Assembly: GCA_028285585.1 (NCBI GenBank) | Contig: JANQOU010000012.1 | Location: forward strand, 62,001 to 126,000 | Direction of reading: 5' to 3' | Length of the DNA: 64,000 bases | From: Acidimicrobiia bacterium | GTDB taxonomy: Bacteria; Actinomycetota; Acidimicrobiia; Spongiisociales; ZC4RG35 | In this document: positions 1-64,000 of the stretch, in pieces | How the letters are laid out: every line of letters begins with the position of its first letter | Numbering within the stretch: the first letter of the stretch is position 1 | Position numbers and translations under genes: made by a program | Notes under the pieces: generated by a model | Told to the model about the DNA's origin: nothing | The model's input: the letters and a program-made list of their open reading frames with translations, nothing else | The model's database searches: none

Positions 1-797
1 AAGCCGCTCACCTGATTCCACGTGAAGGGCCCGAGCTCGGCATCACCCATGCCGATGCGCATGAAGTCGAGGACGAAGCGTTGGAACCCGTACCAGGCGG
101 CCCAAATGAACAAGAGCTGGCCGTAGCGCAGATCGAAGCGCCGGTACACGAAGTAGAGGACGCCGAGCAGGATGCCAGCCCCGATCATGTCGTAAGCGGG
201 AACGTGGTGATAGATCCCGGCGATGTCTGCCGCAGCCGGGTACGGGCAGAGCCCATTCACCAGCTGGGCTCCCTCGACACACTCCAACGCGTCGTGCTGC
301 GGGGCGAGGTCGTAACCCGGTTTGACGCCGTAGCCCCACGCCACGTCGGTCACTTTCCCGAGGTGCTCCACGATGGCGAGGTCGCCGATCCGGCCGACCA
401 CGGTGCCCAAGGCCAGCCCAAATGACGAGAGATCGAGTGTGGGCAGTACGGACAACCCGACCTGACGCATCCTCCAGGCACCGGCAACGATGCCACCGAC
501 GAACCCTCCCATGATCGAGAAGTTGCCGGAGATGGGGTTGAGAGCATCGAGGATCGGTGTCCCTCCGATAATCGCCGCCGGAGCCGTGAGGTATCTGGCA
601 CCAATCAGCGACCCGATCAGTCCCCAAGTCAATGCCGACTGGTACTTGAGCGTGTCGTACCCGCGCTTGCTCAGCTCACGGGTCGCCAGCACTGCACCGG
701 CCAGGAACCCAACGGCCGCAAAAACGCCGTGGAGAGAGAAGGCGAGCGGACCGACCTCCCATATCGGGATCGGCGGGTATGCGATGACGGCGAGCAT
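1..797 (-). CDS. Prolipoprotein diacylglyceryl transferase-like protein (3' end missing)
   Basis: 265 codons are visible before the gene runs off the left edge. It looks like an Lgt-family multi-pass inner-membrane enzyme, which moves diacylglycerol from phosphatidylglycerol to the lipobox Cys of prelipoproteins. The central signature is GRIGDLAIVEHLG (residues 135-147), matching the family's R-x-G-N...E..G block, and RFVLDFMR (240-247) matches the late RFxxExxR block. Departures from E. coli Lgt are visible: the His of the H-G-G motif is Met (IMGG, 95-98), the motif Asn is Asp139, and the late Glu is Asp244. Start: ATG with TAGCCT nine bases upstream, suggesting leaderless mRNA. It may be a divergent paralogue and not the housekeeping Lgt, although several lipoproteins in this window would need such an enzyme. 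Confidence 0.75.
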   Translation of the reverse strand, partial: MLAVIAYPPIPIWEVGPLAFSLHGVFAAVGFLAGAVLATRELSKRGYDTLKYQSALTWGLIGSLIGARYLTAPAAIIGGTPILDALNPISGNFSIMGGFVGGIVAGAWRMRQVGLSVLPTLDLSSFGLALGTVVGRIGDLAIVEHLGKVTDVAWGYGVKPGYDLAPQHDALECVEGAQLVNGLCPYPAAADIAGIYHHVPAYDMIGAGILLGVLYFVYRRFDLRYGQLLFIWAAWYGFQRFVLDFMRIGMGDAELGPFTWNQVSG

Positions 798-912
798 GCC
801 GGCGTCAGGCTAACGGGCCGTCAACACGTGCAATCGCCATCGAAGGACCCGAACCACCCGCTTGCTCTCGCGCTGGAAGTGATTCGGTGTCGACTGGCTA
901 AAGTGCCCGTCC

Positions 913-2073
913 GTGAGCGATCTTCTGGACACAGCAGCCTCCACAATGGGCCTTCCGGCCACGCTGGTCCAACGTTCCGCAGCCGCCAGAGCTGCCGAAG
1001 CGGGGGCCTCGGTGGACGACATCTTGTCATCTTGGACAGGTGGGGCACCCGTGGTCGCATCCACCCCAGCGCCCGAGCCGGAACCGGAGCCTGCGGTCGC
1101 TGCTGCGGAGACCGAGGAGCCGGCAGCAGCTGTGGCCGTGATAGAAGCACCTGCCATCGAAACGCCGGTCCTCCAGCAGGTTGTGGTCGAAGAAGAGCCC
1201 GACCAGCCCCTCGAGCCGGTACCACTCACCCAGCGAGTCCGGACAGCCGTCCGCATCGGAGCCTGGACCGGTGCCGGACTCGGCCTCTTTGCCTTCCTGA
1301 TCGCCTCAGCCTTGTGGGCGGACACAGCAGCAGTTCTTCCCGACAGCGGGCCGATTGTCCAAGTGAGCGCGTCGAGCGTCGTGACAGCTGTGGCAGTCGT
1401 CAGCGTTCTCTTCGGAGCTGTTGTGGCCGGTTTCTCCAGAGCTGCCACCGCCTGGGCCAACCCCGCGATGCAGCTGACCAGCTCCAAAGCCTCCACCGCC
1501 TGGCTGGGTGCGGTGATCGGCCTGGTGCTCGGTGTGGTGGGGGGAGTCGTCCTCACCTCGCTCGGCACCGCCATCGAGGGCAGTGACGGGCTGACCCAAT
1601 TGCCGGTGCTCTCGACCTTGACAGTGATGTTGGTCGGTGGAGCGGTCCTCGGCGCTCTCACCACGGCGCTGCCTCAACTGTTGGCAACACCAGTGGCGAT
1701 AGACGAGCAACATCAGGAAGAGGTTGAGGTCGTGAAGAAGCGGCTCGGTGATGCGATGGGTGTCCCCCTTGTGGCGGCCATCCTGCTTGTCATCCTGGTG
1801 GTACCGATCGGTTACGGCCTTCTCCAGTCGCAACACATGGCCAGTGGGAGCGCATCGATCGTCGCCATCGTGTTGTCGGGTGGAATCCTCGGATTCGCTG
1901 CATTGGCCGGATCGAAACCCGAGATGAAGATCTCGATGGGCGACGTCATGTGGGCCATCCTCGGCCTGGGGACCGTCGTGGTGATCGTGCTCTCGGTGCT
2001 CTTCTACATCGGCGGTGGTGGCGACCACGAAGGCGGGTCCGAAGAGCACACCTCGATCGTCCAGGTCCTCTAG
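913..2073 (+). CDS. Hypothetical multi-pass membrane protein with acidic Pro/Ala-rich N-terminus
   Basis: 386 residues, family not recognised. The first 40 residues look like a small helical domain. Residues about 45-105 are a low-complexity Pro/Glu/Ala/Val stretch, and from about 115 onward there are roughly seven hydrophobic segments with a charged cytosolic-type stretch near 265-285. The C-terminus ends in a Gly/His/Glu-rich tail. The GTG start is preceded by TAAAGT eight bases upstream and no Shine-Dalgarno, fitting a leaderless transcript. It is divergent from the Lgt-like gene, and its stop overlaps the serA stop tail to tail (CTAG). No catalytic motif is visible, so no function is proposed. 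Confidence 0.8.
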   Translation: MSDLLDTAASTMGLPATLVQRSAAARAAEAGASVDDILSSWTGGAPVVASTPAPEPEPEPAVAAAETEEPAAAVAVIEAPAIETPVLQQVVVEEEPDQPLEPVPLTQRVRTAVRIGAWTGAGLGLFAFLIASALWADTAAVLPDSGPIVQVSASSVVTAVAVVSVLFGAVVAGFSRAATAWANPAMQLTSSKASTAWLGAVIGLVLGVVGGVVLTSLGTAIEGSDGLTQLPVLSTLTVMLVGGAVLGALTTALPQLLATPVAIDEQHQEEVEVVKKRLGDAMGVPLVAAILLVILVVPIGYGLLQSQHMASGSASIVAIVLSGGILGFAALAGSKPEMKISMGDVMWAILGLGTVVVIVLSVLFYIGGGGDHEGGSEEHTSIVQVL

Positions 2074-3032
2074 CGCAGAGAAGGGGCGTTCACCGCCCCA
2101 CTCGAGTCTCTCTCGATCAAAAGGTCGAAGATGTGAGCCGCCACCTCGCGGGCCACCTCCACCTGAGCCTCTGCCGTCGACCCGCCAAGATGAGGGGTGA
2201 GGACGAGATTCGGGCAATCGCGCAGCGGGCTGTCGGCCGGGAGCGGCTCCTGCTCGTAGACATCGAGTGCAGCACCGGCGATGACTCCTGTCCTGAGCGC
2301 CTCCGCAAGTGCGTGCTCGTCGACGACGCCACCTCGGGAGGCGTTGATGACGACGGTCGACGGCTTCATCGACTCCAAGGCCTCCGCGTCGATGAGCCCC
2401 CTGGTCTCGTCAGTGAGAGGGACGTGAATCGAGATGATGTCGGCCTTCTCGATCACCTCGGTCAACCCGACCAGCTTGACCCCCAGCTCCTCGGCACGCT
2501 CATTGGTCAGGTACGGGTCGTAGACCAATGTCTGCATCTCGAAAGCGTGACACCTCTTGGCAACCTCGCCGCCGATTCGACCGGCGCCGATCAGACCCAG
2601 CTTCTTGCGGCGCAGCTCCGTCCCCTTGAATGCCGCACGGTCCCATCTGCCATCCCTGAGCGATCTCTCCGCCGAAGGCACCTTCCGGACCAGTGACAAC
2701 ATGAGGGCCATCGTCAGCTCGGCCGCAGCCACCGTGTTGCCCCCGGGTGCGTTGTACACGGCCACGTTCATCTCCGAGGCCGTGACAACATCGACGTTGT
2801 CGATCCCGACGCCGGCGCGGCCAACTGCCTTCAACAAACCGGCAGCAGAGAGGAGGCCGGAATCGACTTCGGTGGCGCTGCGAACCACCAACGCCTCCGC
2901 TCGTGCCAGCGCATCGCGGAATTCCTGGCTCGAGGAGTCGTCGACATGGACCACCTCGAACCTGTCGTCAGAGTGGAGAAGCTTGAGGCCCTCAGCCGAC
3001 ACCTTGTCGGTTGCCAGGATCAAATGGGTCAT
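2070..3032 (-). CDS. serA: D-3-phosphoglycerate dehydrogenase, short form
   Basis: 320 residues. It oxidises 3-phosphoglycerate to 3-phosphohydroxypyruvate with NAD, the first step of serine synthesis, in the cytosol. The Rossmann motif is GLIGAGRIGGEVA (near 145), and the D-2-hydroxyacid dehydrogenase Arg, Glu and His occur in NASRGGVVDE, DVYEQEP and TPHLGGST. It stops right after the catalytic domain, so the intervening and ACT regulatory domains found in many actinobacterial SerA proteins are absent. Feedback control by serine through an ACT domain is therefore unlikely. The ATG overlaps the stop of the upstream aminotransferase by ATGA, indicating coupled translation. A related 2-hydroxyacid dehydrogenase role cannot be excluded. 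Confidence 0.85.
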   Translation of the reverse strand: MTHLILATDKVSAEGLKLLHSDDRFEVVHVDDSSSQEFRDALARAEALVVRSATEVDSGLLSAAGLLKAVGRAGVGIDNVDVVTASEMNVAVYNAPGGNTVAAAELTMALMLSLVRKVPSAERSLRDGRWDRAAFKGTELRRKKLGLIGAGRIGGEVAKRCHAFEMQTLVYDPYLTNERAEELGVKLVGLTEVIEKADIISIHVPLTDETRGLIDAEALESMKPSTVVINASRGGVVDEHALAEALRTGVIAGAALDVYEQEPLPADSPLRDCPNLVLTPHLGGSTAEAQVEVAREVAAHIFDLLIERDSSGAVNAPSLR

Positions 3033-4120
3033 CTCAGGACGTCCCCGAGGACCTCCAGAAGGCCGTTCAGCTCGTCCACCGTGTGATCACCCATGTGGCC
3101 GATGCGAATCGTGGACTCGCTCAGCTTCCCGTATCCGCCCCCGATCACCCAGCCTCTGGCAGCCATCTCGGCGACAACGGCGGACGCCCCTTCGCCGCCG
3201 GGCATCGCCACACATGTGACAGTTGGAGAACGAGCACCCTCAGCAGCGAAAACATCGATCCCAACTCCTTGTGAGCGCATGTCGGCGACCCACTCGAAGG
3301 TACGTGCCTGCATCGCAAGGTGACGCTCCCACCGTGCCTCCATCCCCTCGTCGAGGATCCGCTCCAGCTGAAGATCCAACGCGTAAAGCAGCGAGATGGC
3401 CGGCGTGGCCGGCGTCTGGTGACTCACCAGCTGATCCATCAGCCGGTCGAGCGCGAAATACCAGCCCCGTCCCTGGGCCTCCTTCGATCGTTCCATCATT
3501 CGCTCCGAAGCCACACCAAACGCAAGCCCGGGAGGAAGCGCCAGGGCCTTCTGCGAGCCGGTGAGGATGAAGTCGACACCCCACTCGTCAGGCCTCGTCT
3601 CCACGCCGCCGATGCCCGTCACCGAGTCCACCAGGAGCAGGGTGTCGGGGTGACCTGCGACCACATCGGCGATCGCCGCGAGGTCATGGAGAGAGCCCGT
3701 GGAGGTCTCCGACTGGGACAAGGTCACCGCGTCGTAGGACTCGGAAGCGAGACGGTCGGCGAGGTCGCCCGGCGAGTGCACGGTCCCCCACTCGACCTCC
3801 CACTCGTCGACATCGAAACCGCAGGAAGTCCCAATCGCTGCGAACCGCTTCGAGAAAGCTCCCGTGATCAGGCTGAGCACCTTCCCGCCGGTCACACCGT
3901 TGCGCAAAGCCGCCTCCATCAGGCCGGTGGCGGACGATGTGGAGACGATCACCGGATGCTCAGTCACGAACACGGGCCGAAGCCCTCGATCGATGCTCGC
4001 CATCAGCTCTTTGATCGCTGAGCCCCGGTGCCCAATCATCGGCTTGGTCTGTGCCGCCAGCACATCAGGATGCACCTCGGTGGGGCCGGGGAGGAAGAAG
4101 CGGCCGGGAGTGTCCCCCAT
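3029..4120 (-). CDS. Class V aminotransferase, serine-glyoxylate/alanine-glyoxylate type
   Basis: 363 residues. This is a fold-type I PLP enzyme of the SPT/AGT group. The N-terminal FFLPGPTEVHPDV motif is typical, and the Schiff-base Lys is K191 in TGSQKALALPPG. The start at 4120 is chosen because its ATG overlaps the ctaG stop as TGATG; an in-frame ATG twelve codons upstream lies inside ctaG. It overlaps serA by four bases. In that context it probably transaminates a phosphoserine or serine/glyoxylate pair, and may replace SerC, but the sequence does not separate phosphohydroxypyruvate from glyoxylate as substrate. It sits at the end of the cytochrome oxidase operon. Confidence 0.82.
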   Translation of the reverse strand: MGDTPGRFFLPGPTEVHPDVLAAQTKPMIGHRGSAIKELMASIDRGLRPVFVTEHPVIVSTSSATGLMEAALRNGVTGGKVLSLITGAFSKRFAAIGTSCGFDVDEWEVEWGTVHSPGDLADRLASESYDAVTLSQSETSTGSLHDLAAIADVVAGHPDTLLLVDSVTGIGGVETRPDEWGVDFILTGSQKALALPPGLAFGVASERMMERSKEAQGRGWYFALDRLMDQLVSHQTPATPAISLLYALDLQLERILDEGMEARWERHLAMQARTFEWVADMRSQGVGIDVFAAEGARSPTVTCVAMPGGEGASAVVAEMAARGWVIGGGYGKLSESTIRIGHMGDHTVDELNGLLEVLGDVLR

Positions 4121-4929
4121 CAACGCACCCCCGTTGGCGTGCTCATCTGGTCCCATTCCCGCGCCTCAGAGGTCCAGCGGAACCAGATGACGGCAATGGT
4201 TCCCCAGATCAGGAACCCGCCACCCAGCTTCATCAGGATCCCGGCGATGGTCTGATCGGTCACGGCGCTCAATCCGTATGCCTCTGCCGCGTTGCCGTAG
4301 ATCGGGTACACGGCCACCGTCGAGAAGGTGAGGAAAGAGGCGGGGATCGTGGGCAGCAGCGATTGGCAGAACAGATACAGCATCTGAATAGGCCGGCTCA
4401 GCTTCGGGATGGCCAGCGTTGGGGAGAGCACCGGCATCCACATCAAGAAAGCCGAGAAGAAGAGAAGGAAGTGGATGAGGAAGTGAGCCACGTCGTTGGT
4501 GAGCATCAGATCGACCATGTCGGGCCAGTGGATCAGGATGAAGGCCACGTTGAAGATCACGAAAGCGGGCACAGCTCTGCAAAGAGGGCGCAGCAAGCGA
4601 GCGACCGACGGGCGGCCGATCGTGACATCGGCCAGCCAACGCGGAATCCCCATCAGCAGCAGCGGTGGGACTGCCAGCGAAAGGATCATGTGCTCGAGCA
4701 TGTGCATAGAGAAGAGGGCCTGCTCCCCCAGGTCGTGAATCGGCCAACCGGAGGCAACCCACATCAGGAGAATGCCGCCATACCACTGGAACCACTGCCG
4801 TCTTCGAGGGCCAGGCGCACCCGGAGCGGCGTGCGGCCGTATCCGGGTGTTGGCGTACCAATACCCAACCGCCAACACGAAGATCAGTGCCCATAAGTCG
4901 AAGTGTGGATGCCAGGCAGGCAACGGCAT
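4120..4929 (-). CDS. ctaG: Cytochrome c oxidase assembly factor, caa3 CtaG family
   Basis: 269 residues with about seven transmembrane segments. It matches the caa3-type CtaG family, membrane proteins needed for caa3 oxidase assembly and thought to help copper insertion. Visible features are HMLEHMILSLAVPPLL near residue 76 and several His and Met residues within membrane segments (HWPDM, HFLIHFLLFF), compatible with metal handling. It follows ctaF with a one-base gap and is coupled to the aminotransferase by TGATG. It is distinct from the unrelated mitochondrial Cox11-type CtaG. Confidence 0.87.
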   Translation of the reverse strand: MPLPAWHPHFDLWALIFVLAVGYWYANTRIRPHAAPGAPGPRRRQWFQWYGGILLMWVASGWPIHDLGEQALFSMHMLEHMILSLAVPPLLLMGIPRWLADVTIGRPSVARLLRPLCRAVPAFVIFNVAFILIHWPDMVDLMLTNDVAHFLIHFLLFFSAFLMWMPVLSPTLAIPKLSRPIQMLYLFCQSLLPTIPASFLTFSTVAVYPIYGNAAEAYGLSAVTDQTIAGILMKLGGGFLIWGTIAVIWFRWTSEAREWDQMSTPTGVR

Positions 4930-4930
4930 G

Positions 4931-5242
4931 TCAGCCTCGGATTGCGACGATCCCCATCGCAGACAGCACGACCAGATAGAGAGCCACCGCCAGGACGAAC
5001 CCGGCCGTGAAGAACCGGGTGAGCAGTGGACGCTCGTAGCGCAGGTGCATGAACCAGCCGACCACGACGATGAACTTGAGAGTCGAGAGGCTGATCAGGG
5101 CGATCGCGTTGAAGATCTGGAGGTCGAGCTCCTCATCGATGTAGAAGAGGGCCACCTCAATCGCGGTGAGGATGGCCAGAAAGACCGCGATCTTCCAGTA
5201 CTGGGCCGGCGTCGGGTGCTCGTGATGCTCGTGGGCGCTCAT
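4931..5242 (-). CDS. ctaF: Cytochrome c oxidase subunit IV (CtaF-type)
   Basis: 103 residues, a small oxidase subunit with three hydrophobic helices. The N-terminus is His-rich (MSAHEHHEHPTP), followed by an helix from YWKIAVFLAILTAIEVALF, a second around LISLSTLKFIVVVGWFMHL, and a third near the C-terminus. The K-F-x-x-V-x-x-x-M-H-L pattern is typical of prokaryotic subunit IV. It overlaps ctaE by four bases (ATGA) and lies between ctaE and ctaG. It probably stabilises the subunit I/III core; no catalytic role is expected. Confidence 0.88.
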   Translation of the reverse strand: MSAHEHHEHPTPAQYWKIAVFLAILTAIEVALFYIDEELDLQIFNAIALISLSTLKFIVVVGWFMHLRYERPLLTRFFTAGFVLAVALYLVVLSAMGIVAIRG

Positions 5243-5862
5243 GTCGGCGGGTACGAGAGCAGGTAGACGACTGTGAAGATGACGATCCAGATTATGTCGA
5301 CGAAGTGCCAGTAGAGCCCGACCAGCTCGAGGTTCATGCCGTGCTTCTCCGACAGCTCACCCTGCCGTCTCGAGATGCCCCAGAGCGAGAGCAGCATGAT
5401 GACCCCGATGGCGACGTGAACACCGTGAAAACCCGTGAGCAGATAGAAAGCGGAAGCGGCCGGGTTGGTCTGCATCGTCATCCCGTACTCGACGATGAAC
5501 TCTGTGAATTCGAACACCTGCCCGCCAAGGAACACGGCACCAAGAGCGGCGGTCGCGAAGAGCCAGGTTCTGGTTCCGTTCTGATCTCCCCGGCTCAAAG
5601 CGTTGTGGGCCAGGACCATGGTCAGTGAGCTCATCAGCAGCACAAACGAGCTGACCGACGTGAACGGGATGTCGTAGATGGCGGCCGGATAGATGCCGTC
5701 GTAGCCGGCGCGGTTCGAATAGAGCAGGTAGTTGGTGATCAGGGCACCGAAGAAGAGGAACTCCGAGCTGAGGAACACCCACATCCCGAGCTTGCGATTG
5801 TCGATCCCGGTGGACTCGTGAGGCGGGTGGTGGTCGGCGGTGTCGTGTGCCAGATCAGCCAT
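5239..5862 (-). CDS. ctaE: Cytochrome c oxidase subunit III
   Basis: 207 residues, five to six transmembrane helices. Family marks include KLGMWVFLSSEFLFFGAL near residue 30 and FYLLTGFHGVHVAIGV followed by LVGLYWHFVDIIWIVIF, the His/Glu pattern of COX3. It binds the catalytic subunit and supports sustained proton pumping. The start at 5862 (MADLAHD) is preferred over an ATG ten codons upstream because it gives an eight-base ATGGCTGA overlap with the ctaD stop. It is co-transcribed with ctaC and ctaD upstream and ctaF and ctaG downstream. Confidence 0.93.
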   Translation of the reverse strand: MADLAHDTADHHPPHESTGIDNRKLGMWVFLSSEFLFFGALITNYLLYSNRAGYDGIYPAAIYDIPFTSVSSFVLLMSSLTMVLAHNALSRGDQNGTRTWLFATAALGAVFLGGQVFEFTEFIVEYGMTMQTNPAASAFYLLTGFHGVHVAIGVIMLLSLWGISRRQGELSEKHGMNLELVGLYWHFVDIIWIVIFTVVYLLSYPPT

Positions 5863-7927
5863 CGGCACCCTCCTCGTCTTCGTCGGCATCACCCTCGTCT
5901 TCGGGCTCAGCCTCGTCGTCGTGAGCGGACGGCATCGGCTCCTCGAGCGGCTCGATGCCCCATCCGATCAGCGAGGCCAGCGTGACCACGGCACCGATAG
6001 CGATGAGGGCCTTGCCCCACACCGTCGTGTGATAGATGACCCCGTAGAAGACGATGGGCAGGCCCAGCGCCATGATGAACGGGAAGTACGAAGGGGCAGG
6101 CAGGTGGATCGGCGACTCCGGGTTGAGCTCGGAGTGCTCCAACTCGGCGATCATCTGGTCGGCCTCCGGCCGGCGAACGGCACGACCCTCCTCATCTTCG
6201 GTGTATTTGAGGTGCCACCAGTGGTCGAGCTTCTCGACAACCGGCGGGTTGACGAAGTTGTACTCCGGAGTCGGGTTGGGGATCATCCATTCGACGGTCC
6301 TCGCATCCCACGGGTCCAGCCCAGAAGCATCGCCACGCCGGCGGCTTCTGTACCAGTTGTACATGAAGACCAGGATCGACAGGGCAATGATGAACGCTCC
6401 GACCGTGACCACGAGGTTCCACGACTCGAAGCCATTCCCAGGTGCGTACTGCCACGTCCGGCGCACCATTCCCTGGAGACCAAGCCAGTGCATCGGAGCA
6501 AACGTCAAGTTGAAGCCGAGGAACTGGAGCCAGAAGTGTGTCTTGCCCAGCCTCTCGCTCATCACCCGGCCCGTCAGCTTGGGGAACCAGTAGTAGAGGC
6601 CGGCGAACAGCCCGAATACAGCCCCACCGAACAACACGTAGTGAAAGTGTGCCACCACGTAGTAGGTGTCGGTCTGCTGCCAGTCCGAGGGGACGATGGC
6701 GTGGGTGACGCCGGACAGGCCACCGATGGTGAACATCGCCAGGAACCCGACAGCGAACAGCATCGGCGTGGTGAGCCGTAATCGGCCTCCCCAGAGGGTC
6801 CCCATCCAGTTGAAGATCTTGATGCCGGTGGGAATGGCGATCGTCATGGTCGCCAAGCCGAAGGCAGCCTGAGCGACCGGGGTGATCCCGGAGGCGAACA
6901 TGTGGTGCGCCCACACCCCGAAGCCGAGGAAAGCGATGGCGGCTCCGGCGAAAACCACCGCCGAGTAGCCAAACAGCGGCTTCCGCGAGAAAACGGGGAT
7001 GACCTCGGACACGATTCCCATAGCGGGGAGAATCAGGATGTACACCTCTGGATGGCCGAACAGCCAGAACAGGTGCTGCCAGAGGATCGGGTCACCGCCA
7101 CCGACCGGAGCGAAGAACAAAGTCCCAAATTGCCGGTCGAAAGTGACCATGAAAAGGGCCACGGCAATGATCGGCAGCGAGAACAGCAGCAGAAACGCGA
7201 CCACGGTCGACATCCACACGAACACCGGCATCCGGAGGAGACGCATGCCGAGAGTTCGCATGTTGAAGACGGTCACTATGAAGTTGACCGATGAGACCAA
7301 TGAAGCGAGACCGATGATCTGAAGCCCGAGCGCCCAATAGTCCATGGCCGTGCCGGGCGAGTAGAGAGGTCCAGCGTTCGGCTGGTAGCCGAACCACCCC
7401 CCATCGGGCGAGTCGGCGAGGAAGCCGAACCCACCGGGGCCGCCGCCAGGTGCGAGGTTGCCGGTGATCCCATCGGGGCTGATCGGAGGCAACGAAGTCC
7501 CGAAGATGAAAGTCGAGTAGAGGAAGATCCCGCCGAAGAAGAAGATCCACCAGGAGAGGGCGTTGAGCCGGGGAAAGGCGACGTCCCGAGCGCCGATCAT
7601 CAGCGGAAGCAGGTAGTTCATGAACGCCGCAGAGGCCGGCATGATGAACAGGAAGACCATGGTGGTCGCGTGCATCGTGAACATGGCGTTGTAGGCGCCG
7701 GCTGTGAGGAATTCTCCGTCGGCCTGGGCCAGCTGGACCCGGATCAGCAGAGCTTCGATGCCGCCCACGATGAAGAAGAAGAAGGCGGCGTAGCCATACA
7801 TGATGCCGATCTTCTTGTGGTCGACCGTGGTGATCCATCCCCACAGTCCCTTCGTCGAAGACGGGCGCTTGAAGATGGTGCTCTGAGGGCGCTCGGCGGT
7901 AGCGGTCACTTGGTTGTCTCCAGCCAT
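5855..7927 (-). CDS. ctaD: Cytochrome c oxidase subunit I with extra C-terminal membrane domain
   Basis: 690 residues; the family core is usually 530-580. It carries the heme a and heme a3-CuB active site that reduces O2 and pumps protons. Visible marks are WLFGHPEVYILILPAMG (CuB His and the Tyr cross-linked to it), the HH-containing segment around GVWAHHMF, and TDTYYVVAHFHYVLFGG with the heme ligands. Beyond the core is a roughly 140-residue extension with a charged linker, two further hydrophobic segments (about 613-632 and 639-655) and a very acidic tail of Asp/Glu. The ATG overlaps the 3' end of ctaC by 22 bases. Confidence 0.96.
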   Translation of the reverse strand: MAGDNQVTATAERPQSTIFKRPSSTKGLWGWITTVDHKKIGIMYGYAAFFFFIVGGIEALLIRVQLAQADGEFLTAGAYNAMFTMHATTMVFLFIMPASAAFMNYLLPLMIGARDVAFPRLNALSWWIFFFGGIFLYSTFIFGTSLPPISPDGITGNLAPGGGPGGFGFLADSPDGGWFGYQPNAGPLYSPGTAMDYWALGLQIIGLASLVSSVNFIVTVFNMRTLGMRLLRMPVFVWMSTVVAFLLLFSLPIIAVALFMVTFDRQFGTLFFAPVGGGDPILWQHLFWLFGHPEVYILILPAMGIVSEVIPVFSRKPLFGYSAVVFAGAAIAFLGFGVWAHHMFASGITPVAQAAFGLATMTIAIPTGIKIFNWMGTLWGGRLRLTTPMLFAVGFLAMFTIGGLSGVTHAIVPSDWQQTDTYYVVAHFHYVLFGGAVFGLFAGLYYWFPKLTGRVMSERLGKTHFWLQFLGFNLTFAPMHWLGLQGMVRRTWQYAPGNGFESWNLVVTVGAFIIALSILVFMYNWYRSRRRGDASGLDPWDARTVEWMIPNPTPEYNFVNPPVVEKLDHWWHLKYTEDEEGRAVRRPEADQMIAELEHSELNPESPIHLPAPSYFPFIMALGLPIVFYGVIYHTTVWGKALIAIGAVVTLASLIGWGIEPLEEPMPSAHDDEAEPEDEGDADEDEEGADG

Positions 7928-8967
7928 TCGACGAGATCAGAGATCTCTTGGGCAGTCAGTGCCAGGTTCGGCATGAAGCTGCCCGGCTTAACGTATGGAG
8001 GATCGGCCAGCCAGTCTGCCAACGCTGCCTGATAGGTCTCATCGTCTCCAGGGAGAACCGCTCCGGCGAACACACTCCTCGAGGCGAAGTGGGTGAGATC
8101 GGGGCCGTTGAAAGCGTCCGAGGCGAGGATGTTGGACGCGCTGCTGTCATCGAACCTGATCGTGTGGCATTGCACACAACCCTTGTTGAGGAACACCTGA
8201 TAGCCGTCGTAGCCGGGATCGCCCTCGGCGGGCAGGCTCGCCGGCTCCTGCTGGGCTGAGGCCCACGCCTCGAACTCCGCCTTATCCACGACCTCGACTC
8301 TCGCCCGCATCAGCGAGTGCGACAGCCCGCAGAACTCGGCGCAGTGGCCGAAGAACTCGCCGGTCTCGTCCGCTTCCAGGCGAAGCAGGGTGGTCTGGCC
8401 GGGCACCAGGTATCGCTTGCCCATGAGCGCCGGGACCCAAAAGTTGTGAAGCACGTCATCCGACGTCATCTCGAGACAGGTCTCCTCCCCGACGGGGATC
8501 ACCATCACGTTGGCGGTGTCGATGTCGTAGTCGGGATAGTGGTACTCGAACCACCATTGATGACCGATCACCTCAACCCTCATGGAGTCGTCGTCACATC
8601 CGGTTAGGTCGAACACACCGGAGACCGTTGGCACCGCGATCGCAGCCAGGATCAGAGCGGGGATGACCGTCCAAACGACTTCCAGCTTGGCGTTGCCATG
8701 GGTTTGCTTCGGCTCCCTGACAGAGTTGGCATCTCGATCCCGGAATAGGACCAGGATCACAATGAGAGCACCCATCACCAAGAAGAAGATGATGGTTGCG
8801 ATCCAGAACACCAGCCAGAACAGGTCGTCAATTCGATCGGCGTTGGGTCCGGCGGGATCAAACGTGGTCAGTGGCGAATCGATCTGGATGATCGAGCACG
8901 AGGTCAATAGGAGGGCTGCGCCAACGAGGGCGAACAGGCGTGCTGCGCGTTGACGAAGCGGCGTCAT
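7906..8967 (-). CDS. ctaC: Cytochrome c oxidase subunit II with fused cytochrome c domain
   Basis: 353 residues. It accepts electrons from cytochrome c and passes them through CuA. A lipoprotein signal ends in LLTSC (Cys24). Two transmembrane helices follow (about 48-72 and 92-115), then the CuA cupredoxin domain with HQWWFEY and the ligand motif CAEFCGLSHSLM. The C-terminal third is a class I cytochrome c domain with CVQCH and a distal Met in PGSFMPNL, making this a caa3-type oxidase. The start at 8967 was chosen because TATGAT lies nine bases upstream, while an ATG thirteen codons further out would place the signal peptide too far in. First gene of the ctaCDEFG operon. Confidence 0.94.
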   Translation of the reverse strand: MTPLRQRAARLFALVGAALLLTSCSIIQIDSPLTTFDPAGPNADRIDDLFWLVFWIATIIFFLVMGALIVILVLFRDRDANSVREPKQTHGNAKLEVVWTVIPALILAAIAVPTVSGVFDLTGCDDDSMRVEVIGHQWWFEYHYPDYDIDTANVMVIPVGEETCLEMTSDDVLHNFWVPALMGKRYLVPGQTTLLRLEADETGEFFGHCAEFCGLSHSLMRARVEVVDKAEFEAWASAQQEPASLPAEGDPGYDGYQVFLNKGCVQCHTIRFDDSSASNILASDAFNGPDLTHFASRSVFAGAVLPGDDETYQAALADWLADPPYVKPGSFMPNLALTAQEISDLVEWLETTK

Positions 8968-8976
8968 CGGCTCGGC

Positions 8977-9006
8977 ATCATACGGAGATTGGGAACCGCC
9001 AACCAA
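8977..9006 (-). promoter_or_regulatory. Promoter of the ctaCDEFG operon
   Basis: On the minus strand a TTGGTT hexamer (9001-9006) is separated by 18 bases from TATGAT (8977-8982), nine bases before the ctaC ATG. This is the best-matching sigma70-type promoter seen here and implies a leaderless or nearly leaderless ctaC transcript. It separates ctaC from the upstream ctaB-lipoprotein transcript. Confidence 0.6.
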
Positions 9007-9027
9007 TCACATCCGACACCCTGCGAT

Positions 9028-9858
9028 TCAAGGGGAAACAGCCGCAAACGCAGCGGCCAGCTCGGCGTCGCTCGCCACCCCTTCGAAGCTCGCCGTGACG
9101 ATCCCGTCGGCATCGGTCACGAACACCCATGGCTCGGCGGGCAAAGCCCACTCGGCCACCGCCTCAACCAGCGTCAGGTCTTGGAACGAGCTCACATGGA
9201 TGTCCTCATACACCTCCACATGGACGTAGTTGAGGTCGGGATAGTCGGCGGAGAGAGCCTTCACCTGCTCGAGAAGCGGGCCGCAAGCCTGTGATGAGCA
9301 CCAGGCCGGCGTGCCAAAAACGATCGCCGTGGGCCCGCTGTCGATGGCCTCATCGAGACTCAGCTCGTAGAAGCTCGGATCCGGGCTTGGGTCCGACGTG
9401 ATGTCTCCGATGTCATGTGTTGCGCTTGTCCGAGTGACAGACCGCGGAGCCTCATCGCCGATCGACACCACGGTCGGGTCCTCAACAGTGACCAGGCCTA
9501 CCGGACCGGCCTCATTGAACCCCTCGCTGCTGACAGTCACCTGATAGGTGCCAGCGCCGGGGATGTCCATGTTGAACGCATAGAGGCCTCGGACGTCAGG
9601 GACGATCCAGATGAAGTCAGCTTCGTACTCGCCGATCGGAGAGCCGATCCTGTCTCTGAGCGTCGCTGTGGCAGCAAGGTCGGGAGCGGCGAGGAACTGA
9701 TCGGTCGACCGGTCGATGATCGCGATCAGGACACGCTGCTCACCGACACCAATGTTCCCGTTAGATGAGGCGATCTGAGCAAAGCCGTCCGGCTTGCCAG
9801 AGCCGCATGCGGCGAGCACAACGGTCAGCGCAATCACAGCAACGAGCCCTCGCCTCAC
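9028..9858 (-). CDS. Thioredoxin-fold lipoprotein of the cytochrome oxidase cluster
   Basis: 276 residues. The start is GTG at 9858, overlapping the ctaB stop as GTGA. The N-terminus is a lipoprotein signal (VVLAAC lipobox), so the mature protein is anchored on the outer face of the membrane. Residues about 25-140 look like an extracytoplasmic beta domain. The C-terminal half is thioredoxin-like: TAIVFGTPAWCSSQACGPLL has a Trp-Cys followed by a second Cys in a CX4C arrangement, not the CXXC of classical thioredoxins, and is followed by helix and strand patterns of that fold. Position between ctaB and ctaC suggests copper delivery or thiol control for CuA, as Sco proteins do, but the Sco CxxxC-plus-His pattern is not seen. 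That role is inference. Confidence 0.72.
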   Translation of the reverse strand: MRRGLVAVIALTVVLAACGSGKPDGFAQIASSNGNIGVGEQRVLIAIIDRSTDQFLAAPDLAATATLRDRIGSPIGEYEADFIWIVPDVRGLYAFNMDIPGAGTYQVTVSSEGFNEAGPVGLVTVEDPTVVSIGDEAPRSVTRTSATHDIGDITSDPSPDPSFYELSLDEAIDSGPTAIVFGTPAWCSSQACGPLLEQVKALSADYPDLNYVHVEVYEDIHVSSFQDLTLVEAVAEWALPAEPWVFVTDADGIVTASFEGVASDAELAAAFAAVSP

Positions 9859-10748
9859 AGCAGCACGTCCAGCATCACAGCTGCGAATAAGGCGGAGAGA
9901 TAGACGGTGGATGTAGTGAACAGCTTCATGGCTCGAGTCGGGTCTTGATACACACGCCAGGTCTCGAACAGGAACCATGCCCCCAGCGTCACCGCAGCTG
10001 CCAGGTAGACCCAGGACATCCCGCCGAGCGGGACGAGGAGAAGGGATACACCAACCATCAGACCCGTGTACAGGATCATCCGCCGGGTGGTGGCCTCGAT
10101 CCCGACCACGGACGGCAGCATTGGCACACCGGCACGTGCGTAGTCGTCCTTGTAGCGGACGGCGAGCGCCCAGAAGTGGGGCGGAGTCCAGTAGAAGACG
10201 ACCAGGAAGAGGACCCACGCCGGGACGCCGACCGAACCGGCGACAGCGGCCCATCCCACCAGCGTCGGCGCTGCCCCTGCTGCGCCACCGATCACGATGT
10301 TCTGAGGAGTCGAGCGCTTCAGAGCCATCGTGTAGACGAAGACATAAAAGAGAAGAGCGGCCGTTGAGAGGGCAGCAGCCAAGAGATTGGTGAACACCCA
10401 AAGCCAGGCGAAGCCGAGGGCTCCCAACACGACGCCGAAGATCATCGCGTTCCGCGGGGGGATCTCATGTTGAGCCAGCGGGCGGCGACTGGTCCGCTTC
10501 ATGACCTCATCTATGTCCCGATCGAAGTAGCTGTTGAGGGCGTTTGCCCCTCCAGCGGAAAGGGATCCGCCTATGAGAGTGGCCACGACCAGCCAGGTCC
10601 CTGGCCACGTCCGGGCTGCGAGCACCATCGAAGGGATGGTTGTGATCAAGAGCAGCTCGATTATCCGGGGCTTGGTCAGCGCCACGTACGCCGCGACACG
10701 AGCGCGAGGAGTGGCCGTCTCGATCACGACCTGAGGTTCAGTCGGCAT
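9855..10748 (-). CDS. ctaB: Protoheme IX farnesyltransferase (heme O synthase)
   Basis: 297 residues, UbiA-type prenyltransferase with about nine transmembrane helices. It adds a farnesyl group to protoheme IX to give heme O, the precursor of heme A for the oxidase encoded next door. The first Asp-rich motif is NSYFDRDIDEVMKRTSRRP, and a second conserved loop is YTMALKRSTPQNIVIGG; TPPHFWALAVRYKDDYARAG is the characteristic downstream block. The start MPTEPQ at 10748 gives an 11-base overlap with the small gene upstream; longer in-frame extensions read as arginine-rich non-coding sequence. Confidence 0.93.
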   Translation of the reverse strand: MPTEPQVVIETATPRARVAAYVALTKPRIIELLLITTIPSMVLAARTWPGTWLVVATLIGGSLSAGGANALNSYFDRDIDEVMKRTSRRPLAQHEIPPRNAMIFGVVLGALGFAWLWVFTNLLAAALSTAALLFYVFVYTMALKRSTPQNIVIGGAAGAAPTLVGWAAVAGSVGVPAWVLFLVVFYWTPPHFWALAVRYKDDYARAGVPMLPSVVGIEATTRRMILYTGLMVGVSLLLVPLGGMSWVYLAAAVTLGAWFLFETWRVYQDPTRAMKLFTTSTVYLSALFAAVMLDVLL

Positions 10749-10893
10749 CTGTCGACTCACTGTTCGTCTCCGCCTTCTCCCTGTTGGCCCTTGCCTTCTT
10801 CTCTGCCCATCGCAATGCGAATATCGCCAACACCGCCGGCACGACAAACACTCCGATCTCGTCGACACCCCAGTAGTGGCCGATGACAGGCAT
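10738..10893 (-). CDS. Small 51-residue membrane protein in the ctaB operon
   Basis: A 51-codon gene. Its ATG overlaps the stop of the upstream membrane-protein gene as TGATG, and its stop lies inside the first codons of ctaB (ATGCCGACTGA), so it is translationally locked at both ends. The sequence begins MPVIGHYWGVDEIGVFV, has one hydrophobic helix (about residues 11-28), then a Lys/Arg/Glu-rich cytosolic tail. No family recognised. Location points to a small accessory factor for heme or oxidase assembly, which is inference. Confidence 0.75.
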   Translation of the reverse strand: MPVIGHYWGVDEIGVFVVPAVLAIFALRWAEKKARANREKAETNSESTDAD

Positions 10894-12239
10894 CAGCCGG
10901 CAAGTATCGACAGACCGAGAGTGGTCAGGCCGACCATTAGGACAAGCATCGCATATTGAGATCGCACGGCATCACGGCCAAAGTCGGCGAGAGCCCTGTC
11001 GTGTGCCAGAGCGACGCCAACCAGGTGACCCCCAACGATAGAAGCGACCTGCACGTACCAGACCGGCTCGCTGGTGGTAATGAAGAAGTCGACACGCCTG
11101 TCTGCGGTCCCGAACAAGTCCCATCCCAACCCGAACGGATCTGAGATTGCGGCGAAGAGTTGCTGGCCCTCGAAGATGATCAAGGTGAAGTAGTGGGCGA
11201 ACGCATAGGCGAGAGCAATCGGGACCAGGGTGTGAGCGAACCGCTGCGCAACCTGGTGGGCGCTCATCTCTGTCTCGCTCAGCTTCGCCGCAGCCCATGA
11301 CGCCAGCCAGTAGCCGAAGCCAACAACGACCACCGAGCCGACGAGCAACACGGTCCGGCCGAGCTGCGAGTCGATCAGCCCGAAGGTGATGGCATCGAAC
11401 CATTCTGTGCCCGCAGCTCCGTCGTAAGAGACAGTCCCGATGGTGGCCACGACGAAGACCCACAAGCCGGGCCACTCGGGGATCGCCGGCAGCGCTCGCA
11501 GCCACCCCCGCCGGACCAGCCGGCCCTCGCTGTTGCGCCCAAAGGGCGCTATCGCCGAGAAGAGGCGGTTGTAAGGGGTGAAGGCGTCAAAGACGGCAAG
11601 GCCGGTGTCGCGGCCGGCGAACGCCATCACTATCAAGAGAAAGACTGTGTAGGCAAGAGCGGCGACTCCGAGGGTCGCCGGGTCGCCTGATCTGGGACTG
11701 ACCAACTCGAGCCACGTGAACGCGACAAAGACCACCGTTGCCGGCCACAACCCGAGCCGGGCCAGAAGGTGGGGCTTGTCCAGCTCACTCTTGGCGGCGA
11801 TGGCCCGCCACGGATTCAGGTCGGTGTACCAGTTCCCGATCAGGGCACCGGTGAACGGGACGACCAGCCAGAACACCACCCAAACCAGCACGGGGGCAAT
11901 GGTCGGGCGAGTCGGATCCCTCTCCAGCCCAAAGATTTCAGGGACGACCTGGCCGATGACCAGGAGCAGGGCAATGATGCCGAGAGCCCCGAGGATCGGC
12001 CTGCCTCGGACCCGTCGCCCCGGTTCGGTGTAGTCCGGGCCGCCCTGAAGCCTTGGCTCGGGCCAGAGGACGGCAAGGGCGACAAAGGAGAGAACCAGGA
12101 CGGCTGAGGCACCGACGACGAAGTACTCGAGCGGGACGGGAAGATCGGCCCTCCCCCCAATCCCGTGGGCCATCGCGGTGGCCGGGAAGGCGACGAACAG
12201 AAGGACTGTTGCGACCGTCGTGCCAACCACCTTGCGCAT
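10893..12239 (-). CDS. Conserved multi-pass membrane protein heading the ctaB operon
   Basis: 448 residues with a cleavable-type signal (AFPATAMAHG) and about ten hydrophobic segments. I do not recognise a characterised family; similar membrane proteins are common in actinobacteria. Conserved-looking polar spots in the membrane region include GNWYTDLNPWRAI (about 140-153) and AYAFAHYFTLIIFEGQQ near 335. TACCGT lies seven bases before the ATG, so a leaderless start is likely. The gene is followed without gap by the 51-residue gene, ctaB and the thioredoxin-like lipoprotein, suggesting a role in heme or copper supply to the oxidase. Confidence 0.75.
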   Translation of the reverse strand: MRKVVGTTVATVLLFVAFPATAMAHGIGGRADLPVPLEYFVVGASAVLVLSFVALAVLWPEPRLQGGPDYTEPGRRVRGRPILGALGIIALLLVIGQVVPEIFGLERDPTRPTIAPVLVWVVFWLVVPFTGALIGNWYTDLNPWRAIAAKSELDKPHLLARLGLWPATVVFVAFTWLELVSPRSGDPATLGVAALAYTVFLLIVMAFAGRDTGLAVFDAFTPYNRLFSAIAPFGRNSEGRLVRRGWLRALPAIPEWPGLWVFVVATIGTVSYDGAAGTEWFDAITFGLIDSQLGRTVLLVGSVVVVGFGYWLASWAAAKLSETEMSAHQVAQRFAHTLVPIALAYAFAHYFTLIIFEGQQLFAAISDPFGLGWDLFGTADRRVDFFITTSEPVWYVQVASIVGGHLVGVALAHDRALADFGRDAVRSQYAMLVLMVGLTTLGLSILAG

Positions 12240-12325
12240 GAACCGGACGGTAGGTAGCCCGGCGCAAAACCCTGAATCCGGTGGCGGTCGGCTGACTTTT
12301 TCTTGTCAAGAGACACGTGTTACAC

Positions 12326-12341
12326 TCGAACATATGTTCGA
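12326..12341. promoter_or_regulatory. LexA (SOS) box over the start codon of the HNH gene
   Basis: TCGAACATATGTTCGA is a perfect 16-base palindrome and fits the actinobacterial/Bacillus SOS-box pattern CGAAC-N4-GTTCG exactly. The ATG of the downstream gene (12334-12336) lies in its centre, and a TACACT -10 hexamer (12321-12326) abuts its left edge. A bound repressor would cover the promoter start region and the initiation codon together. Confidence 0.85.
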
Positions 12342-13620
12342 TACGCCTGATATCGGACTTCCGGCGGGGGAAGCGCTCGAGACGAGACAAGTGCTGCCGT
12401 CTGCGCTCGAGCAGATCGAGACCGGCCCCTTTCTCGCCGGCATCCTCAGTGCGATCGACCCGGCACAGCTGAATGGCCACGACGCCGTCCGCTACATGAA
12501 GGCGGCGGCCCGAATGGAAGCCCACTTCGCCGCCAAGCGTCTCGCCGCAACTCGGGAAGTGGCCTACTCCCCTCCCTCAGGGCCCGACGCAGATGTGATC
12601 CGCTCTGCTGACGAGCTCGAGTTCGCATCGACCGAGATCGCGGCGGCCCTCAACCTGACCAGGAGGAGTGCAGAGCGTGAGCTGGGACTGGCCCTCAGCC
12701 TGGAGAGCCATCCTCAGGTAACCAAGGCACTCGACTCAGGAGCCATCGATGAGCGTCGCGCCAAGGTGATCTGTCACGAGACGATCGGACTGGGCCAAGA
12801 GGACGGGGACCGGATCGTGAGCAAGGTCTTGGAAGATGCCGGTCACCTGACCACCGGGCAGCTCAGAGCCCGTCTTCAACGGATGGCCATAGAGCACGAT
12901 CCAGCTGCCGCCGAGAGGCGCTATCGCGAGGGAGTCCAAGATCGTGGCGTCGCGCAAGAGGCGAACCCCGATGGGACGACCGATCTCAAAGGGTTCCAAC
13001 TGCCACCCAACCGGGTGGGCAGGGTCATGACCCGTATCAACAGCTACGCCATGAAGCTCAAGCGATCGGGCGACTCACGCACCATCGATCAGATCCGAGC
13101 CGACGTCTTCCTCGACTTGCTCGACGGTGCCGGGACCGGCGGCACCGGAGCCAAAGGTGTGGTGTCGATCAACGTCGACCTCACGACACTCGCCGAGATG
13201 ACCGACGCACCTGGCGATCTAGCCGGGTACGGGCCGGTGATCGCCGACATCGCAAGACAAGTGGCCCTGGAACAGCCCAATGCCGAGTGGCGGTTCAACG
13301 TTCGCGACAAAAACGGCGAGCTGATTCATGTCGGCACGACCCGACGCCGTCCCAATGCCGAGATGCAACGGCTGGTCGAAGAGATGAACCGCACCTGCGT
13401 GCACCCGGGGTGCCGGATGCCGGCGGCTCAATGTGACATCGACCACACCGAGCCGCACTCAGAAGGTGGAGTGACCTGCATCTGCAACACCAGCCCGCTG
13501 TGTCGGCATCACCACCGGGCTCGACACGAGGGAGGCTGGCAATACGCTCAGGACGACGGGAATCACGTCTTTGTCAGCCCGCTCAGACACCGCTACGGAA
13601 CGGGGAACCGCTCGCCTTAG
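12334..13620 (+). CDS. DUF222/13E12-type HNH endonuclease, probably SOS-controlled
   Basis: 428 residues. The N-terminal two-thirds is the helical DUF222 domain (about residues 40-300) with RTLTRRSAERELGLA-like helices near 105. The C-terminus has an HNH nuclease fold with Cys pairs for zinc: CVHPGC near 355, then CDIDHTEPHSEGG with the catalytic DH, and NTSPLCRHHHRARH with the final His cluster. The start ATG sits inside a LexA box and seven bases after TACACT; no Shine-Dalgarno is present, so the transcript is probably leaderless. A longer reading frame upstream lacks support. Several mycobacterial 13E12-family genes are known LexA targets, which agrees. Its cellular substrate is not known. 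Confidence 0.88.
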   Translation: MFDTPDIGLPAGEALETRQVLPSALEQIETGPFLAGILSAIDPAQLNGHDAVRYMKAAARMEAHFAAKRLAATREVAYSPPSGPDADVIRSADELEFASTEIAAALNLTRRSAERELGLALSLESHPQVTKALDSGAIDERRAKVICHETIGLGQEDGDRIVSKVLEDAGHLTTGQLRARLQRMAIEHDPAAAERRYREGVQDRGVAQEANPDGTTDLKGFQLPPNRVGRVMTRINSYAMKLKRSGDSRTIDQIRADVFLDLLDGAGTGGTGAKGVVSINVDLTTLAEMTDAPGDLAGYGPVIADIARQVALEQPNAEWRFNVRDKNGELIHVGTTRRRPNAEMQRLVEEMNRTCVHPGCRMPAAQCDIDHTEPHSEGGVTCICNTSPLCRHHHRARHEGGWQYAQDDGNHVFVSPLRHRYGTGNRSP

Positions 13621-14060
13621 TCAGTCTTGCGACCAGGGCTGCCTGGCCATCTTTCAAATCTCGGCAAGATCATCCGCGCCAGCAGGAAGCCAACGGCCGC
13701 TGCGCAAGGTGCCCATGCGTGCTCAACAGTCAAGATGAGTCGAGTTTGCCCGGGCAGGCTGAGATGAAGAACCACCGTGGCATAGAAGTAGGCAACCACG
13801 ACCAACAGCAGGACGCAGGCAATGGCGAAGGCCCGCGCATCGACATCATCACGCCGTGAACGGCTTGCCTCCACTGCCATTCCGAAAGCGAAACCGGCGA
13901 CGATGATCGTGACGACCGCGAGGGTCAGCCTCACGGTCGGAACCTGGAACTCGGAACCGGCGACTATGCGGGCAGCAGCAACCTGCTGACCGGACCAGAG
14001 GGCCAACAGGGTCCCCAAGACCGAGTAACCAACTACGGCGCCTTGTGATCTCCTCCTCAC
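13617..14060 (-). CDS. Hypothetical four-helix membrane protein
   Basis: 147 residues from a GTG start with TAGAGT seven bases upstream. There are four hydrophobic segments: about 8-25, 43-63, 75-97 and 113-130. Between them are short charged loops such as SRSRRDDVDAR. The C-terminus is basic. No family recognised. Its stop overlaps the HNH gene stop tail to tail (TTAG). A longer reading frame upstream of the GTG overlaps the divergent acylase gene and reads as non-coding. Confidence 0.6.
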   Translation of the reverse strand: MRRRSQGAVVGYSVLGTLLALWSGQQVAAARIVAGSEFQVPTVRLTLAVVTIIVAGFAFGMAVEASRSRRDDVDARAFAIACVLLLVVVAYFYATVVLHLSLPGQTRLILTVEHAWAPCAAAVGFLLARMILPRFERWPGSPGRKTD

Positions 14061-14105
14061 TCTCGAGACTCTAGAGCGCCCGCATCCCCCTAACCTCTGC
14101 CGACG

Positions 14106-16616
14106 ATGCGGGTTCTCAAATGGCTGCTTTGGGCACTTCTCGCCGTGGTCTTGATCGTCGGTGTCTACGGCTTCTGGACGGTGCGGCGATCCTTCCCGAC
14201 CGTTGAAGGGACCATCGAAGTCGCCGGCCTCAACAACTCGGTCGAAGTGATACGGGACGAGTGGGGCGTGCCCCACATCTACGCCGACAACGCACACGAT
14301 CTCTTCTTCGCCCAGGGCTACACGCACGCCCAGGAGCGCTTCTGGCAGATGGACTTCTGGAGGCACATCGGCTCGGCACGACTGTCCGAGATGTTTGGCT
14401 CGAGCCAGGTCGACACCGACAAGTTTCTTCGATCACTCGACTTCGTCCAACTGGCGGAGCAAGAGCTCGCCGAAATGCCCGAAGACAGCCGAGAGATACT
14501 CGAGTGGTACGCCGAAGGCGTCAACGCCTATCTGGACACACACTCGCCGGCCGAGATCAGCCTCGAATACGCCATCCTCCCGCTCACCAACTCTGGCTAT
14601 GAGATCGAGCCGTGGGAACCGGTGAACACTCTGACCTGGGCCAAGATCATGTCCTGGGATCTCTCGGGAAACATGAGGGCTGAGATAGCCAGATCACTTC
14701 TAACGGCTGAGATCGGCGTTGAGCGAACCGAGCAGCTCTATCCGCCCTTCCCCGAAGACAGGCCGGTGATCGTGCCTCAAGACCAGACAGCACCTGTCGA
14801 AACCCAGGCGTATGAGCTGCCAGACGGAGCCTTGACAGCCCTCGCCTCCGCGGGGACGGCCGCCGAGGACCTTTGGACGCTGACCGGAGGCGGCTTCGAA
14901 GGGATCGGCTCCAACAACTGGGTGATCGGGGGCTCGCTCACCGAGTCCGGCCTCCCCATCCTCGCCAACGACACCCACCTGGCCATCCAGATGCCTTCGA
15001 TCTGGTTCCAGAACGGCCTCCACTGCGTCGGGGACGACCCCTCCTGCACCTATCAGCTCGTCGGTTTCAGCTTCCCCGGCACCCCGGGCGTGGTCATTGG
15101 CCACAACAACCACATCGCCTGGGGGGTCACAACCCAGGCCACCGACACCCAAGACCTATATGTCGAGAGGGTCAACCCCGAAGATGATGGCCAATACGAG
15201 GTGAACGGCGAGTGGGTCGACTTCGAGGTGAGGACCGAGACCATCCGGGTCGCCGGCGACGACGACATCGTCTTCGACGTTCGGTCGACAAGACATGGCC
15301 CGGTCATATCTGGCACCTTCCTGGAGGAAGACGAGCTCGACGACATAGATGTGGTCGACGTGCCCGAGGAGTACGCGGTGGCTTTGTCCTGGCAGACCCT
15401 GGAGCCCTCAACGCTGGTCGAGGCGATTCTCGGCCTCAACCGAGCCACCAACTACGAGGAGTTCCGCGAAGCGATGAGCCTGTGGGACATCGCAGCCCAA
15501 AACGTGGTGTACGCCGATGTTGAAGGAAACATCGCGTATCAGGCAACAGGCGAGATCCCGATCCGGGCCAATGGCGACGGTCGCTACCCGGTGCCCGGCT
15601 GGACCGACGAGCACGAGTGGCTCGGCCTGATCGAATTCGATGACCTCCCCCGCCTGCTCAACCCGCCGCGTGATTGGATCGAGACCGCCAACCAGCAGGT
15701 CCTCCGTCCCGGCTCGATGCCGTTCCTGGGAGCGGACGGTGCCTACGGCTACCGGGGCGGCCGGATCGAAGACATGATCCGAGGCGAAGCGTCGCACACC
15801 GTGCCATCGGTCAGCCGCATGCAGATGGACACTCGCGAAGGTGGTGCCGAGAGCCTCGTCCCCTACCTTCTCGAGGTGCCAGACGGCGAAGACGAGAGGG
15901 TCATGGACGTCCAAAGCCGCCTGGCATCCTGGGGCGAAGGCGCACAGGCCTACCAGTCATCCGGTGACTCCAACGGCGCGGCCGTCTATCAGGCCGTCTG
16001 GCGATGGGTTCTGATCCACACCTTCCAGGACGAGCTGCCCGAGGATCGATGGCCAAGCGGAGGGAGCCGTTGGGCCGAGGTGGTCAAGAGCCTTCTAGGA
16101 GCCCCGGACGACAGGTGGTGGGACGACGTCGGGACCGGCTTGGTGGAAGACCGCGACGACATCCTGTTCCAGGCCATGGCCGACGCTCACGACGAGCTCA
16201 CCGACATCCTCGGAGGCAACGCCGACTCCTGGACATGGGGCCGGCTGCACACCGCCAGCTTCGAGAACCAGACTCTGGGACAGTCGGGCATCGGGCCAAT
16301 CGAGTGGCTGTTCAACCGGAGCGCCCCCGAGGTGGTCGGCGGAAGCTCGTCGACGGTCAACGCCAACGGATGGGACACCGATGTCTCGTATGTGGTCGAC
16401 TGGCTGCCCTCGCAACGGCAGGTCATCGACCTTTCGAACTGGGACAACTCGACGTTCCATCACACGACCGGCCAGTCAGGCCACGCGTTCCACCGCTTCT
16501 ACGACAACATGATCGAGCCGTGGGCCACCGGTGAACAAGGCCCGATGCACTGGGATCGAGCCAACGTGACCGGGAGCTCCAGCTCGACGCTGACAATGGT
16601 CCCCGCCGGGAGCTAG
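14106..16616 (+). CDS. Penicillin acylase family (S45) amidase precursor
   Basis: 836 residues. N-terminal nucleophile hydrolase of the penicillin/acyl-homoserine-lactone acylase group. An N-terminal hydrophobic helix (residues 4-24) takes it out of the cytosol. The alpha chain contains DEWGVPHIYADNAHDLFFAQGY, split from the beta chain at the catalytic Ser269 in GIGSNNWVIGG, the residue that becomes the new N-terminus after autocleavage. Later blocks such as NDTHL and the TFHHTTGQSGH motif near the end are also typical. TAACCT lies nine bases before the ATG. Substrate cannot be read from the sequence; members cleave beta-lactam side chains, acyl-homoserine lactones or other N-acyl amides. Confidence 0.9.
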   Translation: MRVLKWLLWALLAVVLIVGVYGFWTVRRSFPTVEGTIEVAGLNNSVEVIRDEWGVPHIYADNAHDLFFAQGYTHAQERFWQMDFWRHIGSARLSEMFGSSQVDTDKFLRSLDFVQLAEQELAEMPEDSREILEWYAEGVNAYLDTHSPAEISLEYAILPLTNSGYEIEPWEPVNTLTWAKIMSWDLSGNMRAEIARSLLTAEIGVERTEQLYPPFPEDRPVIVPQDQTAPVETQAYELPDGALTALASAGTAAEDLWTLTGGGFEGIGSNNWVIGGSLTESGLPILANDTHLAIQMPSIWFQNGLHCVGDDPSCTYQLVGFSFPGTPGVVIGHNNHIAWGVTTQATDTQDLYVERVNPEDDGQYEVNGEWVDFEVRTETIRVAGDDDIVFDVRSTRHGPVISGTFLEEDELDDIDVVDVPEEYAVALSWQTLEPSTLVEAILGLNRATNYEEFREAMSLWDIAAQNVVYADVEGNIAYQATGEIPIRANGDGRYPVPGWTDEHEWLGLIEFDDLPRLLNPPRDWIETANQQVLRPGSMPFLGADGAYGYRGGRIEDMIRGEASHTVPSVSRMQMDTREGGAESLVPYLLEVPDGEDERVMDVQSRLASWGEGAQAYQSSGDSNGAAVYQAVWRWVLIHTFQDELPEDRWPSGGSRWAEVVKSLLGAPDDRWWDDVGTGLVEDRDDILFQAMADAHDELTDILGGNADSWTWGRLHTASFENQTLGQSGIGPIEWLFNRSAPEVVGGSSSTVNANGWDTDVSYVVDWLPSQRQVIDLSNWDNSTFHHTTGQSGHAFHRFYDNMIEPWATGEQGPMHWDRANVTGSSSSTLTMVPAGS

Positions 16617-17515
16617 CCGAAGAACGCCCTCATCTCGTCGTGGACGAGGTCGGGATGAGTCCACACCACCTCGTGACGGGCATCCGGCACCTCGACCACC
16701 TTGGATCCAGGCACCAACCCGGCAAGCTCGTGCTGCCAGGGAGTGGGGACCAACAGATCCTGTCCCGGGATGATCACCATCGTCGGCACGTCCAGTTTGC
16801 CGATCCATGGCCGGGAGTCGAAGCGGAGCAAGGCGAAAGTGGCCTGAGCCCCGGCATCAGGATCCCGGCGTTGCATGTCGTCCCAAAGCCATCGGGCATG
16901 AGTCATGCTGATCGCCCCGGTCGCCAGCAGATACCCGCTTCGCACCTCCGGGGTTCCGAGCCCGGTGATCCGTTCCCATCCACGCGCGAAGAGGGTGCCG
17001 ATTCGGCGCAGCCATCTCATGTCATCCGGGTGTGAGGCGAATGTGGCGATCAGTGTCAGGGTGCGAACCCGGCCGGGATGACGATGCGCCAGAGCCTGGG
17101 CGATGGTCCCACCCATGGAGTAACCGACAACGTCGGCGTCGCCGACGCCCAACTCGTCGAGCGCTCCGGCGATGTCGTCGGCAATGTCCTCGATTTCGAA
17201 GCGGCCAGTCGACACAGACGAGAGACCGTGACTGCGGTGATCGACCATGATCACCCGGCGGTCGGTCGCCAGCTTCTGGCCGATCTGATACCACTCGCCA
17301 AGTGATGACCCGGCGAGGCCGTGGATGAGAAGAACCGGCTGTCCGTCTTCCGGGCCGGCGGTGCGCACCAGGAACTCCCGGTCCCCGACGAAAACCGTCT
17401 TACCGCTCAGTCTCCACGGATGATCCTGGGGCGGATCGAACCGGGGCCTGGCATGTGGGGCGAAGAACCGCCACAACAGAAACCCGACAATGGTGACCTT
17501 CAAGATCTTCTTCAC
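16613..17515 (-). CDS. Alpha/beta hydrolase
   Basis: 300 residues. A short N-terminal membrane anchor (residues 4-18) precedes an alpha/beta-hydrolase fold. The oxyanion motif is LLIHGLAGSS; the nucleophile elbow is GYSMGGT (Ser near 132); an acid candidate is in IIPGQDLLVP and the catalytic His is probably in DARHEVVWTHP. The GTG start at 17515 overlaps the stop of the ferredoxin-like gene as GTGA. It is third in the selD operon and ends tail to tail with the acylase gene. Substrate unknown. Confidence 0.85.
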   Translation of the reverse strand: MKKILKVTIVGFLLWRFFAPHARPRFDPPQDHPWRLSGKTVFVGDREFLVRTAGPEDGQPVLLIHGLAGSSLGEWYQIGQKLATDRRVIMVDHRSHGLSSVSTGRFEIEDIADDIAGALDELGVGDADVVGYSMGGTIAQALAHRHPGRVRTLTLIATFASHPDDMRWLRRIGTLFARGWERITGLGTPEVRSGYLLATGAISMTHARWLWDDMQRRDPDAGAQATFALLRFDSRPWIGKLDVPTMVIIPGQDLLVPTPWQHELAGLVPGSKVVEVPDARHEVVWTHPDLVHDEMRAFFG

Positions 17516-17934
17516 GTCAGGTCTCCTACGGCGAACGCCAGTTCCTCGACCGGCTCGCCCCCGATCAGGTGCTGATCGATGATTAGGTCGAGCTTGTCTA
17601 TGTCGAGACCTGCGTACCAGGTCCCATCCGGGTACACGACGGCAATCGCACCCTGCTCGCAGATGCGAAGACAATCCACCTTCGAGCGGAGCACCGTGCC
17701 CGATCCCGGCGGGACCGGGTCAGGGTCGACGTCCATGTTTCCTTTCCACTGCGGCGGTGCTGTGGAGAGGTCGAGCTGCTTGAGCCTTATCTTGAGATGA
17801 CGCCAAAGCTCGTTGGTGTGCTCGCGGGGAGCGCACCTGTCATTGGTCTGGCCGGCACACAAGAAGATGTGACGCTGCGCATTCGGGATCGAGAGTGATT
17901 GCGCGATGTTCTGGAGACGATCGTGGGAATCCAC
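17512..17934 (-). CDS. (2Fe-2S) ferredoxin-like thioredoxin-fold protein
   Basis: 140 residues. The cysteine arrangement (HIFLCAGQTNDRC near residue 22-34, then VDCLRICEQG near 87-96) and the following AIAVVYPDGTWYAGLD strand fit the thioredoxin-like [2Fe-2S] ferredoxins. These are soluble one-electron carriers. It lies nine bases after selD and overlaps the hydrolase gene (GTGA), so the three genes form one operon. A link between this carrier and selenium metabolism is suggested only by position. Confidence 0.8.
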   Translation of the reverse strand: MDSHDRLQNIAQSLSIPNAQRHIFLCAGQTNDRCAPREHTNELWRHLKIRLKQLDLSTAPPQWKGNMDVDPDPVPPGSGTVLRSKVDCLRICEQGAIAVVYPDGTWYAGLDIDKLDLIIDQHLIGGEPVEELAFAVGDLT

Positions 17935-17942
17935 CCTGTCAT

Positions 17943-18965
17943 TTAAACGACTTCGATAACCTTGTCAGAAGTGAGCTCTCCCACCTGCACGGCAGATTCG
18001 ACCTCGGCGAGGTAGGGCTCGACAGCATCCTGAGGGAGGGCCAGGAGCAAGCCCCCACTGGTCTGAGCATCCACCAGAAGCTTCACCTGGTCGGTGTCGC
18101 GCTCGGTGCGCATCTCCCCGAGCAGCGCCAGCAGGTTGCGACGGGAGCCTCCCGGCCACATGCCGTCGGCAAGCAGGTCGACCACACCGTCGATGAGCGG
18201 AACCTGGTCGAAGACGACTTGTGCTCCAACCCCGGACGCCGCACACATCTCACGCAGGTGCCCCAACAACCCGAAGCCGGTGACATCGGTTGCCGCGTTG
18301 GCTCCAACTCTGGATGCAGCGGCGGCGGCTTCGCGGTTGAGTGTCTTCATCACCGCGATGGCTGTGCTCTCGATGTCGGCCGGACATGCGTCGCGTTTGA
18401 TCGCGGTGGCGATGATGCCCGTGCCCAGAGGCTTGGTCAGCACCAGAGCGTCGCCAGGCCGGCCTCCGGAATTGGCCAACACCGACGACTGCTTGACGAC
18501 TCCGGTGACGGCAAAGCCATAGTGCGGCTCCGGACCGCCTATCGAGTGGCCGCCGAGAACGGTGCACCCAGCGTCGCTCATCACATCCATCCCGCCTTCG
18601 ATGACCTCAGAGGCGAGGTCGAGCGGCAGGTCGTCCCTGGGCCAGGCGAGGTATTGGAGTGCGGTGAGAGGCTCAGCGCCCATCGCGTAGACATCACTGA
18701 GGGCGTTGGCGGCTGCAATCGCTCCCCAGTCACTCGCCGAGTCGACGACAGGGGCAAACACGTCGATGGTGTGAACCAGTGCGCGCTCGTGATCGATTGC
18801 GTACACACCGGCGTCGTCGCCCGTCCCGAGCCCCACGATGAGGTCAGGGTGTTGAGTCGAAGGATGAGACTGGACCGGGCTCAGAACCTGAGCCAGCTCG
18901 GCTGGGCCGAGTTTGCAGCCTCAGCCGGCGCCGTGACTGAATCCGGTGAGTCGGTGTTTGCTCAC
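17943..18965 (-). CDS. selD: Selenide, water dikinase containing selenocysteine (in-frame UGA)
   Basis: 340 residues if UGA is read as selenocysteine. SelD makes selenophosphate from selenide and ATP for tRNA-Sec. A conventional reading starts at an internal GTG (18836) and gives 297 residues lacking the catalytic N-terminus. Upstream, the same frame continues through TGA (18921-18923) and encodes SHGAG-U-GCKLGPAELAQVL, exactly the family's catalytic block, with U15 and Lys18 matching Cys17 and Lys20 of E. coli SelD. The ATP-binding GTGDDAGVY and downstream TDVTGFGLLGHL motifs are intact. The start is GTG 18965 (TATCCT six bases upstream); GTG 18968 is an alternative. A 7-bp hairpin lies 33 bases after the UGA. 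Confidence 0.88.
18878..18894 (-). promoter_or_regulatory. Candidate bacterial SECIS hairpin in selD
   Basis: The mRNA-sense sequence GGCTCAG-GTT-CTGAGCC forms a perfect 7-bp stem with a GUU apical loop. The loop begins 33 bases after the UGA, and a G is first in the loop, both within what is known for bacterial SECIS elements. A second small hairpin (CTCGGC-CCA-GCCGAG) lies between it and the UGA and is an alternative. Confidence 0.55.
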
Positions 18966-19036
18966 CACGCCAGGATAAGACCCGGCCGGGCACACCATGT
19001 TGCACAGGTCAAGGCCGTCGTTACCCTTCCTCCGCC

Positions 19037-19513
19037 ATGGCCGATCAGACCACTTTTTTGACGCCTGCCGCGCTCAAAAAGCTCCAAGACGAGCTGGAAG
19101 AGCTGACGACAGACGGCCGCCGCGAGATCGAGGAGCGCATCGCCGAAGCGCGTTCTCACGGCGACCTTCGCGAGAACGCCGACTATGACGCGGCCAAGAA
19201 CGATCAAGGCCTCATGGAGGCGAGAATCCGCAAGCTCGAGCATCTGATCAACACGGCAGAGGTGCGCGAGGTCGCCGACACCGGCAAGGTCGAGATCGGG
19301 ACCGTGGTGACGGTGATCGACTCCGACGGCGACGAGATGGAGTACTTCGTGGCACCTCAGGAGAACAAGGTGGCCGGGATGCTGCTGGCCTCCCCCACCA
19401 GCCCACTCGGCGCTGCCTTGCTCGGTGCGAGCGAAGGCGACGAGGTCGACTACGAGGCCCCGGCGGGAACCTTCACCGTGAAAGTCGTCTCTGTGCGACC
19501 CTACGAGGACTGA
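19037..19513 (+). CDS. greA: Transcription elongation factor GreA
   Basis: 158 residues, the usual family length. GreA enters the RNA polymerase secondary channel and stimulates cleavage of backtracked RNA. The N-terminal antiparallel coiled coil (about residues 10-75) carries the catalytic acidic tip in SHGDLRENADYDAAKNDQ (D43/E46-type residues). The C-terminal FKBP-like domain includes SPTSPLGAALLGASEGDEV. TACCCT lies nine bases before the ATG. Divergent from the selD operon. Confidence 0.95.
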   Translation: MADQTTFLTPAALKKLQDELEELTTDGRREIEERIAEARSHGDLRENADYDAAKNDQGLMEARIRKLEHLINTAEVREVADTGKVEIGTVVTVIDSDGDEMEYFVAPQENKVAGMLLASPTSPLGAALLGASEGDEVDYEAPAGTFTVKVVSVRPYED

Positions 19514-19558
19514 TCGCAGGGTTAGCCTGACCCCCCGTCAACTGCACGGGGACACCAA

Positions 19559-20959
19559 GTGAGACTTCGGCTCAGAAGCCCACGCCAACTTGCCCGCTCG
19601 CTCCTTGCCGCGGCGCGCCGCGACAACACGAAAGTCGCCGACTATCTCGAGTCGAAGCCGGAGCAGTGGGAAGCCCTCGCCGAAGCCGCCCCCGGCGACG
19701 CCGCCGACATCCTCGAGCAACTCGAAGAAGAGGATGCAGCGGGGCTGCTCTCCGACCTCGACGCTCCTGAAGCCGCTGAAGTTCTGGAGGAAATCGCCCC
19801 TGAGCTGGCCGCAGAGCTGATCGACGAGGTGCCGCTCGACGATCTCGCGGCAGCTCTGAACGAGATGCCCGCCGAAGCCGCCGCAGACCTGATCGGAGAG
19901 CTGGACGACGAGGTGGTCGAAGACGTCCTCGCCGCCATGGACGACTCGGCTGAGGACGATGTCAGAGGGCTGCTCATATACCCGCCTGACAGCGCCGGCG
20001 GGCTCATGACCACCGAGATCGCCTCCCTCCCTCTCGGCCTGACCACCGGGGAAGCCGTCGAGCGGCTGCGGCAGCTGAACGACGAATACGAAGACCTCTC
20101 ATACATCTACATCGTCGACGACGAGCGGCGGCTCGAAGGCGTGCTGTCGTTCCGGGATCTCGTCTTCAAGCGCCCTGGCTCTCCGCTGGCCGAAGTGATG
20201 GTCCCTCCGATCGCAGTCACCGCCATGACCGACCGGGAAGAAGTCGCCGAGATATGCCAGCGCTATCACCTGCTGGGGGTGCCGGTCACCGACCGCCAAG
20301 GCGTCCTCCTCGGGATGGTGACCAATGACGCCGTCATCGAAGCGGTCCAGGACGAGGCCACCGAGGACTTCGCGGCAGCAGTCGGAGCCGGTGTTGAAGA
20401 GACGGTGTACACCGATGTCGGGGAGTCGTTTCGGATGCGAGCCCCCTGGCTGCTGCTCAACCTGGTGCTGGCACTGCTCATCGCCTGGGTCATCGAGCGG
20501 CAGACCGGGATCATCAGCGCCGAGCCGGTCCTGGCCGCGCTCATGCCCGTCATCGCGTTGCTCGGCGGGAACGGCGGGAACCAGAGCCTCGCCGTCATGA
20601 TCCGCTCACTGGCCACCGACGACGTGCCCTCGATTCAGGTGCCGTCGATCCTCGGGAGACAGGCCGGGGTCGGGGCGTTGAACGGGTTGGTGCTCGCCCT
20701 GGTGTCGGGCGGACTCACCCTGGCCTTGCTGGAACTGGGCGTCTTCAGGTCCAGCTCCGAGCCCGCTGCGGTGGCCGTCGTGGTTGGGATCGCGGCCCTG
20801 GCCAATCTGGTTATCGCCACCGTCTCCGGGGCGGGAATCCCACTGGTGCTGAGACGTCTCGGCCTCGACCCCGCCCTCGCCGCGGCCATCTTCGTGACCC
20901 TGATCACCGATTTGGTCGGGTTCGGCGGCTTCCTCCTGGTAGCGGCAGCGTTGCTATAG
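19559..20959 (+). CDS. mgtE: Magnesium transporter MgtE
   Basis: 466 residues. Layout: N-terminal superhelical domain rich in acidic repeats (about 30-140), a CBS pair (about 145-270) that senses cytosolic Mg2+, then five membrane helices (from about 295). The signature GGNGGNQSLAVMIRSLA in the membrane domain contains the conserved Asn/Gln of the pore family. GTG start with GGGGA seven to eleven bases upstream; TAGCCT about 35 bases upstream suggests a leadered transcript, unusual in this window. Transcription probably ends at the palindromic repeat just after the stop codon. Confidence 0.93.
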   Translation: MRLRLRSPRQLARSLLAAARRDNTKVADYLESKPEQWEALAEAAPGDAADILEQLEEEDAAGLLSDLDAPEAAEVLEEIAPELAAELIDEVPLDDLAAALNEMPAEAAADLIGELDDEVVEDVLAAMDDSAEDDVRGLLIYPPDSAGGLMTTEIASLPLGLTTGEAVERLRQLNDEYEDLSYIYIVDDERRLEGVLSFRDLVFKRPGSPLAEVMVPPIAVTAMTDREEVAEICQRYHLLGVPVTDRQGVLLGMVTNDAVIEAVQDEATEDFAAAVGAGVEETVYTDVGESFRMRAPWLLLNLVLALLIAWVIERQTGIISAEPVLAALMPVIALLGGNGGNQSLAVMIRSLATDDVPSIQVPSILGRQAGVGALNGLVLALVSGGLTLALLELGVFRSSSEPAAVAVVVGIAALANLVIATVSGAGIPLVLRRLGLDPALAAAIFVTLITDLVGFGGFLLVAAALL

Positions 20960-21026
20960 CAAGCCGTCGCGCTGAGCGACACGGGTTGCTATAGCGAGGC
21001 GTGTCGGTCAGCGCGACGCTGTGCAC
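20949..21026. repeat. Intergenic palindromic repeat, copy A (double palindrome)
   Basis: Begins in the last codons of mgtE and runs into the gap before the convergent lipoprotein gene. It holds TTGCTATAGCAA (20951-20962) and a variant TTGCTATAGCGA (20986-20997), ending in CGCTGTGCAC as do the other copies. Arms 20966-20983 and 21000-21017 are 18-base inverted repeats with one mismatch around a 16-base loop holding the second palindrome, enough for a strong bidirectional terminator. Confidence 0.85.
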
Positions 21027-21047
21027 GCCAGATTCGTGGGTGTGCGG

Positions 21048-21578
21048 TCAGCTGCCGATGATGAACTCGCCGAACTCGGCGAACGGGCCCTGGAATCTCA
21101 CGGTGTCGCCGCCGACGAGACTCACCAAATGGTGGTCATCCAGCAGTGCCTGCTGCTCGGCAGTTCTCTGACCCTCAGGGATCCCGAAAGCCTGAACCGC
21201 ATCCGGGTCGTCAAACACCTCGACACCGAGAAGATCAGGGTCCGAGTCCTTGAGATCGCCGATGAAGTTCTCGAGGTCGACATCTGTGTAAGCCCCATCC
21301 GGAATGAGGATGTGAAGCGTCTCGCCGTCCTCACCCGAGACTCTCACCACGATCTCGAAACTGACCACATTCTGGCCAACAAGCGCAGCTGTCGTCACCG
21401 CCCCATCTTCGGGTGCGGCCGTCGTCGTGGTGACCGACTCGGGCGGGGTCGAGGCGGCTGTCGTGCCCCCGGTCACCAACGAAGAAGACGTTGTCGACAA
21501 CTCAACGGTCCCATCGTCACAGGCACCCAATACGAGCACAGCCGCCAAGCCAGCCGCTGCGATGGTTCGGAGCTTCAT
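21048..21578 (-). CDS. Hypothetical lipoprotein
   Basis: 176 residues. Lipoprotein signal ending LVLGAC, then a Thr/Ser-rich spacer (about 22-60) typical of surface lipoproteins, and a soluble domain (about 65-176) with FEIVVRVSGEDGETLHILIP at its start. No family recognised. The ATG at 21578 has TACGTT eight bases upstream; longer reading frames upstream overlap the aminotransferase gene and are not supported. Ends just after palindromic repeat copy A. Confidence 0.75.
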   Translation of the reverse strand: MKLRTIAAAGLAAVLVLGACDDGTVELSTTSSSLVTGGTTAASTPPESVTTTTAAPEDGAVTTAALVGQNVVSFEIVVRVSGEDGETLHILIPDGAYTDVDLENFIGDLKDSDPDLLGVEVFDDPDAVQAFGIPEGQRTAEQQALLDDHHLVSLVGGDTVRFQGPFAEFGEFIIGS

Positions 21579-21630
21579 GACTTCACAACGTAGCTCTGCA
21601 CACTGAAGGTTCCCGAGTGACGCCCGGAGA

Positions 21631-22440
21631 TCAGCCGGTGAGCGCTGCGAAAACCTCTGCAAGCCGCTTCGCGACATCACCAGGCTCAAAGGTGCGGTCG
21701 CCAACGTCGGACACGGGCTGCACCTCGCGGACGGTCGACAGAGCGAGTACCTCGGAGGCATCGTCGAGCCGGTCGAGACCCCAGCGCCCTTCGACGACTT
21801 CGATGCCGATCCGACGCGCCTCGTCGAGGACGACACGGCGGGTGATCGAGTCGAGGATTCCCAAGTCGAGAGCCGGAGTCTCCAGGACGCCGTCGACCAC
21901 CCAGCCCACCGAGAACGTCGGCCCTTCCAACATCAACCCGTCAGTTGTGAGCAACAGGGCATCTTCGAACCCGGCCTCGACAGCACTTCTCGTCGAGGCG
22001 AGATTGGGCGCATAAGAAAGGGTCTTGGCACCCGCAAGCTGCCAGTCGACACCTCCGCCCTGCCACGGGGCAACGAGCGGGAAGAGGGTGCATGCCGATG
22101 ACTGCGCAGGCAAGTCATGGCCGAACACGATCACACTCGGTGGAGTGTCGATGCCCGGGACCGCCGAGCCACGGGTGACCACCACCCGAACCAGGCAATC
22201 GCCACACGTCTCGGCAACCCTCTCGATCCAGTCCGTCAACTCGCTCGTGGAAGGAAGGCCCAGGCCCAACGCCTCTGCGCTGCGATGGAGCCGCTCGACA
22301 TGCTCAGCAACGGCGAAGGCCTTCCCGCCGTATGACCGCATCACCTCGAAGCAACCGTCGCCTCGCAGCACCGAGGAGTCGGTGACGGAGATGGTCCCGT
22401 CCGACGGGACACCATTGATGAGAATCGGGCCCGACGTCAC
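21631..22440 (-). CDS. Class IV PLP aminotransferase / aminodeoxychorismate lyase-like
   Basis: 269 residues. Fold-type IV PLP enzyme, the group holding branched-chain and D-amino-acid aminotransferases and 4-amino-4-deoxychorismate lyase (PabC). The Schiff-base Lys is K139 in LAGAKTLSYAPNL; the cofactor-site Glu lies in MLEGPTFSVGWV; the N-terminal DSSVLRGDGCFEVMRSY is a family block. Size and motif spacing fit PabC-type or short transaminases; which one cannot be told here. The start overlaps nadE by ATGA, indicating coupled expression. Confidence 0.85.
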   Translation of the reverse strand: MTSGPILINGVPSDGTISVTDSSVLRGDGCFEVMRSYGGKAFAVAEHVERLHRSAEALGLGLPSTSELTDWIERVAETCGDCLVRVVVTRGSAVPGIDTPPSVIVFGHDLPAQSSACTLFPLVAPWQGGGVDWQLAGAKTLSYAPNLASTRSAVEAGFEDALLLTTDGLMLEGPTFSVGWVVDGVLETPALDLGILDSITRRVVLDEARRIGIEVVEGRWGLDRLDDASEVLALSTVREVQPVSDVGDRTFEPGDVAKRLAEVFAALTG

Positions 22441-24098
22441 GACCCTGCACCTCGTAAGTAGCCGTTGGTGATGGGCAGCCGGCGATCTCTCCCGAAGGCC
22501 TTGGTGGTCACCTTGACCCCTGGGGCCGCCTGCCGTCTCTTGTACTCGTTGCGATCGACCATCCTGGCCACACGCTCCACGAGCGCTCGCTCAAACCCTG
22601 CATCCACTATCGCATCCACTCCGAGATCGTCTTCGACGTACCGCTCCAGTATGCCGTCGAGCACCTCATAGGGAGGCAACGAGTCCGAATCGAGCTGATC
22701 GGGGCGAAGCTCTGCCGACGGCGGCTTGTCGATTGTGTTCTGAGGAATGATCTCGCCGTCCTTGTTCCGCCATTTGGCAAGCTCATACAACTGAGTCTTG
22801 AAGATGTCTTTCAGCACCGAGTAGCCACCGACCATGTCCCCGTAGAGAGTGGCATAGCCGACCGCCATCTCCGACTTGTTGCCGGTGGCCACCACCATCG
22901 GGCCGAACTTGTTGGAGATCGCCATCACCGTGGCCCCTCGGGCGCGTGCCTGGAGGTTCTCCTCGGCTACTCCCGGCTCGGTGCCGGCGAACACAGGTTC
23001 CAAGGAGTCGAGATGTTCTTGGAAGATCCCGTCGATCGACAGCACGTCGAAGCGGATGCCCAGATTCTGAGCCAGCACTCTCGCATCCTCTATCGAGTGA
23101 TCCGAAGAGAACCGTGATGGCAGCGAGACACCCCATACGTTCTGCGGCCCCAAGGCATCGGCGGCGACCGCGGCGGTGAGAGCAGAGTCGATGCCCCCGG
23201 AAAGACTGATCAGAACGCTCTCGAACCCGTTCTTGGTGACGTAGTCACGCAGACCCAGGGTGATGGCGCGATAGACCTCCTCAACCGGGTCTAGCAGCGG
23301 AGTCGCGGCACCCGGCTCCACCTGCTCCTCGCCGATCGGCACGTCGACGACAAAGAAGTCCTCCTCGAACTGAGGGGAACGATGGATCAAAGTCCCGGCA
23401 GCATCCAGGACGATGGAGGCTCCGTCGAACACCAGCTCGTCCTGGCCACCGACCAGGTTCAGGTAGACAACCGGCGCTCCCGACGCTCGGGCGCGCTCGG
23501 CCAGCATCAGCTCCCTATCTGCAGCCTTGCCTCGATGAAACGGTGAGGCGTTGATGTTCAGGAGAATCTTTGCTCCTGCGTCCGCCTGGAGGCTGGGTGG
23601 ACCGTCGGGAAGCCAGATGTCCTCACAAACCGAGATACCCACACTGTGCTCTCCGATCGGCCAGACAGCACCTGGGTCATCGCCCACGGCGAAGTACCGG
23701 TCCTCGTCGAACACCCCGTAATTGGGAAGAAGCACCTTGTGATAGGTCCCGATCACCCGACCGTCGCCGAGGAGCGCCGCAGCGTTGGCGACATCTCTCG
23801 GCTCAGCGTCGATGCCGCCACGAGGGGCACCTCGCGCCCGATCGAGAAAGCCGACCACAACGTGTGTGCTCGTCGTTGCTTCGGCTATCCGTTGCAAAGC
23901 ATCCAGGTTCGCCGTCACGAAGTCGGGGCGATGCGCAAGGTCTTCAGGGGGGTAGCCAGGGATGGCCAACTCGGGAAGGAGAAGCACCTCCGCACCGGCA
24001 TCTGTCGCACGAGCGACGCTGTCGAGAATCAACTGAGTGTTGCCGTCGACGTCGCCAACGGTCAGGTTCAGTTGCGCACCGGCGACACGTATTGCCAT
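22437..24098 (-). CDS. nadE: Glutamine-dependent NAD+ synthetase
   Basis: 553 residues. Amidates deamido-NAD to NAD using ammonia released from glutamine. N-terminal CN-hydrolase (nitrilase-like) domain with the catalytic triad visible as Glu in LLPELAIPGYPPED, Lys in YHKVLLPNYG and Cys in ISVCEDIW; the C-terminal synthetase begins near residue 275 with the P-loop SLSGGIDSALTAAV. The start MAIRVAGAQ at 24098 is used because TAACGT lies seven bases upstream; an in-frame ATG at 24137 is unlikely. Divergent from glnE. Confidence 0.93.
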   Translation of the reverse strand: MAIRVAGAQLNLTVGDVDGNTQLILDSVARATDAGAEVLLLPELAIPGYPPEDLAHRPDFVTANLDALQRIAEATTSTHVVVGFLDRARGAPRGGIDAEPRDVANAAALLGDGRVIGTYHKVLLPNYGVFDEDRYFAVGDDPGAVWPIGEHSVGISVCEDIWLPDGPPSLQADAGAKILLNINASPFHRGKAADRELMLAERARASGAPVVYLNLVGGQDELVFDGASIVLDAAGTLIHRSPQFEEDFFVVDVPIGEEQVEPGAATPLLDPVEEVYRAITLGLRDYVTKNGFESVLISLSGGIDSALTAAVAADALGPQNVWGVSLPSRFSSDHSIEDARVLAQNLGIRFDVLSIDGIFQEHLDSLEPVFAGTEPGVAEENLQARARGATVMAISNKFGPMVVATGNKSEMAVGYATLYGDMVGGYSVLKDIFKTQLYELAKWRNKDGEIIPQNTIDKPPSAELRPDQLDSDSLPPYEVLDGILERYVEDDLGVDAIVDAGFERALVERVARMVDRNEYKRRQAAPGVKVTTKAFGRDRRLPITNGYLRGAGS

Positions 24099-24148
24099 TC
24101 CCGCCACGTTATCGGGCGCATCACGTGACTTCGTCATAGCCTGGCGGT
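24099..24148. promoter_or_regulatory. Divergent leaderless promoters of nadE and glnE
   Basis: The 50-base gap carries TAACGT on the minus strand (24106-24111, seven bases before the nadE ATG) and TAGCCT on the plus strand (24137-24142, six bases before the glnE GTG). Clear -35 hexamers are not seen. The two start regions are so close that polymerases would interfere. Confidence 0.5.
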
Positions 24149-26731
24149 GTGGACGCCGAAGCTCGTGATGCCATCACCCAAGCCTCACGCGCTCTGAGCA
24201 TCGCCATCGAGCGAAACCCGTCGATCCTCGAAGGCCCGGAACATGTGGAGTCTCTGCCCGACCGGTTCCGGGCGCACCTGGTGGCGATCGCGGGCAAGGA
24301 TCTGACGGGCGAGATCGACCAGGAGGAGGCAACCCGCCTCTTCTCAGAAGCAATCGACACGCTGGTGGCAGATGCGCTCGAATCGGTAGTGACGGCCACT
24401 GCCGAGAAGCACCCAATCGTCACACAAACCCCCTTTGCGGTCATCGCCATGGGTAAATGGGGTGCGGGAGAGCTCAACTACTACTCGGACATCGACCTCG
24501 TCTTTGTGCACGACTCTGCCCCTGAAAGCGCCAACGAGTCGAGGTCGGCTGCCCTGGCAGTCGCCAGCGGCCTCATCGCAACACTCACCGCACCCACCTT
24601 CGACGGGACCATGCTTCATGTCGATGCCGACCTGCGTCCCGAAGGGGCGATGGGACCTCTGTCCCGGAGCCTGGAGAGCTACGAGGCCTACTACGAGCGC
24701 TGGGCCGAGGCCTGGGAGCTGCAAGCGCTGCTCAAGGCGCGATTCGCGGCCGGAGATGTCGAGCTCGGATCCCGATTCGAACGACTCGCCTCCAAGGTGG
24801 TCTGGGAAGAGGGGCTGGACGTGGACGCGCTGCGCAGCATCCGTCACATCAAGGCACAGGCCGAAGCGGGCGCTCCCCGAGACGACATCAAGCGCTCACC
24901 CGGAGGGATCAGGGACATCGAGTTCACCATCCAGCTGCTCCAGCTCGTACACGGCCGGTTCGACGACGACCTCCGGGTGCGGCCCACCCTCGAGGCGATC
25001 CGCAGGCTGGGAAGCCACGGCTACATCGAGGAGGACGAGGCAACCCGTCTGATCTCCTCCTACTCGTTCCTGCGAGACGTCGAGCATCGAGTTCAGCTGT
25101 GGGACCTGCAACAGACTCATCGAATCCCTCGGAATCGCGAGGGCATGGAGCGAGTGGGACGGAGCCTCGGGCTCATGGGCAACCCGGCCGAGGCGTTGTC
25201 CGAGAGACTCGGGACCATCCGCTCCGACGTCAGGAACCTCCACGAGCGGCTCTACTTCAGGCCGATCTTGGACTCGCTCGTCGGGCTGCCGTCGGCGACC
25301 CTCGATCGTGACGAAGCAGCGGTCCGGCTCGAATCCTTGGGGTTTCGCGACGTAAACGCCGCAACGCGCTCACTGGAAGAGATGACGTCCGGGCTCAGCC
25401 GGCGCTCCCGCGTGATGCAGCAAGTTCTCCCGCTGATGCTCGACTGGCTCTCGCAATCCCCCGACCCGGACCTCGGCCTCGACCAGCTGAGAGTCCTGCT
25501 GGCCCGCACCACGGATCACAGCGAGCTGGTGCGGCTGCTTCAGGTCAACCCACTCGCTGGAGAGCGCCTCTGCCTTCTGCTCGGCACGGGCCGGCTGTTG
25601 GGAGACTGGATGGACCGGATTCCCGAGTTCATCCCCAGGCTGGCTGACGACGCCCGCATCCGCCAGATCCGGGACGGCGATGATGTGTGGGAACAGCTCG
25701 AAGCCCTGCTCGACGCCCGCCCTGGCGAAGACGCACGCATCGGGACCATCCGCAGGTTCGCTCGCCGGCGCAAGCTGAGAATCGCGGCACGGGATGTGCT
25801 CGGAGAGGGCACCACCGAAGAGACCCTGATGGCGCTCAGCGACACCGCCGACGCCGCCATTCGGGGTGGTCTGCGCAGCCTCGGAGACGGTGAGCAGGAC
25901 GGTTTCGCCGTGCTCGCGATGGGGAAATGGGGCGGAAGCGAGCTGTCGTACAGTTCCGATCTCGATGTCATGTACGTGTTCGACGATCCGATGGAGCGAG
26001 AGACTGCGATCACCCTCACCTCCGAGCTGGATCGTGTGGTCTCGCAGCCGAGCAAGCACGGCGAGGCCTACCTGCTCGACGCCGAGATTCGCCCCGAGGG
26101 CCGGAAGGGGCCGATGGCTCGTTCCTTCGACTCCTTTGATCGCTACTACTCCGAGTGGGTGGAGCCTTGGGAGCTGCTGGCCCTTGTCAAAGCCAGGCCG
26201 GTAGCCGGCGATCAGAGGCTTCGGGAGCGCTTCACCGAGCTGGTCGCGGAGACAATCTGGTCTGGGCCGCCGACCGAGCAGCAGGCCCACGAGATCAGGC
26301 GCATCAAGGCACGTGTGGAGACCGAGCGCATGCCAGCGGGGGAAGACCCCGACTTCCACCTCAAGCTGGGCCCGGGTGGCCTGACCGACATCGAGTTCGC
26401 CACCCAACTCCTCCAGCTCCGGCACGGCCATCTCCATGAGGAGCTGCGAGTGACCGGGACACTCGGGGCACTCGCGGCCTTGAGAGAGCGAGAGCTTCTC
26501 GGCAAGGCCGATTTCAACGCCTTGCGCGACTCGTACCTGTTCTGCACGAGGGTGAGGCTTCGTCTCCATCTTCAGAGCGGGCGGGTGCTCAACTCGCTGC
26601 CAACCGACCCAGCTGCCAGCTCCCGGCTGGCTTCCTCGCTTGGGCTCGATCGCAGCTCGGAACTGCGCGAGCAGTACCGCAAGCACACCCGACACGCCCG
26701 CACTGCCTTCGAGAAGCTCTTCTTCGACTGA
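24149..26731 (+). CDS. glnE: Bifunctional glutamine synthetase adenylyltransferase/deadenylase
   Basis: 860 residues, somewhat short for the family (about 950-1000). It adds and removes AMP on glutamine synthetase in response to nitrogen signals. Two nucleotidyltransferase domains are visible: AMGKWGAGELNYYSDIDLVF (residues about 101-120) and AMGKWGGSELSYSSDLDVMY (about 590-609), each with the G-S/G-E-L...D-x-D metal site. Each is followed by a helical GlnE-type domain with SPGGIRDIEF and GPGGLTDIEF. No glnA or PII gene is in the window. GTG start with TAGCCT six bases upstream. Confidence 0.94.
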   Translation: MDAEARDAITQASRALSIAIERNPSILEGPEHVESLPDRFRAHLVAIAGKDLTGEIDQEEATRLFSEAIDTLVADALESVVTATAEKHPIVTQTPFAVIAMGKWGAGELNYYSDIDLVFVHDSAPESANESRSAALAVASGLIATLTAPTFDGTMLHVDADLRPEGAMGPLSRSLESYEAYYERWAEAWELQALLKARFAAGDVELGSRFERLASKVVWEEGLDVDALRSIRHIKAQAEAGAPRDDIKRSPGGIRDIEFTIQLLQLVHGRFDDDLRVRPTLEAIRRLGSHGYIEEDEATRLISSYSFLRDVEHRVQLWDLQQTHRIPRNREGMERVGRSLGLMGNPAEALSERLGTIRSDVRNLHERLYFRPILDSLVGLPSATLDRDEAAVRLESLGFRDVNAATRSLEEMTSGLSRRSRVMQQVLPLMLDWLSQSPDPDLGLDQLRVLLARTTDHSELVRLLQVNPLAGERLCLLLGTGRLLGDWMDRIPEFIPRLADDARIRQIRDGDDVWEQLEALLDARPGEDARIGTIRRFARRRKLRIAARDVLGEGTTEETLMALSDTADAAIRGGLRSLGDGEQDGFAVLAMGKWGGSELSYSSDLDVMYVFDDPMERETAITLTSELDRVVSQPSKHGEAYLLDAEIRPEGRKGPMARSFDSFDRYYSEWVEPWELLALVKARPVAGDQRLRERFTELVAETIWSGPPTEQQAHEIRRIKARVETERMPAGEDPDFHLKLGPGGLTDIEFATQLLQLRHGHLHEELRVTGTLGALAALRERELLGKADFNALRDSYLFCTRVRLRLHLQSGRVLNSLPTDPAASSRLASSLGLDRSSELREQYRKHTRHARTAFEKLFFD

Positions 26732-26739
26732 CTCTCTCT

Positions 26740-26782
26740 CGTTGCTATAGCAACGCGTGGCGCCAGACGTCACGCTGTGCAC
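26740..26782. repeat. Intergenic palindromic repeat, copy B
   Basis: 43 bases between glnE and the VIT gene. It starts with the 16-base palindrome CGTTGCTATAGCAACG and ends CACGCTGTGCAC. Read on the opposite strand it aligns without gaps to copy C (36 of 43 identical). Placed just after the glnE stop, it could end glnE transcription ahead of the separate VIT promoter. Confidence 0.85.
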
Positions 26783-26827
26783 GCTCGTTTCGCAGCGAAA
26801 GACGACCCTTCGATACCATTCACGCCG

Positions 26828-27550
26828 ATGAGCCTCGAGTCGGACACGGACTCCACATACACACCTCACATCGGGCAAACACGTCAGTACTGGCGTGACA
26901 TCATCCTCGGAGTCAACGACGGGCTGGTCTCCACCTTCCTACTGGTCGTCGGCGTAGTAGGTGGCGGCCTCGACATCGACAACGTCCTGCTCACCGCGAT
27001 CGCGGGCGCTCTCGCCGGAGCTGTCTCGATGGCTGCCGGCGAGTACCTGGCAACCAAGTCACAGGATGAGGTGCTCGAAGCCGAGTTGACCCTCGAAAAG
27101 GAGCACCTCCGAGACCACAGGGACATGGAATTGGATCAGCTGCGGGAGATGCTGACCAACATGGGCATCGCTTCCGAAGACCTCGAGGCCGTCGTCACCG
27201 CATTCAATCGCTCCGACAAGACGATGCTCAACGCCATGGCCGCCCTCGAGTTCGGAGTGGTCGACTCCCAGCGGCGCAGCCCTCTGCTCGCCATGGCCGC
27301 GTCCGGTGGGCTTTTCTTGGTCGGCTCTCTCCCGTCGGTGCTGCCGTTTGCGCTCGCCTCCAGCAATGCGTCAGCCTTGCTCTGGGCAACGGTGCTGGCA
27401 GCGATCGGCCTGTTCGCCGTAGGTCTGGTGAAAGCGTCCGTGGCTCGAACATCGAAAGTCCGATCCGGTCTCGAGAACCTGGTGATCGCAGGTGTTGGAG
27501 GTGCCATCGCTTGGTTGATCGGATCCGCGGTGGGCTCCACCCTGGCCTAA
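26828..27550 (+). CDS. VIT/CCC1 family membrane transporter
   Basis: 240 residues. VIT1/CCC1 proteins move Fe2+ or Mn2+ out of the cytosol. The family opening YWRDIILGVNDGLVSTFLLVVG (about 18-39) contains the conserved Asp of helix 1; GALAGAVSMAAGEYLATKSQ is the helix-2 block. A cytosolic acidic helical domain with ELTLEKEHLRDHRDMELDQL follows, where family metal-binding Glu residues lie, then three more helices. Five membrane helices in total. ATG at 26828 with TACCAT eight bases upstream; upstream frame is rejected because it begins within repeat B. Confidence 0.9.
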   Translation: MSLESDTDSTYTPHIGQTRQYWRDIILGVNDGLVSTFLLVVGVVGGGLDIDNVLLTAIAGALAGAVSMAAGEYLATKSQDEVLEAELTLEKEHLRDHRDMELDQLREMLTNMGIASEDLEAVVTAFNRSDKTMLNAMAALEFGVVDSQRRSPLLAMAASGGLFLVGSLPSVLPFALASSNASALLWATVLAAIGLFAVGLVKASVARTSKVRSGLENLVIAGVGGAIAWLIGSAVGSTLA

Positions 27551-27557
27551 CAGCTAG

Positions 27558-27623
27558 CACTGTGCTTGCAATTGTTAGCGATAGCGGTAAGCTAGCAAGC
27601 AGTGAACGAAAGCAAGCACAGTG
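27558..27623. promoter_or_regulatory. Promoter and inverted-repeat operator of the XRE regulator
   Basis: A perfect 12-base inverted repeat, CACTGTGCTTGC (27558-27569) and GCAAGCACAGTG (27612-27623), flanks the promoter: TTGCAA (27566-27571), 16 bases, TAAGCT (27588-27593), eight bases, GTG start. The left arm overlaps the -35 and the right arm lies in the first codons. The direct repeat GCTAGCA occurs at 27553 and 27591, with further TAGC units between. This suggests autoregulation, perhaps through looping or two bound dimers. Confidence 0.6.
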
Positions 27624-27967
27624 ATCTCGGAGAGTTCATCCGTCAACAACGGGAGCGCGCCAATCTCTCATTGCGTCGTCTTGCCGAGAAGGCCGAAATC
27701 TCGAACCCTTATCTGAGCCAGATCGAGCGTGGGATACGCAAGCCTTCGGCTGAGATCCTCAAGAACCTGTCCAAGGCACTCGAGATCAGCGCCAACAGCC
27801 TCTACTCGAAGGCCGGCCTGATCGACGACGAGACAGCCGGGCCGACAGTGACAGAGGCGATCGACGCCGACAAGAGACTCAACCCAGATCAGAAGAGAGT
27901 GCTTGTTGACATGTACCGGACACTGATCCGCTCCAACGGATCGGTGCCTGGAGAGCAACAGGAGTAA
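27602..27967 (+). CDS. XRE-family helix-turn-helix regulator
   Basis: 121 residues. An HTH_XRE domain spans about residues 8-68: LGEFIRQQRERANLSLRRLA, then NPYLSQIERGIRKPSAEIL as recognition helix and flank. The rest (about 70-121) is a short acidic helical tail. Target genes cannot be read directly, but the 12-base inverted repeat around its own promoter makes autoregulation likely. GTG start eight bases after TAAGCT. It is followed after three bases by the coiled-coil gene, so the two are one operon. Similar short XRE proteins beside phasin-like genes are found in other actinobacteria; I do not know a defined function. Confidence 0.88.
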   Translation: MNESKHSDLGEFIRQQRERANLSLRRLAEKAEISNPYLSQIERGIRKPSAEILKNLSKALEISANSLYSKAGLIDDETAGPTVTEAIDADKRLNPDQKRVLVDMYRTLIRSNGSVPGEQQE

Positions 27968-27970
27968 GTG

Positions 27971-28423
27971 ATGAAGACCAAGAGTGTTCTCTATGCCGCC
28001 GTGGGTGCGCCAGTGGTGGCTGCCCGCAAGGTGAGCGATCAGTACGACGCCCTCAAAACCAAGGTCGATGAGGAAAGGTCCAGTTACGCAGAGCTGGCAC
28101 AGAAGACCATCGACAGCTGGGCGGTCGAAGGCGAGAAGGTCGTCACCAACGTCCAAGACCGCAAGGTCGTGGAGGAGATCTCATCCAAAGTCGACCTCGA
28201 TCAGGCCAAGGAGCAGGTGACACGGCTGCGCGACCAGCTAGAGGACATGCTCGCCACATGGAGGCAGTCCTTCCGCCCGGAGAAGACCGAGAGCGAAGAA
28301 GTCGTGGTGGAAGTTTCCGCCGACGAAGCAGTGCCTGCCGCCGAAGAGGCCACAGCCGAGCCAGTCGGCGACGACGTCGCCGAAGACACGGCTATCGAAG
28401 AGGAGCCTGTCGAGGTTTCCTGA
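27971..28423 (+). CDS. Coiled-coil protein with acidic C-terminal tail
   Basis: 150 residues. N-terminal short hydrophobic stretch (LYAAVGAPVVAARKV), then a long amphipathic helical region (about 20-105) with heptad-like spacing, VDEERSSYAELAQKTIDSWA and VDLDQAKEQVTRLRDQLEDM. The last 40 residues are almost entirely Glu, Val, Ala and Asp. The pattern recalls phasin or heparin-binding-haemagglutinin-like helical proteins, but identity is not established. AGGAG lies six bases before the ATG at 27971; a GTG one codon upstream is also possible. Co-transcribed with the XRE regulator. Confidence 0.75.
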   Translation: MKTKSVLYAAVGAPVVAARKVSDQYDALKTKVDEERSSYAELAQKTIDSWAVEGEKVVTNVQDRKVVEEISSKVDLDQAKEQVTRLRDQLEDMLATWRQSFRPEKTESEEVVVEVSADEAVPAAEEATAEPVGDDVAEDTAIEEEPVEVS

Positions 28424-28447
28424 CCAACCCCAACTCACTCGAGACGG

Positions 28448-28471
28448 GAGGGTCCCTCTGAAGGGGCCCTC
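28448..28471. terminator. Intrinsic terminator between convergent genes
   Basis: GAGGGTCCC-tctgaa-GGGGCCCTC forms a 9-bp stem with one G-T pair and a six-base loop, followed by TTGTCGTTT. It lies between the coiled-coil gene (plus) and the DUF4332 gene (minus) and could serve the plus-strand operon. Confidence 0.65.
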
Positions 28472-28479
28472 TTGTCGTT

Positions 28480-28884
28480 TCAGGTGCTGATCGACGGCTC
28501 CAGATCGGCCGATGCGACGATCCATGAGTCGACCATCCCCTCCGTGGGGAGCCGGCTCACCACGCGCTCCGACCCGTTGAGGCCGATGATCTTCGCCAGG
28601 AGGGCGGTCGGATTGCGGCGACGCAGATCCCGCAAAGTGTCGACACCGGCAGCAACCAGAAGGTCGGCGTACTCGGCTCCGACGCCACGGACTCGGAGCA
28701 GGTCGGCGTGATGAACCCAAAGCTGGAGTTCCTTGGGGCTTATCCCGGTGGACCGGGAAAGCTCGGTCCTCCCTCGCCGGGTGGACGCAACTTCGATTAG
28801 GCCTTTGCTCGTGCGGACCCCAGCTTTGCGCAGCCTGGTCGCCTGCTTCTGATCGACACCCGCAACCTGATCGATTCGAGCCAT
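28480..28884 (-). CDS. DUF4332 helix-hairpin-helix protein
   Basis: 134 residues, probably two consecutive helix-hairpin-helix units. The first is IDQVAGVDQKQATRLRKAGV, the second LLRVRGVGAEYADLLVAAGV (about 62-81), each with the hh-G-h hairpin. This fits DUF4332, related to the HhH domains of DNA-binding and repair proteins. The ATG at 28884 has a purine-rich GGAGAAGGGG about six bases upstream, so this gene is read from a leadered mRNA. No catalytic residues seen; nucleic-acid binding is plausible only. Confidence 0.75.
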   Translation of the reverse strand: MARIDQVAGVDQKQATRLRKAGVRTSKGLIEVASTRRGRTELSRSTGISPKELQLWVHHADLLRVRGVGAEYADLLVAAGVDTLRDLRRRNPTALLAKIIGLNGSERVVSRLPTEGMVDSWIVASADLEPSIST

Positions 28885-28958
28885 CAAGCCCCTTCTCCGC
28901 TCGCACTTCGCATGGTTCGCTACCTCGATTCGACTCTAGACAAAGAAGCAGACGTCCA

Positions 28959-29555
28959 TCAGGCCGTGTGACGAGGCTGCAACTCGGTCACGTCGGTTTC
29001 CGTGTCGACGTCCCTGGGCGGGGCATCTGGAAACCAGACCTCGTTCACCCACTCCGGGTGGGCCTGCCAAAGACGCATCGCCCCCTCGTCACCTTCAAGC
29101 GACATCAGCCGCGGCCATAGAGATCGATCGACAACGACAGGGTTGCCCCAGTTGTATCGATACTTGGGCACCGATGCCGGCTTCCCGCTCTTGGAGTGTG
29201 AGGCGAGCAGCTCGTTGAACACCTCGACGGGGGTGTCCGGCTGATCTCCTACGGTTATCAGCGCACGATCAGATCGAGACAACCTGGTGAGAGCGTCGAG
29301 ACCGACTCGTATAGAAGAAGCGATCCCTTCCTCCCACTCCGGGTTCTCGACGACACCCGCATCTCCCAAGTCCGTGGCCTCGAGGATTGCATCGGACTCA
29401 TAACCGAGAACTACCCAGATCTCATCGATGGCCAGCTGCTTGATCCGATTGACTACATGACCGAGGAGATTGGTGGATCCCCAAGGCTCCAGCTGCTTGG
29501 GGCGGCCGAGCCGACGCGAGGCACCGGCAGCCAGGACGAGGGCAGCAGTCGACAT
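28959..29555 (-). CDS. MobA/MocA-like nucleotidyltransferase
   Basis: 198 residues. The opening LVLAAGASRRLGRPKQLEPW is the NTP-binding signature of the MobA-like family, with GDQPDTPVEVF as the metal-binding block and NWGNPVVVDRSLW further on. These enzymes cytidylate or guanylate molybdopterin; a related group acts in F420 or other cofactor routes. Without neighbouring molybdenum genes the substrate stays open. TAACTT lies seven bases upstream of the ATG. Confidence 0.82.
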   Translation of the reverse strand: MSTAALVLAAGASRRLGRPKQLEPWGSTNLLGHVVNRIKQLAIDEIWVVLGYESDAILEATDLGDAGVVENPEWEEGIASSIRVGLDALTRLSRSDRALITVGDQPDTPVEVFNELLASHSKSGKPASVPKYRYNWGNPVVVDRSLWPRLMSLEGDEGAMRLWQAHPEWVNEVWFPDAPPRDVDTETDVTELQPRHTA

Positions 29556-29606
29556 CGCGTCGAAGTTAGTTGGCGTCCGTCTCCAAGGAGACAGACAAAC
29601 CTGTGG

Positions 29607-30059
29607 TCACAAGCCTTTGGTGAGCTCGACGATCAACTCCTCTTGAATCCAGGAGAGATAGTCGAGGATCTGTCTCGAGTCTTCGGGAAGCTTGTCATGG
29701 TCTTCCTCCACCTCAACACCCATCCGGGCGCCAAGGACGAGCCTGGCCTCGTTCAGGACTCTGAGCACAGCATCGGCTTCGCCCGCATTGAGGGTCACCG
29801 GGCCTGAGGAGACGAAGGTCTCGAAGACGGAACGGTCCGAGCTCTTGGCAGCGGCGAGGTCATCTCCCATGAGACGCCACCATTCCTGGTTGGAGTCGGG
29901 GTCGTCCAGGTAGACGGGAACATTGAGCCGCTCCGCGGCAGGATCGTCGGGGCTCAAACCCACTCCTGAAAGGAGCGGGAGAACATCGCCTAGAAAGATC
30001 CGCTCCTGCTCACTGAGAGCAACCAGGATGCCTTCGGGTGTGGAGCTGAACCGGCTCAT
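29607..30059 (-). CDS. DUF2017 protein
   Basis: 150 residues. Matches the actinobacterial DUF2017 family, all-helical cytosolic proteins nearly always encoded next to clpS. Marks are [18 protein letters not shown] near 16 and [13 protein letters not shown] at the end. The ATG overlaps the clpS stop (ATGA), so the two proteins are made together and probably act in the same ClpS/ClpCP proteolysis pathway; a biochemical function is not known to me. Confidence 0.85.
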
Positions 30060-30343
30060 TGCTCCACCGTGGCCCACAGGCCGTGATTGTGAAGACGGAA
30101 GCAGTCGAGCTCCGCCTGTTCCCTGGGGCCATCGGAAACGATGGCCCGGCCCTCGTGATGAACCTGAAGCATCAGCTCGGTGGCTTTGGGCTCGTCATAG
30201 CCGAACAACTTACGAAACACGTAGACCACGTAACCCATCGTGTTGACCGGGTCGTTCCAAACAACAACTTGCCACGGCTTGTCGAGGTCGACGTCCTCGT
30301 CGGCCCCGGGGACGATGACCGGAGTGGGCTGGGCAAGCATCAT
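30056..30343 (-). CDS. clpS: ATP-dependent Clp protease adaptor ClpS
   Basis: 95 residues, the usual size. ClpS binds N-degron substrates and hands them to ClpC/ClpA-ClpP. The substrate pocket motif [18 protein letters not shown] carries the Asn-Asp pair, and [14 protein letters not shown] holds the pocket Met and His residues. Two adjacent ATGs (30343, 30340) follow TACGAT. Coupled to DUF2017 downstream by ATGA. Frame extensions further upstream overlap the lipoprotein gene and look non-coding. Confidence 0.93.
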
Positions 30344-30371
30344 GTTGAATCGTACGCCCGGTGTCAGAAGC

Positions 30372-30917
30372 TCAGCCTGCGGAGGAAGCCAGCTGTTGGC
30401 GACACTCCTCCACAGCCGACTCGAGGCCAGGGTCCTCATAAGGGATGGCCGCAACCGGATAGGGAGGGCCCACGCCGCTGAACCCGGGACTCGGGTCAGG
30501 AAAGCCGGCCACACCCTGGGCACGCATGCAGACACTGAACTCTCCGAGCAGGGCGACCACAGCCGTGGTCATCAAAGAGGCGCCTTCCAAGTCGAGAGCC
30601 CCATCGGAGAGGATCGCTGCGCAATCCGCCAAGGCTTCAGTGACTTCAGGAGACGACAGGTCGAGTGCGGTCAAGGCGCTATCGAGGCTTGGCCTTCCCT
30701 GCCCGTCGACCGATATCGATGCGATGTCAAAGCCATGGTTGCCAAGACACGACCGAAACTGCTCCAGGGCATCGAACTGGCTGACAGCTGTGGTGGTGGT
30801 CACAAGTGTTGTCGTGGTGGGTGACACCGGCTCAGTCGGCGAGGGGCCACCAACTTCCGGGGTGCACGCTGCCATCAGGACGACGACGAAGATGAAGCTG
30901 GCGAGGCCGCGGGTCAA
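30372..30917 (-). CDS. Hypothetical lipoprotein
   Basis: 181 residues. Signal with lipobox LMAAC, then a Pro/Thr-rich spacer (about 22-45) and a small secreted domain. The domain has cysteines in [29 protein letters not shown] and VEECRQQL, which could make two disulfides. No family recognised. TTG start overlapping the EtfD-like gene stop as TTGA, so it is translationally coupled to that membrane reductase. Confidence 0.75.
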
Positions 30918-33106
30918 ACCGGCTCAGCCGGTTCCTGAAGACCGTCGGCGAGGATCATCGCAATGTCACGAACGGGCACGTCGTCGCGACCGAGCTCCTT
31001 GACACCGTCGTCGAGCATCACGAAGCAGAAAGGGCATGCGACCGCTATCTCGTCGGCCTCGGTGGACAATGCCTCTTCGGCACGCTCGATGTTCACCTTC
31101 TTGCCGGTGGTCTCCTCCATCCAGAACCGTGCTCCGCCGGCACCGCAGCAAAGCGCCCTAGTGCCACTTCTCTCCATCTCGACAACATCGTTGCCTGAGC
31201 CGGCCACGACCTCACGTGGGGCCACATACACATCGTTGTGCCTGCCCAGGTAGCAGGGGTCGTGATAGGCGATAGTTTTCTTCTCGCCGTTGGCCTTGAC
31301 CGGCTCGTCGATGCGGCCTTGCCGCAGCAACTCGGCCAAGAGTTGGCTGTGGTGGACCACCTCATACTCACCACCAAACTGCCGGTACTCGTTCCCGAGC
31401 GTGTTGAAGCAGTGGGCGCACTGAGTGATGATCTTCTCGACGCCGAGTTCCTCGAACGTCTCGATGTTTTGAAGGGCCAGCTGCTGGAAGACGAACTCGT
31501 TCCCAGACCTACGGGCCGGATCGCCGTTGCAGAGCTCGGCGGTTCCGAGGATGGCAAAGTCGATGCCGGCGCGATTGAGAAGACGGGCCAGCGATACCGA
31601 GACTGCGGTGTTCCGATCGTCGAACGACCCTGCACACCCGACAAACCAGAGATACTCGGCGCTGTCCTTCCCGTTCTGCCCGAACACAGGCACCTCGAAG
31701 TCCAGCTCCGACGTCCAGTCGGCTCGGGCCTGCTGGCTCAGGCCCCACGGGTTGGACTGGTTCTCCATGGCAACAAAAGCCTTGCCCAACTCGGTTGGGA
31801 ACTCCGACTCCATGAGAGTCAGATACCGACGCATGTCGAGGATGCGATCCAAGATCTCGATGTTCACAGGGCAGATTTCGTCGCAGGCACGACAGGTGGT
31901 GCAGGCGAACACCTCGTCGGGGTGAATGCGATCGAAGAGGCTCCCCGCTGCCTCGAGAGTGGCAGTAGTCGACAAAGGCGGAGATACACCGGCATTGGCC
32001 GCCGCGACCTCGCCTGTCTTCAGCACCATCTCTCTCGGGTCGAGCGGTTTCCCGGTGATGTTCGCCGGGCAGACCGAGGTGCATCGCCCGCAGATCGTGC
32101 AGGCGTCGGTGTCGAAGATCTGCTTCCAGGTGAGATCGGTGACGACACTGGCCCCGATGGTGTCGATGTCCTCCACCTCGAGCAGATTGGGCATCTCCCT
32201 CATCGCGCCCTTGGGTCGTTCGCGGGCCGACAGGAAGAGGTTGGCCGGCGATGTCACCATGTGACGCAGCTTGGTGACCGGCAGGATCACGAGAAAAGCC
32301 ACAAAGGCCACGACGTGGAAGATCCAGAAGAACTGGTGCCATCCCGACGCGGTCGCAACAGGGAACAGGTAGGAGAGCGGATAGCCGACGAATGACCAGA
32401 GCTCGAACTCGGGCCGGCCGGCGAGGGAGATCCGAGCAGCTTCGGTGAGAAGGCCGGTGATCCCGATCAATGCGAGCACGCCGAGAATCCACATGTCCTC
32501 TGGCTTCGTCTTCGAGCGAATGCGCCATTCGGGGATCAGGTAGCGGCCGGCGAAGGCCAAGGCGAGCCCGCCCAAGAAGACCAAGGACGCCAAGTCGAGG
32601 ATCGCCGAGTACCCCTGATAGACGACACCGTGGAGGAACTTGAGGTTCGACGGAAGCAGGTGATCGATCTCCAGCGTCACTGTCCCGAGGAAGAGGACTA
32701 TGAACCCGTAGTAGATCAACGAGTGCATCACCCCGGCGCGGCGATCACGCATCAGGGTCTTCATCCGAAGCCCCTCACTCAGCTTCTTGAAGCGCTCCTC
32801 CCATTGCCCGGTCCGGCGATCGCCCGAACCTTGCTCCCAACTGGCGGCCCGCTGGGCGAAGAGATGGAAGGTCAGCCAGAGGAAGGCGGCGAGACCTACG
32901 TAGAACAACACGACGATCGGGTCAGGGATGTTCCCGAAGACCTCCCGACCGACGTCGAAGTGCGGATGCTCGGGAATGGTGCCGAGCAAGCCGAGGCTGA
33001 GTGTGGCAACTGCGGCGCTGACGCCAACCGTCTCCAGAGCTACTGCCGCCCCCAGCCGTCTCGGGCGCTGTTCTGCCTGCGTTTCCTCTTCCAGAGTTAT
33101 CGACAC
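30914..33106 (-). CDS. EtfD-like Fe-S membrane oxidoreductase (HdrD/NarI-type fusion)
   Basis: 730 residues. N-terminal membrane part with about six helices (to about 290) resembling the NarI/HdrE heme-binding subunit. Then two 4Fe-4S clusters: CTICGRCTSVCPAN near 345 and CTTCRACDEICPVN near 420. Then two CCG domains of the HdrD type, with QCAHCFNTLG near 575 and HDPCYLGRH...CCGAGG near 630-680. This architecture matches M. tuberculosis Rv0338c/EtfD, which passes electrons from electron-transfer flavoprotein to menaquinone during fatty-acid oxidation. GTG start with TACACT seven bases upstream; a TTG one codon earlier is less likely. Divergent from the ArsR-type gene, with two palindromes between them. 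Confidence 0.85.
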   Translation of the reverse strand: MSITLEEETQAEQRPRRLGAAVALETVGVSAAVATLSLGLLGTIPEHPHFDVGREVFGNIPDPIVVLFYVGLAAFLWLTFHLFAQRAASWEQGSGDRRTGQWEERFKKLSEGLRMKTLMRDRRAGVMHSLIYYGFIVLFLGTVTLEIDHLLPSNLKFLHGVVYQGYSAILDLASLVFLGGLALAFAGRYLIPEWRIRSKTKPEDMWILGVLALIGITGLLTEAARISLAGRPEFELWSFVGYPLSYLFPVATASGWHQFFWIFHVVAFVAFLVILPVTKLRHMVTSPANLFLSARERPKGAMREMPNLLEVEDIDTIGASVVTDLTWKQIFDTDACTICGRCTSVCPANITGKPLDPREMVLKTGEVAAANAGVSPPLSTTATLEAAGSLFDRIHPDEVFACTTCRACDEICPVNIEILDRILDMRRYLTLMESEFPTELGKAFVAMENQSNPWGLSQQARADWTSELDFEVPVFGQNGKDSAEYLWFVGCAGSFDDRNTAVSVSLARLLNRAGIDFAILGTAELCNGDPARRSGNEFVFQQLALQNIETFEELGVEKIITQCAHCFNTLGNEYRQFGGEYEVVHHSQLLAELLRQGRIDEPVKANGEKKTIAYHDPCYLGRHNDVYVAPREVVAGSGNDVVEMERSGTRALCCGAGGARFWMEETTGKKVNIERAEEALSTEADEIAVACPFCFVMLDDGVKELGRDDVPVRDIAMILADGLQEPAEPV

Positions 33107-33143
33107 CAAGGCGAGTGTAGGACCACGCTCCCTCAGATTTCTG

Positions 33144-33159
33144 TTCGAGAAACATCGAA
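33144..33159. promoter_or_regulatory. Operator-like palindrome, site 1 (TTCGA-N6-TCGAA)
   Basis: TTCGAGAAACATCGAA (GTTCGA...TCGAAC with one more pair). It lies just upstream of the expected -35 region of the etfD-like gene, whose TACACT is at 33114-33119. Same spacing and half-sites as site 2. Arms face opposite to a LexA box (TCGAAC-N4-GTTCGA). Confidence 0.6.
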
Positions 33160-33199
33160 CAAGGCACAGCAGATCGACATGGATTCATGCCCGCCTCTA

Positions 33200-33215
33200 T
33201 TCGATATCTATCGAA
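33200..33215. promoter_or_regulatory. Operator-like palindrome, site 2 (TTCGA-N6-TCGAA)
   Basis: TTCGATATCTATCGAA, part of the 18-base inverted repeat ATTCGATA-TC-TATCGAAT (33199-33216). It covers the -35 position of the ArsR-type gene, whose TAGACT -10 is at 33223-33228. Start-to-start spacing from site 1 is 56 bases. Confidence 0.65.
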
Positions 33216-33236
33216 TCACTAGTAGACTGGTCGCCG

Positions 33237-34358
33237 ATGGCCGAATCATCACAATCAGCGAGCTCGGTGAGGGACCTCACCGCCGCGTCCCGGCAGATCC
33301 CGATCGAAATCGAAGGATCGGTCGCGTTCGAGGTGATCATGGCCATCTGGTCCGCTTTCAGCCCCAAAGAGACAAACACCGCCCGGGACCTGGGAGAAGC
33401 GTGGCTCGAGCGAGTCCGGGACGCCACCAGCCCCGAGCTTGCCGAAGAGTTGAAGACACTGGGTGGGCCTTACTGCTACGTGTGGCTGTCGATATCCAGT
33501 CTCCTGTTGTCGGCACCCCACCCCCACGACCCGGACCGCGTCTTCCAGTGGCTCGAGTCGGTCGAGAACCTGCGGCTGCGGCGCTGGATTCTCGGTCATG
33601 CGGCCCACAGTGACGACCAGGCACTCATAGAGAGGGCTGCAAGCGGTGACATCGAAGCCGTCAAAGAGATGGTCGAGGGGCCCAAGAAGGACTTCGGCCC
33701 GGCCATGGTCGGCTTCGCCGAAAGTGTCCTGTTTCAGGACGAACTGCCCAAGCGCTACGCATCGGCGATAGAGCGCTTCAGAACTGAGGTCTTCGCCGAG
33801 TTCGAGGAGGAGTTCGCCGCAGCGATCGGACGATGCGCTGCAGCCAGGAGAGCTGCCCCGACCAGAGGCAGCGCAGCAGAGGTGGTCGAAGAAGTCACCA
33901 GTGGGATCGAATTCAACATTCCCCTCGGCATCACGCGAATCGCCTTGATCCCTTCGGTCGTGACGCGGCCGCTCTCACTGATCGACCAAGCCCGGGGCAC
34001 GCTCATCGTGTACTTCGGAGTTGCCGACGAGTTCATCGACAGCGACCCGGAGTCACCACCATCCTGGCTGGTCAGGTCCTACAAAGCCCTCGGAGATGAA
34101 CGGCGACTGCGAATCCTCCGCCGTCTCTCGGAGGGCGAGACCACGCTGGACGAGTTGACCGAGATGCTCGGGTTGTCCAAGTCCACGGTCCATCACCACA
34201 TCAGCCTCCTGCGGGGCGCTGGGCTCGTGCGGGTGCGCGTAGACCGGGAGGAGGCACACATGAAGACCAGGTACACGCTGCGTCGGCAGGCACTAGTCGA
34301 CACAGGTGGGTTCCTCGACTCATACCTACGCGCCGACGAGGGAGAGCAGAGTGCTTAA
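33237..34358 (+). CDS. ArsR-type winged-helix regulator with DUF5937-like N-terminal domain
   Basis: 373 residues. The first 260 residues are a helical region of the kind found N-terminal in long ArsR-family proteins (DUF5937-like). The C-terminal winged helix (about 285-355) has YKALGDERRLRILRRLSEGE and the recognition helix LGLSKSTVHHHISLLRGAGL, with a wing near RVDREEAHMKTRYTL. No metal-binding Cys motif is seen, so it is unlikely to be an arsenic sensor. TAGACT lies eight bases before the ATG; site 2 overlaps the -35. It probably controls itself and the divergent EtfD-like gene, perhaps sensing an acyl-CoA-type ligand; that ligand is speculation. Confidence 0.85.
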   Translation: MAESSQSASSVRDLTAASRQIPIEIEGSVAFEVIMAIWSAFSPKETNTARDLGEAWLERVRDATSPELAEELKTLGGPYCYVWLSISSLLLSAPHPHDPDRVFQWLESVENLRLRRWILGHAAHSDDQALIERAASGDIEAVKEMVEGPKKDFGPAMVGFAESVLFQDELPKRYASAIERFRTEVFAEFEEEFAAAIGRCAAARRAAPTRGSAAEVVEEVTSGIEFNIPLGITRIALIPSVVTRPLSLIDQARGTLIVYFGVADEFIDSDPESPPSWLVRSYKALGDERRLRILRRLSEGETTLDELTEMLGLSKSTVHHHISLLRGAGLVRVRVDREEAHMKTRYTLRRQALVDTGGFLDSYLRADEGEQSA

Positions 34359-34560
34359 GGACTTCGTTCACTCGGCACGCCATCTGCAACACGTAAGGCT
34401 GCACGACCACGTCGACCGGGCGGCCAGAGAAGCCTGGTTGCTGGAGCACTCACCCGGACGCGGGCTTCGCAGCGCACTGGGCGAGAAACTCATCCGGATC
34501 GGCGAGAGACTCATCGAAAGCCCCAACTCCGAACTAGGGCAGTCGAAGAAGGCCGCATAG
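34351..34560 (+). CDS. Small hypothetical protein coupled to the ArsR-type regulator
   Basis: 69 residues. The GTG overlaps the last codons of the regulator gene by eight bases, with GAGGGAGAG just upstream as ribosome site. Composition is His- and Arg-rich with helical stretches SARHLQHVRLHDHVD and GEKLIRIGERLIESP. No family recognised. Coupling suggests it acts with the regulator, but it could be a chance frame. Confidence 0.5.
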   Translation: MLKDFVHSARHLQHVRLHDHVDRAAREAWLLEHSPGRGLRSALGEKLIRIGERLIESPNSELGQSKKAA

Positions 34561-34610
34561 GCCACGGGTGGATTGAGACCCACCAGGAGATCGGCCCCGG
34601 CTCCTCCATC

Positions 34611-34994
34611 TCAGGAGGTGCTGAGGGCCGGCTCTGCCGGAAGGTGTATCTCGATCATTGGTGAGGTCTCGACAAGCCGGTCCAGCTCGGCCTGGGTGGT
34701 GTACCAACTCGTCTCCGGCTGAGTGAAGACCTGGCGCCGAAACACCGGATCTTCGACAACCGAGGCCGTGGCCTCCACATCGATGCCGCTCCCGTGAATG
34801 ACCACTCTGGGGTTCTCTCGGACATTGGCCAGCCAGTCGCGACGACCTGGGCTGCCGGTGATCACCAAGCGGTTCGCTACCTCGAACCACCAGATCTCAA
34901 CTCGATGGGGCTGTCCGCTGCTTCGTCGATAGGTGGTGAAGTCGATAATCCGTTGTGCGACGAGACGCTCACGATCAGCCTGGGTCAAATGCAT
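34611..34994 (-). CDS. Split-barrel flavin/F420-type oxidoreductase-like protein
   Basis: 127 residues. The pattern RVEIWWFEVANRLVITGSPG, DWLANVRENPRVVIHG and the late EIHLPA fits the deazaflavin-dependent nitroreductase (Ddn-like) split-barrel family, which uses F420H2 or flavins. Start MHLTQADRER at 34994 with TAGCCT seven bases upstream; an upstream extension is unsupported. Substrate unknown. Members are abundant in actinobacteria. Confidence 0.7.
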   Translation of the reverse strand: MHLTQADRERLVAQRIIDFTTYRRSSGQPHRVEIWWFEVANRLVITGSPGRRDWLANVRENPRVVIHGSGIDVEATASVVEDPVFRRQVFTQPETSWYTTQAELDRLVETSPMIEIHLPAEPALSTS

Positions 34995-35042
34995 GCCCAC
35001 AAGGCTAAGACTTCGACCTAACTTCAAGTCAAGCGCCGAAAC

Positions 35043-35954
35043 TCACCTGCCGAGGGCGGCGCGGGCGAAGAACAGTGCGTTTGACGGTCGTTCGGCGAGC
35101 CGCCGGGTCAGGTAGGGGTACCACTGCGACCCGAATGGGAGATAGACACGAAGTGGAAACCCCTCCTCGACGAGCTCCCTCTGGAGGTCCGTTCTCACCC
35201 CGTAGAGCATCTGAAACTCAAATGGGCCCACGCGATCTGCCGCCAGCGCTCGTGCCCGGTTCACCAAGCTCAGGTCGTGGGTCGCGATCGCCGGGACCGT
35301 GTGCTCAGCCGTCATCAACTCTTCGAGCTGAGTCACGTATGCGGCGTCAACATCGCTCTTGGCCGTGTGGGCGATCTCCGGCGGCTCGACGTACGCCCCC
35401 TTGCACAGCCTTATGTGACCGGCCAGCGGCAACAGACGTGAGAGGTCGTCGGGAGTGCGATGGAGGTAGGACTGGAGCGCGATGCCAAGATTCCCATGTT
35501 CGGCCTGGGCTTTCTCGTACAGACGGACGGTGGGCTCCGTGTACTGGCTGTCCTCCATGTCGATGGTCACCGTCGTCCCCACCTCGGCCGCTCTCGTCGC
35601 CAGGCGCTCGATGGCTTCCGCCGCCAGCCCCTCGTCGATCGCCAAGCCGAGTTGAGTCGGCTTGATCGAGATGTTGGCATCGAGGTCGTCGAAGTCGATT
35701 CGGTCGAGACACTCCAGGTACTCGTCGGTCGCAGCCAGCGCCGACTGGGTGTCGTGCACCTCCTCGCCGAGCAGGTCGAGTGAGACCTCGAATCCGTCAG
35801 AGTTGAGCCCGGCAGCCACGGGGACCGCTTCGTCGAGGGTGTCACCGGCAACGAAGCGAGAGGCGAGTGCTTTGCCGGGCTTGGTGCCGGTCACCAATCT
35901 CTCGACCGGGCCGGCATTGGCGACCGCAACGGTCAGCCTCGTGAACAGGCTCAG
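35043..35954 (-). CDS. Proline dehydrogenase, apparent CTG start
   Basis: 303 residues from the proposed CTG. FAD enzyme oxidising proline to P5C and feeding electrons to the quinone pool. A conventional GTG start (35897) would cut off a family-conserved stretch; upstream frame sequence reads ANAGPVERLVTGTKPGKALA, which matches the N-terminus of short bacterial PRODHs (e.g. Thermus). The CTG (35952-35954) overlaps the proC stop as CTGA, the same geometry as the ATGA, GTGA and TTGA pairs seen elsewhere. Barrel motifs present include RFVAGDTLDEAV, DMEDSQYTEPT, LQSYLHRTPDD, RLCKGAYVEPPE and the substrate-binding YLPFGSQWYPYLTRRLAERP. Confidence 0.85.
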   Translation of the reverse strand: MSLFTRLTVAVANAGPVERLVTGTKPGKALASRFVAGDTLDEAVPVAAGLNSDGFEVSLDLLGEEVHDTQSALAATDEYLECLDRIDFDDLDANISIKPTQLGLAIDEGLAAEAIERLATRAAEVGTTVTIDMEDSQYTEPTVRLYEKAQAEHGNLGIALQSYLHRTPDDLSRLLPLAGHIRLCKGAYVEPPEIAHTAKSDVDAAYVTQLEELMTAEHTVPAIATHDLSLVNRARALAADRVGPFEFQMLYGVRTDLQRELVEEGFPLRVYLPFGSQWYPYLTRRLAERPSNALFFARAALGR

Positions 35955-36769
35955 CTACCTGCCCCTTCACCCAGCTCCCGGGCGCGCTCCGCGGCAGCTC
36001 TGACCGCGTCCTCAACGAGGGCTCTGAATCCGTGCTCCTCGAGCACATGCACGGCAGCGGCCGTCGTCCCCCCGGGCGAGGTGACCTGATACCGCAGCTG
36101 TGCAGGAGTCCTCGAGGTCCCGGTCAGAAGATGTCCAGCACCGCGGATCGTCTGATGCACGAACTGCTCGGCGATGTCGTACGGCATGCCCTCGCGCATG
36201 GCTGCTTCTGTGAGCGCCTCGGCAAGAAGGAAGACGTAGGCGGGTCCCGTGCCGGACACCGCAGTCACCGCATCGAGCAAACGCTCATCCATGAAGCGAA
36301 CCGCGCCAACCGCGCCCAACACCTTTCTCGCGAGATCGAGACTCGCGACAGGGGCGTGGCTTCCTGCGGCAAGACCGGTCACTCCCTCGCCAACGAGGGC
36401 GGGAGTGTTTGGCATCGCCCTCACCACGGCAATCGCGCCCAGCGCCGCCTCATAGGTGGCCGTGGTCACCCCGGCTGCCACCGAGATCACCGTTTGACCG
36501 TCCTCAACGGCCGGCGCCAGGTCTTTCAGCAAGCTATCGACGTCACGTGGCTTCACGGCCACCACGACTGCGTCCCGGCCCTTGATGGCCTCCGCAGGGT
36601 CGTCGAACACCGGGCAACCGGTCCGATGGGCCAGCTCGTCGGCACGCTCCATCCGGCGCACACACAACGCGATCTCGTCAGGAAGCCAGCCGGCGGCCAG
36701 AAGTCCCGAAGCGAGAGCCTCTCCCATGGCGCCGACACCGACGACAGCGACGGTTGGACGTTCGTTCAT
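35951..36769 (-). CDS. proC: Pyrroline-5-carboxylate reductase
   Basis: 272 residues, usual length. Reduces P5C to proline with NAD(P)H, the last step of proline synthesis. Rossmann motif VVGVGAMGEALASGLL at residues 9-24; family C-terminal signature TAVSGTGPAYVFLLAEALTEAA and SPGGTTAAAVHVLE. TAGAAT lies seven bases before the ATG, one of the best -10 matches in the window. It shares an operon with proline dehydrogenase, the enzyme of the reverse step. Confidence 0.94.
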   Translation of the reverse strand: MNERPTVAVVGVGAMGEALASGLLAAGWLPDEIALCVRRMERADELAHRTGCPVFDDPAEAIKGRDAVVVAVKPRDVDSLLKDLAPAVEDGQTVISVAAGVTTATYEAALGAIAVVRAMPNTPALVGEGVTGLAAGSHAPVASLDLARKVLGAVGAVRFMDERLLDAVTAVSGTGPAYVFLLAEALTEAAMREGMPYDIAEQFVHQTIRGAGHLLTGTSRTPAQLRYQVTSPGGTTAAAVHVLEEHGFRALVEDAVRAAAERARELGEGAGS

Positions 36770-36811
36770 GACGTGGATTCTACGGAGAGCAGCGCAATGC
36801 TCCAGATCAGA

Positions 36812-37447
36812 TCAACCAAGACGAGACCGAATCAGCTCGACGACCGTGGCGACAGCCGCCGGGTTGTAACCCTCTGGGATGATGAGATCTGCGTAGCGAC
36901 GTGAGGGGGCGACAAATTCGAGGTGCATCGGGCGAACAGTTGTGAAGTACTGCTCGATCACGGAGTCCACAGTGCGGCCTCGCTCGGTGATGTCTCTCTC
37001 CAGCCGCCGGGCAAGCCTCAGATCGGCATCGGTGTCGACGAAGATCTTCAGATCCAACTCGGAGCGAAGCTCCGGCTCCGAGAGAACGAGGATCCCCTCG
37101 ACCACAACAACTCTCGCCGGCTCGATCCGAATCGTCTCGTCAGAGCGAAGATGCCGGCTGAAGTCGTAGACCGGCTTCTGGATCGCAACCCCTGACCGCA
37201 GCTGCTCCAGATGCTCGACCAGCAGCTCCGTCTCCAGCGAGCTGGGGTGGTCGTAGTTGACCCGAGTTCTCTCCTCGTGGGTCAGCTCCGGCTGATGCCG
37301 GTAATAGGCGTCGTGCTGAAGGAGGGAGACACGGCCGTCGAGTCTCTCGAGCACAGACTCGGCGATCGTCGTCTTGCCAGAGCCGGAGCCACCCGCAATG
37401 CCGATGAACAAAGGCCGATCAGGCTTCCAGGGACTGCGATCCGGCAT
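36812..37447 (-). CDS. udk: Uridine kinase
   Basis: 211 residues. Phosphorylates uridine and cytidine in pyrimidine salvage. P-loop GIAGGSGSGKTTIAESVL at 16-33; QHDAYYRHQPELTHEERTRV with the substrate Asp; PVYDFSRHLRSDETIRI; VVVEGILVL; and RLARRLERDITERGRTVDS with the lid. All family blocks are present. TAACGT lies six bases before the ATG. Confidence 0.93.
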   Translation of the reverse strand: MPDRSPWKPDRPLFIGIAGGSGSGKTTIAESVLERLDGRVSLLQHDAYYRHQPELTHEERTRVNYDHPSSLETELLVEHLEQLRSGVAIQKPVYDFSRHLRSDETIRIEPARVVVVEGILVLSEPELRSELDLKIFVDTDADLRLARRLERDITERGRTVDSVIEQYFTTVRPMHLEFVAPSRRYADLIIPEGYNPAAVATVVELIRSRLG

Positions 37448-37489
37448 CCGGCGACGTTAATGACGCGTACAGGCCTTGGCCTGCGGCTC

Positions 37490-38311
37490 CTACTTGTCGG
37501 AGACCTTGCTGCGAAGACGCCTGATCTCGTCGTAGACACCGTCGGTGAGCGTGGTTGAGGCCGGCGCAGCCACTCCCCTGAGCCCGTCATGGCTCTCCTC
37601 GATGTCGATAGGCGAGTCCGGCACTGCCTGAACGGCAGGAGCTGCCTCGACGTCCTCGTCCGACGGAGTGGAGACTTGCTCGAGCCACGAGGAGTCGTGG
37701 CCATCGGAAGCGATGTCGCCCGCGAGGCGGTCGAGCCATTCCGACTCGTCCTCGCCCTCGAGTGTCTCCGCCACTCCGAGACGGTGCAAGGTGTGTAGAA
37801 CCCTCACCGCGCCACCACGACCCATGGTCGACTCGAGATGACCGAAGTTGAAGGGCGACATCAAAGACATGAGAGCCGCCCAGTCCTCGGGCTCGATCGT
37901 GATCGCAGTGTCAATCGACTGTGCGAAACGGACACCTGAGGCTTCGAAGAGCCCCGCGTCTATTACCTCGGTTTCCAACGACTCCAGGGCTTCGACATCG
38001 GTCAGGACGTCCTCGACTCCCCAGCCGGGACCGCTCGGCCCATCAGTCTCACCGACGGCAAAGTCGCCCTCATTGAGGGTGGAGAGGACGTAGAGAATGT
38101 CGGCGACGCCGGCCCGGTCTGAGCCTTTGTAGATGCCATTGGCGCCGGTCAGCTCGGCACCAGTCACCTTCCCATCGTTGAAATGAATACGCCCGCGGCG
38201 TTCACCATCGATGTCGAGTGAGCCGGTCTTCTTGGTGACCTGCATGATCTGAAGCAGATCATTGATGCTCCAGTCCGATAGCTGGCCTGAGAGATGCATC
38301 TGTCCTTCCAA
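37490..38311 (-). CDS. DUF4388 protein
   Basis: 273 residues. The first 100 residues (LSGQLSDWSINDLLQIMQVT, then GSLDIDGERRGRIHFNDGKV) match the DUF4388/PATAN-type domain found in PatA-like signalling proteins of cyanobacteria and others. A middle region (about 105-200) is helical and acidic. The C-terminus ends in a helical DEIRRLRSKVSDK. TTG start with GGAGGAA seven bases upstream; an ATG four codons on is an alternative. Probably a cytosolic protein-interaction module; partners unknown. Confidence 0.78.
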   Translation of the reverse strand: MEGQMHLSGQLSDWSINDLLQIMQVTKKTGSLDIDGERRGRIHFNDGKVTGAELTGANGIYKGSDRAGVADILYVLSTLNEGDFAVGETDGPSGPGWGVEDVLTDVEALESLETEVIDAGLFEASGVRFAQSIDTAITIEPEDWAALMSLMSPFNFGHLESTMGRGGAVRVLHTLHRLGVAETLEGEDESEWLDRLAGDIASDGHDSSWLEQVSTPSDEDVEAAPAVQAVPDSPIDIEESHDGLRGVAAPASTTLTDGVYDEIRRLRSKVSDK

Positions 38312-38403
38312 CGCCGAATTCCTCCCTGCTGCAATTCGTATCGGCAGAGATCGGCTGTTTGTTGAGCGGACTTCACCTCTTTTTGGACCGCCAGGCCTGA
38401 GTG

Positions 38404-38967
38404 TCAGCCCTTCTTGGCGGCCGCTTTCATCGCCCTTTTCTGCTCTCGAAGAGTCGCCACGTCCTCGAACGTCGCGACGTCAGCGATCGAAGGCCAATCC
38501 GCCGCCTTGTCTTCCCAGCCCTCAGGGCACACCCCAAGACGTTTCCCGAGAAGCCCGACGAAGATCCTCGACTTGCCCACCCCGAACCCGGGGAGGGCTT
38601 TCAGCCGCTTGAGCAGCTCGGCACCGTTCTCGGCGGTCTCCCAGAGGTTCTCTGCATTCCCGTCGTATTCATCAACCAGAACCTGGCAGAGATCCTGAGT
38701 GCGTTTCGCCATCGACGATGGGTAACGGTGAATGGCCGGAGGGCCCTTGAAGACGGCCTCCATCTCCTCGGGATCCCAGGATGCGATACGGGCTGCATCG
38801 AGGTCTTCCCCGAGACGCTCCTTGAGCAGCTGCGGGCCGTAGAAGGCCCTTTCCATCGGGAACTGCTGATCGAGCAGCATCCCGATCAGGACGGCAAGCC
38901 CGTCCGATGCCAGCAGCCTGTTGGCCTCTTCGGACTCGGTGAAATGGAGTAGATCCGGCTTCTGCAT
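38404..38967 (-). CDS. HhH-GPD-type protein (base-excision-repair related)
   Basis: 187 residues. Helix-hairpin-helix motif ALPGFGVGKSRIFVGLLG (about 124-141) with the flanking LLDQQFPMERAFYGPQLL helix typical of an actinobacterial HhH-GPD family. The GPD-type catalytic Asp should follow the hairpin; the segment after it (CPEGWEDKAADWPSI) has acidic residues but not the clear glycosylase pattern, so activity is uncertain. ATG 38967 with TACCGT eight bases upstream is preferred over TTG 38976. Confidence 0.75.
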   Translation of the reverse strand: MQKPDLLHFTESEEANRLLASDGLAVLIGMLLDQQFPMERAFYGPQLLKERLGEDLDAARIASWDPEEMEAVFKGPPAIHRYPSSMAKRTQDLCQVLVDEYDGNAENLWETAENGAELLKRLKALPGFGVGKSRIFVGLLGKRLGVCPEGWEDKAADWPSIADVATFEDVATLREQKRAMKAAAKKG

Positions 38968-38985
38968 CCCGGCCAACGGTAGCCG

Positions 38986-39090
38986 TCAAACCAGAGCGCG
39001 GACCACGACGTAGAGGACCAACAGCGTCGCAGGGGCGAGCGCCCACAGTGAGAGCCTGGCACCAACTCTTTGCTCGTCACGCCATGCCAT
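38986..39090 (-). CDS. Putative 34-residue single-helix membrane protein
   Basis: The ATG at 39090 is preceded by TACTTT six bases upstream, the same leaderless layout as most genes here. The product starts MAWRDEQRVGARLSLWALA and the rest is one hydrophobic helix ending VVVRALV. It fills most of an otherwise empty 200-base gap between the HhH gene and thiolase. No family recognised; the ORF is short enough to arise by chance. Confidence 0.45.
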   Translation of the reverse strand: MAWRDEQRVGARLSLWALAPATLLVLYVVVRALV

Positions 39091-39174
39091 ATAGACAAAG
39101 TACGTCGAATCGCAGAGTTCGCATATAGGGGATTCGCCCCATATGAGCCGGATCTTCGACCAGAATCGGCCGGA

Positions 39175-40383
39175 ATGACCGACGTCTTCATCATCGACGC
39201 CTGCCGCACCCCGATGGGCAAACTCGGAGGCCAGCTCGCACTCGTGCGGCCCGACGACCTGGCAGCTCACGCGGTGGCAGCTCTGATCGATCGAAACCCC
39301 GATCTCGACCCAATGGCCATCGAGGACATCCAGTGGGGTGCCGCCAACCAGGCCGGCGAAGACAATCGCAATGTCGCCCGCATGGCTGCTCTGCTCGCCG
39401 GATTGCCGATAGAGGTGCCTGGCGTGACTGTGAACCGGCTTTGCGGATCTGGGATGCAGGCCGTGGTATCCGCCGCCCATGCGCTACGCGACGGGTGGGG
39501 TGATGTGATGATCGCAGGAGGCTCGGAGTCCATGAGCCGGGCCCCGTACGTGACTCTCAAAGCAGAGCGAGGATTCCCCACCGGAACGCCGGAGACTGCC
39601 GACACCGTCCTGGGCTGGCGCCTGGTCAACTCGCGGATGGAGGAGCTCTACCCACCCATCACGCTGGGGATGACAGCCGAGATGGTGGCCCAAAAGCACG
39701 ACGTATCACGTGAGGATCAGGACGCATTCGCCCTCCGCAGCCACCAGCTTGCGCTGGAGGCAATCGGAGCGGGCCGATACGACAGCGAGATCGTGCCGAT
39801 CGAGGCACCGGTCGACGCAAGACGGCGAGAGAAACGCCTGATAGAGAGTGACGAGGGACCTCGTGCCGACACATCTCTCGAGGCCCTGGCCAACCTCAGA
39901 CCTGTCTTCAAAGAGGACGGCGTGGTGACAGCGGGGAATTCGTCGCCGATGAACGACGGTGCCGCCGCGCTGCTGCTGGCTACCGAAGAGGGAGTCGAGA
40001 GACATGGGCTCGAGCCAATCGCCCGGATTGTCTCCTCCGGGGCGGCCGGAGTGCATCCCGACATCATGGGAATCGGCCCAGTACCGGCCTCCGAGAAAGC
40101 GATGGGACGAGCCGGCGTGGCTGCCGACGACTTGGACCTGGTCGAGATCAACGAGGCTTTCGCATCCCAGGCCTTGGCGAGCATGCGCCTGCTCGATATC
40201 AACCCTGAGAAGGTCAACGTCAACGGAGGGGCCATCGCCATCGGGCACCCGCTCGGAGCCTCGGGAGCCCGCATCCTGGTGACACTCGCCCACGAGCTGA
40301 GACGCCGCGGAGGGCGCTACGGCCTGGCCACGATGTGCATCGGAGTGGGCCAAGGGATAGCGACGGTCGTCGAACGTGTCTGA
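39175..40383 (+). CDS. Acetyl-CoA acetyltransferase (thiolase)
   Basis: 402 residues. Thiolase that cleaves 3-ketoacyl-CoA or condenses two acetyl-CoA. Nucleophilic Cys90 in NRLCGSGMQAV; the His in NGGAIAIGHPLGASGAR; second Cys in MCIGVGQGIATV. All three catalytic elements are present. Start MTDVFIIDACRTP at 39175 is the first plausible ATG. First gene of a plus-strand acyl-CoA operon running to 42623, with an eight-base overlap to the CoA-transferase. Confidence 0.93.
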   Translation: MTDVFIIDACRTPMGKLGGQLALVRPDDLAAHAVAALIDRNPDLDPMAIEDIQWGAANQAGEDNRNVARMAALLAGLPIEVPGVTVNRLCGSGMQAVVSAAHALRDGWGDVMIAGGSESMSRAPYVTLKAERGFPTGTPETADTVLGWRLVNSRMEELYPPITLGMTAEMVAQKHDVSREDQDAFALRSHQLALEAIGAGRYDSEIVPIEAPVDARRREKRLIESDEGPRADTSLEALANLRPVFKEDGVVTAGNSSPMNDGAAALLLATEEGVERHGLEPIARIVSSGAAGVHPDIMGIGPVPASEKAMGRAGVAADDLDLVEINEAFASQALASMRLLDINPEKVNVNGGAIAIGHPLGASGARILVTLAHELRRRGGRYGLATMCIGVGQGIATVVERV

Positions 40384-41557
40384 AGGGCCTCTGGCCGGAC
40401 GGGTCGTTGTCGAGCTGACCAACCTGATCGCCGGGCCATACGCTGGCACTCTTCTTGCCGACCTCGGCGCCCGGGTGATCAAGGTGGAGCCGCCGGCCGG
40501 TGACCTGGGCCGGCAGTTCGGTCCGTTTCACAACGGCGAGTCGGCCTTCTTCATGTCGATCAACCGAGGCAAGGAGTCGATCTGCCTCGACACCACAGAC
40601 TGGGTGTCCAAGCGCGTCCTCGACAATCTGGTGAAGAAAGCCGATGTCGTCCTCTCCAACCTGCGTCACGGTGCCATGGAACGCCTCGGCCTGGGCGAGG
40701 AGCGCTGCCGCGAGCTCAATCCCAAGCTGATCTACGCCGTCGTTTCGGCGTTCGGGGCAACCGGCCCTTACGCCCGGCGGGCGGGTGTGGACGTCATCTT
40801 CCAGGGCGAATCGGGCATGATCTCGATCACCGGCGGGCCCAAGGACAAACCTCAGAAGACAGCCACCACCATCGGCGACTACATCGCTGCCACCAACATG
40901 GCCCTGGCCATCTCGGCGGCTCTCTCCGAGACTCCGAGGCAAGGACGAAGGATCGACGTCTCTCTTCGCGACGGGCTGATGGCCGTCCAGTCGGGATGGA
41001 ACGCCATCGGCTTCGCGAGACATGCCCAACCGGAGCGAACGGGCACGGCAAGCCCCTTCCTGGCGCCGAATCAGGTGTTTGAGGCCTCGAACGGGCACTT
41101 CACGCTGGCGATCGTGAGTGACCGGCATTTCGAGCTTCTCGCCGATGCTCTGGAGCGAGCGGACCTATCCAGCGACTTCCCCACGAACGAGTCACGCATC
41201 ACCAACCGGCACTCCCTGGAGAGGAAGCTGAGCCGTGTGTTCAAGACGGAGTCCGTAGAGCACTGGGTAGGCCTGTTCGACGGGATCGGGCTGCCCGTCG
41301 GACGTGTCCTCACGTTGGCCGAGGCTTTTGACGACCCGCAGGCCAGGCATCACGGGATGCTCGTTGAATTCGACCATCCGGTAGCCGGCCACATGCGCAC
41401 AACGGGCTCACCCATTCGAATCGACGGCGATCCGGCTCTCTCCGGGCCCGTTCCTCCCCTGCTCGGCGAGCACACCCGCGACATCCTGTCCGAGGTGGGT
41501 GTCGACCCTGACACAATCGAGAAGATGATCAACGAAGGAACGGCCCGCACGCCATGA
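40376..41557 (+). CDS. CaiB/BaiF family (class III) CoA-transferase
   Basis: 393 residues. Transfers CoA between acyl groups through an aspartyl-CoA intermediate. Family blocks: VVELTNLIAGPYAGTLLADL, RVIKVEPPAGD, SINRGKESICLD and GATGPYARRAGVDVIFQG; the catalytic Asp is probably that of YDDP-like DVSLRDGL near residue 198. GTG start overlapping the thiolase gene. Its own stop overlaps the next gene (ATGA). The acyl donor cannot be read from the sequence. Confidence 0.9.
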   Translation: MSEGPLAGRVVVELTNLIAGPYAGTLLADLGARVIKVEPPAGDLGRQFGPFHNGESAFFMSINRGKESICLDTTDWVSKRVLDNLVKKADVVLSNLRHGAMERLGLGEERCRELNPKLIYAVVSAFGATGPYARRAGVDVIFQGESGMISITGGPKDKPQKTATTIGDYIAATNMALAISAALSETPRQGRRIDVSLRDGLMAVQSGWNAIGFARHAQPERTGTASPFLAPNQVFEASNGHFTLAIVSDRHFELLADALERADLSSDFPTNESRITNRHSLERKLSRVFKTESVEHWVGLFDGIGLPVGRVLTLAEAFDDPQARHHGMLVEFDHPVAGHMRTTGSPIRIDGDPALSGPVPPLLGEHTRDILSEVGVDPDTIEKMINEGTARTP

Positions 41558-41928
41558 GCGTGTTCTGGGCAACACCGGTCGGCGACGACTGGGAGGAAGT
41601 CAAAGCCGAGATGGAACGAGCCTTCCGCTCGAGCCGCTCCGCCGCACAGGCTGAAGAAAGCATCGTCTACGTAGTTCATCACGATGACCTGCTCGGCCGG
41701 CGCGGCACCGGCAACGCCATGGTCGCCACCGGACTTCTGTCAGCGGCGAGGACCGCTGCCATAGAGGGCTCACGCAAAGGGTGGTCGGTGAACGTGGTCG
41801 CCTATGACGACGAGGCCGACCGCGAGCAGGTGGAGGCCTGGGCAAACCAAGTGGCCGAGAGCCCGTCTGGTGTCACCGGCGAGCTGATCCGTGTCGGATC
41901 ATCACATCTCGGGAAGGCCCTGCCATGA
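41554..41928 (+). CDS. SDR-like half protein lacking catalytic residues
   Basis: 124 residues. It resembles the second half of a short-chain dehydrogenase: VYVVHHDDLLGRRGTGN reads like the strand and loop before the active site, and ATGLLSAARTAAIEGSRKGW followed by SVNVVAYDD reads like the helix and the RVNAVAP strand. The active-site Tyr and Lys are absent, as is the Gly-rich cofactor loop. It overlaps both neighbours (ATGA at each end) and precedes a complete SDR, so a heteromeric partner is a reasonable guess. Not recognised as a named family. Confidence 0.7.
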   Translation: MSVFWATPVGDDWEEVKAEMERAFRSSRSAAQAEESIVYVVHHDDLLGRRGTGNAMVATGLLSAARTAAIEGSRKGWSVNVVAYDDEADREQVEAWANQVAESPSGVTGELIRVGSSHLGKALP

Positions 41929-42623
41929 ACGGATCCATCGTGGTCACCGGCGCAGCCCGCGGCATCGGGCGGTCGATTGCCGAGAAGCTCGCCGCCAACC
42001 CCACCTTCGAGGTCATCGGTGTCGATGTCGCTCCTGAGCTGGCCATGTCCGAACAGGTGACACCGGTTCAGGTCGACCTGACTTCTGACGAGGGCGTCGA
42101 AGCCGTGCTCAACCAGGTGGAGCGAAGCGGTGAACCGCTGCTCGGGCTGGTGAACAACGCAGGCATCACCCGCGACTCTCGCCTCATCAACATGACCGAC
42201 GAAGACTTCTCCGCAGTGATGGACGTCAACCTCGGTGCGGCCTTCCGGCTGTCGACAGCCCTGGCGGATCACTTCACCGAAGGCGGCTCGATCGTCAACA
42301 TCGCCTCTCGCGCCTACCTGGGGAATTTCGGTCAGTACAACTACTCCATGTCGAAGGGCGGGGTGGTGGGCCTGACCCGCGCCATGGCCCTGTCGCTGGC
42401 GCCCCACGTCCGAGTCAACGCCATCGCCCCAGGGCTGATCGGGACCGAGATGGCGATGGCCATCCCCGAAGACGTCCTCGACAAGATGGTGTCAGCCATT
42501 CCTCTCGAGAGGATGGGCTCACCCGACGAGATCGCCAACGTGGCCTGGTTCCTCCTCACACCGCTCTCGTCCTACATCACCGGCCACGTCGTGGTGGTCG
42601 GCGGAGGGCGAAGCCTGTCGTAG
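41925..42623 (+). CDS. Short-chain dehydrogenase/reductase (FabG-like)
   Basis: 232 residues. Classical SDR: cofactor loop TGAARGIGRSIAEKLA (8-23), NNAG in LVNNAGITRDSRL, catalytic Ser in VNIASRAYLGN, Tyr and Lys in YNYSMSKGG, and the C-terminal GGGRSLS. Probably a 3-hydroxyacyl-CoA or 3-oxoacyl reductase given thiolase and MaoC neighbours. Start overlaps the half-SDR by ATGA. Transcription probably ends at repeat copy C. Confidence 0.9.
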   Translation: MNGSIVVTGAARGIGRSIAEKLAANPTFEVIGVDVAPELAMSEQVTPVQVDLTSDEGVEAVLNQVERSGEPLLGLVNNAGITRDSRLINMTDEDFSAVMDVNLGAAFRLSTALADHFTEGGSIVNIASRAYLGNFGQYNYSMSKGGVVGLTRAMALSLAPHVRVNAIAPGLIGTEMAMAIPEDVLDKMVSAIPLERMGSPDEIANVAWFLLTPLSSYITGHVVVVGGGRSLS

Positions 42624-42644
42624 CCACATCGCGGCGAGTTGCGC

Positions 42645-42687
42645 GTGCACAGCGTGTCGCCTGACGCGACCGCTTGCTATAGCAACG
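42645..42687. repeat. Intergenic palindromic repeat, copy C
   Basis: 43 bases between convergent SDR and MaoC genes, starting GTGCACAGCGTG and ending in TTGCTATAGCAACG. It matches copy B on the opposite strand at 36 of 43 positions. Together with bases to 42698 it forms an imperfect hairpin of about 20-base arms (CTGAC...GTCAG) centred on the palindrome; the right arm runs over the maoC stop codon. Likely a bidirectional terminator. Confidence 0.85.
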
Positions 42688-42695
42688 CGTGTCGG

Positions 42696-43145
42696 TCAGT
42701 AGTAGAGGCGGACCAGGGCTTCGGCGACCATGCCGGGCTTCTCCTGACCCTCGATCTCCACGGTGACCGTCCGCTTCACCTGGATGCCGCCGGGGACCTC
42801 TTCCACCTCGTCGACGGCGACATGGGCGCGGATGCGTGAGCCAACTGGGACCGGGGCCGGGAACCGGACCCGGTCAGAGCCGTAGTTGATCGCCATGAGC
42901 GGATTCCCCACAGGCATCACGATCTCCGCTGTGAGCGCTACCGTCAAAGAGAGGGTCAAATAGCCGTGAGCGATGGTCCCGCCGAACGGCGTTTGCGCGG
43001 CCAGATCCGGGTCGACGTGGATGAACTGATGGTCGTTGGTCGCCTCGGCGAAGGCGTTGACGCGATCCTGGGTGATCTCCAACCAGCCGGAAACCCCGAT
43101 TTCGGTGCCGACGAGGGCCTGCAAGTCCTTGAGCGCCTGTTCCAT
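42696..43145 (-). CDS. MaoC-like (R)-hydratase/dehydratase
   Basis: 149 residues, single hot-dog domain. Family motif RVNAFAEATNDHQFIHVD with the catalytic Asp and His (about 29-46), then AAQTPFGGTIAHGYLTLSL. Hydrates trans-2-enoyl-CoA or dehydrates 3-hydroxyacyl-CoA. Start ATG 43145 (GTG one codon upstream possible). Faces the SDR gene tail to tail. Confidence 0.9.
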   Translation of the reverse strand: MEQALKDLQALVGTEIGVSGWLEITQDRVNAFAEATNDHQFIHVDPDLAAQTPFGGTIAHGYLTLSLTVALTAEIVMPVGNPLMAINYGSDRVRFPAPVPVGSRIRAHVAVDEVEEVPGGIQVKRTVTVEIEGQEKPGMVAEALVRLYY

Positions 43146-43200
43146 CACCTGATTGTCGCATGACTTGGGTCAACGCGAGCAAGTCATCTAACTTGTAGGC

Positions 43201-43506
43201 ATGGCCGACGCAACCAAGCTGATGGTTTGGATCGATCAGGATCTTTGCACGGGCGATGGGATCTGCGAGGAGATCAGTCCCGATGTCTTTGTGGGCCGCG
43301 ACGACGGCCTCTGGGTCGTCAAAGAGGAAGCCAAGCACTTCGGTGACACCGTCGTGTTCGACGGCGAAGAGGCCCCCGACGGAGCCCGTGGCCTTGCCCG
43401 TGTTCCAGACGCCCTCATCGAAGACGTGGTCGAGTCGGCCGAAGAGTGCCCTGGTGAGTGCATCATGATCGAGCCGTACCAGGAATCCGCCGTCCACTCA
43501 GGCTGA
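43201..43506 (+). CDS. Ferredoxin, single-cluster [3Fe-4S]/[4Fe-4S] type
   Basis: 101 residues. Cluster residues are in DQDLCTGDGICEEISPDVF (C-x5-C) and EECPGECIMIE near 82-92, the pattern of the small P450-type ferredoxins in actinobacteria. The central insertion (about 40-70) is longer than in typical 65-residue members. TAACTT lies six bases before the ATG. No P450 gene is near; the carrier may serve the acyl-CoA module. Confidence 0.87.
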   Translation: MADATKLMVWIDQDLCTGDGICEEISPDVFVGRDDGLWVVKEEAKHFGDTVVFDGEEAPDGARGLARVPDALIEDVVESAEECPGECIMIEPYQESAVHSG

Positions 43507-43535
43507 TCGCCACCCTCTAACTACCCTCGCTGTCC

Positions 43536-45134
43536 ATGCAGGTTCTGGGCACGCGCGTAGACCCACGGTCCGACGACTACAAGGCGAATCGCGCCGCGAT
43601 GGAAGCGAAGCTCGACGAGTTCGAACATCTGCAAGCACAAGCGCGGCTGGGCGGCGGCGAGAAGTACATCGAGCGCCACCGGCAGCGGGGCAAGCTGCTC
43701 GCCCGGGAGCGAATCGAGCTCCTGGTGGATCGCGACTCTCCCTTCCTCGAGCTGTCGACTCTCGCCGCATGGGGCACCGACAAGCCACTCGGCGGAAACG
43801 TCGTCACGGGCATCGGAGTGATCAGCGGTGTCGAGTGCGCCATCCTCGCCAACGACCCGACCAGCCAGGCCGGCGTCTTCAACCGCTACACGCTGGCCAA
43901 GTCACTTCGGATCATGGACATCGCAATGCAAAACCGGCTTCCGCTGATCAACCTCGTCGAGTCGGGTGGGGCCGACCTCCCAGACCAAGCCGACGTGTTC
44001 CTCGTCGGAGGCAAGTGGTTCCGCAACCTGACCCGGCTATCAAAAGCCGGCATCCCCACCGTCTCCCTCGTGTTCGGCAGCTCCACGGCAGGCGGCGCCT
44101 ACTTCCCGGCCATGTGCGACTACGCGGTCATGGTCAAAGACCAGGCAAAGGTGTTTCTCGGCGGTCCGCCTCTGGTGAAGATGGCAACCGGTGAGGAGTC
44201 GACCGACGAGGAGTTGGGCGGCGCCGAGATGCACTCCAAGGTTTCGGGACTGTCCGACTACTTCGCCGAGACGGAACACGAGGCGATCCGAATGGGCCGT
44301 GACATCGTCGGCCACTTCAACTGGCGCAAGCACGGCTACGGGCCGACCAAAGCTCCCGACGAGCCGGTCCACGACCTCGACGACCTGATCGGGGTGATCC
44401 CCGCCGACCTGCGTGTCCCGTTCGACATGCGTGAGATCCTCAACCGCACCCTCGACGGCTCCCGCTTCGAGGAGTACAAGGCCGTCTACGGGACCTCGAT
44501 CCTCAATGGGTGGGGGTCGCTGCACGGGTATCCAATCGGAGTGGTCGCGAACCAGCAAGGCGTCATCTTCGCCGAGGAGGCCGAGAAGACGACAGAGTTC
44601 ATCCAGCTGTGCAATCGGTACGACACACCCATCCTCTTCATCCACAACACCACCGGCTACATGGTCGGCAAGGAATACGAGCAGGGCGGGATCATCAAAG
44701 ACGGGGCGAAGATGATCAATGCCGTGGCCAACTCTGAGGTGCCCCACATCGCTCTCATGGCAGGCGTCTCCTACGGGGCCGGCAACTACGGAATGTCAGG
44801 CCGCTCCTACGACCCGCGATTCGTCTTCGGCTACCCCAACCACAAGGTTGCGGTGATGGGGGCCAAGCAGCTCGCCGGCGTGATGTCGATAGTCGCCAAG
44901 CAGTCTGCCGAATCCCGAGGTATCGAGTTCGACCAGGAAGCAGACACAGCGCGAAACGCCGAGCTGACCGAGATGATGGAGCACACCGAGCAGGCCTACT
45001 TCTCAACGGCGCGGGTACGCGACGACGGCCTGATCGACCCTCGTGACACCCGTACCGTGCTCGGCATCGCGCTGTCGGCCATTCACTCCGGACCCGTCGA
45101 AGGCACCGACAGGTTTGGCGTGTTCAGGATGTGA
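43536..45134 (+). CDS. Acyl-CoA carboxylase carboxyltransferase (beta) subunit
   Basis: 532 residues. Two crotonase-like halves. N-terminal half with NLVESGGADLPDQADVF and GSSTAGGAYFPAMCDYAVMV (about 175-195); C-terminal half with NTTGYMVGKEYEQGGIIKDG and GVSYGAGNYGMSGRSYDPRF. The MCC-type GGADLP block points to methylcrotonyl-CoA carboxylase-like beta subunits over acetyl-CoA AccD. TACCCT lies eight bases before the ATG. The stop overlaps the alpha gene (GTGA). Confidence 0.9.
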   Translation: MQVLGTRVDPRSDDYKANRAAMEAKLDEFEHLQAQARLGGGEKYIERHRQRGKLLARERIELLVDRDSPFLELSTLAAWGTDKPLGGNVVTGIGVISGVECAILANDPTSQAGVFNRYTLAKSLRIMDIAMQNRLPLINLVESGGADLPDQADVFLVGGKWFRNLTRLSKAGIPTVSLVFGSSTAGGAYFPAMCDYAVMVKDQAKVFLGGPPLVKMATGEESTDEELGGAEMHSKVSGLSDYFAETEHEAIRMGRDIVGHFNWRKHGYGPTKAPDEPVHDLDDLIGVIPADLRVPFDMREILNRTLDGSRFEEYKAVYGTSILNGWGSLHGYPIGVVANQQGVIFAEEAEKTTEFIQLCNRYDTPILFIHNTTGYMVGKEYEQGGIIKDGAKMINAVANSEVPHIALMAGVSYGAGNYGMSGRSYDPRFVFGYPNHKVAVMGAKQLAGVMSIVAKQSAESRGIEFDQEADTARNAELTEMMEHTEQAYFSTARVRDDGLIDPRDTRTVLGIALSAIHSGPVEGTDRFGVFRM

Positions 45135-47086
45135 GATTGGGAATCACCAAGGTCCTCGTAGCCAACAGGGGTGAGATAGCCCGCCGGGTGTTTCGCACCT
45201 GCCGTGAGATGGGCATCGCCACAGTCGCCATCTACTCCGACCCGGATCGCAACGAGCCTCACGCCTTGGAAGCCGACGAAGCAGTGTCGCTGCCGGGGTC
45301 TGCTCCCGTCGACACATACCTCAACGTCGAGGCGGTTCTTGCTGCGGCGGAGAAAACGGGAGCCGATGCGGTGCATCCGGGCTATGGATTCCTTTCCGAG
45401 AACGCCGGCTTCGCTAAAGCCGCCGAAGAGCAAGGGCTGGTGTGGATCGGGCCCAGCCCCGAGTCGATCGAGGTGATGGGCTCCAAGCTCGCCTCGAAGC
45501 GGCTGATGGAGGCCTCGGGCGTGCCCACATTGGAGAGCATCGAGCTGAGTGAGGACGTCGATCCCGACGGCGCCGCCGACTCCATCGGCTACCCGGTTCT
45601 GATCAAGGCGTCGGCCGGCGGTGGAGGCAAAGGCATGCGTATCGTCGAGACCGCCGATCTCCTGACCGAGGCCATCGAGAGCGCCAAGCGTGAAGCCGCC
45701 GGAGCCTTCGGCGACGACACGGTCTTCGTGGAGAAGTACCTGGAGTCTCCACGCCACATCGAGATCCAGGTCTTCGGTGACACCTCCGGGAAAGTGGTCT
45801 CGTACTTCGAGCGGGAGTGCTCGATCCAGCGCCGCCACCAGAAAATCATCGAAGAGTCACCCTCTCCTGCGCTCACACCTGAGCTTCGGGTACAGATGAG
45901 CGAGGCTGCGGTCAAGGCCGCTGCCTCAGTCGACTATGTCGGTGCCGGGACCGTCGAGTTCCTCTATCAAGACGGAGAGTTCTTCTTCCTGGAGATGAAC
46001 ACACGGCTTCAAGTCGAGCACCCAGTCACGGAAATGGTCACCGGTCTCGACCTGGTGAGGCTTCAAATCGAGGTCGCCGCCGGAGGTCAGGTGCCAGACC
46101 CACCAGGCGCGATGACCGGGCACGCAATCGAAGCCCGGCTCTACGCCGAGGACCCGCTGAACGACTTCCTGCCGGTGACGGGTGAGTTTCACCGTTTCTC
46201 ATTCACAAGCGAGGATGGCTTGAGAGTCGATGCCGGCATCGACGACGGCTCAGTCGTCTCGGTGCACTACGACCCGATGATCGCCAAGGTGATCTTCCAT
46301 GCCCCAACCAGGGAAGCGGCAGCTCGCGGTCTGTCGGGCGCAATCCGACGTGCCCGGATCCACGGGTCCACGACCAACCGACCCCTGCTGGTGCGTGTGC
46401 TCGAGAGTGACGAGTTCCTCTCCGGGGACACCGACACCGGGCTTCTGGAGCGAGGAGACATCGCGGCTCTGGCCGCGCCGTTGGGTGCAGACCGGGACGA
46501 GAGACTCGCCGCCATCGCCGCAGCACTCTGTGATCAGGCCTCAGAGAGGGATGCAGCCGAGGTGCTCACAACCATCCCATCAGGCTGGCGGAACTCCCTG
46601 AGCCAGGGGCAGCTTCGGAGCTACTCAGGCCCTGGAGGAGAGCATCAGGTCGAGTACAGCGTCAATAGCCGAGCCATCGCCGACGATCTGCTCGGCGAGG
46701 TGTCGATCACCGATGTCACCCCGTCGAGTGCCGAGCTCACGGCTGAAGGCGAGACCCACGAGCTCGCCGTCGCCCGTCACGGGCCCAGACGCTACGTCGA
46801 CTCCGAGCGGGTTCCGGTTGGGCTCGAAGAGGTGCCGAGATTCCCGGATCTGACCCTCGAGCAGGAGCCTGGCTCGCTGCACTCGCCAATGCCGGGAAAG
46901 CTGATCCGAGTCGACGCGAAGCCAGGACAACAGGTGACGGAAGGCGAGATTCTCGTAGTCCTCGAGGCCATGAAAATGGAGCACACACTGCGTTCTCCTC
47001 ACGACGGGACGGTGACCGAGGTGCGGTTCGGCCCAGGTGAGCAAGTGGAATCCGACGAGGTCCTTGTCGTCGTGGAGCCGGCCTAG
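45131..47086 (+). CDS. Acyl-CoA carboxylase biotin carboxylase/biotin carrier (alpha) subunit
   Basis: 651 residues. N-terminal biotin carboxylase (about 1-445): KVLVANRGEIARRVFRTCRE, ATP-grasp ASAGGGGKGMRIV and EMNTRLQVEHPVTEMVTG. Middle linker domain (about 450-570). C-terminal biotinyl domain with VLEAMKMEHTLRSPHDG, the Lys being biotinylated. GTG start coupled to the beta gene. With it, forms a complete two-subunit carboxylase, most like methylcrotonyl-CoA or related enzymes of leucine/fatty-acid breakdown. Confidence 0.93.
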   Translation: MRLGITKVLVANRGEIARRVFRTCREMGIATVAIYSDPDRNEPHALEADEAVSLPGSAPVDTYLNVEAVLAAAEKTGADAVHPGYGFLSENAGFAKAAEEQGLVWIGPSPESIEVMGSKLASKRLMEASGVPTLESIELSEDVDPDGAADSIGYPVLIKASAGGGGKGMRIVETADLLTEAIESAKREAAGAFGDDTVFVEKYLESPRHIEIQVFGDTSGKVVSYFERECSIQRRHQKIIEESPSPALTPELRVQMSEAAVKAAASVDYVGAGTVEFLYQDGEFFFLEMNTRLQVEHPVTEMVTGLDLVRLQIEVAAGGQVPDPPGAMTGHAIEARLYAEDPLNDFLPVTGEFHRFSFTSEDGLRVDAGIDDGSVVSVHYDPMIAKVIFHAPTREAAARGLSGAIRRARIHGSTTNRPLLVRVLESDEFLSGDTDTGLLERGDIAALAAPLGADRDERLAAIAAALCDQASERDAAEVLTTIPSGWRNSLSQGQLRSYSGPGGEHQVEYSVNSRAIADDLLGEVSITDVTPSSAELTAEGETHELAVARHGPRRYVDSERVPVGLEEVPRFPDLTLEQEPGSLHSPMPGKLIRVDAKPGQQVTEGEILVVLEAMKMEHTLRSPHDGTVTEVRFGPGEQVESDEVLVVVEPA

Positions 47087-47538
47087 GTCCCCTGTGGACC
47101 CTCCAACTCGACCAAGTTGGCACGCCACTCCGGCGGGTCGAACGGCTCCGCGAAGTATGCGACTTCCTCCACCACCAAGCCCTCACGCACCGTGCAGATG
47201 GCGACGCTGTGCCAGAGGCCCCCATCGGGATAGCGGATCATTCCTTGGATGGTGAAGGTGTCGCTGCCACCGCTCATCGCCAGGATCGGCGGGCCGAAAG
47301 GCAGCGGCGTCTTCACGTTGGTGACCTTCACTTGGGTCTCTCCGGTCAGCACAAACTCGCTTTCGGGATCGGTCGGATAACTCTTGGTGATCTCCACCCA
47401 GTTCTCGTGGCCTCTGACGATCTCGCCCGACTGGGGCCATCTGGCGACGAAGTCGGGGTGGCGCATCTTCCCAACGGCGTCGTGGTCGCCGGAGAACAAC
47501 GCCTTCATGTACCGATCGCCAAGACTCTCTCTGGGCAT
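47083..47538 (-). CDS. SnoaL-like (NTF2 fold) protein
   Basis: 151 residues. Start MPRESLGDRYMKALFSGDHD then VGKMRHPDFVARWPQSGEIV, the helix-strand order of SnoaL-type NTF2-fold domains, and YFAEPFDPPEWRANLVE at the end. Such domains serve as small enzymes or ligand pockets. TAGGTT lies six bases before the ATG. Its stop overlaps the carboxylase alpha gene stop. No substrate is evident. Confidence 0.78.
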   Translation of the reverse strand: MPRESLGDRYMKALFSGDHDAVGKMRHPDFVARWPQSGEIVRGHENWVEITKSYPTDPESEFVLTGETQVKVTNVKTPLPFGPPILAMSGGSDTFTIQGMIRYPDGGLWHSVAICTVREGLVVEEVAYFAEPFDPPEWRANLVELEGPQGT

Positions 47539-47547
47539 CCTCTAAAC

Positions 47548-48465
47548 CTACGCCTCGCCGACGCCTAGAAGCTCGAAAGCTGTGGTCAGGCCTTGTTTCC
47601 CCCTGACATCGAGCTCGAACTGCCGGCCGTAAACCGCCCACTCGTCGGTCTTCTCCTTGATGACCTCGGAGACGAGAATCTTCGTCCCTGTCTCCTTGTT
47701 GGCAGCTTCGAGCCGGCTGGCCACATTGACGGTGTCACCGATGACAGTGTCCCGAGCCGAGCTGGCCGCCCCGAGAGTTCCGAAAATCACCCCGCCAAAG
47801 TGGACGCCCACCCGCACCGCGAACTCCTTGCCGTAGATGAGCTGGAAGTACTGCGACAGATCGTCGGCAATATCGATGAGCCCGAGAGCCGTACGCACAG
47901 CCGACGCTGCCGGGTCAGGCTTTCCTTCGACACCGAACACGGCGAACACCGAATCGCCGATGTAGTTGTCGACCCGGCCTCCGTTGTCTTCAACGAGATG
48001 AGTCGCCCTCGTGAAGAACCGATTGATGAGGTGAACAACGTCGTAGACGGGCAGATCGTCGCTCATCGCCGTGTATCCGACTATGTCGGCGAACAAAACG
48101 GCAACGTCCACTTCCCTGCCTGCCGAGCTGTGGGATGCGCTCCGGCTCAACTGCGAGGTCAGCTCAACATCGGTGCTGTCGAGCACCAGCCTGCCCAGAC
48201 GCACGGAACCGGACACGACCGTTTGGCATGCGAGCCGAACGACGTCAGGGAAGTCCAGCCTTTCGGCCATGACGGCCTCGGCTTTGTTGCGTGGCTCCAG
48301 GTTGTCGGCTCCTGACATCACCCTGACCCGGCAGGTGGAGCACCTCGCCTTGCCACCGCACAAGTGCGCTATCGGGATGTCGGCCTGGAGGAGCTCATCG
48401 AGCACCACGACCTGGTCCTCGAATTCGATCTCAACCTCGTCCGGCCAAACTGACAGATGAGACAT
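47548..48465 (-). CDS. Ferredoxin-nucleotide cyclase fusion protein
   Basis: 305 residues. N-terminal plant-type [2Fe-2S] ferredoxin domain (about 1-95) with ligands in HLCGGKARCSTCRVRV and the last Cys in LACQT. C-terminal class III adenylate/guanylate cyclase domain (about 115-300): VAVLFADIVGYTAMSDDL with metal Asp, GRVDNYIGDSVFAVFG, and GDTVNVASRLEA. Both halves look complete. TAGGCT lies nine bases before the ATG. It is soluble (no membrane helix), so it may link redox state to cyclic-nucleotide production. Some actinobacterial cyclases have such domains. Confidence 0.88.
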   Translation of the reverse strand: MSHLSVWPDEVEIEFEDQVVVLDELLQADIPIAHLCGGKARCSTCRVRVMSGADNLEPRNKAEAVMAERLDFPDVVRLACQTVVSGSVRLGRLVLDSTDVELTSQLSRSASHSSAGREVDVAVLFADIVGYTAMSDDLPVYDVVHLINRFFTRATHLVEDNGGRVDNYIGDSVFAVFGVEGKPDPAASAVRTALGLIDIADDLSQYFQLIYGKEFAVRVGVHFGGVIFGTLGAASSARDTVIGDTVNVASRLEAANKETGTKILVSEVIKEKTDEWAVYGRQFELDVRGKQGLTTAFELLGVGEA

Positions 48466-48548
48466 GGGTCTTGGAGCCTAAGCGCACTGATGTCAGCTTT
48501 AGGTTTGGTTTGCCATCGGTTTAGCCGGGGTGAGTCATCGTGTGCGGA

Positions 48549-49526
48549 ATGAGATACCTGAGCAAACGTATCGGTCTCTTCGCGATCCTCGGTCTGGTGC
48601 TGGCTGCCTGCAGCCCGGCGGCAGACAGCGGCGCCGAGGCCACAACCACGACCGAAGCAGCTGTCGAATCGACCACGACTACGACCGTGCCTCCAACCAC
48701 GTCAACACCCGAGCCCATGGTTCCCGAGTTGAGCCTCTCGGTTGCCGGATGGCCGAGGCTCGAAGGAGGCTTTCACTATGAAGGCTGGGCCATTGTTGAC
48801 GGGAGCCCGGTGACGACAGGCAAGTTCAACGTGCAGGACGACTCGATCGTGGACTTGGACGGCAATGCCATCGAGGCGTTCGCTGTACCCGGGATCGAGT
48901 CGGCGTCGGCAATCGTGATCACCATCGAGCCGGCCGGCGACACTGACGACATCCCCGCCGACACCCACTTCGTGGCAGGCGATGTCGTCGACGGCTCCGC
49001 CGACCTCACAATCGCGCACCAAGCAGCACTTGGCACTGACTTCAGCGATGCGGCGGGGACCTTCCTCCTTGCCACACCAACCGACGATCCCGAAGGAAAT
49101 GAGCTGTCGGGTATCTGGTTCCTTGAGTTGCCTGGGCCCACCGCCAGTCTCGAACTGCCCACGCTTCCCGACGGATGGCGCTACGAGGGCTGGGCCGTCA
49201 TCGACGGAATGCCCCTCACCTCAGGAACCTTCCTCAGCGCCGAAGGTGCCGACGACTCAGCACCCTTCAGCGGCCCCAACCAGGGACCACCCTTCCCGGG
49301 TGAGGACTACGTCACCAACGCCCCCGACGGCGTGACGCTCCCAACCGATCTCAGTGGCGGCACCGTCGTCATATCGGTGGAGCCCTATCCGGACGACAGC
49401 CCGGCGCCGTTCATCCTGAAGCCGCTTCTGGGAACGGCGGCCGAAGATGCCACCGACCACGAGAGCTACCCCCTGGAGTCAAACTCTGACCCGCTGCCAT
49501 ACGGGACAGCGACGATCAGCTCCTGA
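48549..49526 (+). CDS. Lipoprotein with two RskA-like repeats
   Basis: 325 residues (ATG 48549; GTG 48540 possible). Signal MRYLSKRIGLFAILGLVLAAC with lipobox Cys21, Thr-rich spacer (about 25-60), then two similar domains. Each has a Gly-Trp motif (GGFHYEGWAIVDGSP, GWRYEGWAVIDGMP) followed by a T-S/T-G-x-F strand and an ITIEPAGD or ISVEPYPDD strand. This resembles the C-terminal domain of anti-sigma-K factor RskA, used here outside the membrane. No sigma factor gene is near. Its 3' end overlaps the convergent aminotransferase-like gene by 11 bases. Confidence 0.72.
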   Translation: MRYLSKRIGLFAILGLVLAACSPAADSGAEATTTTEAAVESTTTTTVPPTTSTPEPMVPELSLSVAGWPRLEGGFHYEGWAIVDGSPVTTGKFNVQDDSIVDLDGNAIEAFAVPGIESASAIVITIEPAGDTDDIPADTHFVAGDVVDGSADLTIAHQAALGTDFSDAAGTFLLATPTDDPEGNELSGIWFLELPGPTASLELPTLPDGWRYEGWAVIDGMPLTSGTFLSAEGADDSAPFSGPNQGPPFPGEDYVTNAPDGVTLPTDLSGGTVVISVEPYPDDSPAPFILKPLLGTAAEDATDHESYPLESNSDPLPYGTATISS

Positions 49527-50736
49527 ACGAGGCAAGAACCTCCAAAACCAGGTCGACGTCGGCCACCGTGTGGTCGGCGTTGACCTGGAACCGAATCTCC
49601 TCATCGCCTTTCGGCACCACCGGGTAGTTGAGGCCAGTCGCCAGCACCCCCTTGTCATAGAGGTGCTGCACCAAGGCTGCTGTGGTCTCGGTGTTTCGGA
49701 CCATCAAAGGCACAACGGGGTGCGGGCCCGGGATGGTCTCGAAACCGCCTGCCACCAAACCTGCCTCGAAGCGAGCCGTCATCTCGGAAAGGTGGCGGAT
49801 CAGCTCTTCGCCCTCGGCTGAGTCCACGACCGAAACAGCCGCTTCTGCCGCTGCCGCTTCACCGGGAGTGATCGGGTTCGAGTAGATGTACATCGGGCCC
49901 CTCTCGCGTAGGAAGGTGCAGAGGGCTGCCGAGCCCGTGACGTAGCCGCCGTTGACGCCAAACGCCTTGCCGAGAGTGCCGATGAGCACGTCGGCGCGGC
50001 CGGCGGTCACTTCTTCCGTGCCGCGACCCCGCTCTCCGTAGGCACCCACGCCGTGTGAGTCATCTACGACAACAACCACATTCTCGGGATAAGCGGAGTC
50101 GTGCGCAGCGGCCACCTCGTTGATTGCGGCAAGGTCGGCGTAGTCGCCGCGCATCGAGAACACGCCGTCTGTGATGACAATTGCCCGCTCCGCCGTTCCC
50201 CTCTTCTCCTCCAGCAGCCGATCCAGCTCAGCCATGTCGAGATGCGAGTAGACGGCCCGGTCGGCAGGCCGGCTCATGCGGACACCGTTGATGATGCAAT
50301 TGTGATTCAACTCGTCGCTGAGCACCAACGTGTCCGGCGTGATCAGGGAGGTCAAGCAGCTGACAACGGCGGCATAGGCCGACGAATAGCCGATGGCGGC
50401 CTCCCTGTCGTGGAAAGCCGAGATCCGCCGTTCGAGATCGACGTGGGTCTGATACGTGCCCGAGATGAATCGAACCGCCCCAGGGCCGGCACCGAATCTC
50501 GCGGAGGCAGCTTCCTCGGCGGCGACAACAGCCGGATGGTGGGACAGGCCCAGATAGCTGTTCGAGTTCATGCGGATGAAATCGCGGTCGACGCCCGACA
50601 GCCGATAGCGACGGCCTAGACCCGACCGAGCCGGAATCACGTCGGTGACTACGGCCTCCGGGCCCTTGTCGGTCCCGCTGGCACGGAGATCCGCCAGCTC
50701 GCCATCCAGGGCGGTGTCGAGGCGATCGTGTGGCAT
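49516..50736 (-). CDS. Alpha-oxoamine synthase (KBL/BioF/SPT family)
   Basis: 406 residues. PLP enzyme that joins an amino acid to an acyl-CoA with loss of CO2. Schiff-base Lys in IGTLGKAFGVNGGYV (near residue 240); DDSHGVGAYGERGRGT with the cofactor Asp and His; SNSYLGLSHHPAVVAAE. Candidate products are 2-amino-3-ketobutyrate, 7-keto-8-aminopelargonate or a keto-sphinganine-like lipid precursor; no biotin or threonine genes are near. The start MPHDRLD at 50736 leaves room for the divergent gene's promoter; a longer frame to 50775 would overlap it. Confidence 0.87.
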   Translation of the reverse strand: MPHDRLDTALDGELADLRASGTDKGPEAVVTDVIPARSGLGRRYRLSGVDRDFIRMNSNSYLGLSHHPAVVAAEEAASARFGAGPGAVRFISGTYQTHVDLERRISAFHDREAAIGYSSAYAAVVSCLTSLITPDTLVLSDELNHNCIINGVRMSRPADRAVYSHLDMAELDRLLEEKRGTAERAIVITDGVFSMRGDYADLAAINEVAAAHDSAYPENVVVVVDDSHGVGAYGERGRGTEEVTAGRADVLIGTLGKAFGVNGGYVTGSAALCTFLRERGPMYIYSNPITPGEAAAAEAAVSVVDSAEGEELIRHLSEMTARFEAGLVAGGFETIPGPHPVVPLMVRNTETTAALVQHLYDKGVLATGLNYPVVPKGDEEIRFQVNADHTVADVDLVLEVLASFRS

Positions 50737-50773
50737 GGCCCGTGGTTTAGCAGGTCGCCCTAGTGTCTGACTC

Positions 50774-51655
50774 ATGACACGACTCGGCTACATCGGACTG
50801 GGGATCATGGGGAGGGGCATGGCATCCAACCTCGTGCAGGCAGGTCATGACCTCACCGTCTGGAATCGGACTGCAACGAAGGCGGAGGGGCTGGATGTCT
50901 CAGTTGTCACCTCACCGCGAGATGTAGGGCCGGCCAGTGACATCGTCTTCGTCTGCGTCTCCGACACTCCCGATGTAGAAGAGGTCGTCTTTGGTGACTT
51001 CGGCGTCATCCACGGCATGACAGAAGGCGACCTGCTCGTGGACCATTCCACGATCTCACCCCACGCCACCAGGGACTTCGCAACAAGAGCCGGGCAGTTG
51101 GGAATCGATTGGATCGACGCCCCGGTGTCCGGTGGCTCCGAAGGAGCCGTCAACGGCACGCTTGCCGTTATGGCCGGAGGGTCAGCGGAGTCGCTGGAGC
51201 GATGCCGGCCTTACATGGAGTCGTACTCCAAGTCGATTGTCCACGTAGGCGACGAGCCCGGAGCCGGGCAGATGGTGAAGGCGGTCAACCAGATCCTCGT
51301 CGTCTTGAACCAGCTGGCCGCCAGCGAGGCGTTGATGCTGGCCGAAGGTGCCGGTCTCGACCTGAGCCGAACCCTCGAAGCCGTCGAGGGAGGGGCTGCC
51401 GGATCTTGGATGTTGTCCAACCGGGGACCACAGATGATCGAACGCGACTGGCGGCCGGGATTCACCATCGACCTTCAGCAGAAAGACCTCCGGCTTGTCC
51501 TCGAAGCAGCCGACGAGATCGGCGTGCCTCTCCCGGGCGTCGCCCTGGTCTATCAGCTGTACCGCTCGCTTCAGAACCAGGGGTTGGGAGCGGAAGGCAA
51601 CCATGCCCTGGTCAAGGCGCTGGAGAACCTGGCAGGGTTCGAACTGAGCGAGTGA
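50774..51655 (+). CDS. Beta-hydroxyacid dehydrogenase (3-hydroxyisobutyrate dehydrogenase family)
   Basis: 293 residues. NAD(P)-binding GYIGLGIMGRGMASNLVQAG (5-24); substrate-binding DAPVSGGSEGAVNGTLAVM near 116; catalytic Lys in GAGQMVKAVNQIL near 170. These enzymes oxidise 3-hydroxyisobutyrate, tartronate semialdehyde or related acids. TAGTGT lies seven bases before the ATG. Ends two bases before the convergent peroxiredoxin stop. Confidence 0.9.
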   Translation: MTRLGYIGLGIMGRGMASNLVQAGHDLTVWNRTATKAEGLDVSVVTSPRDVGPASDIVFVCVSDTPDVEEVVFGDFGVIHGMTEGDLLVDHSTISPHATRDFATRAGQLGIDWIDAPVSGGSEGAVNGTLAVMAGGSAESLERCRPYMESYSKSIVHVGDEPGAGQMVKAVNQILVVLNQLAASEALMLAEGAGLDLSRTLEAVEGGAAGSWMLSNRGPQMIERDWRPGFTIDLQQKDLRLVLEAADEIGVPLPGVALVYQLYRSLQNQGLGAEGNHALVKALENLAGFELSE

Positions 51656-51656
51656 G

Positions 51657-52103
51657 TCAGCCGAGCAGGTCGGCCTTCACCCGCTCGACGTGGCCTTTGG
51701 CTTTGACGTTCAGGTAGGTCTTGTCGACGGAGCCGTTTTCGTCCACGACAAACGTCGATCTGATCAGGCCCTCGTAGACCTTGCCGTAGTTCTTCTTCTC
51801 ACCCCAAGCCCCCAGCGACTCGGCGAGCTGATGGTCCTCATCTGAGAGAAGGTCGAAGTTGAGACCCTCCTTCTCTTGGAAGCGCTTGTTGAGGCTCGGC
51901 GGATCGGGGCTGACGCCAAGGATCGAGTAGCCGGCATCCCGGAACTCCTCGTAGCTGTCACGGAAGTCGCACGACTCCACCGTGCATCCCGGGGTCATCG
52001 CCTTGGGGTAGAAGAACATCACGTACTTCTGCCCTGCCAGCTGATCACTCGAGACTTGGTCGCCGTCCTGGTTGCTTAGGTTGAAGGTGACTTGGTCGGC
52101 CAT
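51657..52103 (-). CDS. Peroxiredoxin, Bcp/PrxQ type
   Basis: 148 residues. Thiol peroxidase that detoxifies hydroperoxides. The peroxidatic and resolving Cys lie in PKAMTPGCTVESCDFRDSY, five apart as in PrxQ (C-x4-C). The catalytic Thr and Arg surround (TPGC, and STFVVDENGSV) are present. TAACCT lies six bases before the ATG. No UGA readthrough is needed here. Confidence 0.93.
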   Translation of the reverse strand: MADQVTFNLSNQDGDQVSSDQLAGQKYVMFFYPKAMTPGCTVESCDFRDSYEEFRDAGYSILGVSPDPPSLNKRFQEKEGLNFDLLSDEDHQLAESLGAWGEKKNYGKVYEGLIRSTFVVDENGSVDKTYLNVKAKGHVERVKADLLG

Positions 52104-52124
52104 GACCAGAGGTTACCCCTCGCC

Positions 52125-53063
52125 CTATGCGTTGGATTCGGCCTCCTTCGCCGCGTCAGAGCCGAGGAATGTCGACCCGCCGGCGAGCAGCCCGAGCGCC
52201 GAAGGCAGCCAGTAGGAAATCACCCGGAACATCAGCACTGGTGCCACGGCCGCGGCAGCAGGCACGCCATAGGCGATCAGGATGAAGCCGAGCGTGCCCT
52301 CCACGACCACAACTCCGCCCGGTGGGCCAGGGAGGCCGCCGGCGAGTTGAGAGGCGCCGAACGCCGCTAGAACCTCGAACCCGCCGAGGTCGATGCCAAA
52401 GCCAGTCAGCACCAGCCAAAGAGCCCCTGCCTCCAGAGCGAGACGAGCCCAGATGTAGAGCTGCGACTCCCAACCGGGCAGGTGGTCGATCACGGCGTCC
52501 TCGACCTTGTCTCTGAGGAATCGGGGCAGATAACGAGAGAGCGTTCCCAGCTTCCCCGAGCCAAACATCAGCACTACGCCGACGACCAGCACGATCCCTC
52601 CCAGGACCGCCATGCCGATCTGGAGAAAAGTGACGTCGAACGGGGCGACAATGAGACCCACTCCCGCCATGATCAGCAGCCCTGCATAGTTGAGCAGCAC
52701 CGTCCTGACCGCCGGGCCGGCCGAGCCGGTGTCGACCTCGTCGCGGACGGTCCACGACATCCCGACTGGTGTGATCGCGCCACCTGCCGGTATCAAGCGG
52801 GCGATGCCTGCCCCGACGAGCGCAGCCTTGAATGCCGACCAGGGTCTGAGATCCCCGCCTGCGGCCTGAATCGACTCGCGGAACAGCATGCCGAAGAACC
52901 ACTTCGCTGCGATCTGGCTCACGGCGGCCAAAGCAACCAGCAACAACGCCAAACCACTCACCGGCGGGATCTCAATGGCGTCGGTGCTGACCAGCCCGAT
53001 GGCGACCGCCACGTAGGCGATGCCCGCGATGGCGGCGAACCCGACTATTCGTCGCGGGTTCAT
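52125..53063 (-). CDS. UPF0104/LPG-synthase-type membrane protein
   Basis: 312 residues, seven to eight membrane helices. Family resemblance is to the flippase-like domain of lysylphosphatidylglycerol synthases (UPF0104): RLIPAGGAITPVGMSWTVRD, SQLAGGLPGPPGGVVVVEGT and GLGFILIAYGV-like blocks. No aminoacyl transferase domain. Overlaps the upstream plsY stop by ATGA, linking it to lipid metabolism. Probably transports or flips a lipid; unproven. Confidence 0.82.
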   Translation of the reverse strand: MNPRRIVGFAAIAGIAYVAVAIGLVSTDAIEIPPVSGLALLLVALAAVSQIAAKWFFGMLFRESIQAAGGDLRPWSAFKAALVGAGIARLIPAGGAITPVGMSWTVRDEVDTGSAGPAVRTVLLNYAGLLIMAGVGLIVAPFDVTFLQIGMAVLGGIVLVVGVVLMFGSGKLGTLSRYLPRFLRDKVEDAVIDHLPGWESQLYIWARLALEAGALWLVLTGFGIDLGGFEVLAAFGASQLAGGLPGPPGGVVVVEGTLGFILIAYGVPAAAAVAPVLMFRVISYWLPSALGLLAGGSTFLGSDAAKEAESNA

Positions 53064-53725
53064 GGAGTCAGCGGGTCTTCAATCGGCTCTGGGTAGTCGT
53101 CGACGACTTTGTCTGTGTCATAGATCGCCCGTCGCAACGCCGGGACCCGCCCCCGCTCGGCGTCGGCATTTCCCTGAGCCCGCCTGGCCATCAAGATCAC
53201 CGAAAGGAGGAGCAAGGCAAGACTCTCCGTCGGCGGGCGCCCCAGAGCGACGGACACGATCGGGAGAAGACCCCATCCGAAGAAGCCGCCAAGTCCGCTG
53301 CCGATCTTCCAGCCGGCCAGGGACCAACCCGTAGTCCAAACCATGAGAACGGGATCCAAGGCAACCAAAGCCCCAACAGAGGTGGCAAGGCCGCGGCCGG
53401 AGCGGCCTCTCATGAACACCGACCAGTTGTGACCGATGACCGCGGCGATGCCGGCGAGACCCGATGCGCCTGGCCCCAGACCTGCTCGCAGTGCGATCCA
53501 AACGGGGACGAGACCCTTCAACCCATCGAGGATGGCAGCAGCAACACCCCAGCCGACCCCGACGCTGCGTGTCAGGTTGCCGGCACCCACGTTCCCTGAG
53601 CCGACCTCCCGCAGATCGACTCGCTTGAGACGCGCCATCACTTGGGCAAAGGGAATCGAGCCCAACAGATAGGCCCCCAACAGCAGCAGCGGCCAGTAGA
53701 GAATCGACATCGAGATGTCCGGCAT
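53060..53725 (-). CDS. plsY: Glycerol-3-phosphate acyltransferase PlsY
   Basis: 221 residues. Transfers the acyl group from acyl-phosphate to glycerol-3-phosphate, the first step of phosphatidic acid synthesis. Family motifs: YLLGSIPFAQVMARL, REVGSGNVGAGNLTRSVG, GHNWSVFMRGRSGRGLAT and GRPPTESL. About five membrane helices. TAGTTT lies eight bases before the ATG. First gene of an operon with the flippase-like gene. Confidence 0.9.
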   Translation of the reverse strand: MPDISMSILYWPLLLLGAYLLGSIPFAQVMARLKRVDLREVGSGNVGAGNLTRSVGVGWGVAAAILDGLKGLVPVWIALRAGLGPGASGLAGIAAVIGHNWSVFMRGRSGRGLATSVGALVALDPVLMVWTTGWSLAGWKIGSGLGGFFGWGLLPIVSVALGRPPTESLALLLLSVILMARRAQGNADAERGRVPALRRAIYDTDKVVDDYPEPIEDPLTP

Positions 53726-53740
53726 CAGCGGAGAAACTAG

Positions 53741-55429
53741 TTAGACGAGGGCCTTCTTGGAAGCCAGCACGGCACTGTTGCTGTGAGCCAACGGCAACTC
53801 GAGGCGAAACACACTCTCATCCGCATCGCGGTGATAGGTGAGTGATCCGTCCATCAACTCTGTGAGCTGTCGCGCTACAGAAAGCCCGAGGCCCACCGAC
53901 CCGGTGACACCGCCGGCGTGTGCGGTCGAGTACGGGTCGAAGATGTGCGTGACCTGCTCTGCGGGCACCCCGTCCCCATCATCTCGCACCTCGAGCCAGG
54001 CCCTATCCCCCGTGGTTCCCGCGCGAATCTCGACCTGTGGACCGCCGTAACGACCTGCGTTGACGAGGAGATTCCTCAGGATCTGCCGCACCCGGCTCGG
54101 GTCGGCGATCACCGAAGGTGCTGCTTCCGGAAGAGTCACATCTGGCAGTGCGAGACCGTCGACGCTCGACTCGATCTCGGCTTGAAGGTCGACGACGCCG
54201 AAGTCCATGCCGACGGTGCCGATCTCGGCGCGTGCCGCAACCAGGAGATCATCGACGATGTGGGACATGTCGGCGGCTTGCCCGGCGACCAGATGCATCA
54301 TCTCGACACGCTCCGCTTCGGACAACCCGTCCATCGAGGCCAGCTCCGAAGTCAAACCGATCACCGCAGTCAGTGGAGTGCGCAGCTCGTGACTGACGCT
54401 GGCGACAAACTCGTCCTTGGCCTTCACCAGCTCGGTCATCGCTTCGCTATGGGCCTTCATGTGAGTGATATCGGCCAGCCCGACAAGGATGTTGGTGGCC
54501 TGCACACCGTTGGAAGCGTCGACGTAGCGAGTCTGAAGCCAGATGGAACTGCCTTTGAAGGTCTGAGCCGGAGTCTCCTGCTCGAGGAAAGTCTTGCCTT
54601 CGTAGAGGCCAACCAAGGCGCCGACGAACAGGTCCATGGTCGCCGGGCTGACCAGGCTGGGGTCGCGATAGCCGAGGACGTCATCAGGATTCTCGGCCTC
54701 GAGAAGCTTCAAGGCGGCTCTGTTGACTCTGATCACTCGAGCCCTGGCCACGGCTCGCTTGACCACGGCCGGGTACGACATGAGAAACGGCTCGATCCGA
54801 TCGGGACGGCCGGTGAACTCAGACCTGACGTAGGCGATCGCCTCCGACCAGTCCTCTTCGAGCATCGCCGTCGGAGAGTGCTCGAACAAGGTCTTGAATC
54901 TCTCATCCAGCGCCTCTGCAGCCGAGCGGATGGCGATGAAGAGCGTCGAGGAGATCACGAAACTGATGCCCATGATCAAACCCAAGGAGAGGGCCTGATA
55001 AAACGGCAGGCCCCAAGTGAATGCTGCTGCAACTACCAGCAGACCCGCTCCAATCACTGACAGTGTCTTGTTGGAGTTGACGAAGAGCATGCCGATCACG
55101 GGGATGACCACCAACGCGACAGCGGCAGGTATCAGCGTGTCCTCATTGCCGACGGTGGCGTTCATCACGACCGTGATCACGGCCGCTCCTCCGAGCGCAA
55201 CACCAGCGTGCTCGCGTCGCAGGACGATCTGACCCGTCAGCAGAACCGCGGCCACGCTGGGGCCGATGGCATGGACGTACATTTCGCTGCTATTGACTGC
55301 GAATCCGATCAAGAGGAAGAGGGCAGTGGTGAACCAGGCGAGGATCGCCCCAACGTGCACGACACGTCGATGAAGCCGTCGTTTGTCTGCGCCACCACCC
55401 AGGATGGAAGCGTTCACACGGGTGAGCAT
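53741..55429 (-). CDS. Orphan sensor histidine kinase with PAS domain
   Basis: 562 residues from ATG 55429. N-terminal region with six to seven membrane helices (about 28-190), a PAS-like domain (about 210-330), then HisKA with SVSHELRTPLTAVIGLTSE (phospho-acceptor His) and HATPase with RQILRNLLVNAGRYGG (N box), VRDDGDGVPAEQV (G1) and GSVGLGLSVARQLTELM (G2). No response regulator in the window, so its partner must lie elsewhere. Longer upstream frame reads poorly and is excluded. Confidence 0.9.
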   Translation of the reverse strand: MLTRVNASILGGGADKRRLHRRVVHVGAILAWFTTALFLLIGFAVNSSEMYVHAIGPSVAAVLLTGQIVLRREHAGVALGGAAVITVVMNATVGNEDTLIPAAVALVVIPVIGMLFVNSNKTLSVIGAGLLVVAAAFTWGLPFYQALSLGLIMGISFVISSTLFIAIRSAAEALDERFKTLFEHSPTAMLEEDWSEAIAYVRSEFTGRPDRIEPFLMSYPAVVKRAVARARVIRVNRAALKLLEAENPDDVLGYRDPSLVSPATMDLFVGALVGLYEGKTFLEQETPAQTFKGSSIWLQTRYVDASNGVQATNILVGLADITHMKAHSEAMTELVKAKDEFVASVSHELRTPLTAVIGLTSELASMDGLSEAERVEMMHLVAGQAADMSHIVDDLLVAARAEIGTVGMDFGVVDLQAEIESSVDGLALPDVTLPEAAPSVIADPSRVRQILRNLLVNAGRYGGPQVEIRAGTTGDRAWLEVRDDGDGVPAEQVTHIFDPYSTAHAGGVTGSVGLGLSVARQLTELMDGSLTYHRDADESVFRLELPLAHSNSAVLASKKALV

Positions 55430-55579
55430 GCAGTTTTCATCGGTAGACAGCCGGCAGTTCCATACCGGTCGCTGGACCCATAAAGAAGAGAGCCAGCCGG
55501 CGTGCCCACGAAGGATCAGAGTGCGACAAAGCGGTATCGTCGAGCCCGACTGGTCGAAGCCGAGTTTGAAGAGGTTGTG

Positions 55580-57136
55580 ATGGCGCTGAGAATCACTTAC
55601 GCAACGATGTCCGCAGACAACGAGGAGCTGAACAGCGCCTACGAGAAGTCGGTCCTCGATGTGCAAGCCAGGCTCGGTCAGAACCATGGTGTGATCGTCA
55701 ACGGGGAATCGAGAACCGACCGCGACTTCTTCGAAGAAGTCTCACCCATAGACAAAGGCATCCTGATCGGCCGTTACGCCCAAGCCACCACGGACGACAT
55801 CGACGATGCGGTGGCTGCCGCCGAGGCCTTCCAACCGGAATGGGAGGCATGGGGATGGGAGAAGCGGCGGGACTTGATGCTCACCGCGGCCGACATCATG
55901 GACGCCGAGACGTTCGACCTGGCAGCCATGTTGTCGTACGAAGTCGGCAAGAACCGCCTCGAGGCTCTGGGAGACGTCGCCGAGACGGTGGAGTTCCTCC
56001 GCTACTACGCAAACCAGATCACCGAGCACGATGGGTTCGTGACGCCGCTCAGCTCGCTGAGCCCCGATGAGACCAATGTGTCGGTGCTCCGCCCCCACGG
56101 CGTGTGGGCCGTGATCTCACCGTTCAACTTCCCGCTGGCACTGGCTGGTGGGCCTTCGACGGGCGCACTGATCACCGGCAACACGGTTGTGCTGAAGCCG
56201 TCGAACACAGGTGCGTTGATGGCTCTCGAGTTTCACAGGATCATGAGCGAGGCGGGATTGCCCCCCGGCGCCCTGCATGTGGTGACCGGTGGCGACGAAG
56301 CCGGTGACTACCTGGCCCACCACGACGATGTCGACGGGTTGACCTTCACCGGCTCTTACCCCGTTGGGATGTATCTCTACAGGACAGTCAATGAGAAGCG
56401 GCCGAAGCCGGTTTCGGCCGAGATGGGCGGGAAGAACCCGGTGGTCATAACCGGGAGCGCCGACCTCGACCAGGCCGTGGAGGGTGTGGTCCGCGGGGCG
56501 TTTGGGTTGAGCGGACAGAAATGCTCGGCGACATCACGGGTATATGTCGAAGAGCCCGTCTACGACGAGTTCGTGGACAAGCTCGTGGCTCGAACCGCTG
56601 AGATCGAGGTCGGGGACCCAACCGAGAACGGGATCTTCGTCGGGCCGGTCATAGACGACGCAGCCATCGAGAGATTCGAAGGTGCCGTTGCCGAGGTGAG
56701 AGACAGCGGTGGCGAAGTTCTAGCTGGCGGGGGCGTCATCGACAGAGGTGACATGGCCAAGGGCAACTATGTCGAACCGACCGTCGTCCACGCTCCGCTC
56801 GACTCATGGGTCTGGTCCACCGAGTTGTTCGTGCCTTTTGTCGCGGTGACCGCGGTGTCGGACATGGAAGAGGGCTTGGCGTTGTCCAACGACACAGAGT
56901 TCGGCCTCACCGCCGGGCTCTTCAGTGCAGATGACGACGAGATCGACAAGTGGTTCGCCGGGATCCAGGCCGGAACCACCTATGTCAACCGTGCCGCCGG
57001 GGCCACCACGGGCGCATGGCCGGACATCCAGTCGTTTGGAGGATGGAAGGGATCAGGCACCTCCGGGGCCGGAGGGGGAGGCCCCTGGTATCTGCGTCAG
57101 TTCCTTCGCGAGCAGTCCCGGACCCTGATCAGGTGA
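55580..57136 (+). CDS. 1-Pyrroline-5-carboxylate dehydrogenase
   Basis: 518 residues. Aldehyde dehydrogenase of the P5CDH group, converting glutamate semialdehyde to glutamate. Catalytic Cys315 in LSGQKCSATSRVYVEE; Glu in VSAEMGGKNPVVI; substrate and NAD blocks SPFNFPLALAGGPSTGAL and GLTFTGSYPVGMYLYR. It completes proline breakdown with the proline dehydrogenase 20 kb away. AGAGG lies about six bases before the ATG, so it is one of the few leadered genes; the 150-base gap to the histidine kinase holds nothing else recognised. Confidence 0.9.
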   Translation: MALRITYATMSADNEELNSAYEKSVLDVQARLGQNHGVIVNGESRTDRDFFEEVSPIDKGILIGRYAQATTDDIDDAVAAAEAFQPEWEAWGWEKRRDLMLTAADIMDAETFDLAAMLSYEVGKNRLEALGDVAETVEFLRYYANQITEHDGFVTPLSSLSPDETNVSVLRPHGVWAVISPFNFPLALAGGPSTGALITGNTVVLKPSNTGALMALEFHRIMSEAGLPPGALHVVTGGDEAGDYLAHHDDVDGLTFTGSYPVGMYLYRTVNEKRPKPVSAEMGGKNPVVITGSADLDQAVEGVVRGAFGLSGQKCSATSRVYVEEPVYDEFVDKLVARTAEIEVGDPTENGIFVGPVIDDAAIERFEGAVAEVRDSGGEVLAGGGVIDRGDMAKGNYVEPTVVHAPLDSWVWSTELFVPFVAVTAVSDMEEGLALSNDTEFGLTAGLFSADDDEIDKWFAGIQAGTTYVNRAAGATTGAWPDIQSFGGWKGSGTSGAGGGGPWYLRQFLREQSRTLIR

Positions 57137-58199
57137 CAGTGATCCGGAGACCATCCGGATCTTGAAGCTCGAGTCCTTCGGCGACAGCCGACGAGCTGAC
57201 ACCCACGCTTGCCAAGTGGTCCTTCCAGCGTTGCAAGTCGTCGACGTGGAACGCCAGGGCATCCGGCCTGGCGCTTCCACCCTCGACCAGCTCGATCTCC
57301 TGGCCAGGAGCGGCTTGGACGACGGCTGCCACGACACCTTCTGAAGGTGAGCGGAGCTGCTCGAAGCCAAGGACGTCGCGATAGAACGTCAGCGAAGCTT
57401 CGAGTGAGCTGACTGCCACCGAGGTTCGGGTGGCGCTGACCCCGCCAGGAGCGCGGCGAGGACCGCCGCCGGCGAGCACTTCTTTGGCCTCCGTGATGGT
57501 GAACCGCCCGGCAGTGACTTCCCGACCCACGACCATGCCGGCAATCGTCCGCCCAGATGCCTCGAGCTGGCTGATCAACCTGAGGTCGTCGAGGTTGCGG
57601 ACTCCGCCAGAAGCGATCACAGGGTCTTCGACCGCAGCCAGAGCCTCGGCCAGAATCCCGAGATTGGGAGCTTCCTCCAGAGCGTCACGACCGGCTTCCG
57701 CCACCAAGAAGGCCACGGCGCCGGCCGATGACATCTCGATGAGCACTTCCTCGAGGAAGCGACCGCTGTTCTGGGTCCACCCCTGAGTGGCTATCTCCTC
57801 GTTGGCCCTCACGTCGAGCGACACGACGATCTTCTCCGGGTACTCCCGGCACAGATCCCAAACCATGATCTGGTTCTCGATAGCGGCAGTCCCCATGACC
57901 ATGCGCCAGGCGCCCATGTTCATGATGCGCTCGGCTTCACCCTCGGAGCGGACGCCGCCGGCGACCTGAACCGGCACCTCCGCCTCTTCCACGAGCCGCG
58001 AGATCAGGTCGCGGTTGCGGTAGTCGCGGTATGCGGCGGCGTCGAGATCGACGACGTGCAGGTAGTCGACCCCCTGCTTGACCCAGTTGTGGGCGCGGCC
58101 GATCGGGTCGTTGTCGAGAGCGATCGCTTCGTCCAGACGCCCTTTGGGGAGACGCACCGAGAGACCACCGAGGATGTTGATCCGTGCGTACAGGTCCAT
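57129..58199 (-). CDS. HisA-like barrel fused to a VOC (glyoxalase-like) domain
   Basis: 356 residues. Residues 1-243 follow HisA/PriA: LGGLSVRLPKGR, YLHVVDLDAAAYRD, VPVQVAGGVRSEGEAERIM, VVSLDVRANEEIATQGW, VIASGGVRNLDDLRLI and GMVVGREVTAG. The catalytic Asp8 of HisA is Asn8 (RINILGG). The TDISRDGT loop that holds the second catalytic Asp and phosphate contacts reads VAEAGRDAL. The second Asp-type residue (SLDVR) is kept. Residues about 250-356 form a VOC domain (TSVAVSSLEASLTFYRDVLG). Histidine synthesis is doubtful; another ketose-amine or unrelated isomerase role is possible. TAGGGT lies six bases before the ATG. Confidence 0.8.
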   Translation of the reverse strand: MDLYARINILGGLSVRLPKGRLDEAIALDNDPIGRAHNWVKQGVDYLHVVDLDAAAYRDYRNRDLISRLVEEAEVPVQVAGGVRSEGEAERIMNMGAWRMVMGTAAIENQIMVWDLCREYPEKIVVSLDVRANEEIATQGWTQNSGRFLEEVLIEMSSAGAVAFLVAEAGRDALEEAPNLGILAEALAAVEDPVIASGGVRNLDDLRLISQLEASGRTIAGMVVGREVTAGRFTITEAKEVLAGGGPRRAPGGVSATRTSVAVSSLEASLTFYRDVLGFEQLRSPSEGVVAAVVQAAPGQEIELVEGGSARPDALAFHVDDLQRWKDHLASVGVSSSAVAEGLELQDPDGLRITVT

Positions 58200-58225
58200 G
58201 CCACAACCCTACCGACCCAACACAA

Positions 58226-58253
58226 CCCCATGTAAACCCCCACCCCCGTACCC
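58226..58253 (-). other. G-quadruplex-type motif upstream of the HisA-like gene
   Basis: On the minus (coding) strand four G runs of 3, 5, 5 and 4 are joined by loops of 3, 1 and 7 bases, fitting G3+N1-7. It lies 27 bases upstream of the ATG. Chance in GC-rich DNA is possible. Confidence 0.4.
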
Positions 58254-58255
58254 GC

Positions 58256-58363
58256 AACCTCAGGTAATAACGCCCGTATCTGGTAGCTATGGCCTCAAGT
58301 TGCCAGTGGGCTCTTTGAACGCGAGGCCATAGGGCCCGTATTCGGGCGTTATTACCTGAGGTT
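58256..58363. repeat. 108-base inverted repeat with 41-base arms
   Basis: Arms 58256-58296 and 58323-58363 are inverted copies: the outer 21 bases (AACCTCAGGTAATAACGCCCG) are identical, the inner 20 differ at seven positions. A 26-base loop separates them. The right arm covers the last codons and stop (TAA TAA) of the endonuclease-IV-like/LigD-like gene. It may be a strong terminator, or a small terminal-inverted-repeat element that inserted at the gene end. No clear target-site duplication is seen. Confidence 0.8.
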
Positions 58364-60163
58364 CGCGATACCGAGGGCGTCTTCGGCTTGGTCGAGGGTT
58401 TGGCCGCCGGCGAGGACCGGAGCGAAGAGGTCGCCGTAACGCCGGAGGCGATCCCAGATGTTGGCGATGGTGATGTCTCCGTTCTGGAGCTCCCCCACCT
58501 CCTCCCAGGTCAGAGGTGTCGCAACGGGGGCACCAGGGAGAGGCCGTACCGAGTAGGCGGAAGCAACCGTCTGGCCTGACGCGTTGCGATTGTGGTCGAC
58601 GAAGACCTTGCCCTTCCGCTTGGGCTTGTCCCATTCCATGGTGATGTCGTCGGGGTTGGCCGCCGCCAAGTACTCGCCCAGCTCGCCGACGAACCTCCGC
58701 ACCCTCGGGTAGCCATGGACCGGCTCGAGGGGAACGTAGACATGCAAGCCCTTGGATCCGGAGAGCTTGGGATACCCCACCAGGCCGACCTGATCGAGGG
58801 CAAGCCTTAGCAACTGAGCCCCGGCAACCAACTGCTCCCACGATGACCCCTCCGCCGGATCGAAGTCGAAGATGGCGTACGAGGGCATGTCGGGCGTTTC
58901 CGCCGTCGAGTGGAACGGGTGCATCTCGACACAGGCTATGTTGGCGAACCACATCAGCGACTCTGTGCTGTCGGCGACCAGGAAGTCGATCTCACCTCCC
59001 ATCGAGTCCGAGACCACCGGCACGATCTTCATCCAATCCGGCTGATGGCCCGGTGCCCTCTTCTCGTAGAAACTCGGCCCCCCTATGCCGTCGGGATAGC
59101 GGGACATCGAGATCGGCCTGCCGGCAAGATGCGGCAGCAGCACCGGTGCGATCGACGTGTAGTACTGGATCAAATCCCCTTTTGTGTAGGAGTCGCCGGG
59201 GAAGAACACCTTGTCGATGTTGGAGAACGTGATCGGCCGGTCCACTTGTTGCGGCACGAACCGTTCACCGTCTTTGACCACGCTCACCTTCGAGGGGAAG
59301 TCGATGCCTGCCGACGCCAAGGGGCGGCCCGGTGAGCCCACGGTGGTCATGTGATCACGCACCTCGTCCCAGATCAGACCGTGACTCTTCATGTCACGCG
59401 CCTCGGATATGAGCACCATGGAGAGGCCCATCTCCTGAACTGCTTCTATCAGCGGCCCGACCCGAAGAGTCCCCTCGCCGTATGGAACGTGACGGATCTC
59501 ACCGGACGCCCCGAACTCGTTGTCGGAGAACTGGACTTGGAGCGGCTGGATCATCCATCCCGGGAAACTCTCCCGAACGAACGCCAGGACCGAGGCGAAC
59601 GCCTCTTTGGTGACAAGCTGGCCGCCGGTCATGGCGTGCACATGTGCCCAGTCGACCACCGGCCTCACAAAGCTGTATTCAGAGGCGAGCTGGGCGATGT
59701 CACCGAGACTCCCGAAAGAGCTCTTGTTGCCAGCCGTCTCGAGACCGAGACCGACGCCGAGGTCGACCACTTTGGGAGCCACGTAGTCGAGACGTGATCG
59801 GATCCGGTCCATGAGGGCCGAAGGCTCCTCTTCGTAGGCCGACCCGAAGTGGGCGACGATCACCGGCGCGCCAAGCGCTTTGCCCAGCTTCATGGTGTGC
59901 TCCATGGCGGCAAGCGACTGCTTGCCTCGGTCTTCGTCGGGGATGGTCAGTCCGGCGAAGTAGGGGGCATGAACCGAAAGCCGCAAGTCTCGCTCAGCTG
60001 CGAGCAGGCCGAACTGCTCGCAATGTTTCTCCTTCCAAGGAAACCCTTTGGTGAAGGGAAGCTCCAGGGCGCGGTGCCCCTGCTCGACGAGGCCGTCGAG
60101 GAAGGCGACAGCGTCGGCGCCTTCTGGAGGAAGCTCGCTGATCCCGAATCGGATCGTGGTCAT
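58352..60163 (-). CDS. Endonuclease IV-like barrel fused to a LigD-type polymerase domain
   Basis: 603 residues. Residues 1-275 resemble endonuclease IV / xylose-isomerase-type TIM barrels: SVHAPYFAGLTIPD (H65), VIVAHFGSAYEE (H105), GLGLETAGNKSSFGSL (E142), VDWAHVHAMTGG (D171, H174), H225 and E254. Seven of nine zinc-ligand positions look kept; the HLND His and the DRH Asp appear replaced. Residues 310-603 are a full LigD polymerase (AEP/primase) domain: NIDKVFFP, SRYPDGIGGPSFYEKRAP, metal Asp433 and Asp435 in IFDFDPAEGS, SGSKGLHVYVPLE, Asp523 in VDHNRN, YSVRPLPGAPVATPLTW. No ligase or nuclease domain of LigD is attached. TAGCCT lies seven bases before the ATG. Confidence 0.9.
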   Translation of the reverse strand: MTTIRFGISELPPEGADAVAFLDGLVEQGHRALELPFTKGFPWKEKHCEQFGLLAAERDLRLSVHAPYFAGLTIPDEDRGKQSLAAMEHTMKLGKALGAPVIVAHFGSAYEEEPSALMDRIRSRLDYVAPKVVDLGVGLGLETAGNKSSFGSLGDIAQLASEYSFVRPVVDWAHVHAMTGGQLVTKEAFASVLAFVRESFPGWMIQPLQVQFSDNEFGASGEIRHVPYGEGTLRVGPLIEAVQEMGLSMVLISEARDMKSHGLIWDEVRDHMTTVGSPGRPLASAGIDFPSKVSVVKDGERFVPQQVDRPITFSNIDKVFFPGDSYTKGDLIQYYTSIAPVLLPHLAGRPISMSRYPDGIGGPSFYEKRAPGHQPDWMKIVPVVSDSMGGEIDFLVADSTESLMWFANIACVEMHPFHSTAETPDMPSYAIFDFDPAEGSSWEQLVAGAQLLRLALDQVGLVGYPKLSGSKGLHVYVPLEPVHGYPRVRRFVGELGEYLAAANPDDITMEWDKPKRKGKVFVDHNRNASGQTVASAYSVRPLPGAPVATPLTWEEVGELQNGDITIANIWDRLRRYGDLFAPVLAGGQTLDQAEDALGIANLR

Positions 60164-60227
60164 GGCCGACAGGCTATTGGCCAAGTGTTCGATTGACCCG
60201 ACCGGCGTTACGCTTTCGGTCTCAACC

Positions 60228-60303
60228 GGGTCTCTAGCTCAATTGGCAGAGCAGCGGGCTTTTAACCCGAAGGTTCGGGGTTCGATTCCCCGGGGACCCA
60301 CCA
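60228..60303 (+). tRNA. tRNA-Lys (anticodon UUU)
   Basis: 76 bases including encoded CCA. Acceptor GGGTCTC pairs with GGGACCC (one G-T), D arm GCTC/GAGC, anticodon loop CTTTTAA with TTT at 60261-60263, T arm with GGTTCGATTCC. The anticodon stem has a G-A mismatch at 27-43. A TACGCT -10-like hexamer lies at 60209-60214. The FGE gene starts 17 bases later, so they may share a transcript. Confidence 0.95.
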
Positions 60304-60319
60304 AACCAAAGGAGGGTCG

Positions 60320-61219
60320 ATGTCAGGATCGTGCTGTGCGCCCGACGCCGGCCGAAAGGCGTCGAGAGAATCCCTACTCATCACCGAAGGCAGCCGCAGG
60401 CATCCGTTGGTCGACCTGCCCGGTGGAGAGTTCCGGATGGGAACCGACGATGCAGGCGCCAACCCGGGTGACGGCGAGGGCCCGGTGCGAGCGGTCAACG
60501 TGGGAGCGTTCTCCATCGCTCCGACACCTGTGACGAACAAAGAGTTCGCAGCCTTCATCGAATCGACGGGCCACACCACGGCGGCCGAGGAATTCGGTTG
60601 GTCGTTCGTTTTCCATGCCTTCGTGGACAACCCACACGCGCACCAGCGGGTGGTAGCAGCTCAATGGTGGCTGGCTGTGGAAGGGGCTACATGGGACCGG
60701 CCACGAGGACCGCAATCCGACCTAGAAGACTTAGACGACCACCCCGTCGTGCACGTGTCGTGGGACGACGCCAAAGCGTACGCCGCATGGGCAGGTGGAC
60801 GGCTCCCAACCGAAACGGAGTGGGAGTATGCAGCTCGAGGCGGTCTCGACCAGGCCCGATACCCATGGGGCAATGACTTGACACCGGGCGGATCGCATCA
60901 CTGCAACATATGGCAAGGGTCGTTCCCCGGCCACGACACGGCAGCAGACGGATGGGCCGGGACCTCCCCTGTTCGGACCTACCCACCCAACGGCTTCGGG
61001 CTCTATGACGTCGCTGGCAACGTGTGGGAATGGTGTAAAAACCGTTGGTCGACAGGGTCGACGATCAGTGATGGCGAGCAGCGTGTGCTGCGCGGCGGCT
61101 CTTACCTATGCCATGACTCCTACTGCAACCGCTACCGAGTGGCCGCAAGAACATCGAACTCGCCTGACAGCTCGAGCGGCAACACCGGATTCCGGATCGT
61201 CTCCGATCCAACGGGTTGA
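60320..61219 (+). CDS. Formylglycine-generating enzyme (SUMF1 family)
   Basis: 299 residues. Converts the Cys of CxPxR sulfatase motifs to formylglycine with O2 and copper. Family blocks: PGGEFRMGTDDAGANPGDGE, HPVVHVSWDDAKAYAAW, RLPTETEWEYAARGG, YPWGND, NGFGLYDVAGNVWEW, and the copper-binding pair Cys264 and Cys269 in GGSYLCHDSYCNRYR, matching the C272/C277 spacing of the S. coelicolor enzyme. Strong Shine-Dalgarno (AAGGAGGG) six bases before the ATG. No sulfatase is in the window. The N-terminal SCCAP may be an additional metal-binding Cys pair. Confidence 0.9.
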   Translation: MSGSCCAPDAGRKASRESLLITEGSRRHPLVDLPGGEFRMGTDDAGANPGDGEGPVRAVNVGAFSIAPTPVTNKEFAAFIESTGHTTAAEEFGWSFVFHAFVDNPHAHQRVVAAQWWLAVEGATWDRPRGPQSDLEDLDDHPVVHVSWDDAKAYAAWAGGRLPTETEWEYAARGGLDQARYPWGNDLTPGGSHHCNIWQGSFPGHDTAADGWAGTSPVRTYPPNGFGLYDVAGNVWEWCKNRWSTGSTISDGEQRVLRGGSYLCHDSYCNRYRVAARTSNSPDSSSGNTGFRIVSDPTG

Positions 61220-61244
61220 CTGGCTCCTGGGATGGACTGAGAGA

Positions 61245-61277
61245 CCGGCCTATCTCAATTGGATTGGATATGGCCGG
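61245..61277. terminator. Possible bidirectional terminator
   Basis: CCGGCC and GGCCGG arms (with partly pairing TAT/ATA inside) flank a mostly AT-rich loop, between the convergent FGE and membrane-protein genes. The minus gene's stop lies within it. No T-run follows. Confidence 0.35.
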
Positions 61278-62304
61278 CCTCGGGCAAAGGTTGGGTGAAC
61301 ACGAGAGTCGCCAGACCGGCACCGGCGAGGCCGGCAAAGAAGATCGTCCCGGTCCAGATCTCGATGGGCATTGCGATCCCTGGGTCATTGCGGTTCAGCC
61401 ACATCCACACCGACCACATCGCAATCGGTGCCAGCAGGGCTGAGACCCTCACCAGCTGCCGCCGAGTGGCGATGGGCAGACGGAGTGCCAGGTCGAAGAC
61501 CAGACCGCCGGCTAGCGCGGCGGGAATGGCGATGAGCTCCTTGTCGAAGGCGACAGCCTCCAAAGCAGCGACCACCGGCCACATCAGAGTCACCGAGCCG
61601 AAAGGCAGCTGCCAACTCCTCAGGAGGTAGACGACCGGGGCGACGAGGATCACCGTGCTCACCATCGACTGGCTCACGCCTTCCATCACCAGGCCCAGGT
61701 TCTGGCCTGTCTCCGGGATGTACTGAACGCCGATCCAGTAGTTCTCGCTGAGACCCCAGATGTAGGCGAAGAAGAAGGCAACGAGCGCAGTGACCAGCAA
61801 AGCCGAGACCACAGGGATCGCAAGCCCGGCCCACCCGGACCGATCGGCCGGGTCTGCCCAGGCGGCGCGAATCGGCGCGGTCACTATCAGGAAGATCCCC
61901 GAGAACAGAAGAAGGTGAGTCGGGCTGAGCAGCGCGTCGACACCGGTCTCGATCCCGTAGATCGTGTGCCAGATGCCGTCACCAACCCCGCCGACCGCGA
62001 ACAACGCCAAACCCAAGGCTGCAAGCTTGTACCCCGGCGGGAACCGGTTGAGGATCCCCGCACCCGCCGGACGGCGGAAGGCCACGTAGAGCACCCATGC
62101 GGCCGTAGCTAAGAACCCGGAGTAGAAGATGGCGTGCCAGGGCGTGAAGAAGTCCTCGGTGGCCGTGTCGATGATGTTGGTGTGGGCGTAACCGTCGATG
62201 AATAGGCCGGCGGTGAGCCAGACGGCGCCCACCAAGGTCAGCGCCTGCTCCGCTCTCGTGGACGGTCGCGGCACGGAAGTGCCAGCGGAAGAAACGTCGG
62301 TCAT
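61255..62304 (-). CDS. Hypothetical multi-pass membrane protein
   Basis: 349 residues with about nine hydrophobic segments. Polar spots within or near membrane helices include FIDGYAHTNIIDTATEDFFTPWHA (about 35-57) and GVGDGIWHTIYGIETGVDALLSPTHLLLF near 110, rich in His and Asp, so a metal or proton role is possible. No family recognised. No clear -10 hexamer near the start. Confidence 0.75.
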   Translation of the reverse strand: MTDVSSAGTSVPRPSTRAEQALTLVGAVWLTAGLFIDGYAHTNIIDTATEDFFTPWHAIFYSGFLATAAWVLYVAFRRPAGAGILNRFPPGYKLAALGLALFAVGGVGDGIWHTIYGIETGVDALLSPTHLLLFSGIFLIVTAPIRAAWADPADRSGWAGLAIPVVSALLVTALVAFFFAYIWGLSENYWIGVQYIPETGQNLGLVMEGVSQSMVSTVILVAPVVYLLRSWQLPFGSVTLMWPVVAALEAVAFDKELIAIPAALAGGLVFDLALRLPIATRRQLVRVSALLAPIAMWSVWMWLNRNDPGIAMPIEIWTGTIFFAGLAGAGLATLVFTQPLPEAGHIQSN

Positions 62305-62339
62305 CGCACTCGATTCTGGCAGGCCGGCCCAGGTCGCTA

Positions 62340-63224
62340 TCAGTACCTGCGGGTGGTGGCCTCAGGGCGAGAGACGACCACGCACCTTCTCGGGTCTTTG
62401 AACCCGACTTCGGTGTACAACTTGTTCGCCGGAGCGTTGGCCGGGTCCCAAGAGATCTTCACCCGGGCGGCTCCGGCATCGAAGATCTTGTTGATCCCGA
62501 CCGTGAGGATGTGTCGCGCCAGGCCGCGGCCTTGATGCTCATCCTCGGTTCTCATCGGCTCGACCAGCCCGGTCGACGAGACCGGGTCGTGCCAGAACAT
62601 GCCGTAAGCAGCCGGTTCGCCTGCATCGTCGAGCACGACCAGGTCGTGGTCGGCTCTGTAGAGCGGTGTCTGGTTGAGACGCTCCTCCACGTCGGGACCG
62701 CTCCTCGCCGTCATGTGGTGAGGAGCCGAGATGGTCTCGAGACGAGTGGCGAGCCGGTACGCGGGATCGAGAGCGCTGATGGATGGCCGCTCTTCGGCCG
62801 CCAGCCAGGCATCGACCAGCTCGTCTTCCATCTTGGTGAAGCTGTGGACGGCCAGGACATCGGCCATCACATGGTCGGCGGGGTCGATGACGAAGTCGAC
62901 GTTGACGAAGCCCGCTTCCTCGGCGTGGGCAAGACCCCGTTCCACGACATGAGCTACCCACTCCGGAGTCGCATCGGGCAACAGGATCGGGTCGAGGCCG
63001 ATGGTGTCACCCCAGTCGGTGGCGATCACCGCCGCCGCTGGTCGGTGGTCGTCGTCGAACCAGAACAGCTGCGGATGAGCGTGAGTCGACACCGGCTTCC
63101 GCCACCACCATTGGAAGTCGGCTGCCTCGTAGATGCCCATCGTCGGATGACCCGCCCGCACACGTTGGAGCAGTGCCGTCACGTCGCGCAGGTAGTCGAG
63201 CCCGGACCGGGTGCCCTCGTTCAT
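62340..63224 (-). CDS. GNAT-family N-acetyltransferase
   Basis: 294 residues, probably two GNAT folds. The C-terminal one has the acetyl-CoA loop EDEHQGRGLARHILTVG (about 226-242) and NAPANKLYTEVGFKDPRR at the end. The N-terminal half lacks the acetyl-CoA loop. TACGCT lies six bases before the ATG. Substrate unknown. Confidence 0.82.
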   Translation of the reverse strand: MNEGTRSGLDYLRDVTALLQRVRAGHPTMGIYEAADFQWWWRKPVSTHAHPQLFWFDDDHRPAAAVIATDWGDTIGLDPILLPDATPEWVAHVVERGLAHAEEAGFVNVDFVIDPADHVMADVLAVHSFTKMEDELVDAWLAAEERPSISALDPAYRLATRLETISAPHHMTARSGPDVEERLNQTPLYRADHDLVVLDDAGEPAAYGMFWHDPVSSTGLVEPMRTEDEHQGRGLARHILTVGINKIFDAGAARVKISWDPANAPANKLYTEVGFKDPRRCVVVSRPEATTRRY

Positions 63225-63272
63225 GCCGGCAGCGTAAGAAGCGAAACCTCGGCGAAAGGTCGAATTTCCGAC

Positions 63273-63638
63273 TCAGTCGTCGGAGATGACCATCCCGAGA
63301 AGCCAGCTGACAACAGACACCACAACCGAGCCCCAGAAGGTCGCCCAGAAGAACCCCGTCGAGGAGATCCCCAGATCGAGAACGTTCGGGCCGGCGAACC
63401 AAATCACCAGCTGAAGAACCAGGGCGTTGACGATCAGAAGGAACAGACCCACGGTCAGAATGATCAGGGGGATGCTGAAGAACTTGATGATGGGCTTCAC
63501 AACTGCGTTGGCCACCGCCATGAACGCGGCCACGATCAGGAACTGCCACCACTCGCCATCGAACTCCAGTCCGCCGACGAGCAGGACGGCCACCCACAGG
63601 GATGCAGCTACGGCCAGAATGGTCAACAGCGATCTCAT
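63273..63638 (-). CDS. Phage-holin-4/PspC-adjacent-type small membrane protein (DUF/PF04020 family)
   Basis: 121 residues, four hydrophobic segments. The pattern ANAVVKPIIKFFSIPLIILTVGLFLLIVNALVL is typical of the 'phage holin family' (membrane protein of unknown function, not necessarily phage). ATG 63638 with TAGGCT eight bases upstream. Confidence 0.8.
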   Translation of the reverse strand: MRSLLTILAVAASLWVAVLLVGGLEFDGEWWQFLIVAAFMAVANAVVKPIIKFFSIPLIILTVGLFLLIVNALVLQLVIWFAGPNVLDLGISSTGFFWATFWGSVVVSVVSWLLGMVISDD

Positions 63639-63697
63639 CAACCATCAGCCTAGAGACATCGGGTCTGGTGGCGGCGAATGAGTGTTTAGATGTCGGG

Positions 63698-64000
63698 ATG
63701 GAGTCGATAGAGCTGACACTCGACACAGGATCCCGGAACGCCACCGTGGATCTGACCGGAGAGGCGGCCGCCTTCGTCGCCGGCAAGGGGGACGGCCTGC
63801 TGTCAGTCTTCGTCCCTCATGCCACAGCCGGCATCGGCATCTTTGAGACCGGAGCGGGCACGGAAAGCGATGTCGTCGATGCGATCGACGCCCTCCTCCC
63901 TAGAGATCCTTCCCGCTGGCGGCACGAGCATGGGACGCCCGGCCACGGCAGGGACCACGTGCTCCCCGCCTTCATCAGCCCCTCGGTCACGGTGCCCGTC
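63698..64000 (+). CDS. YjbQ/UPF0047 family protein (3' end missing)
   Basis: 101 codons before the window ends. Motifs VPHATAGIGIFETG and GHGRDHVLPAFISPSVTVPV are the family's conserved His and GHG...H-x-x-P/A blocks. YjbQ has weak thiamine-phosphate-synthase-like activity in E. coli; the cellular role is uncertain. The stop lies beyond the right edge. Confidence 0.85.
   Translation, partial: MESIELTLDTGSRNATVDLTGEAAAFVAGKGDGLLSVFVPHATAGIGIFETGAGTESDVVDAIDALLPRDPSRWRHEHGTPGHGRDHVLPAFISPSVTVPV

Follow-up and report, generated by a model that had tools for sequence, protein, structure and literature searches.

Our comparison of a regulator gene and its downstream neighbor across Actinomycetota indicates that the pair very probably encodes a fat-droplet coat protein together with the switch that controls it. 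To this reading, a lipid-droplet coat operon of the MLDSR-MLDS (TadA/HBHA) kind with the mechanism proposed below, we assign a probability of roughly 0.85. The window analyzed (the whole stretch of 64,000 nucleotides) belongs to a 2.59-Mb genome in 14 contigs, and most of its nearest relatives with names are metagenome assemblies labeled Acidimicrobiia or Actinobacteria. An initial annotation, made from the sequence alone, had described an autoregulated two-gene unit related to granules, the envelope or stress, and of unknown role. Autoregulation would agree with the conservation of the pair and its upstream box and with the same arrangement in Rhodococcus MLDSR-MLDS, from which it is carried over by analogy. 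Among the three guesses, granule was well chosen, as the Rhodococcus counterpart is experimentally a lipid-droplet operon; the role called unknown is thus known in relatives.

Features of the regulator-partner locus, with positions counted from the first letter of the window
Feature	Position	Strand	Remarks
VIT1-family protein gene	ends 27550		upstream neighbor of the XRE regulator gene
GCTAGC half-site	27553..27558	+	11 bp upstream of the GCTTGC of the box; read from sequence
Left arm of 12-bp inverted repeat, CACTGTGCTTGC	27558..27569	+	only its GCTTGC (27564-27569) is conserved
Conserved 16-bp near-palindrome, GCTTGCAATTGTTAGC	27564..27579	+	putative operator box of MLDSR-box type, over the -35
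Putative -35 element, TTGCAA	27566..27571	+	conserved position
Putative -10 element, TAAGCT	27588..27593	+	8 nt before the GTG start
XRE-family regulator, MLDSR/Rv0474 type	27602..27967	+	121 aa; GTG start; no cysteine; HTH_3 match
Right arm of inverted repeat, GCAAGCACAGTG	27612..27623	+	within regulator codons 4-8
AGGAG, likely ribosome-binding site of the partner	27960..27964	+	overlaps the 3' end of the regulator gene; read from sequence
Partner, TadA/HBHA/MLDS-like helical protein	27971..28423	+	150 aa from ATG
Acidic tail of the partner	28274..28420	+	49 residues (K1 R1 D4 E14), net -16; no PAKKA/AKKP repeats; predicted disordered
Terminator-like hairpin	28443..28476	+	15-bp stem, 4-nt loop, -28.4 kcal/mol, z -4.07

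The regulator, which matched HTH_3 in a profile search (9.5e-15), has one strong copy in the window genome. For the partner, the program-made list of open reading frames begins at a GTG at 27968; we used the ATG three bases further on, which AGGAG precedes by six bases. The hairpin behind the partner gene was not listed by a consensus terminator scan. The tblastn table of the gene pair and the box scan cover loci retrieved owing to a regulator or a partner match; 60 loci were compared at order level, 16 of which repeated the same places, leaving 44 distinct loci. After removal of two weak XRE matches (L002 and L003), regulator and partner adjoined in 44/44 distinct loci, and the partner was also present in all 30 loci retrieved via the regulator alone. 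Beyond the order, the regulator profile retrieves the gene preceding HBHA-like genes in Mycobacteroides, Mycobacterium, Amycolatopsis and Streptomyces. This adjacency was observed directly in mycobacterial relatives (L178 and L190), and Rv0474 and Rv0475 (HBHA) adjoin in M. tuberculosis as well.

The partner core aligned with the proteins encoded at the same place in these four genera (hhalign probability 97%, E 8e-11, 105 columns). The relationship is carried by profiles only, as pairwise tblastn gave no match at 1e-3 between the partner and the mycobacterial, Amycolatopsis and Streptomyces loci. Searches of Pfam and NCBIfam returned nothing above cut-offs, Foldseek found no match with the partner model, and PDB sequence matches were discarded because they look like chance or low complexity. 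The partner carries the N-terminal hydrophobic stretch and the helical coiled-coil core of the coat-protein kind, with helices predicted at residues 3-62, 65-73 and 76-101 at modest confidence (pLDDT 66.6) and a disordered tail; given its low global confidence (pTM 0.28), the model was used for helix content only. The description of a helical protein with a strongly acidic tail behind the regulator therefore holds.

Sequence conservation identifies the 16-bp box, rather than the longer inverted repeat that overlaps it, as the putative operator. A box matching at least 12/16 positions was found in 44/44 order-level loci (9/880 shuffles). Among wider loci, its presence follows the coat-gene neighbor: it occurred in 79/87 loci without an mshA-like downstream gene and in 0/16 mshA-linked homologs (2/103 shuffles). 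From this wider count, L163 was excluded for its shortness and L084-L088 because they had been counted before; some five named copies of loci from the order remain in it. In the 16 boxless loci (L089, L094, L099, L101, L106, L113, L121, L128, L129, L133, L154, L167, L176, L181, L187 and L189), several of which belong to named Acidimicrobiia relatives, the regulator homolog is followed by a glycosyltransferase that we take, by motif, to be mshA-like. Upstream regions of the loci carried GCTTGCAATAGTTAGC or a near form just before the regulator start. An exact GCTWGCNNNNGYWAGC occurs at one site in the 2.59-Mb genome, the box itself, which fits a dedicated autoregulator; a wider regulon was rejected, there being no second exact site. 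Allowing up to one mismatch gave 21 forward and 22 reverse matches, where the backwards control had 118 and 112, and three of the near-matches sit in an unrelated repeat element. The published Rhodococcus MLDSR box, GNT(T/A)GCTNNTGCTANC, has 12 fixed positions, of which the window box fits 10, a weak fit on its own because 8 places in the window match it that well. Mycobacterial and related loci fit at 9-12/12 fixed positions, and one genome of the same phylum fits at 12/12.

The box lies over the -35 of what appears, from conservation, to be a leaderless promoter. In 42/44 loci, a script recovered TTGCAA separated by 16-19 bp from TANNNT, with an in-frame start 1-10 bases beyond the latter (several starts compete in some); the remaining two, L018 and L054, show the same layout by eye, with CATGAT as the -10 in L054. 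A consensus promoter scan of the window called no promoter; hence, the leaderless promoter claimed earlier, bracketed by the repeat, stands on this layout and is visible through conservation only. In mycobacterial loci, the box is farther from the start codon, so leaderlessness is not universal.

The initial annotation had singled out a perfect 12-base inverted repeat with 42-base spacing, and the arms are indeed exact. The TAGC units it mentioned are likewise present, four in 27551-27625, the sole place in the window with four per 75 bp. Such a repeat arose by chance in 1/2000 local shuffles (27501-27650). Over the 64 kb, two perfect repeats of at least 12 bp (loop 3-100) were found against 0.78 expected, and 6/40 shuffles had as many, so that, taken by itself, the 12-bp match lacks significance at the scale of the window; the only other one with a loop of up to 100 lies at 58256-58267 / 58352-58363 (AACCTCAGGTAA). 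As an operator, the complete repeat was ruled out, as it is found in 1/44 loci, namely the window itself. Its inner GCTTGC...GCAAGC, at 41-43 bp spacing, is retained in 19/22 loci of the window's family and 0/22 loci of other families, so that conservation in relatives extends to these halves and not to the full 12 bp. The GCAAGC half covers codons 4-6 of the regulator gene. There, the serine of an SK motif is encoded by AGC in 22/22 loci bearing the motif, compared with 48/226 serine codons in ten window ORFs (binomial P = 1.6e-15, shared ancestry ignored), and the lysine codon of the motif showed no bias in these loci. Given that the inner halves and the AGC codon are kept, the first reading had caught part of the true control region. 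Several relatives carry upstream GCTAGC/GCTAAC half-sites comparable to that of the window.

A separate repeat was observed elsewhere in the window: the 12-bp palindrome TTGCTATAGCAA at 20951-20962, 26742-26753 and 42674-42685, and with one mismatch at 20986-20997. The genome holds 60 copies (0 for the backwards control), many of them paired 35 bp apart in a GTCGCGCTGAC-rich element, and the 33 other genomes of the family hold 0; it looks like a lineage-specific REP-like repeat.

The regulator and its partner co-occur with the triacylglycerol (TAG) synthase WS/DGAT. Across 296 Actinomycetota genomes, 94 had both the regulator and WS/DGAT, 8 the regulator only, 21 WS/DGAT only and 173 neither, although some genomes scored positive for the regulator through an mshA-linked copy. 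For the partner at order level (59 genomes), the corresponding counts were 37/4/7/11 (Fisher P = 9e-5), a link that weakens with stratification by family (permutation P = 0.038). At family level (34 genomes), 26 had both, 6 had neither and 1 + 1 were discordant, the two discordant genomes being 75% complete. The window genome has WS/DGAT. Within the window's own family, the six genomes with neither all belong to genus g11 (G010, G023 and G364-G367). Joint absence was also observed in family f6, where none of the eight genomes sampled has the partner or WS/DGAT.

The tail of the window partner sets it apart. Among the 44 loci, 41 partner tails are net positive, two short tails carry -2 and -3, and the window tail carries -16; three partners are cut by a contig end, and second, weak partner matches (L215 and L216) were left out of these statements. 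Five further family members have positive tails. The window tail contains no AKK/AKA/AKT triplet and so lacks the C-terminal lysine-rich PAKKA tail of TadA/HBHA/MLDS. In Rhodococcus MLDS, the lysine tail is reported to bind DNA, and lysine-to-glutamate changes in it to abolish binding (PMC5504291); HBHA without its tail is described as failing to bind lipid or to complement the mutant (PMC6176652). MLDS thus requires its lysine tail to bind DNA, and HBHA requires its own to bind lipid; the lack of such a tail here counts against the coat-operon reading, and the HBHA result speaks against the window protein keeping every function. By analogy with MLDS, the partner probably forms a droplet coat whose tail does not bind DNA. 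It is conceivable, and we put it forward tentatively, that it is a natural charge-swapped droplet coat, in which the lysine tail became acidic while regulator, box and droplet link stayed as in the ancestor; coating droplets and tethering the genome would then have become separate, or basic partners would now be recruited by the acidic tail.

A more mundane explanation of the tail is an assembly frameshift that hides a true lysine-rich end. The strongly acidic tail is unique among the 44 loci, and the genomes compared include no other from the window's genus. Neither of the other frames, however, reads PAKKA-like repeats; both pass the acidic-frame stop and end within or beyond the hairpin, whereas the acidic-frame stop lies 19 bases ahead of it, so that we consider an artifact quite unlikely. 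Alternatively, the pair could act at the envelope or cell surface, as an adhesin or DNA-binding unit comparable to surface HBHA, and its regulator could sense stress or copper, as has been reported for Rv0474. By profile, the partner is a distant HBHA-type homolog, and Rv0474 has been described as copper-responsive (PMC10961391, PMC10884836). Such a role is nonetheless improbable: an acidic tail stands where a lysine-rich one would bind heparin or DNA, the window regulator has no cysteine, and the M. smegmatis homolog is reported to lack the copper motif (PMC10884836). The window regulator contains one histidine.

The partner might also be a phasin and the regulator a sensor of polyhydroxyalkanoate (PHA). 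Regulator homologs have a PhaC match no more than 2 kb away in 8/10 phylum genomes that hold both, so the wider regulator family does serve PHA-synthesis loci. For the window, a PHA-granule system is very unlikely, as PhaC_N (PF07167) had no match in its genome, the regulator occurs in 10/50 PhaC genomes but in 94/115 WS/DGAT genomes, and near phaC the box reached at least 12/16 in 1/9 loci examined. PhaC therefore has no link to the regulator comparable to that of WS/DGAT. The phaC-near homologs (L238-L245, in genomes G087, G102, G155, G327, G341, G323, G240 and G273, the last with a weak PhaC match) suggest a wider storage-granule regulator family. At L238, 68 bases separate a perfect 16-bp palindrome, GCAAACTATAGTTTGC, a possible diverged operator, from the aligned start of the XRE gene downstream of it. 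These PHA-granule regulator/phasin modules, with homologous XRE genes near phaC in 8 genomes, share the logic of a granule-sensing autoregulator, for which PhaR is a parallel; they differ from the window in the storage polymer and in mostly lacking the conserved box. Finally, a small HTH_3 regulator adjoining a small partner, with weak NCBIfam matches to antitoxin families far below cut-offs, recalls a toxin-antitoxin pair or some other generic two-gene unit of the XRE type. We give this a negligible chance, given that the pair is conserved over the order with the same layout over the phylum, has one strong copy in the window genome and co-occurs with the TAG synthase, and that the partner has no toxin family match.

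The proposed lipid-droplet coat operon finds its closest model in Rhodococcus jostii RHA1. There, too, an XRE gene directly precedes a coat gene in one operon with a 16-bp box in the promoter region, and the proteins belong to the same families by profile, with intermediate relatives (PMC5504291). MLDSR is reported to bind two motifs upstream of mldsr-mlds, to activate at low and repress at high protein/DNA ratio, and to be held on lipid droplets (PMC5504291). MLDS is described as a TadA/HBHA homolog, and HBHA as acting in lipid inclusions (PMC6176652, PMC10699116); the window partner is likened by description to TadA of Rhodococcus opacus, a droplet protein of the heparin-binding family that controls droplet size and shape (PMC10699116). 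Unlike the R. jostii operon, the window has an apparently leaderless promoter and an extra half-site in the regulator's first codons, and its partner is shorter than MLDS, with an acidic tail devoid of PAKKA repeats. Mycobacterial Rv0474-HBHA (Rv0475; PMC6176652, PMC10961391) likewise has the regulator followed by a helical partner and an upstream box, GCTTGCAAAAGTTAGC or near, and differs in a start codon well downstream of the box, a methylated, lysine-rich HBHA tail and a reportedly copper-sensing Rv0474.

Following this model, the XRE protein would bind the 16-bp box over the -35, assisted by neighboring GCTWGC half-sites, one within the regulator's own first codons, and would repress or tune a single leaderless promoter from which both genes would be transcribed as far as the hairpin. 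As triacylglycerol droplets form, the regulator would be pulled onto their surface and the promoter freed, so that more coat protein would be made and the droplets covered. With an acidic tail in place of the lysine-rich one, the coat protein would coat and size droplets and should not tether DNA via its tail. The gene pair, box, promoter geometry, TAG synthase link and tail charge are comparisons made here; binding, autoregulation, sequestration on droplets and the coat role would follow the Rhodococcus precedent, and conservation of the pair, box and TAG link supports that transfer.

The known occurrences of MLDSR-MLDS are in a few genera, oleaginous and pathogenic, and the same pair and box now extend to Acidimicrobiia, Streptomyces, Amycolatopsis and others. 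An extension to further actinobacteria is no surprise, since the Rhodococcus paper already mentions putative homologs in other actinobacteria (PMC5504291); none of the papers covered by our literature search links heparin-binding hemagglutinin with Acidimicrobiia. Because the pair is absent together with the TAG synthase, we argue that ancestrally it served to store lipids, not to adhere or to sense copper, and regulators beside phaC suggest that one regulator family serves two storage granules. With its acidic tail, the window protein resembles the published mutant in which lysine-to-glutamate changes abolished DNA binding, and may thus offer a way to ask whether the droplet role needs DNA tethering.

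Follow-up and report, generated by a model that had tools for sequence, protein, structure and literature searches.

The gene described here, located in the analysed stretch of 64,000 nucleotides of Acidimicrobiia DNA (the window), belongs to a family of HisA paralogues that is distributed across one order of the Acidimicrobiia, is more strongly constrained than canonical HisA and persists independently of histidine biosynthesis. In the following, this order-restricted clade is called the N8 family. The assignment of the family as a neofunctionalised HisA paralogue is well supported. With a probability of roughly 0.6, we regard the protein as a phosphoribosyl-type isomerase scaffold that acts outside histidine and tryptophan synthesis and is probably enzymatic, whereby its ligand and its reaction are those which we infer below.

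HisA and PriA are a textbook case of enzyme evolution by duplication and promiscuity. In a Pfam search with the window protein, residues 7-221 of the barrel matched PF00977 with an E of 3.4e-49 and the C-terminal residues 259-353 matched PF00903 (Glyoxalase) with an E of 7.9e-7, and no match to the TrpF family PF00697 was obtained. The best NCBIfam family was HisA (TIGR00007) with 170.2 bits compared to a cut-off of 228.95, and the bifunctional PriA model TIGR01919 gave 145.1 bits compared to 306.45; the window protein lies under every curated HisA/PriA cut-off. The positions of the gene, its domains and its decisive codons are compiled in Table 1.

Table 1. Features of the N8 gene and of the gene upstream of it (positions in the window)
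Feature	Position	Strand	Basis
Complete gene for a HisA/PriA-like barrel with a VOC domain (356 aa)	57129..58199	-	ORF, translation, Pfam
(beta-alpha)8 barrel, aa 1-245, conserved core of the N8 family	57465..58199	-	PF00977, AF2 model
Asn8 codon, site of the general-base Asp of HisA/PriA	58176..58178	-	sequence, homologue counts
Asp129 codon (PriA Asp130), invariant	57813..57815	-	81/81 homologues
Arg171-Asp172 codons; Asp172 retains the second catalytic Asp of HisA/PriA (Asp175/176)	57684..57689	-	homologue counts
VOC domain (glyoxalase/bleomycin-resistance fold; aa 250-356) lacking metal ligands	57132..57452	-	PF00903, fold match
Upstream gene encoding a xylose-isomerase-like TIM barrel fused to LigD Prim-Pol	58352..60184	-	Pfam

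Active-site residues and distribution of the N8 family

The initial annotation had described an Asn in place of the catalytic Asp of HisA at residue 8 of an otherwise largely kept HisA-like barrel. Both statements are borne out, and the pocket is mostly intact. The codon of residue 8 reads GTT on the plus strand and thus AAC in the gene. Since, of 81 distinct homologues of the N8 family, 79 carried Asn at this position, 2 carried His and none Asp, the Asn is not a product of chance. Canonical HisA proteins of the same order showed Asp in 21 of 21 cases (16 of the HisA type and 5 of the HisA-IE type). His8 instead of Asn8 was observed in three members of the N8 family (L112, L120 and L175 377-1102), the one in L175 (genome G300) being strongly diverged.

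Among the 81 N8 homologues, Arg16, Arg84, Thr104, Asp129 and Arg171 were invariant. Residue 172, which aligns with Asp175/176 of PriA/HisA, was Asp in 75 of them, including the window protein, and Asn in the other 6. Residue 141 was Trp in 75 homologues, with Phe in the remaining 6. When aligned to solved PriA chains, the window protein showed DAL in place of the DGT loop. The reported loss of this loop therefore applies to the Gly-Thr, which is changed to Ala-Leu, but not to the Asp itself. The glycines of the phosphate loops are kept (GGVR 81-84, GT 103-104, GG 198-199 and VGR 224-226), and the last of these loops bears the mark of the family, GREVTxGRF, with Glu227 and Thr229 compared to Ala and Tyr in the canonical proteins. 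All pocket residues with roles in PMC13055916 are kept in the window protein except Thr170, the site of which is mostly occupied by Ala, Ser or Thr in the N8 family.

Of the 95 genomes sampled from the order, 76 contained N8 orthologues (295 to 446 bits), usually as a single copy, while other members of the class reached at most 222 bits in the same search, which corresponds to the level of canonical HisA. Outside the order, no N8 match was obtained in a phylum sample of 396 genomes at a threshold of E 1e-75. The phylogenetic tree places the N8 proteins in a single group on a long stem (SH-aLRT of 99), separate from canonical HisA, HisA-IE and HisF. This tree is the result of a fast calculation, and the program cautions that long branches may attract each other; the placement of the exact sister of the N8 clade is therefore provisional.

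A comparison of the ten genomes containing both genes (45 pairs) showed a mean pairwise identity of 64.6% for N8 and 54.6% for canonical HisA, with N8 being more conserved in 44 of the 45 genome pairs. Because of this higher conservation the N8 gene is not decaying, and a decaying pseudogene was ruled out by it together with the lack of stops in the barrel among the matches listed. Literature searches yielded no description of the N8 family.

The N8 gene and the histidine pathway

The gene is a paralogue, since a canonical hisA was found in its own genome. The genome search gave four PF00977 matches, the fourth of them weak and partial. Two lie adjacent to each other on contig C4 inside a full his operon, which comprises a histidinol-phosphate-aminotransferase-like/HAD fusion, hisB, hisH, hisF, a hisA-hisI-hisE tri-fusion and hisD. 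The tri-fusion has 418 aa, begins with MIVPSIDISGG and keeps the catalytic Asp. It sits directly behind hisF (L035 8388-9644, G000:C4), and its HisA part is divergent, with Glu-Gly for Asp-Gly in the loop-6 motif and Gln for Arg16. HisA parts of this type also occur in G006, G020, G026 and G036. The trpF gene (PF00697) of the genome is a separate gene on contig C6. The same contig comprises a weak second HisG-like match of 48 bits (G000:C6:39556-39948) within a 728-codon open frame. A HisG paralogue as partner of the N8 protein was rejected, since HisG is missing from most N8-carrying genomes without the his pathway.

The INDEPENDENCE from histidine can be seen in the 43 good-quality relatives, 11 of which are missing hisB but still keep the N8 gene (G012, G014, G016, G017, G025, G027, G039, G040, G047, G053 and G054, each at least 90% complete). 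In all 11 genomes the N8 protein was the sole strong PF00977 match, and therefore canonical hisA and hisF are gone as well; hisG was missing in 10 of them and present in G016. The genomes are drafts in which single absences may be gaps, so that the weight lies in the concordance of four genes in eleven genomes, one of which (G053) is a single-contig assembly. Furthermore, hisA and hisF without the N8 gene were found in G036, G043, G056, G225, G259, G266 and G270, and some genomes of family f8 contain neither, so that all four combinations occur. Many near-complete genomes of the order (e.g. G012, G040 and G053) are without hisA, hisF, hisB and hisG. A repeated loss of histidine biosynthesis across the order is likely.

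Since the N8 gene is kept where histidine biosynthesis is gone, its job lies outside this pathway, and in species without hisG it cannot depend on ProFAR. The earlier suggestion of a repurposed isomerase scaffold is supported by the second, canonical hisA, the clade of its own and the persistence after the loss of histidine biosynthesis. A second ProFAR or PRA isomerase in histidine or tryptophan synthesis, i.e. a subfunctionalised PriA of the SubHisA/SubTrpF type, would agree with the PriA-type barrel and pocket, and such paralogues are described for other Actinomycetota (PMC13055916). However, the general-base Asp is missing in 81 of 81 members, the N8 gene is kept without hisA, hisF, hisB and hisG and is absent from genomes having them, and a separate trpF was found in 53 of 60 relatives, which makes this explanation highly improbable. 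A role in primary metabolism as ProFAR or PRA isomerase was rejected because of the distribution among the genomes and the loss of the base. Homology alone would give the N8 gene the name hisA, and such a call would hide histidine auxotrophy in N8 genomes.

The VOC tail

The C-terminal VOC domain seen in the initial annotation is a real fold, but not a fixed part of the family. PF00903 was matched by 31 of 31 homologous VOC tails, and the tail folded alone gave an AF2 pLDDT of 91.5. Its closest fold was that of TnmS3, a ligand-binding VOC protein (Z of 14.9, rmsd of 2.2, 107 aligned), with TnmS1 also being among the nearest ligand-binding VOC proteins. Within the N8 family, some members of family f1 and those of f6 carry the VOC tail. 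Other members of f1 and f5 showed a short, helix-rich-looking tail, and several further members have no tail. Compared to the nearest orthologue, the identity was 84% for the barrel and 65% for the VOC part. As a faster-evolving accessory, the VOC domain does not form the core of the function.

The metal ligands of E. coli GlxI (His5, Glu56, His74 and Glu122) were compared with the 31 tails. At the positions of His5, His74 and Glu122, none of the 31 tails showed the corresponding His, His and Glu, nor were they found one column to either side, while the position of Glu56 was Glu in 24 of 31. The initial annotation had considered a metal-dependent second activity, for which conserved VOC metal ligands in the orthologues would be expected. 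The genuine VOC fold and the frequent Glu at the position of Glu56 would agree with such an enzyme; the three other ligand positions, without the ligand residue in every tail, and the patchy domain, which is missing from many orthologues, speak so strongly against it that we consider it extremely improbable and rejected it on the missing ligands.

The VOC domain was added in a lineage-specific manner and has no metal site; it most likely serves as a ligand-binding or oligomerisation module. It resembles VOC ligand-binding proteins (TnmS3/TnmS1, bleomycin-binding protein) in its fold and in having no complete metal site. In contrast to these, it is the C-terminal domain of a barrel protein, and no resistance context was seen.

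Proposed function and gene neighbourhood

For the full-length window protein, AF2 gave a model with a mean pLDDT of 90.5, based on 48 aligned rows from the window and fetched loci. The top PDB match (Foldseek, VIA-align) was 2y88, the D11N variant of M. tuberculosis PriA with PRFAR, which showed a Z of 34.1, an rmsd of 1.6 and 33% identity for 239 residues. Wild-type PriA (3zs4) ties with it at a Z of 34.0, and structures of Salmonella HisA D7N with ProFAR were high among the matches. The natural Asn8 is the same substitution as in these engineered, ligand-bound D11N and D7N variants. As best structural matches, they fit a loss of catalysis as well as a change of catalysis.

Based on these data, a single origin of the N8 gene at or near the base of one Acidimicrobiia order is proposed. 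As the sequence shows, the protein has kept the fold, the phosphate loops and most residues of the ProFAR pocket (Arg16, Arg84, Thr104, Asp129, Trp141 and the general-acid Asp172), has Asn in place of the general base and has acquired the invariant GREVTxGRF in its last phosphate loop. It may still bind a phosphorylated ligand of the ribosyl or aminoaldose type. Since all pocket residues except Thr170 are kept, binding of a phosphorylated ribosyl-type ligand is likely, whereas an Asp-driven Amadori rearrangement is unlikely because of the lost general base. Turnover would most likely need Asp172 and/or Asp129 instead of an N-terminal carboxylate base and would take place in some housekeeping pathway. 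It is tentatively put forward, with slightly less than an even chance, that the protein is an order-wide enzyme with a reaction new to the HisA/HisF/TrpF superfamily, which has Asn or His where the general base would be and converts a phosphorylated sugar derivative as part of a pathway not yet described.

A changed reaction is favoured over a dead binder because Asp129 is strictly and Asp172 near-strictly retained. As a dead binder, the catalytically inactive protein would bind a phosphoribosyl metabolite as sensor, carrier or assembly scaffold, with the VOC or helical tails relaying or completing the function. The ligand-bound PriA D11N and HisA D7N structures among the matches, a pocket retained although the base is lost, tails that vary around a fixed core and a VOC tail close to TnmS3 and TnmS1 are all consistent with such a role, and it keeps some plausibility because six members comprise Asn172. 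This Asn in 6 of 81 members also weakens the assumption of an Asp172-dependent catalysis in all of them. A dead binder, however, would not require Asp129 and Arg171 to be fixed in 81 of 81 and Asp172 in 75 of 81 members, its ligand cannot be ProFAR or PRFAR where hisG is absent, and no regulator or partner gene is conserved alongside the N8 gene. Altogether, the binder is considered rather unlikely, and an enzymatic function of the N8 protein is preferred.

Compared with known systems, the N8 proteins resemble PriA/HisA (PF00977, TIGR00007, TIGR01919; 2y88/3zs4) in the fold and the phosphate loops, with Arg16/19, Arg84/85, Thr104/105, Asp129/130, Trp141/145 and Asp172/175 as residues common to N8 and PriA. 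They differ from PriA in Asn8 for Asp11, DAL for DGT and the GREVTxGRF motif, and contrary to PriA/HisA the N8 gene lies outside the his and trp operons and persists without the histidine pathway. AdeK, SubHisA and SubTrpF are likewise duplicated PriA-type barrels with a shifted function in Actinomycetota; Asp11 and Asp175 are labelled catalytic in the alignments, and AdeK retains HisA activity (PMC13055916). The same family survey from 2026 describes priA duplications as rare (6.2% of genomes) and reports relaxed selection in adeK (PMC13055916). In contrast to these paralogues, the N8 proteins are without Asp11, order-wide and usually single-copy, and show a conservation above that of HisA instead of relaxed selection. 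The N8 family is thus the opposite of adeK, namely an old paralogue in which a catalytic residue was lost, whose constraint exceeds that of canonical HisA and which has survived the loss of its parent pathway. For this large uncultured lineage, it points to a metabolic step that is conserved but undescribed, or to a protein with a phosphoribosyl ligand.

The gene encoding the TIM barrel and the LigD Prim-Pol adjoins the N8 gene in 26 of 86 distinct loci, all of them from the window's own family, and in 20 of the 21 measured cases a gap of 9-152 bp separated both genes. Its LigD primase-polymerase domain comes without a ligase, and matches to the gene were obtained in 54 of 60 relatives, and in a few of these the match covered only the Prim-Pol part. 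As it was also found in genomes without the N8 gene, this neighbour is probably outside the N8 function. Among the 86 distinct loci, no order-wide conserved neighbour was detected. Since the other neighbours differ by family, no firm function can be derived from the context, and an assignment from gene neighbours was dismissed. A near-perfect palindrome of about 105 bp (58258-58362 of the window) is located between the N8 gene and the adjoining upstream gene and extends into the end of the latter. In the genome, it was matched 60 times when both strands are counted, with many full-length copies and several contigs involved, and it represents a dispersed repeat (MITE/REP-like).

Follow-up and report, generated by a model that had tools for sequence, protein, structure and literature searches.

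A fused endonuclease-IV-like barrel and LigD-type polymerase as a possible rebuilt LigD for Ku-dependent end joining in an order of Actinomycetota

An endonuclease IV (Endo IV)-like TIM barrel and a LigD-type polymerase are joined in a single polypeptide encoded by an acidimicrobiial genome, and from the architecture, recurrence, conserved residues, phylogeny and co-occurrence observed here we interpret the fusion, with moderate confidence, as a rebuilt LigD for Ku-dependent end joining. More tentatively, it may represent a second, non-homologous type of bacterial end-joining enzyme. In this view, an Endo-IV-like three-metal nuclease fused to the polymerase (Pol) took the place of the LigD 3'-phosphoesterase (PE) on at least two occasions, with the domains in either order; the resulting enzyme would be the standard partner of Ku throughout an order of Actinomycetota, and it might in addition incise and patch abasic sites located at breaks.

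In the window, i.e. the whole stretch of 64,000 nucleotides analysed here, the fusion is encoded on the minus strand at 58352-60163 by one ORF of 603 amino acids without internal stop, which runs from an ATG at 60163 to a stop codon at 58354-58352; the alignment of relatives favours this start over an upstream TTG at 60184. The initial annotation had proposed a fusion with exactly these coordinates, though without naming a strand, and both the single ORF and the Pfam matches to the two domains bear it out. The N-terminal TIM barrel (residues 1-276; 59336-60163) matches AP_endonuc_2 over residues 26-272 (E = 1.6e-28). It is followed by a linker (residues 277-305; 59249-59335; pLDDT dips to 71 around residue 275) and by the C-terminal LigD-type Prim-Pol domain (residues 306-588; 58400-59248), where residues 327-580 cover the entire LigD_Prim-Pol profile (PF21686, positions 1-254 of 254; E = 7.2e-87). 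No ligase or PE domain is found by Pfam within the 603 residues. The AlphaFold2 model, computed from an alignment of 40 relatives, has high confidence over its whole length (mean pLDDT 92.7, pTM 0.90), and a frameshift or assembly artefact is rejected as the source of the fusion, since single-ORF fusions occur in many genomes. Just upstream of the gene, on the opposite strand, lies the only tRNA gene found in the window (tRNA-Lys, anticodon ttt; 60228-60303, plus strand).

On the strength of family membership and conserved residues we assign the C-terminal domain to the LigD-type (Prim-PolD-like) polymerases. It is complete, as initially annotated, in that it fills the Pfam profile and carries the three catalytic Asp of Prim-Pols: D433 and D435 (58859-58867, minus strand, as are all residue coordinates below) and D523 (58595-58597). 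These residues are invariant in the 40 aligned fusions, a set in which identity between the query and its 39 relatives ranges from 40 to 78%, and so are K318 and K328 (59180-59212), which we take to be the equivalents of the 5'-phosphate pocket lysines K16 and K26 of Mt PolDom. The closest solved structure is the NHEJ polymerase of Methanocella paludicola (5dmu; Z = 38.3, 36% identity), which differs in being stand-alone and without a barrel, followed by Prim-PolC (Z = 37.8) and the Pol domain of Mt LigD (Z = 36.0). In one phylogenetic tree the fusion polymerases fall into two clades with good support, which group with Pol domains from Pol-PE-Lig LigDs (support 88/68), and in a second tree the fusion polymerases and the LigD Pol domains share an unresolved deep node. 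The Prim-PolC clade, which contains the second polymerase of this genome (L002), stands apart from the fusion polymerases in the phylogeny. Moreover, the fusion Pol ends at the equivalent of residue 311-314 of Prim-PolC (5op0/6sa1), short of Loop 3, for which residues 316-335 have been named and which is absent from the end-joining Prim-PolD (PMC5663958). The tail past the Pol match measures about 15-26 amino acids in intact fusions, compared with 49-60 in the Prim-PolC-clade ORFs of the sample. Membership of Prim-PolC is rejected on both grounds, the position outside that clade and the lack of Loop 3.

Twenty-one fusion loci were recovered in a scan of the genome collection, mostly from Acidimicrobiia or Actinomycetota MAGs. 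In the window's order the fusion is carried by 92 of 138 genomes (counted at E < 1e-100, with some copies split over contig ends and one genome, G473, set aside), and in a sample of the phylum it is also found in a second, distant group made up of families f50 and f47 (40-44% identity). A fusion of the reversed order, Pol-barrel, was detected in family f43 by a search with the barrel profile, as 600-aa ORFs in G072 (Pol at 30-281 and barrel at 347-593 by Pfam) and G223, and as two overlapping ORFs in G266. This variant looks independent in origin, because its polymerase falls among other polymerases of the LigD type and stand-alone ones, although the deep nodes are weak. The reversed loci (L176 5193-6995 and L177 2691-4493) lie in small genomes of about 1.5 Mb with Ku, and a reversed fusion in the company of Ku argues for a real functional pairing of barrel and Pol.

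Several other variants occur. For instance, the polymerases of G473 and G475 (L145 2440-3447; L146 2936-4270) have no barrel, pointing to a secondary loss because they still carry remnants of linker sequence and branch within the fusion clade; neither genome has a Ku match. Stand-alone barrels occur in family f51 (L173, L174 and L175), where HAPL replaces HAPY and the Tyr72 equivalent is thus lost, and two of these three genomes have Ku. The fusion ORF of G092 (L059 5717-6850) shows an N-terminal stretch of about 378 amino acids without Pfam match, which may be an overcalled start. The initial annotation regarded this architecture as not known to be characterised, and the open-access literature likewise gave no description of a barrel plus Prim-Pol fusion; as the search covered mostly such papers, an earlier description is possible, and the fusion may already stand uncommented in domain listings of the Pfam type.

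The fusion co-occurs with Ku. Across the order (138 genomes), Ku is found in 78 of the 92 fusion genomes versus 20 of 45 without the fusion (p = 2e-6), and among good-quality genomes in 54 of 58 versus 6 of 19 (p = 2.4e-7), in tests that take genomes as independent, which they are not given their shared phylogeny. Four good-quality fusion genomes are without Ku (G441, G442, G469 and G486), and eight genera, as judged by good-quality genomes, have neither the fusion nor Ku. A conventional LigD is present in five of the six good-quality genomes that have Ku and no fusion, all from family f3; the PE-Lig-Pol order of these LigDs was confirmed by Pfam for two, PE lies in the same long ORF in all five, and the Ku and LigD matches are about 2 kb apart. 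By the same kind of test, an ORF of LigD length at a second Pol match is found in none of the 58 good-quality fusion genomes of the order versus 5 of the 19 others (p = 6e-4). The PE domain is missing from most fusion genomes of the order. Beyond the LigD set it occurs in thirteen genomes, mostly in ORFs of about 500 amino acids, and because the one such ORF checked is a PE-Lig without Pol, the fusion would complete the set in PE-Lig genomes. In the phylum sample, Ku accompanies 18 of 19 barrel carriers versus 172 of 377 others. Most of the second group (f47/f50) carries PE as well, and one genome there (G189) also possesses a LigD.

The initial annotation had raised the matter of Ku and LigD elsewhere in this genome. 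One Ku is present (C8:55660), on a different contig from the fusion (C14), and the genome has no LigD-type PE domain. An ATP-dependent ligase is convergent with ku at a distance of about 0.1 kb. Contig C4 carries a second ligase and the Prim-PolC-type polymerase L002, separated by about 3.5 kb, as well as a canonical Endo IV (C4:579384). Among the conserved neighbours of the fusion in the window's family there is no ku, ligase or other repair gene. The gene at 57129-58199 (minus strand), for a protein with a HisA-type (PF00977) and a C-terminal glyoxalase domain (PF00903), adjoins the fusion in seven loci of this family, and the other conserved neighbours, judged by eye, are aldehyde dehydrogenase-like and PlsY-like. 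In other families of the order a stand-alone 5'-3' exonuclease gene lies about 2 kb from the fusion (L067 5602-6474, with domains PF02739 and PF01367 confirmed by Pfam; L068 5692-6615; L066 5042-5923; L016 4250-5212; L186 9853-10767), and none was seen in the window's family; as operon-type evidence this arrangement is suggestive only.

The main rival to end joining is base excision repair, because this is the process that the mycobacterial and Bacillus subtilis precedents concern. The fusion would then be a one-chain patch enzyme independent of Ku, whose barrel incises an abasic site or trims the 3' end that a glycosylase/lyase leaves behind, and whose Pol fills the gap of 1-3 nt. In mycobacteria, EndoIV, Prim-PolC and LigC1 reconstitute the repair of damaged bases, with EndoIV as the most beneficial nuclease, preparing 3' ends for its sister polymerase Prim-PolC and co-purifying with LigC (PMC5663958). 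In B. subtilis spores the effects of ligD and nfo mutations on survival do not add up, which suggests that the two interact functionally (PMC4770248). The mycobacterial complex thus also combines an Endo IV with a gap-filling Prim-Pol, but as separate proteins, whereas here the two are fused and the Pol, to judge from the first tree, belongs on the LigD side. The conservation of Endo IV ligands and of a Tyr72 equivalent in the barrel would suit base excision as well, as would the fusion genomes without Ku. However, this genome already possesses a canonical Endo IV and its own Prim-PolC-type gene near a ligase, and neither the Ku co-occurrence nor the exclusion of LigD would be expected from a base excision enzyme. 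Together with the tree and the missing Loop 3, these observations lead us to prefer end joining and to regard base excision as rather unlikely.

The initial annotation, which had pictured one chain cutting or sensing an abasic site and filling the gap, was right about the Endo-IV-like barrel, the intact Pol and an architecture without a description in the open-access literature searched, but its abasic-site setting is less supported than end joining, since this genome already encodes a canonical Endo IV and a separate Prim-PolC-type polymerase and the fusion tracks Ku and alternates with LigD. The fusion may nonetheless cleave abasic sites.

The barrel itself belongs to the AP_endonuc_2 superfamily of TIM barrels, and its nearest fold is Endo IV. 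In the structural comparison endonuclease IVs rank at the top (4hno, Z = 26.0; 2x7v, Z = 25.8; E. coli Nfo structures, about 25), below which come epimerase-like chains (Z at most 23.8) and UVDE (4gle, Z = 21.1). Among PDB sequences the barrel profile finds MJ1311 (3wqo) first, at 3e-9, and Endo IV at about 1e-6. The NCBIfam models rank TIGR00587 (nfo) first at 1e-10, followed by UVDE at 0.017 and CbiR at 0.045, all far under their curated cut-offs (41.4 bits for TIGR00587 versus a cut-off of 129.65, which is not reached). An identity as UVDE is rejected on its weak sequence matches and lower Z score.

We aligned the barrel with the genome's own Endo IV as reference, so that the equivalences come from alignment and not from side-chain superposition; the E. 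coli ligand numbers are those we presume for Endo IV. Seven of the nine zinc-ligand positions are identical and invariant in all 40 fusions, in agreement with the initial statement that most of the ligands are kept: H65 (H69, Zn1; 59969-59971), H105 (H109, Zn1; 59849-59851), E142 (E145, bridging Zn1 and Zn2; 59738-59740), D171 (D179, Zn2; 59651-59653), H174 (H182, Zn3; 59642-59644), H225 (H231, Zn3; 59489-59491) and E254 (E261, Zn2; 59402-59404). Y68, the equivalent of Tyr72, is invariant as well. The two positions that deviate are Q211 (59531-59533) in place of H216, which is Gln in 29 and His in 11 of the 40 sequences, and I223 in place of D229, one residue after an acid, E222 (59498-59500), that is invariant in 40 of 40. 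His stands at position 211 in the second group (f47/f50) and in a few members of the order, and the reversed fusions of f43 have it too. Because of the Gln and the loss of D229, full Endo IV activity cannot be assumed for the barrel of this lineage and could be weakened.

These substitutions, by which at least one metal site is altered, and scores far under the cut-offs of the NCBIfam Endo IV models might also mean that the barrel is a catalytically reduced or dead DNA-binding module that steers Pol to damaged or bent DNA, sensing and not cutting. We consider this improbable: the remaining ligands are invariant down to 40% identity, which a dead site does not need, and the second group and f43 retain His at position 211. 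A barrel of sugar-isomerase type, joined to the polymerase accidentally or to some unrelated end, is the possibility that the initial annotation had named as its own refutation. It is rejected as very improbable, in spite of the common fold superfamily and a best PDB sequence match (3wqo) deposited as D-tagatose 3-epimerase-like: Endo IVs are ahead in the structural ranking (Z 24-26 versus the lower-scoring epimerase-like chains), the Endo-IV-type Zn1 and Zn3 histidines, needless to epimerases, are invariant, and the pairing with a repair polymerase is repeated in both domain orders.

For the reading as a rebuilt LigD we infer catalysis, a partnership with Ku and a division of labour within the chain. 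Ku would bind the broken DNA ends, and the Endo-IV-like metallo-nuclease would first clean the 3' end of a 3'-phosphate, phosphoglycolate, damaged sugar or misplaced ribonucleotide; it may also nick abasic sites near the break. The clean 3'-OH would be handed to the polymerase within the same chain, which, to judge from its family and residues, probably grips the 5'-phosphate at the break or gap and incorporates a single nucleotide or a few, preferably ribonucleotides. A separate ATP-dependent ligase would then seal the break, in this genome perhaps the one beside ku. The 3'-phosphatase/phosphodiesterase chemistry of Endo IV overlaps with the function of the LigD phosphoesterase, and the barrel may thus take over the role of PE, or supplement it, most fusion genomes being without PE. 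In favour of end joining one may also cite that Endo IV readies 3' ends for a sister polymerase (PMC5663958) and works with LigD in B. subtilis spores (PMC4770248). Against end joining stand the lack of linkage to ku or a ligase, the four fusion genomes without Ku, the PE of the second group and the LigD of G189, the altered ligands, the shared ancestry of the genomes compared and the restriction of the LigD genomes to family f3.

Compared with the known systems, LigD (Pol-PE-Lig or PE-Lig-Pol) shares the Pol family, the closest Pol relatives of the fusion (45-49% identity) being found in Pol-PE-Lig LigDs, as well as the company of Ku and presumably the combination of end cleaning and gap filling in one chain. 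It differs in that the fusion has an unrelated Endo-IV-like barrel instead of the PE and ligase domains, in a gene unlinked to ku. Endonuclease IV (Nfo) shares the TIM barrel, most zinc ligands and the tyrosine, and differs by an identity of only about 17%, the Gln for H216 and shifted Glu for D229, the score under the nfo cut-off and the joined polymerase.

Endo IV and LigD-family polymerases have so far been linked, by biochemistry and genetics, as separate proteins (PMC5663958, PMC4770248), and a conserved fusion in both domain orders is direct evidence for their pairing. With the fusion, assays of end cleaning and gap filling can be run jointly on one polypeptide, and it bears on the division of Prim-Pols between break repair and base excision repair. 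Moreover, the fusion suggests that an end-joining system can do without the phosphoesterase of LigD.
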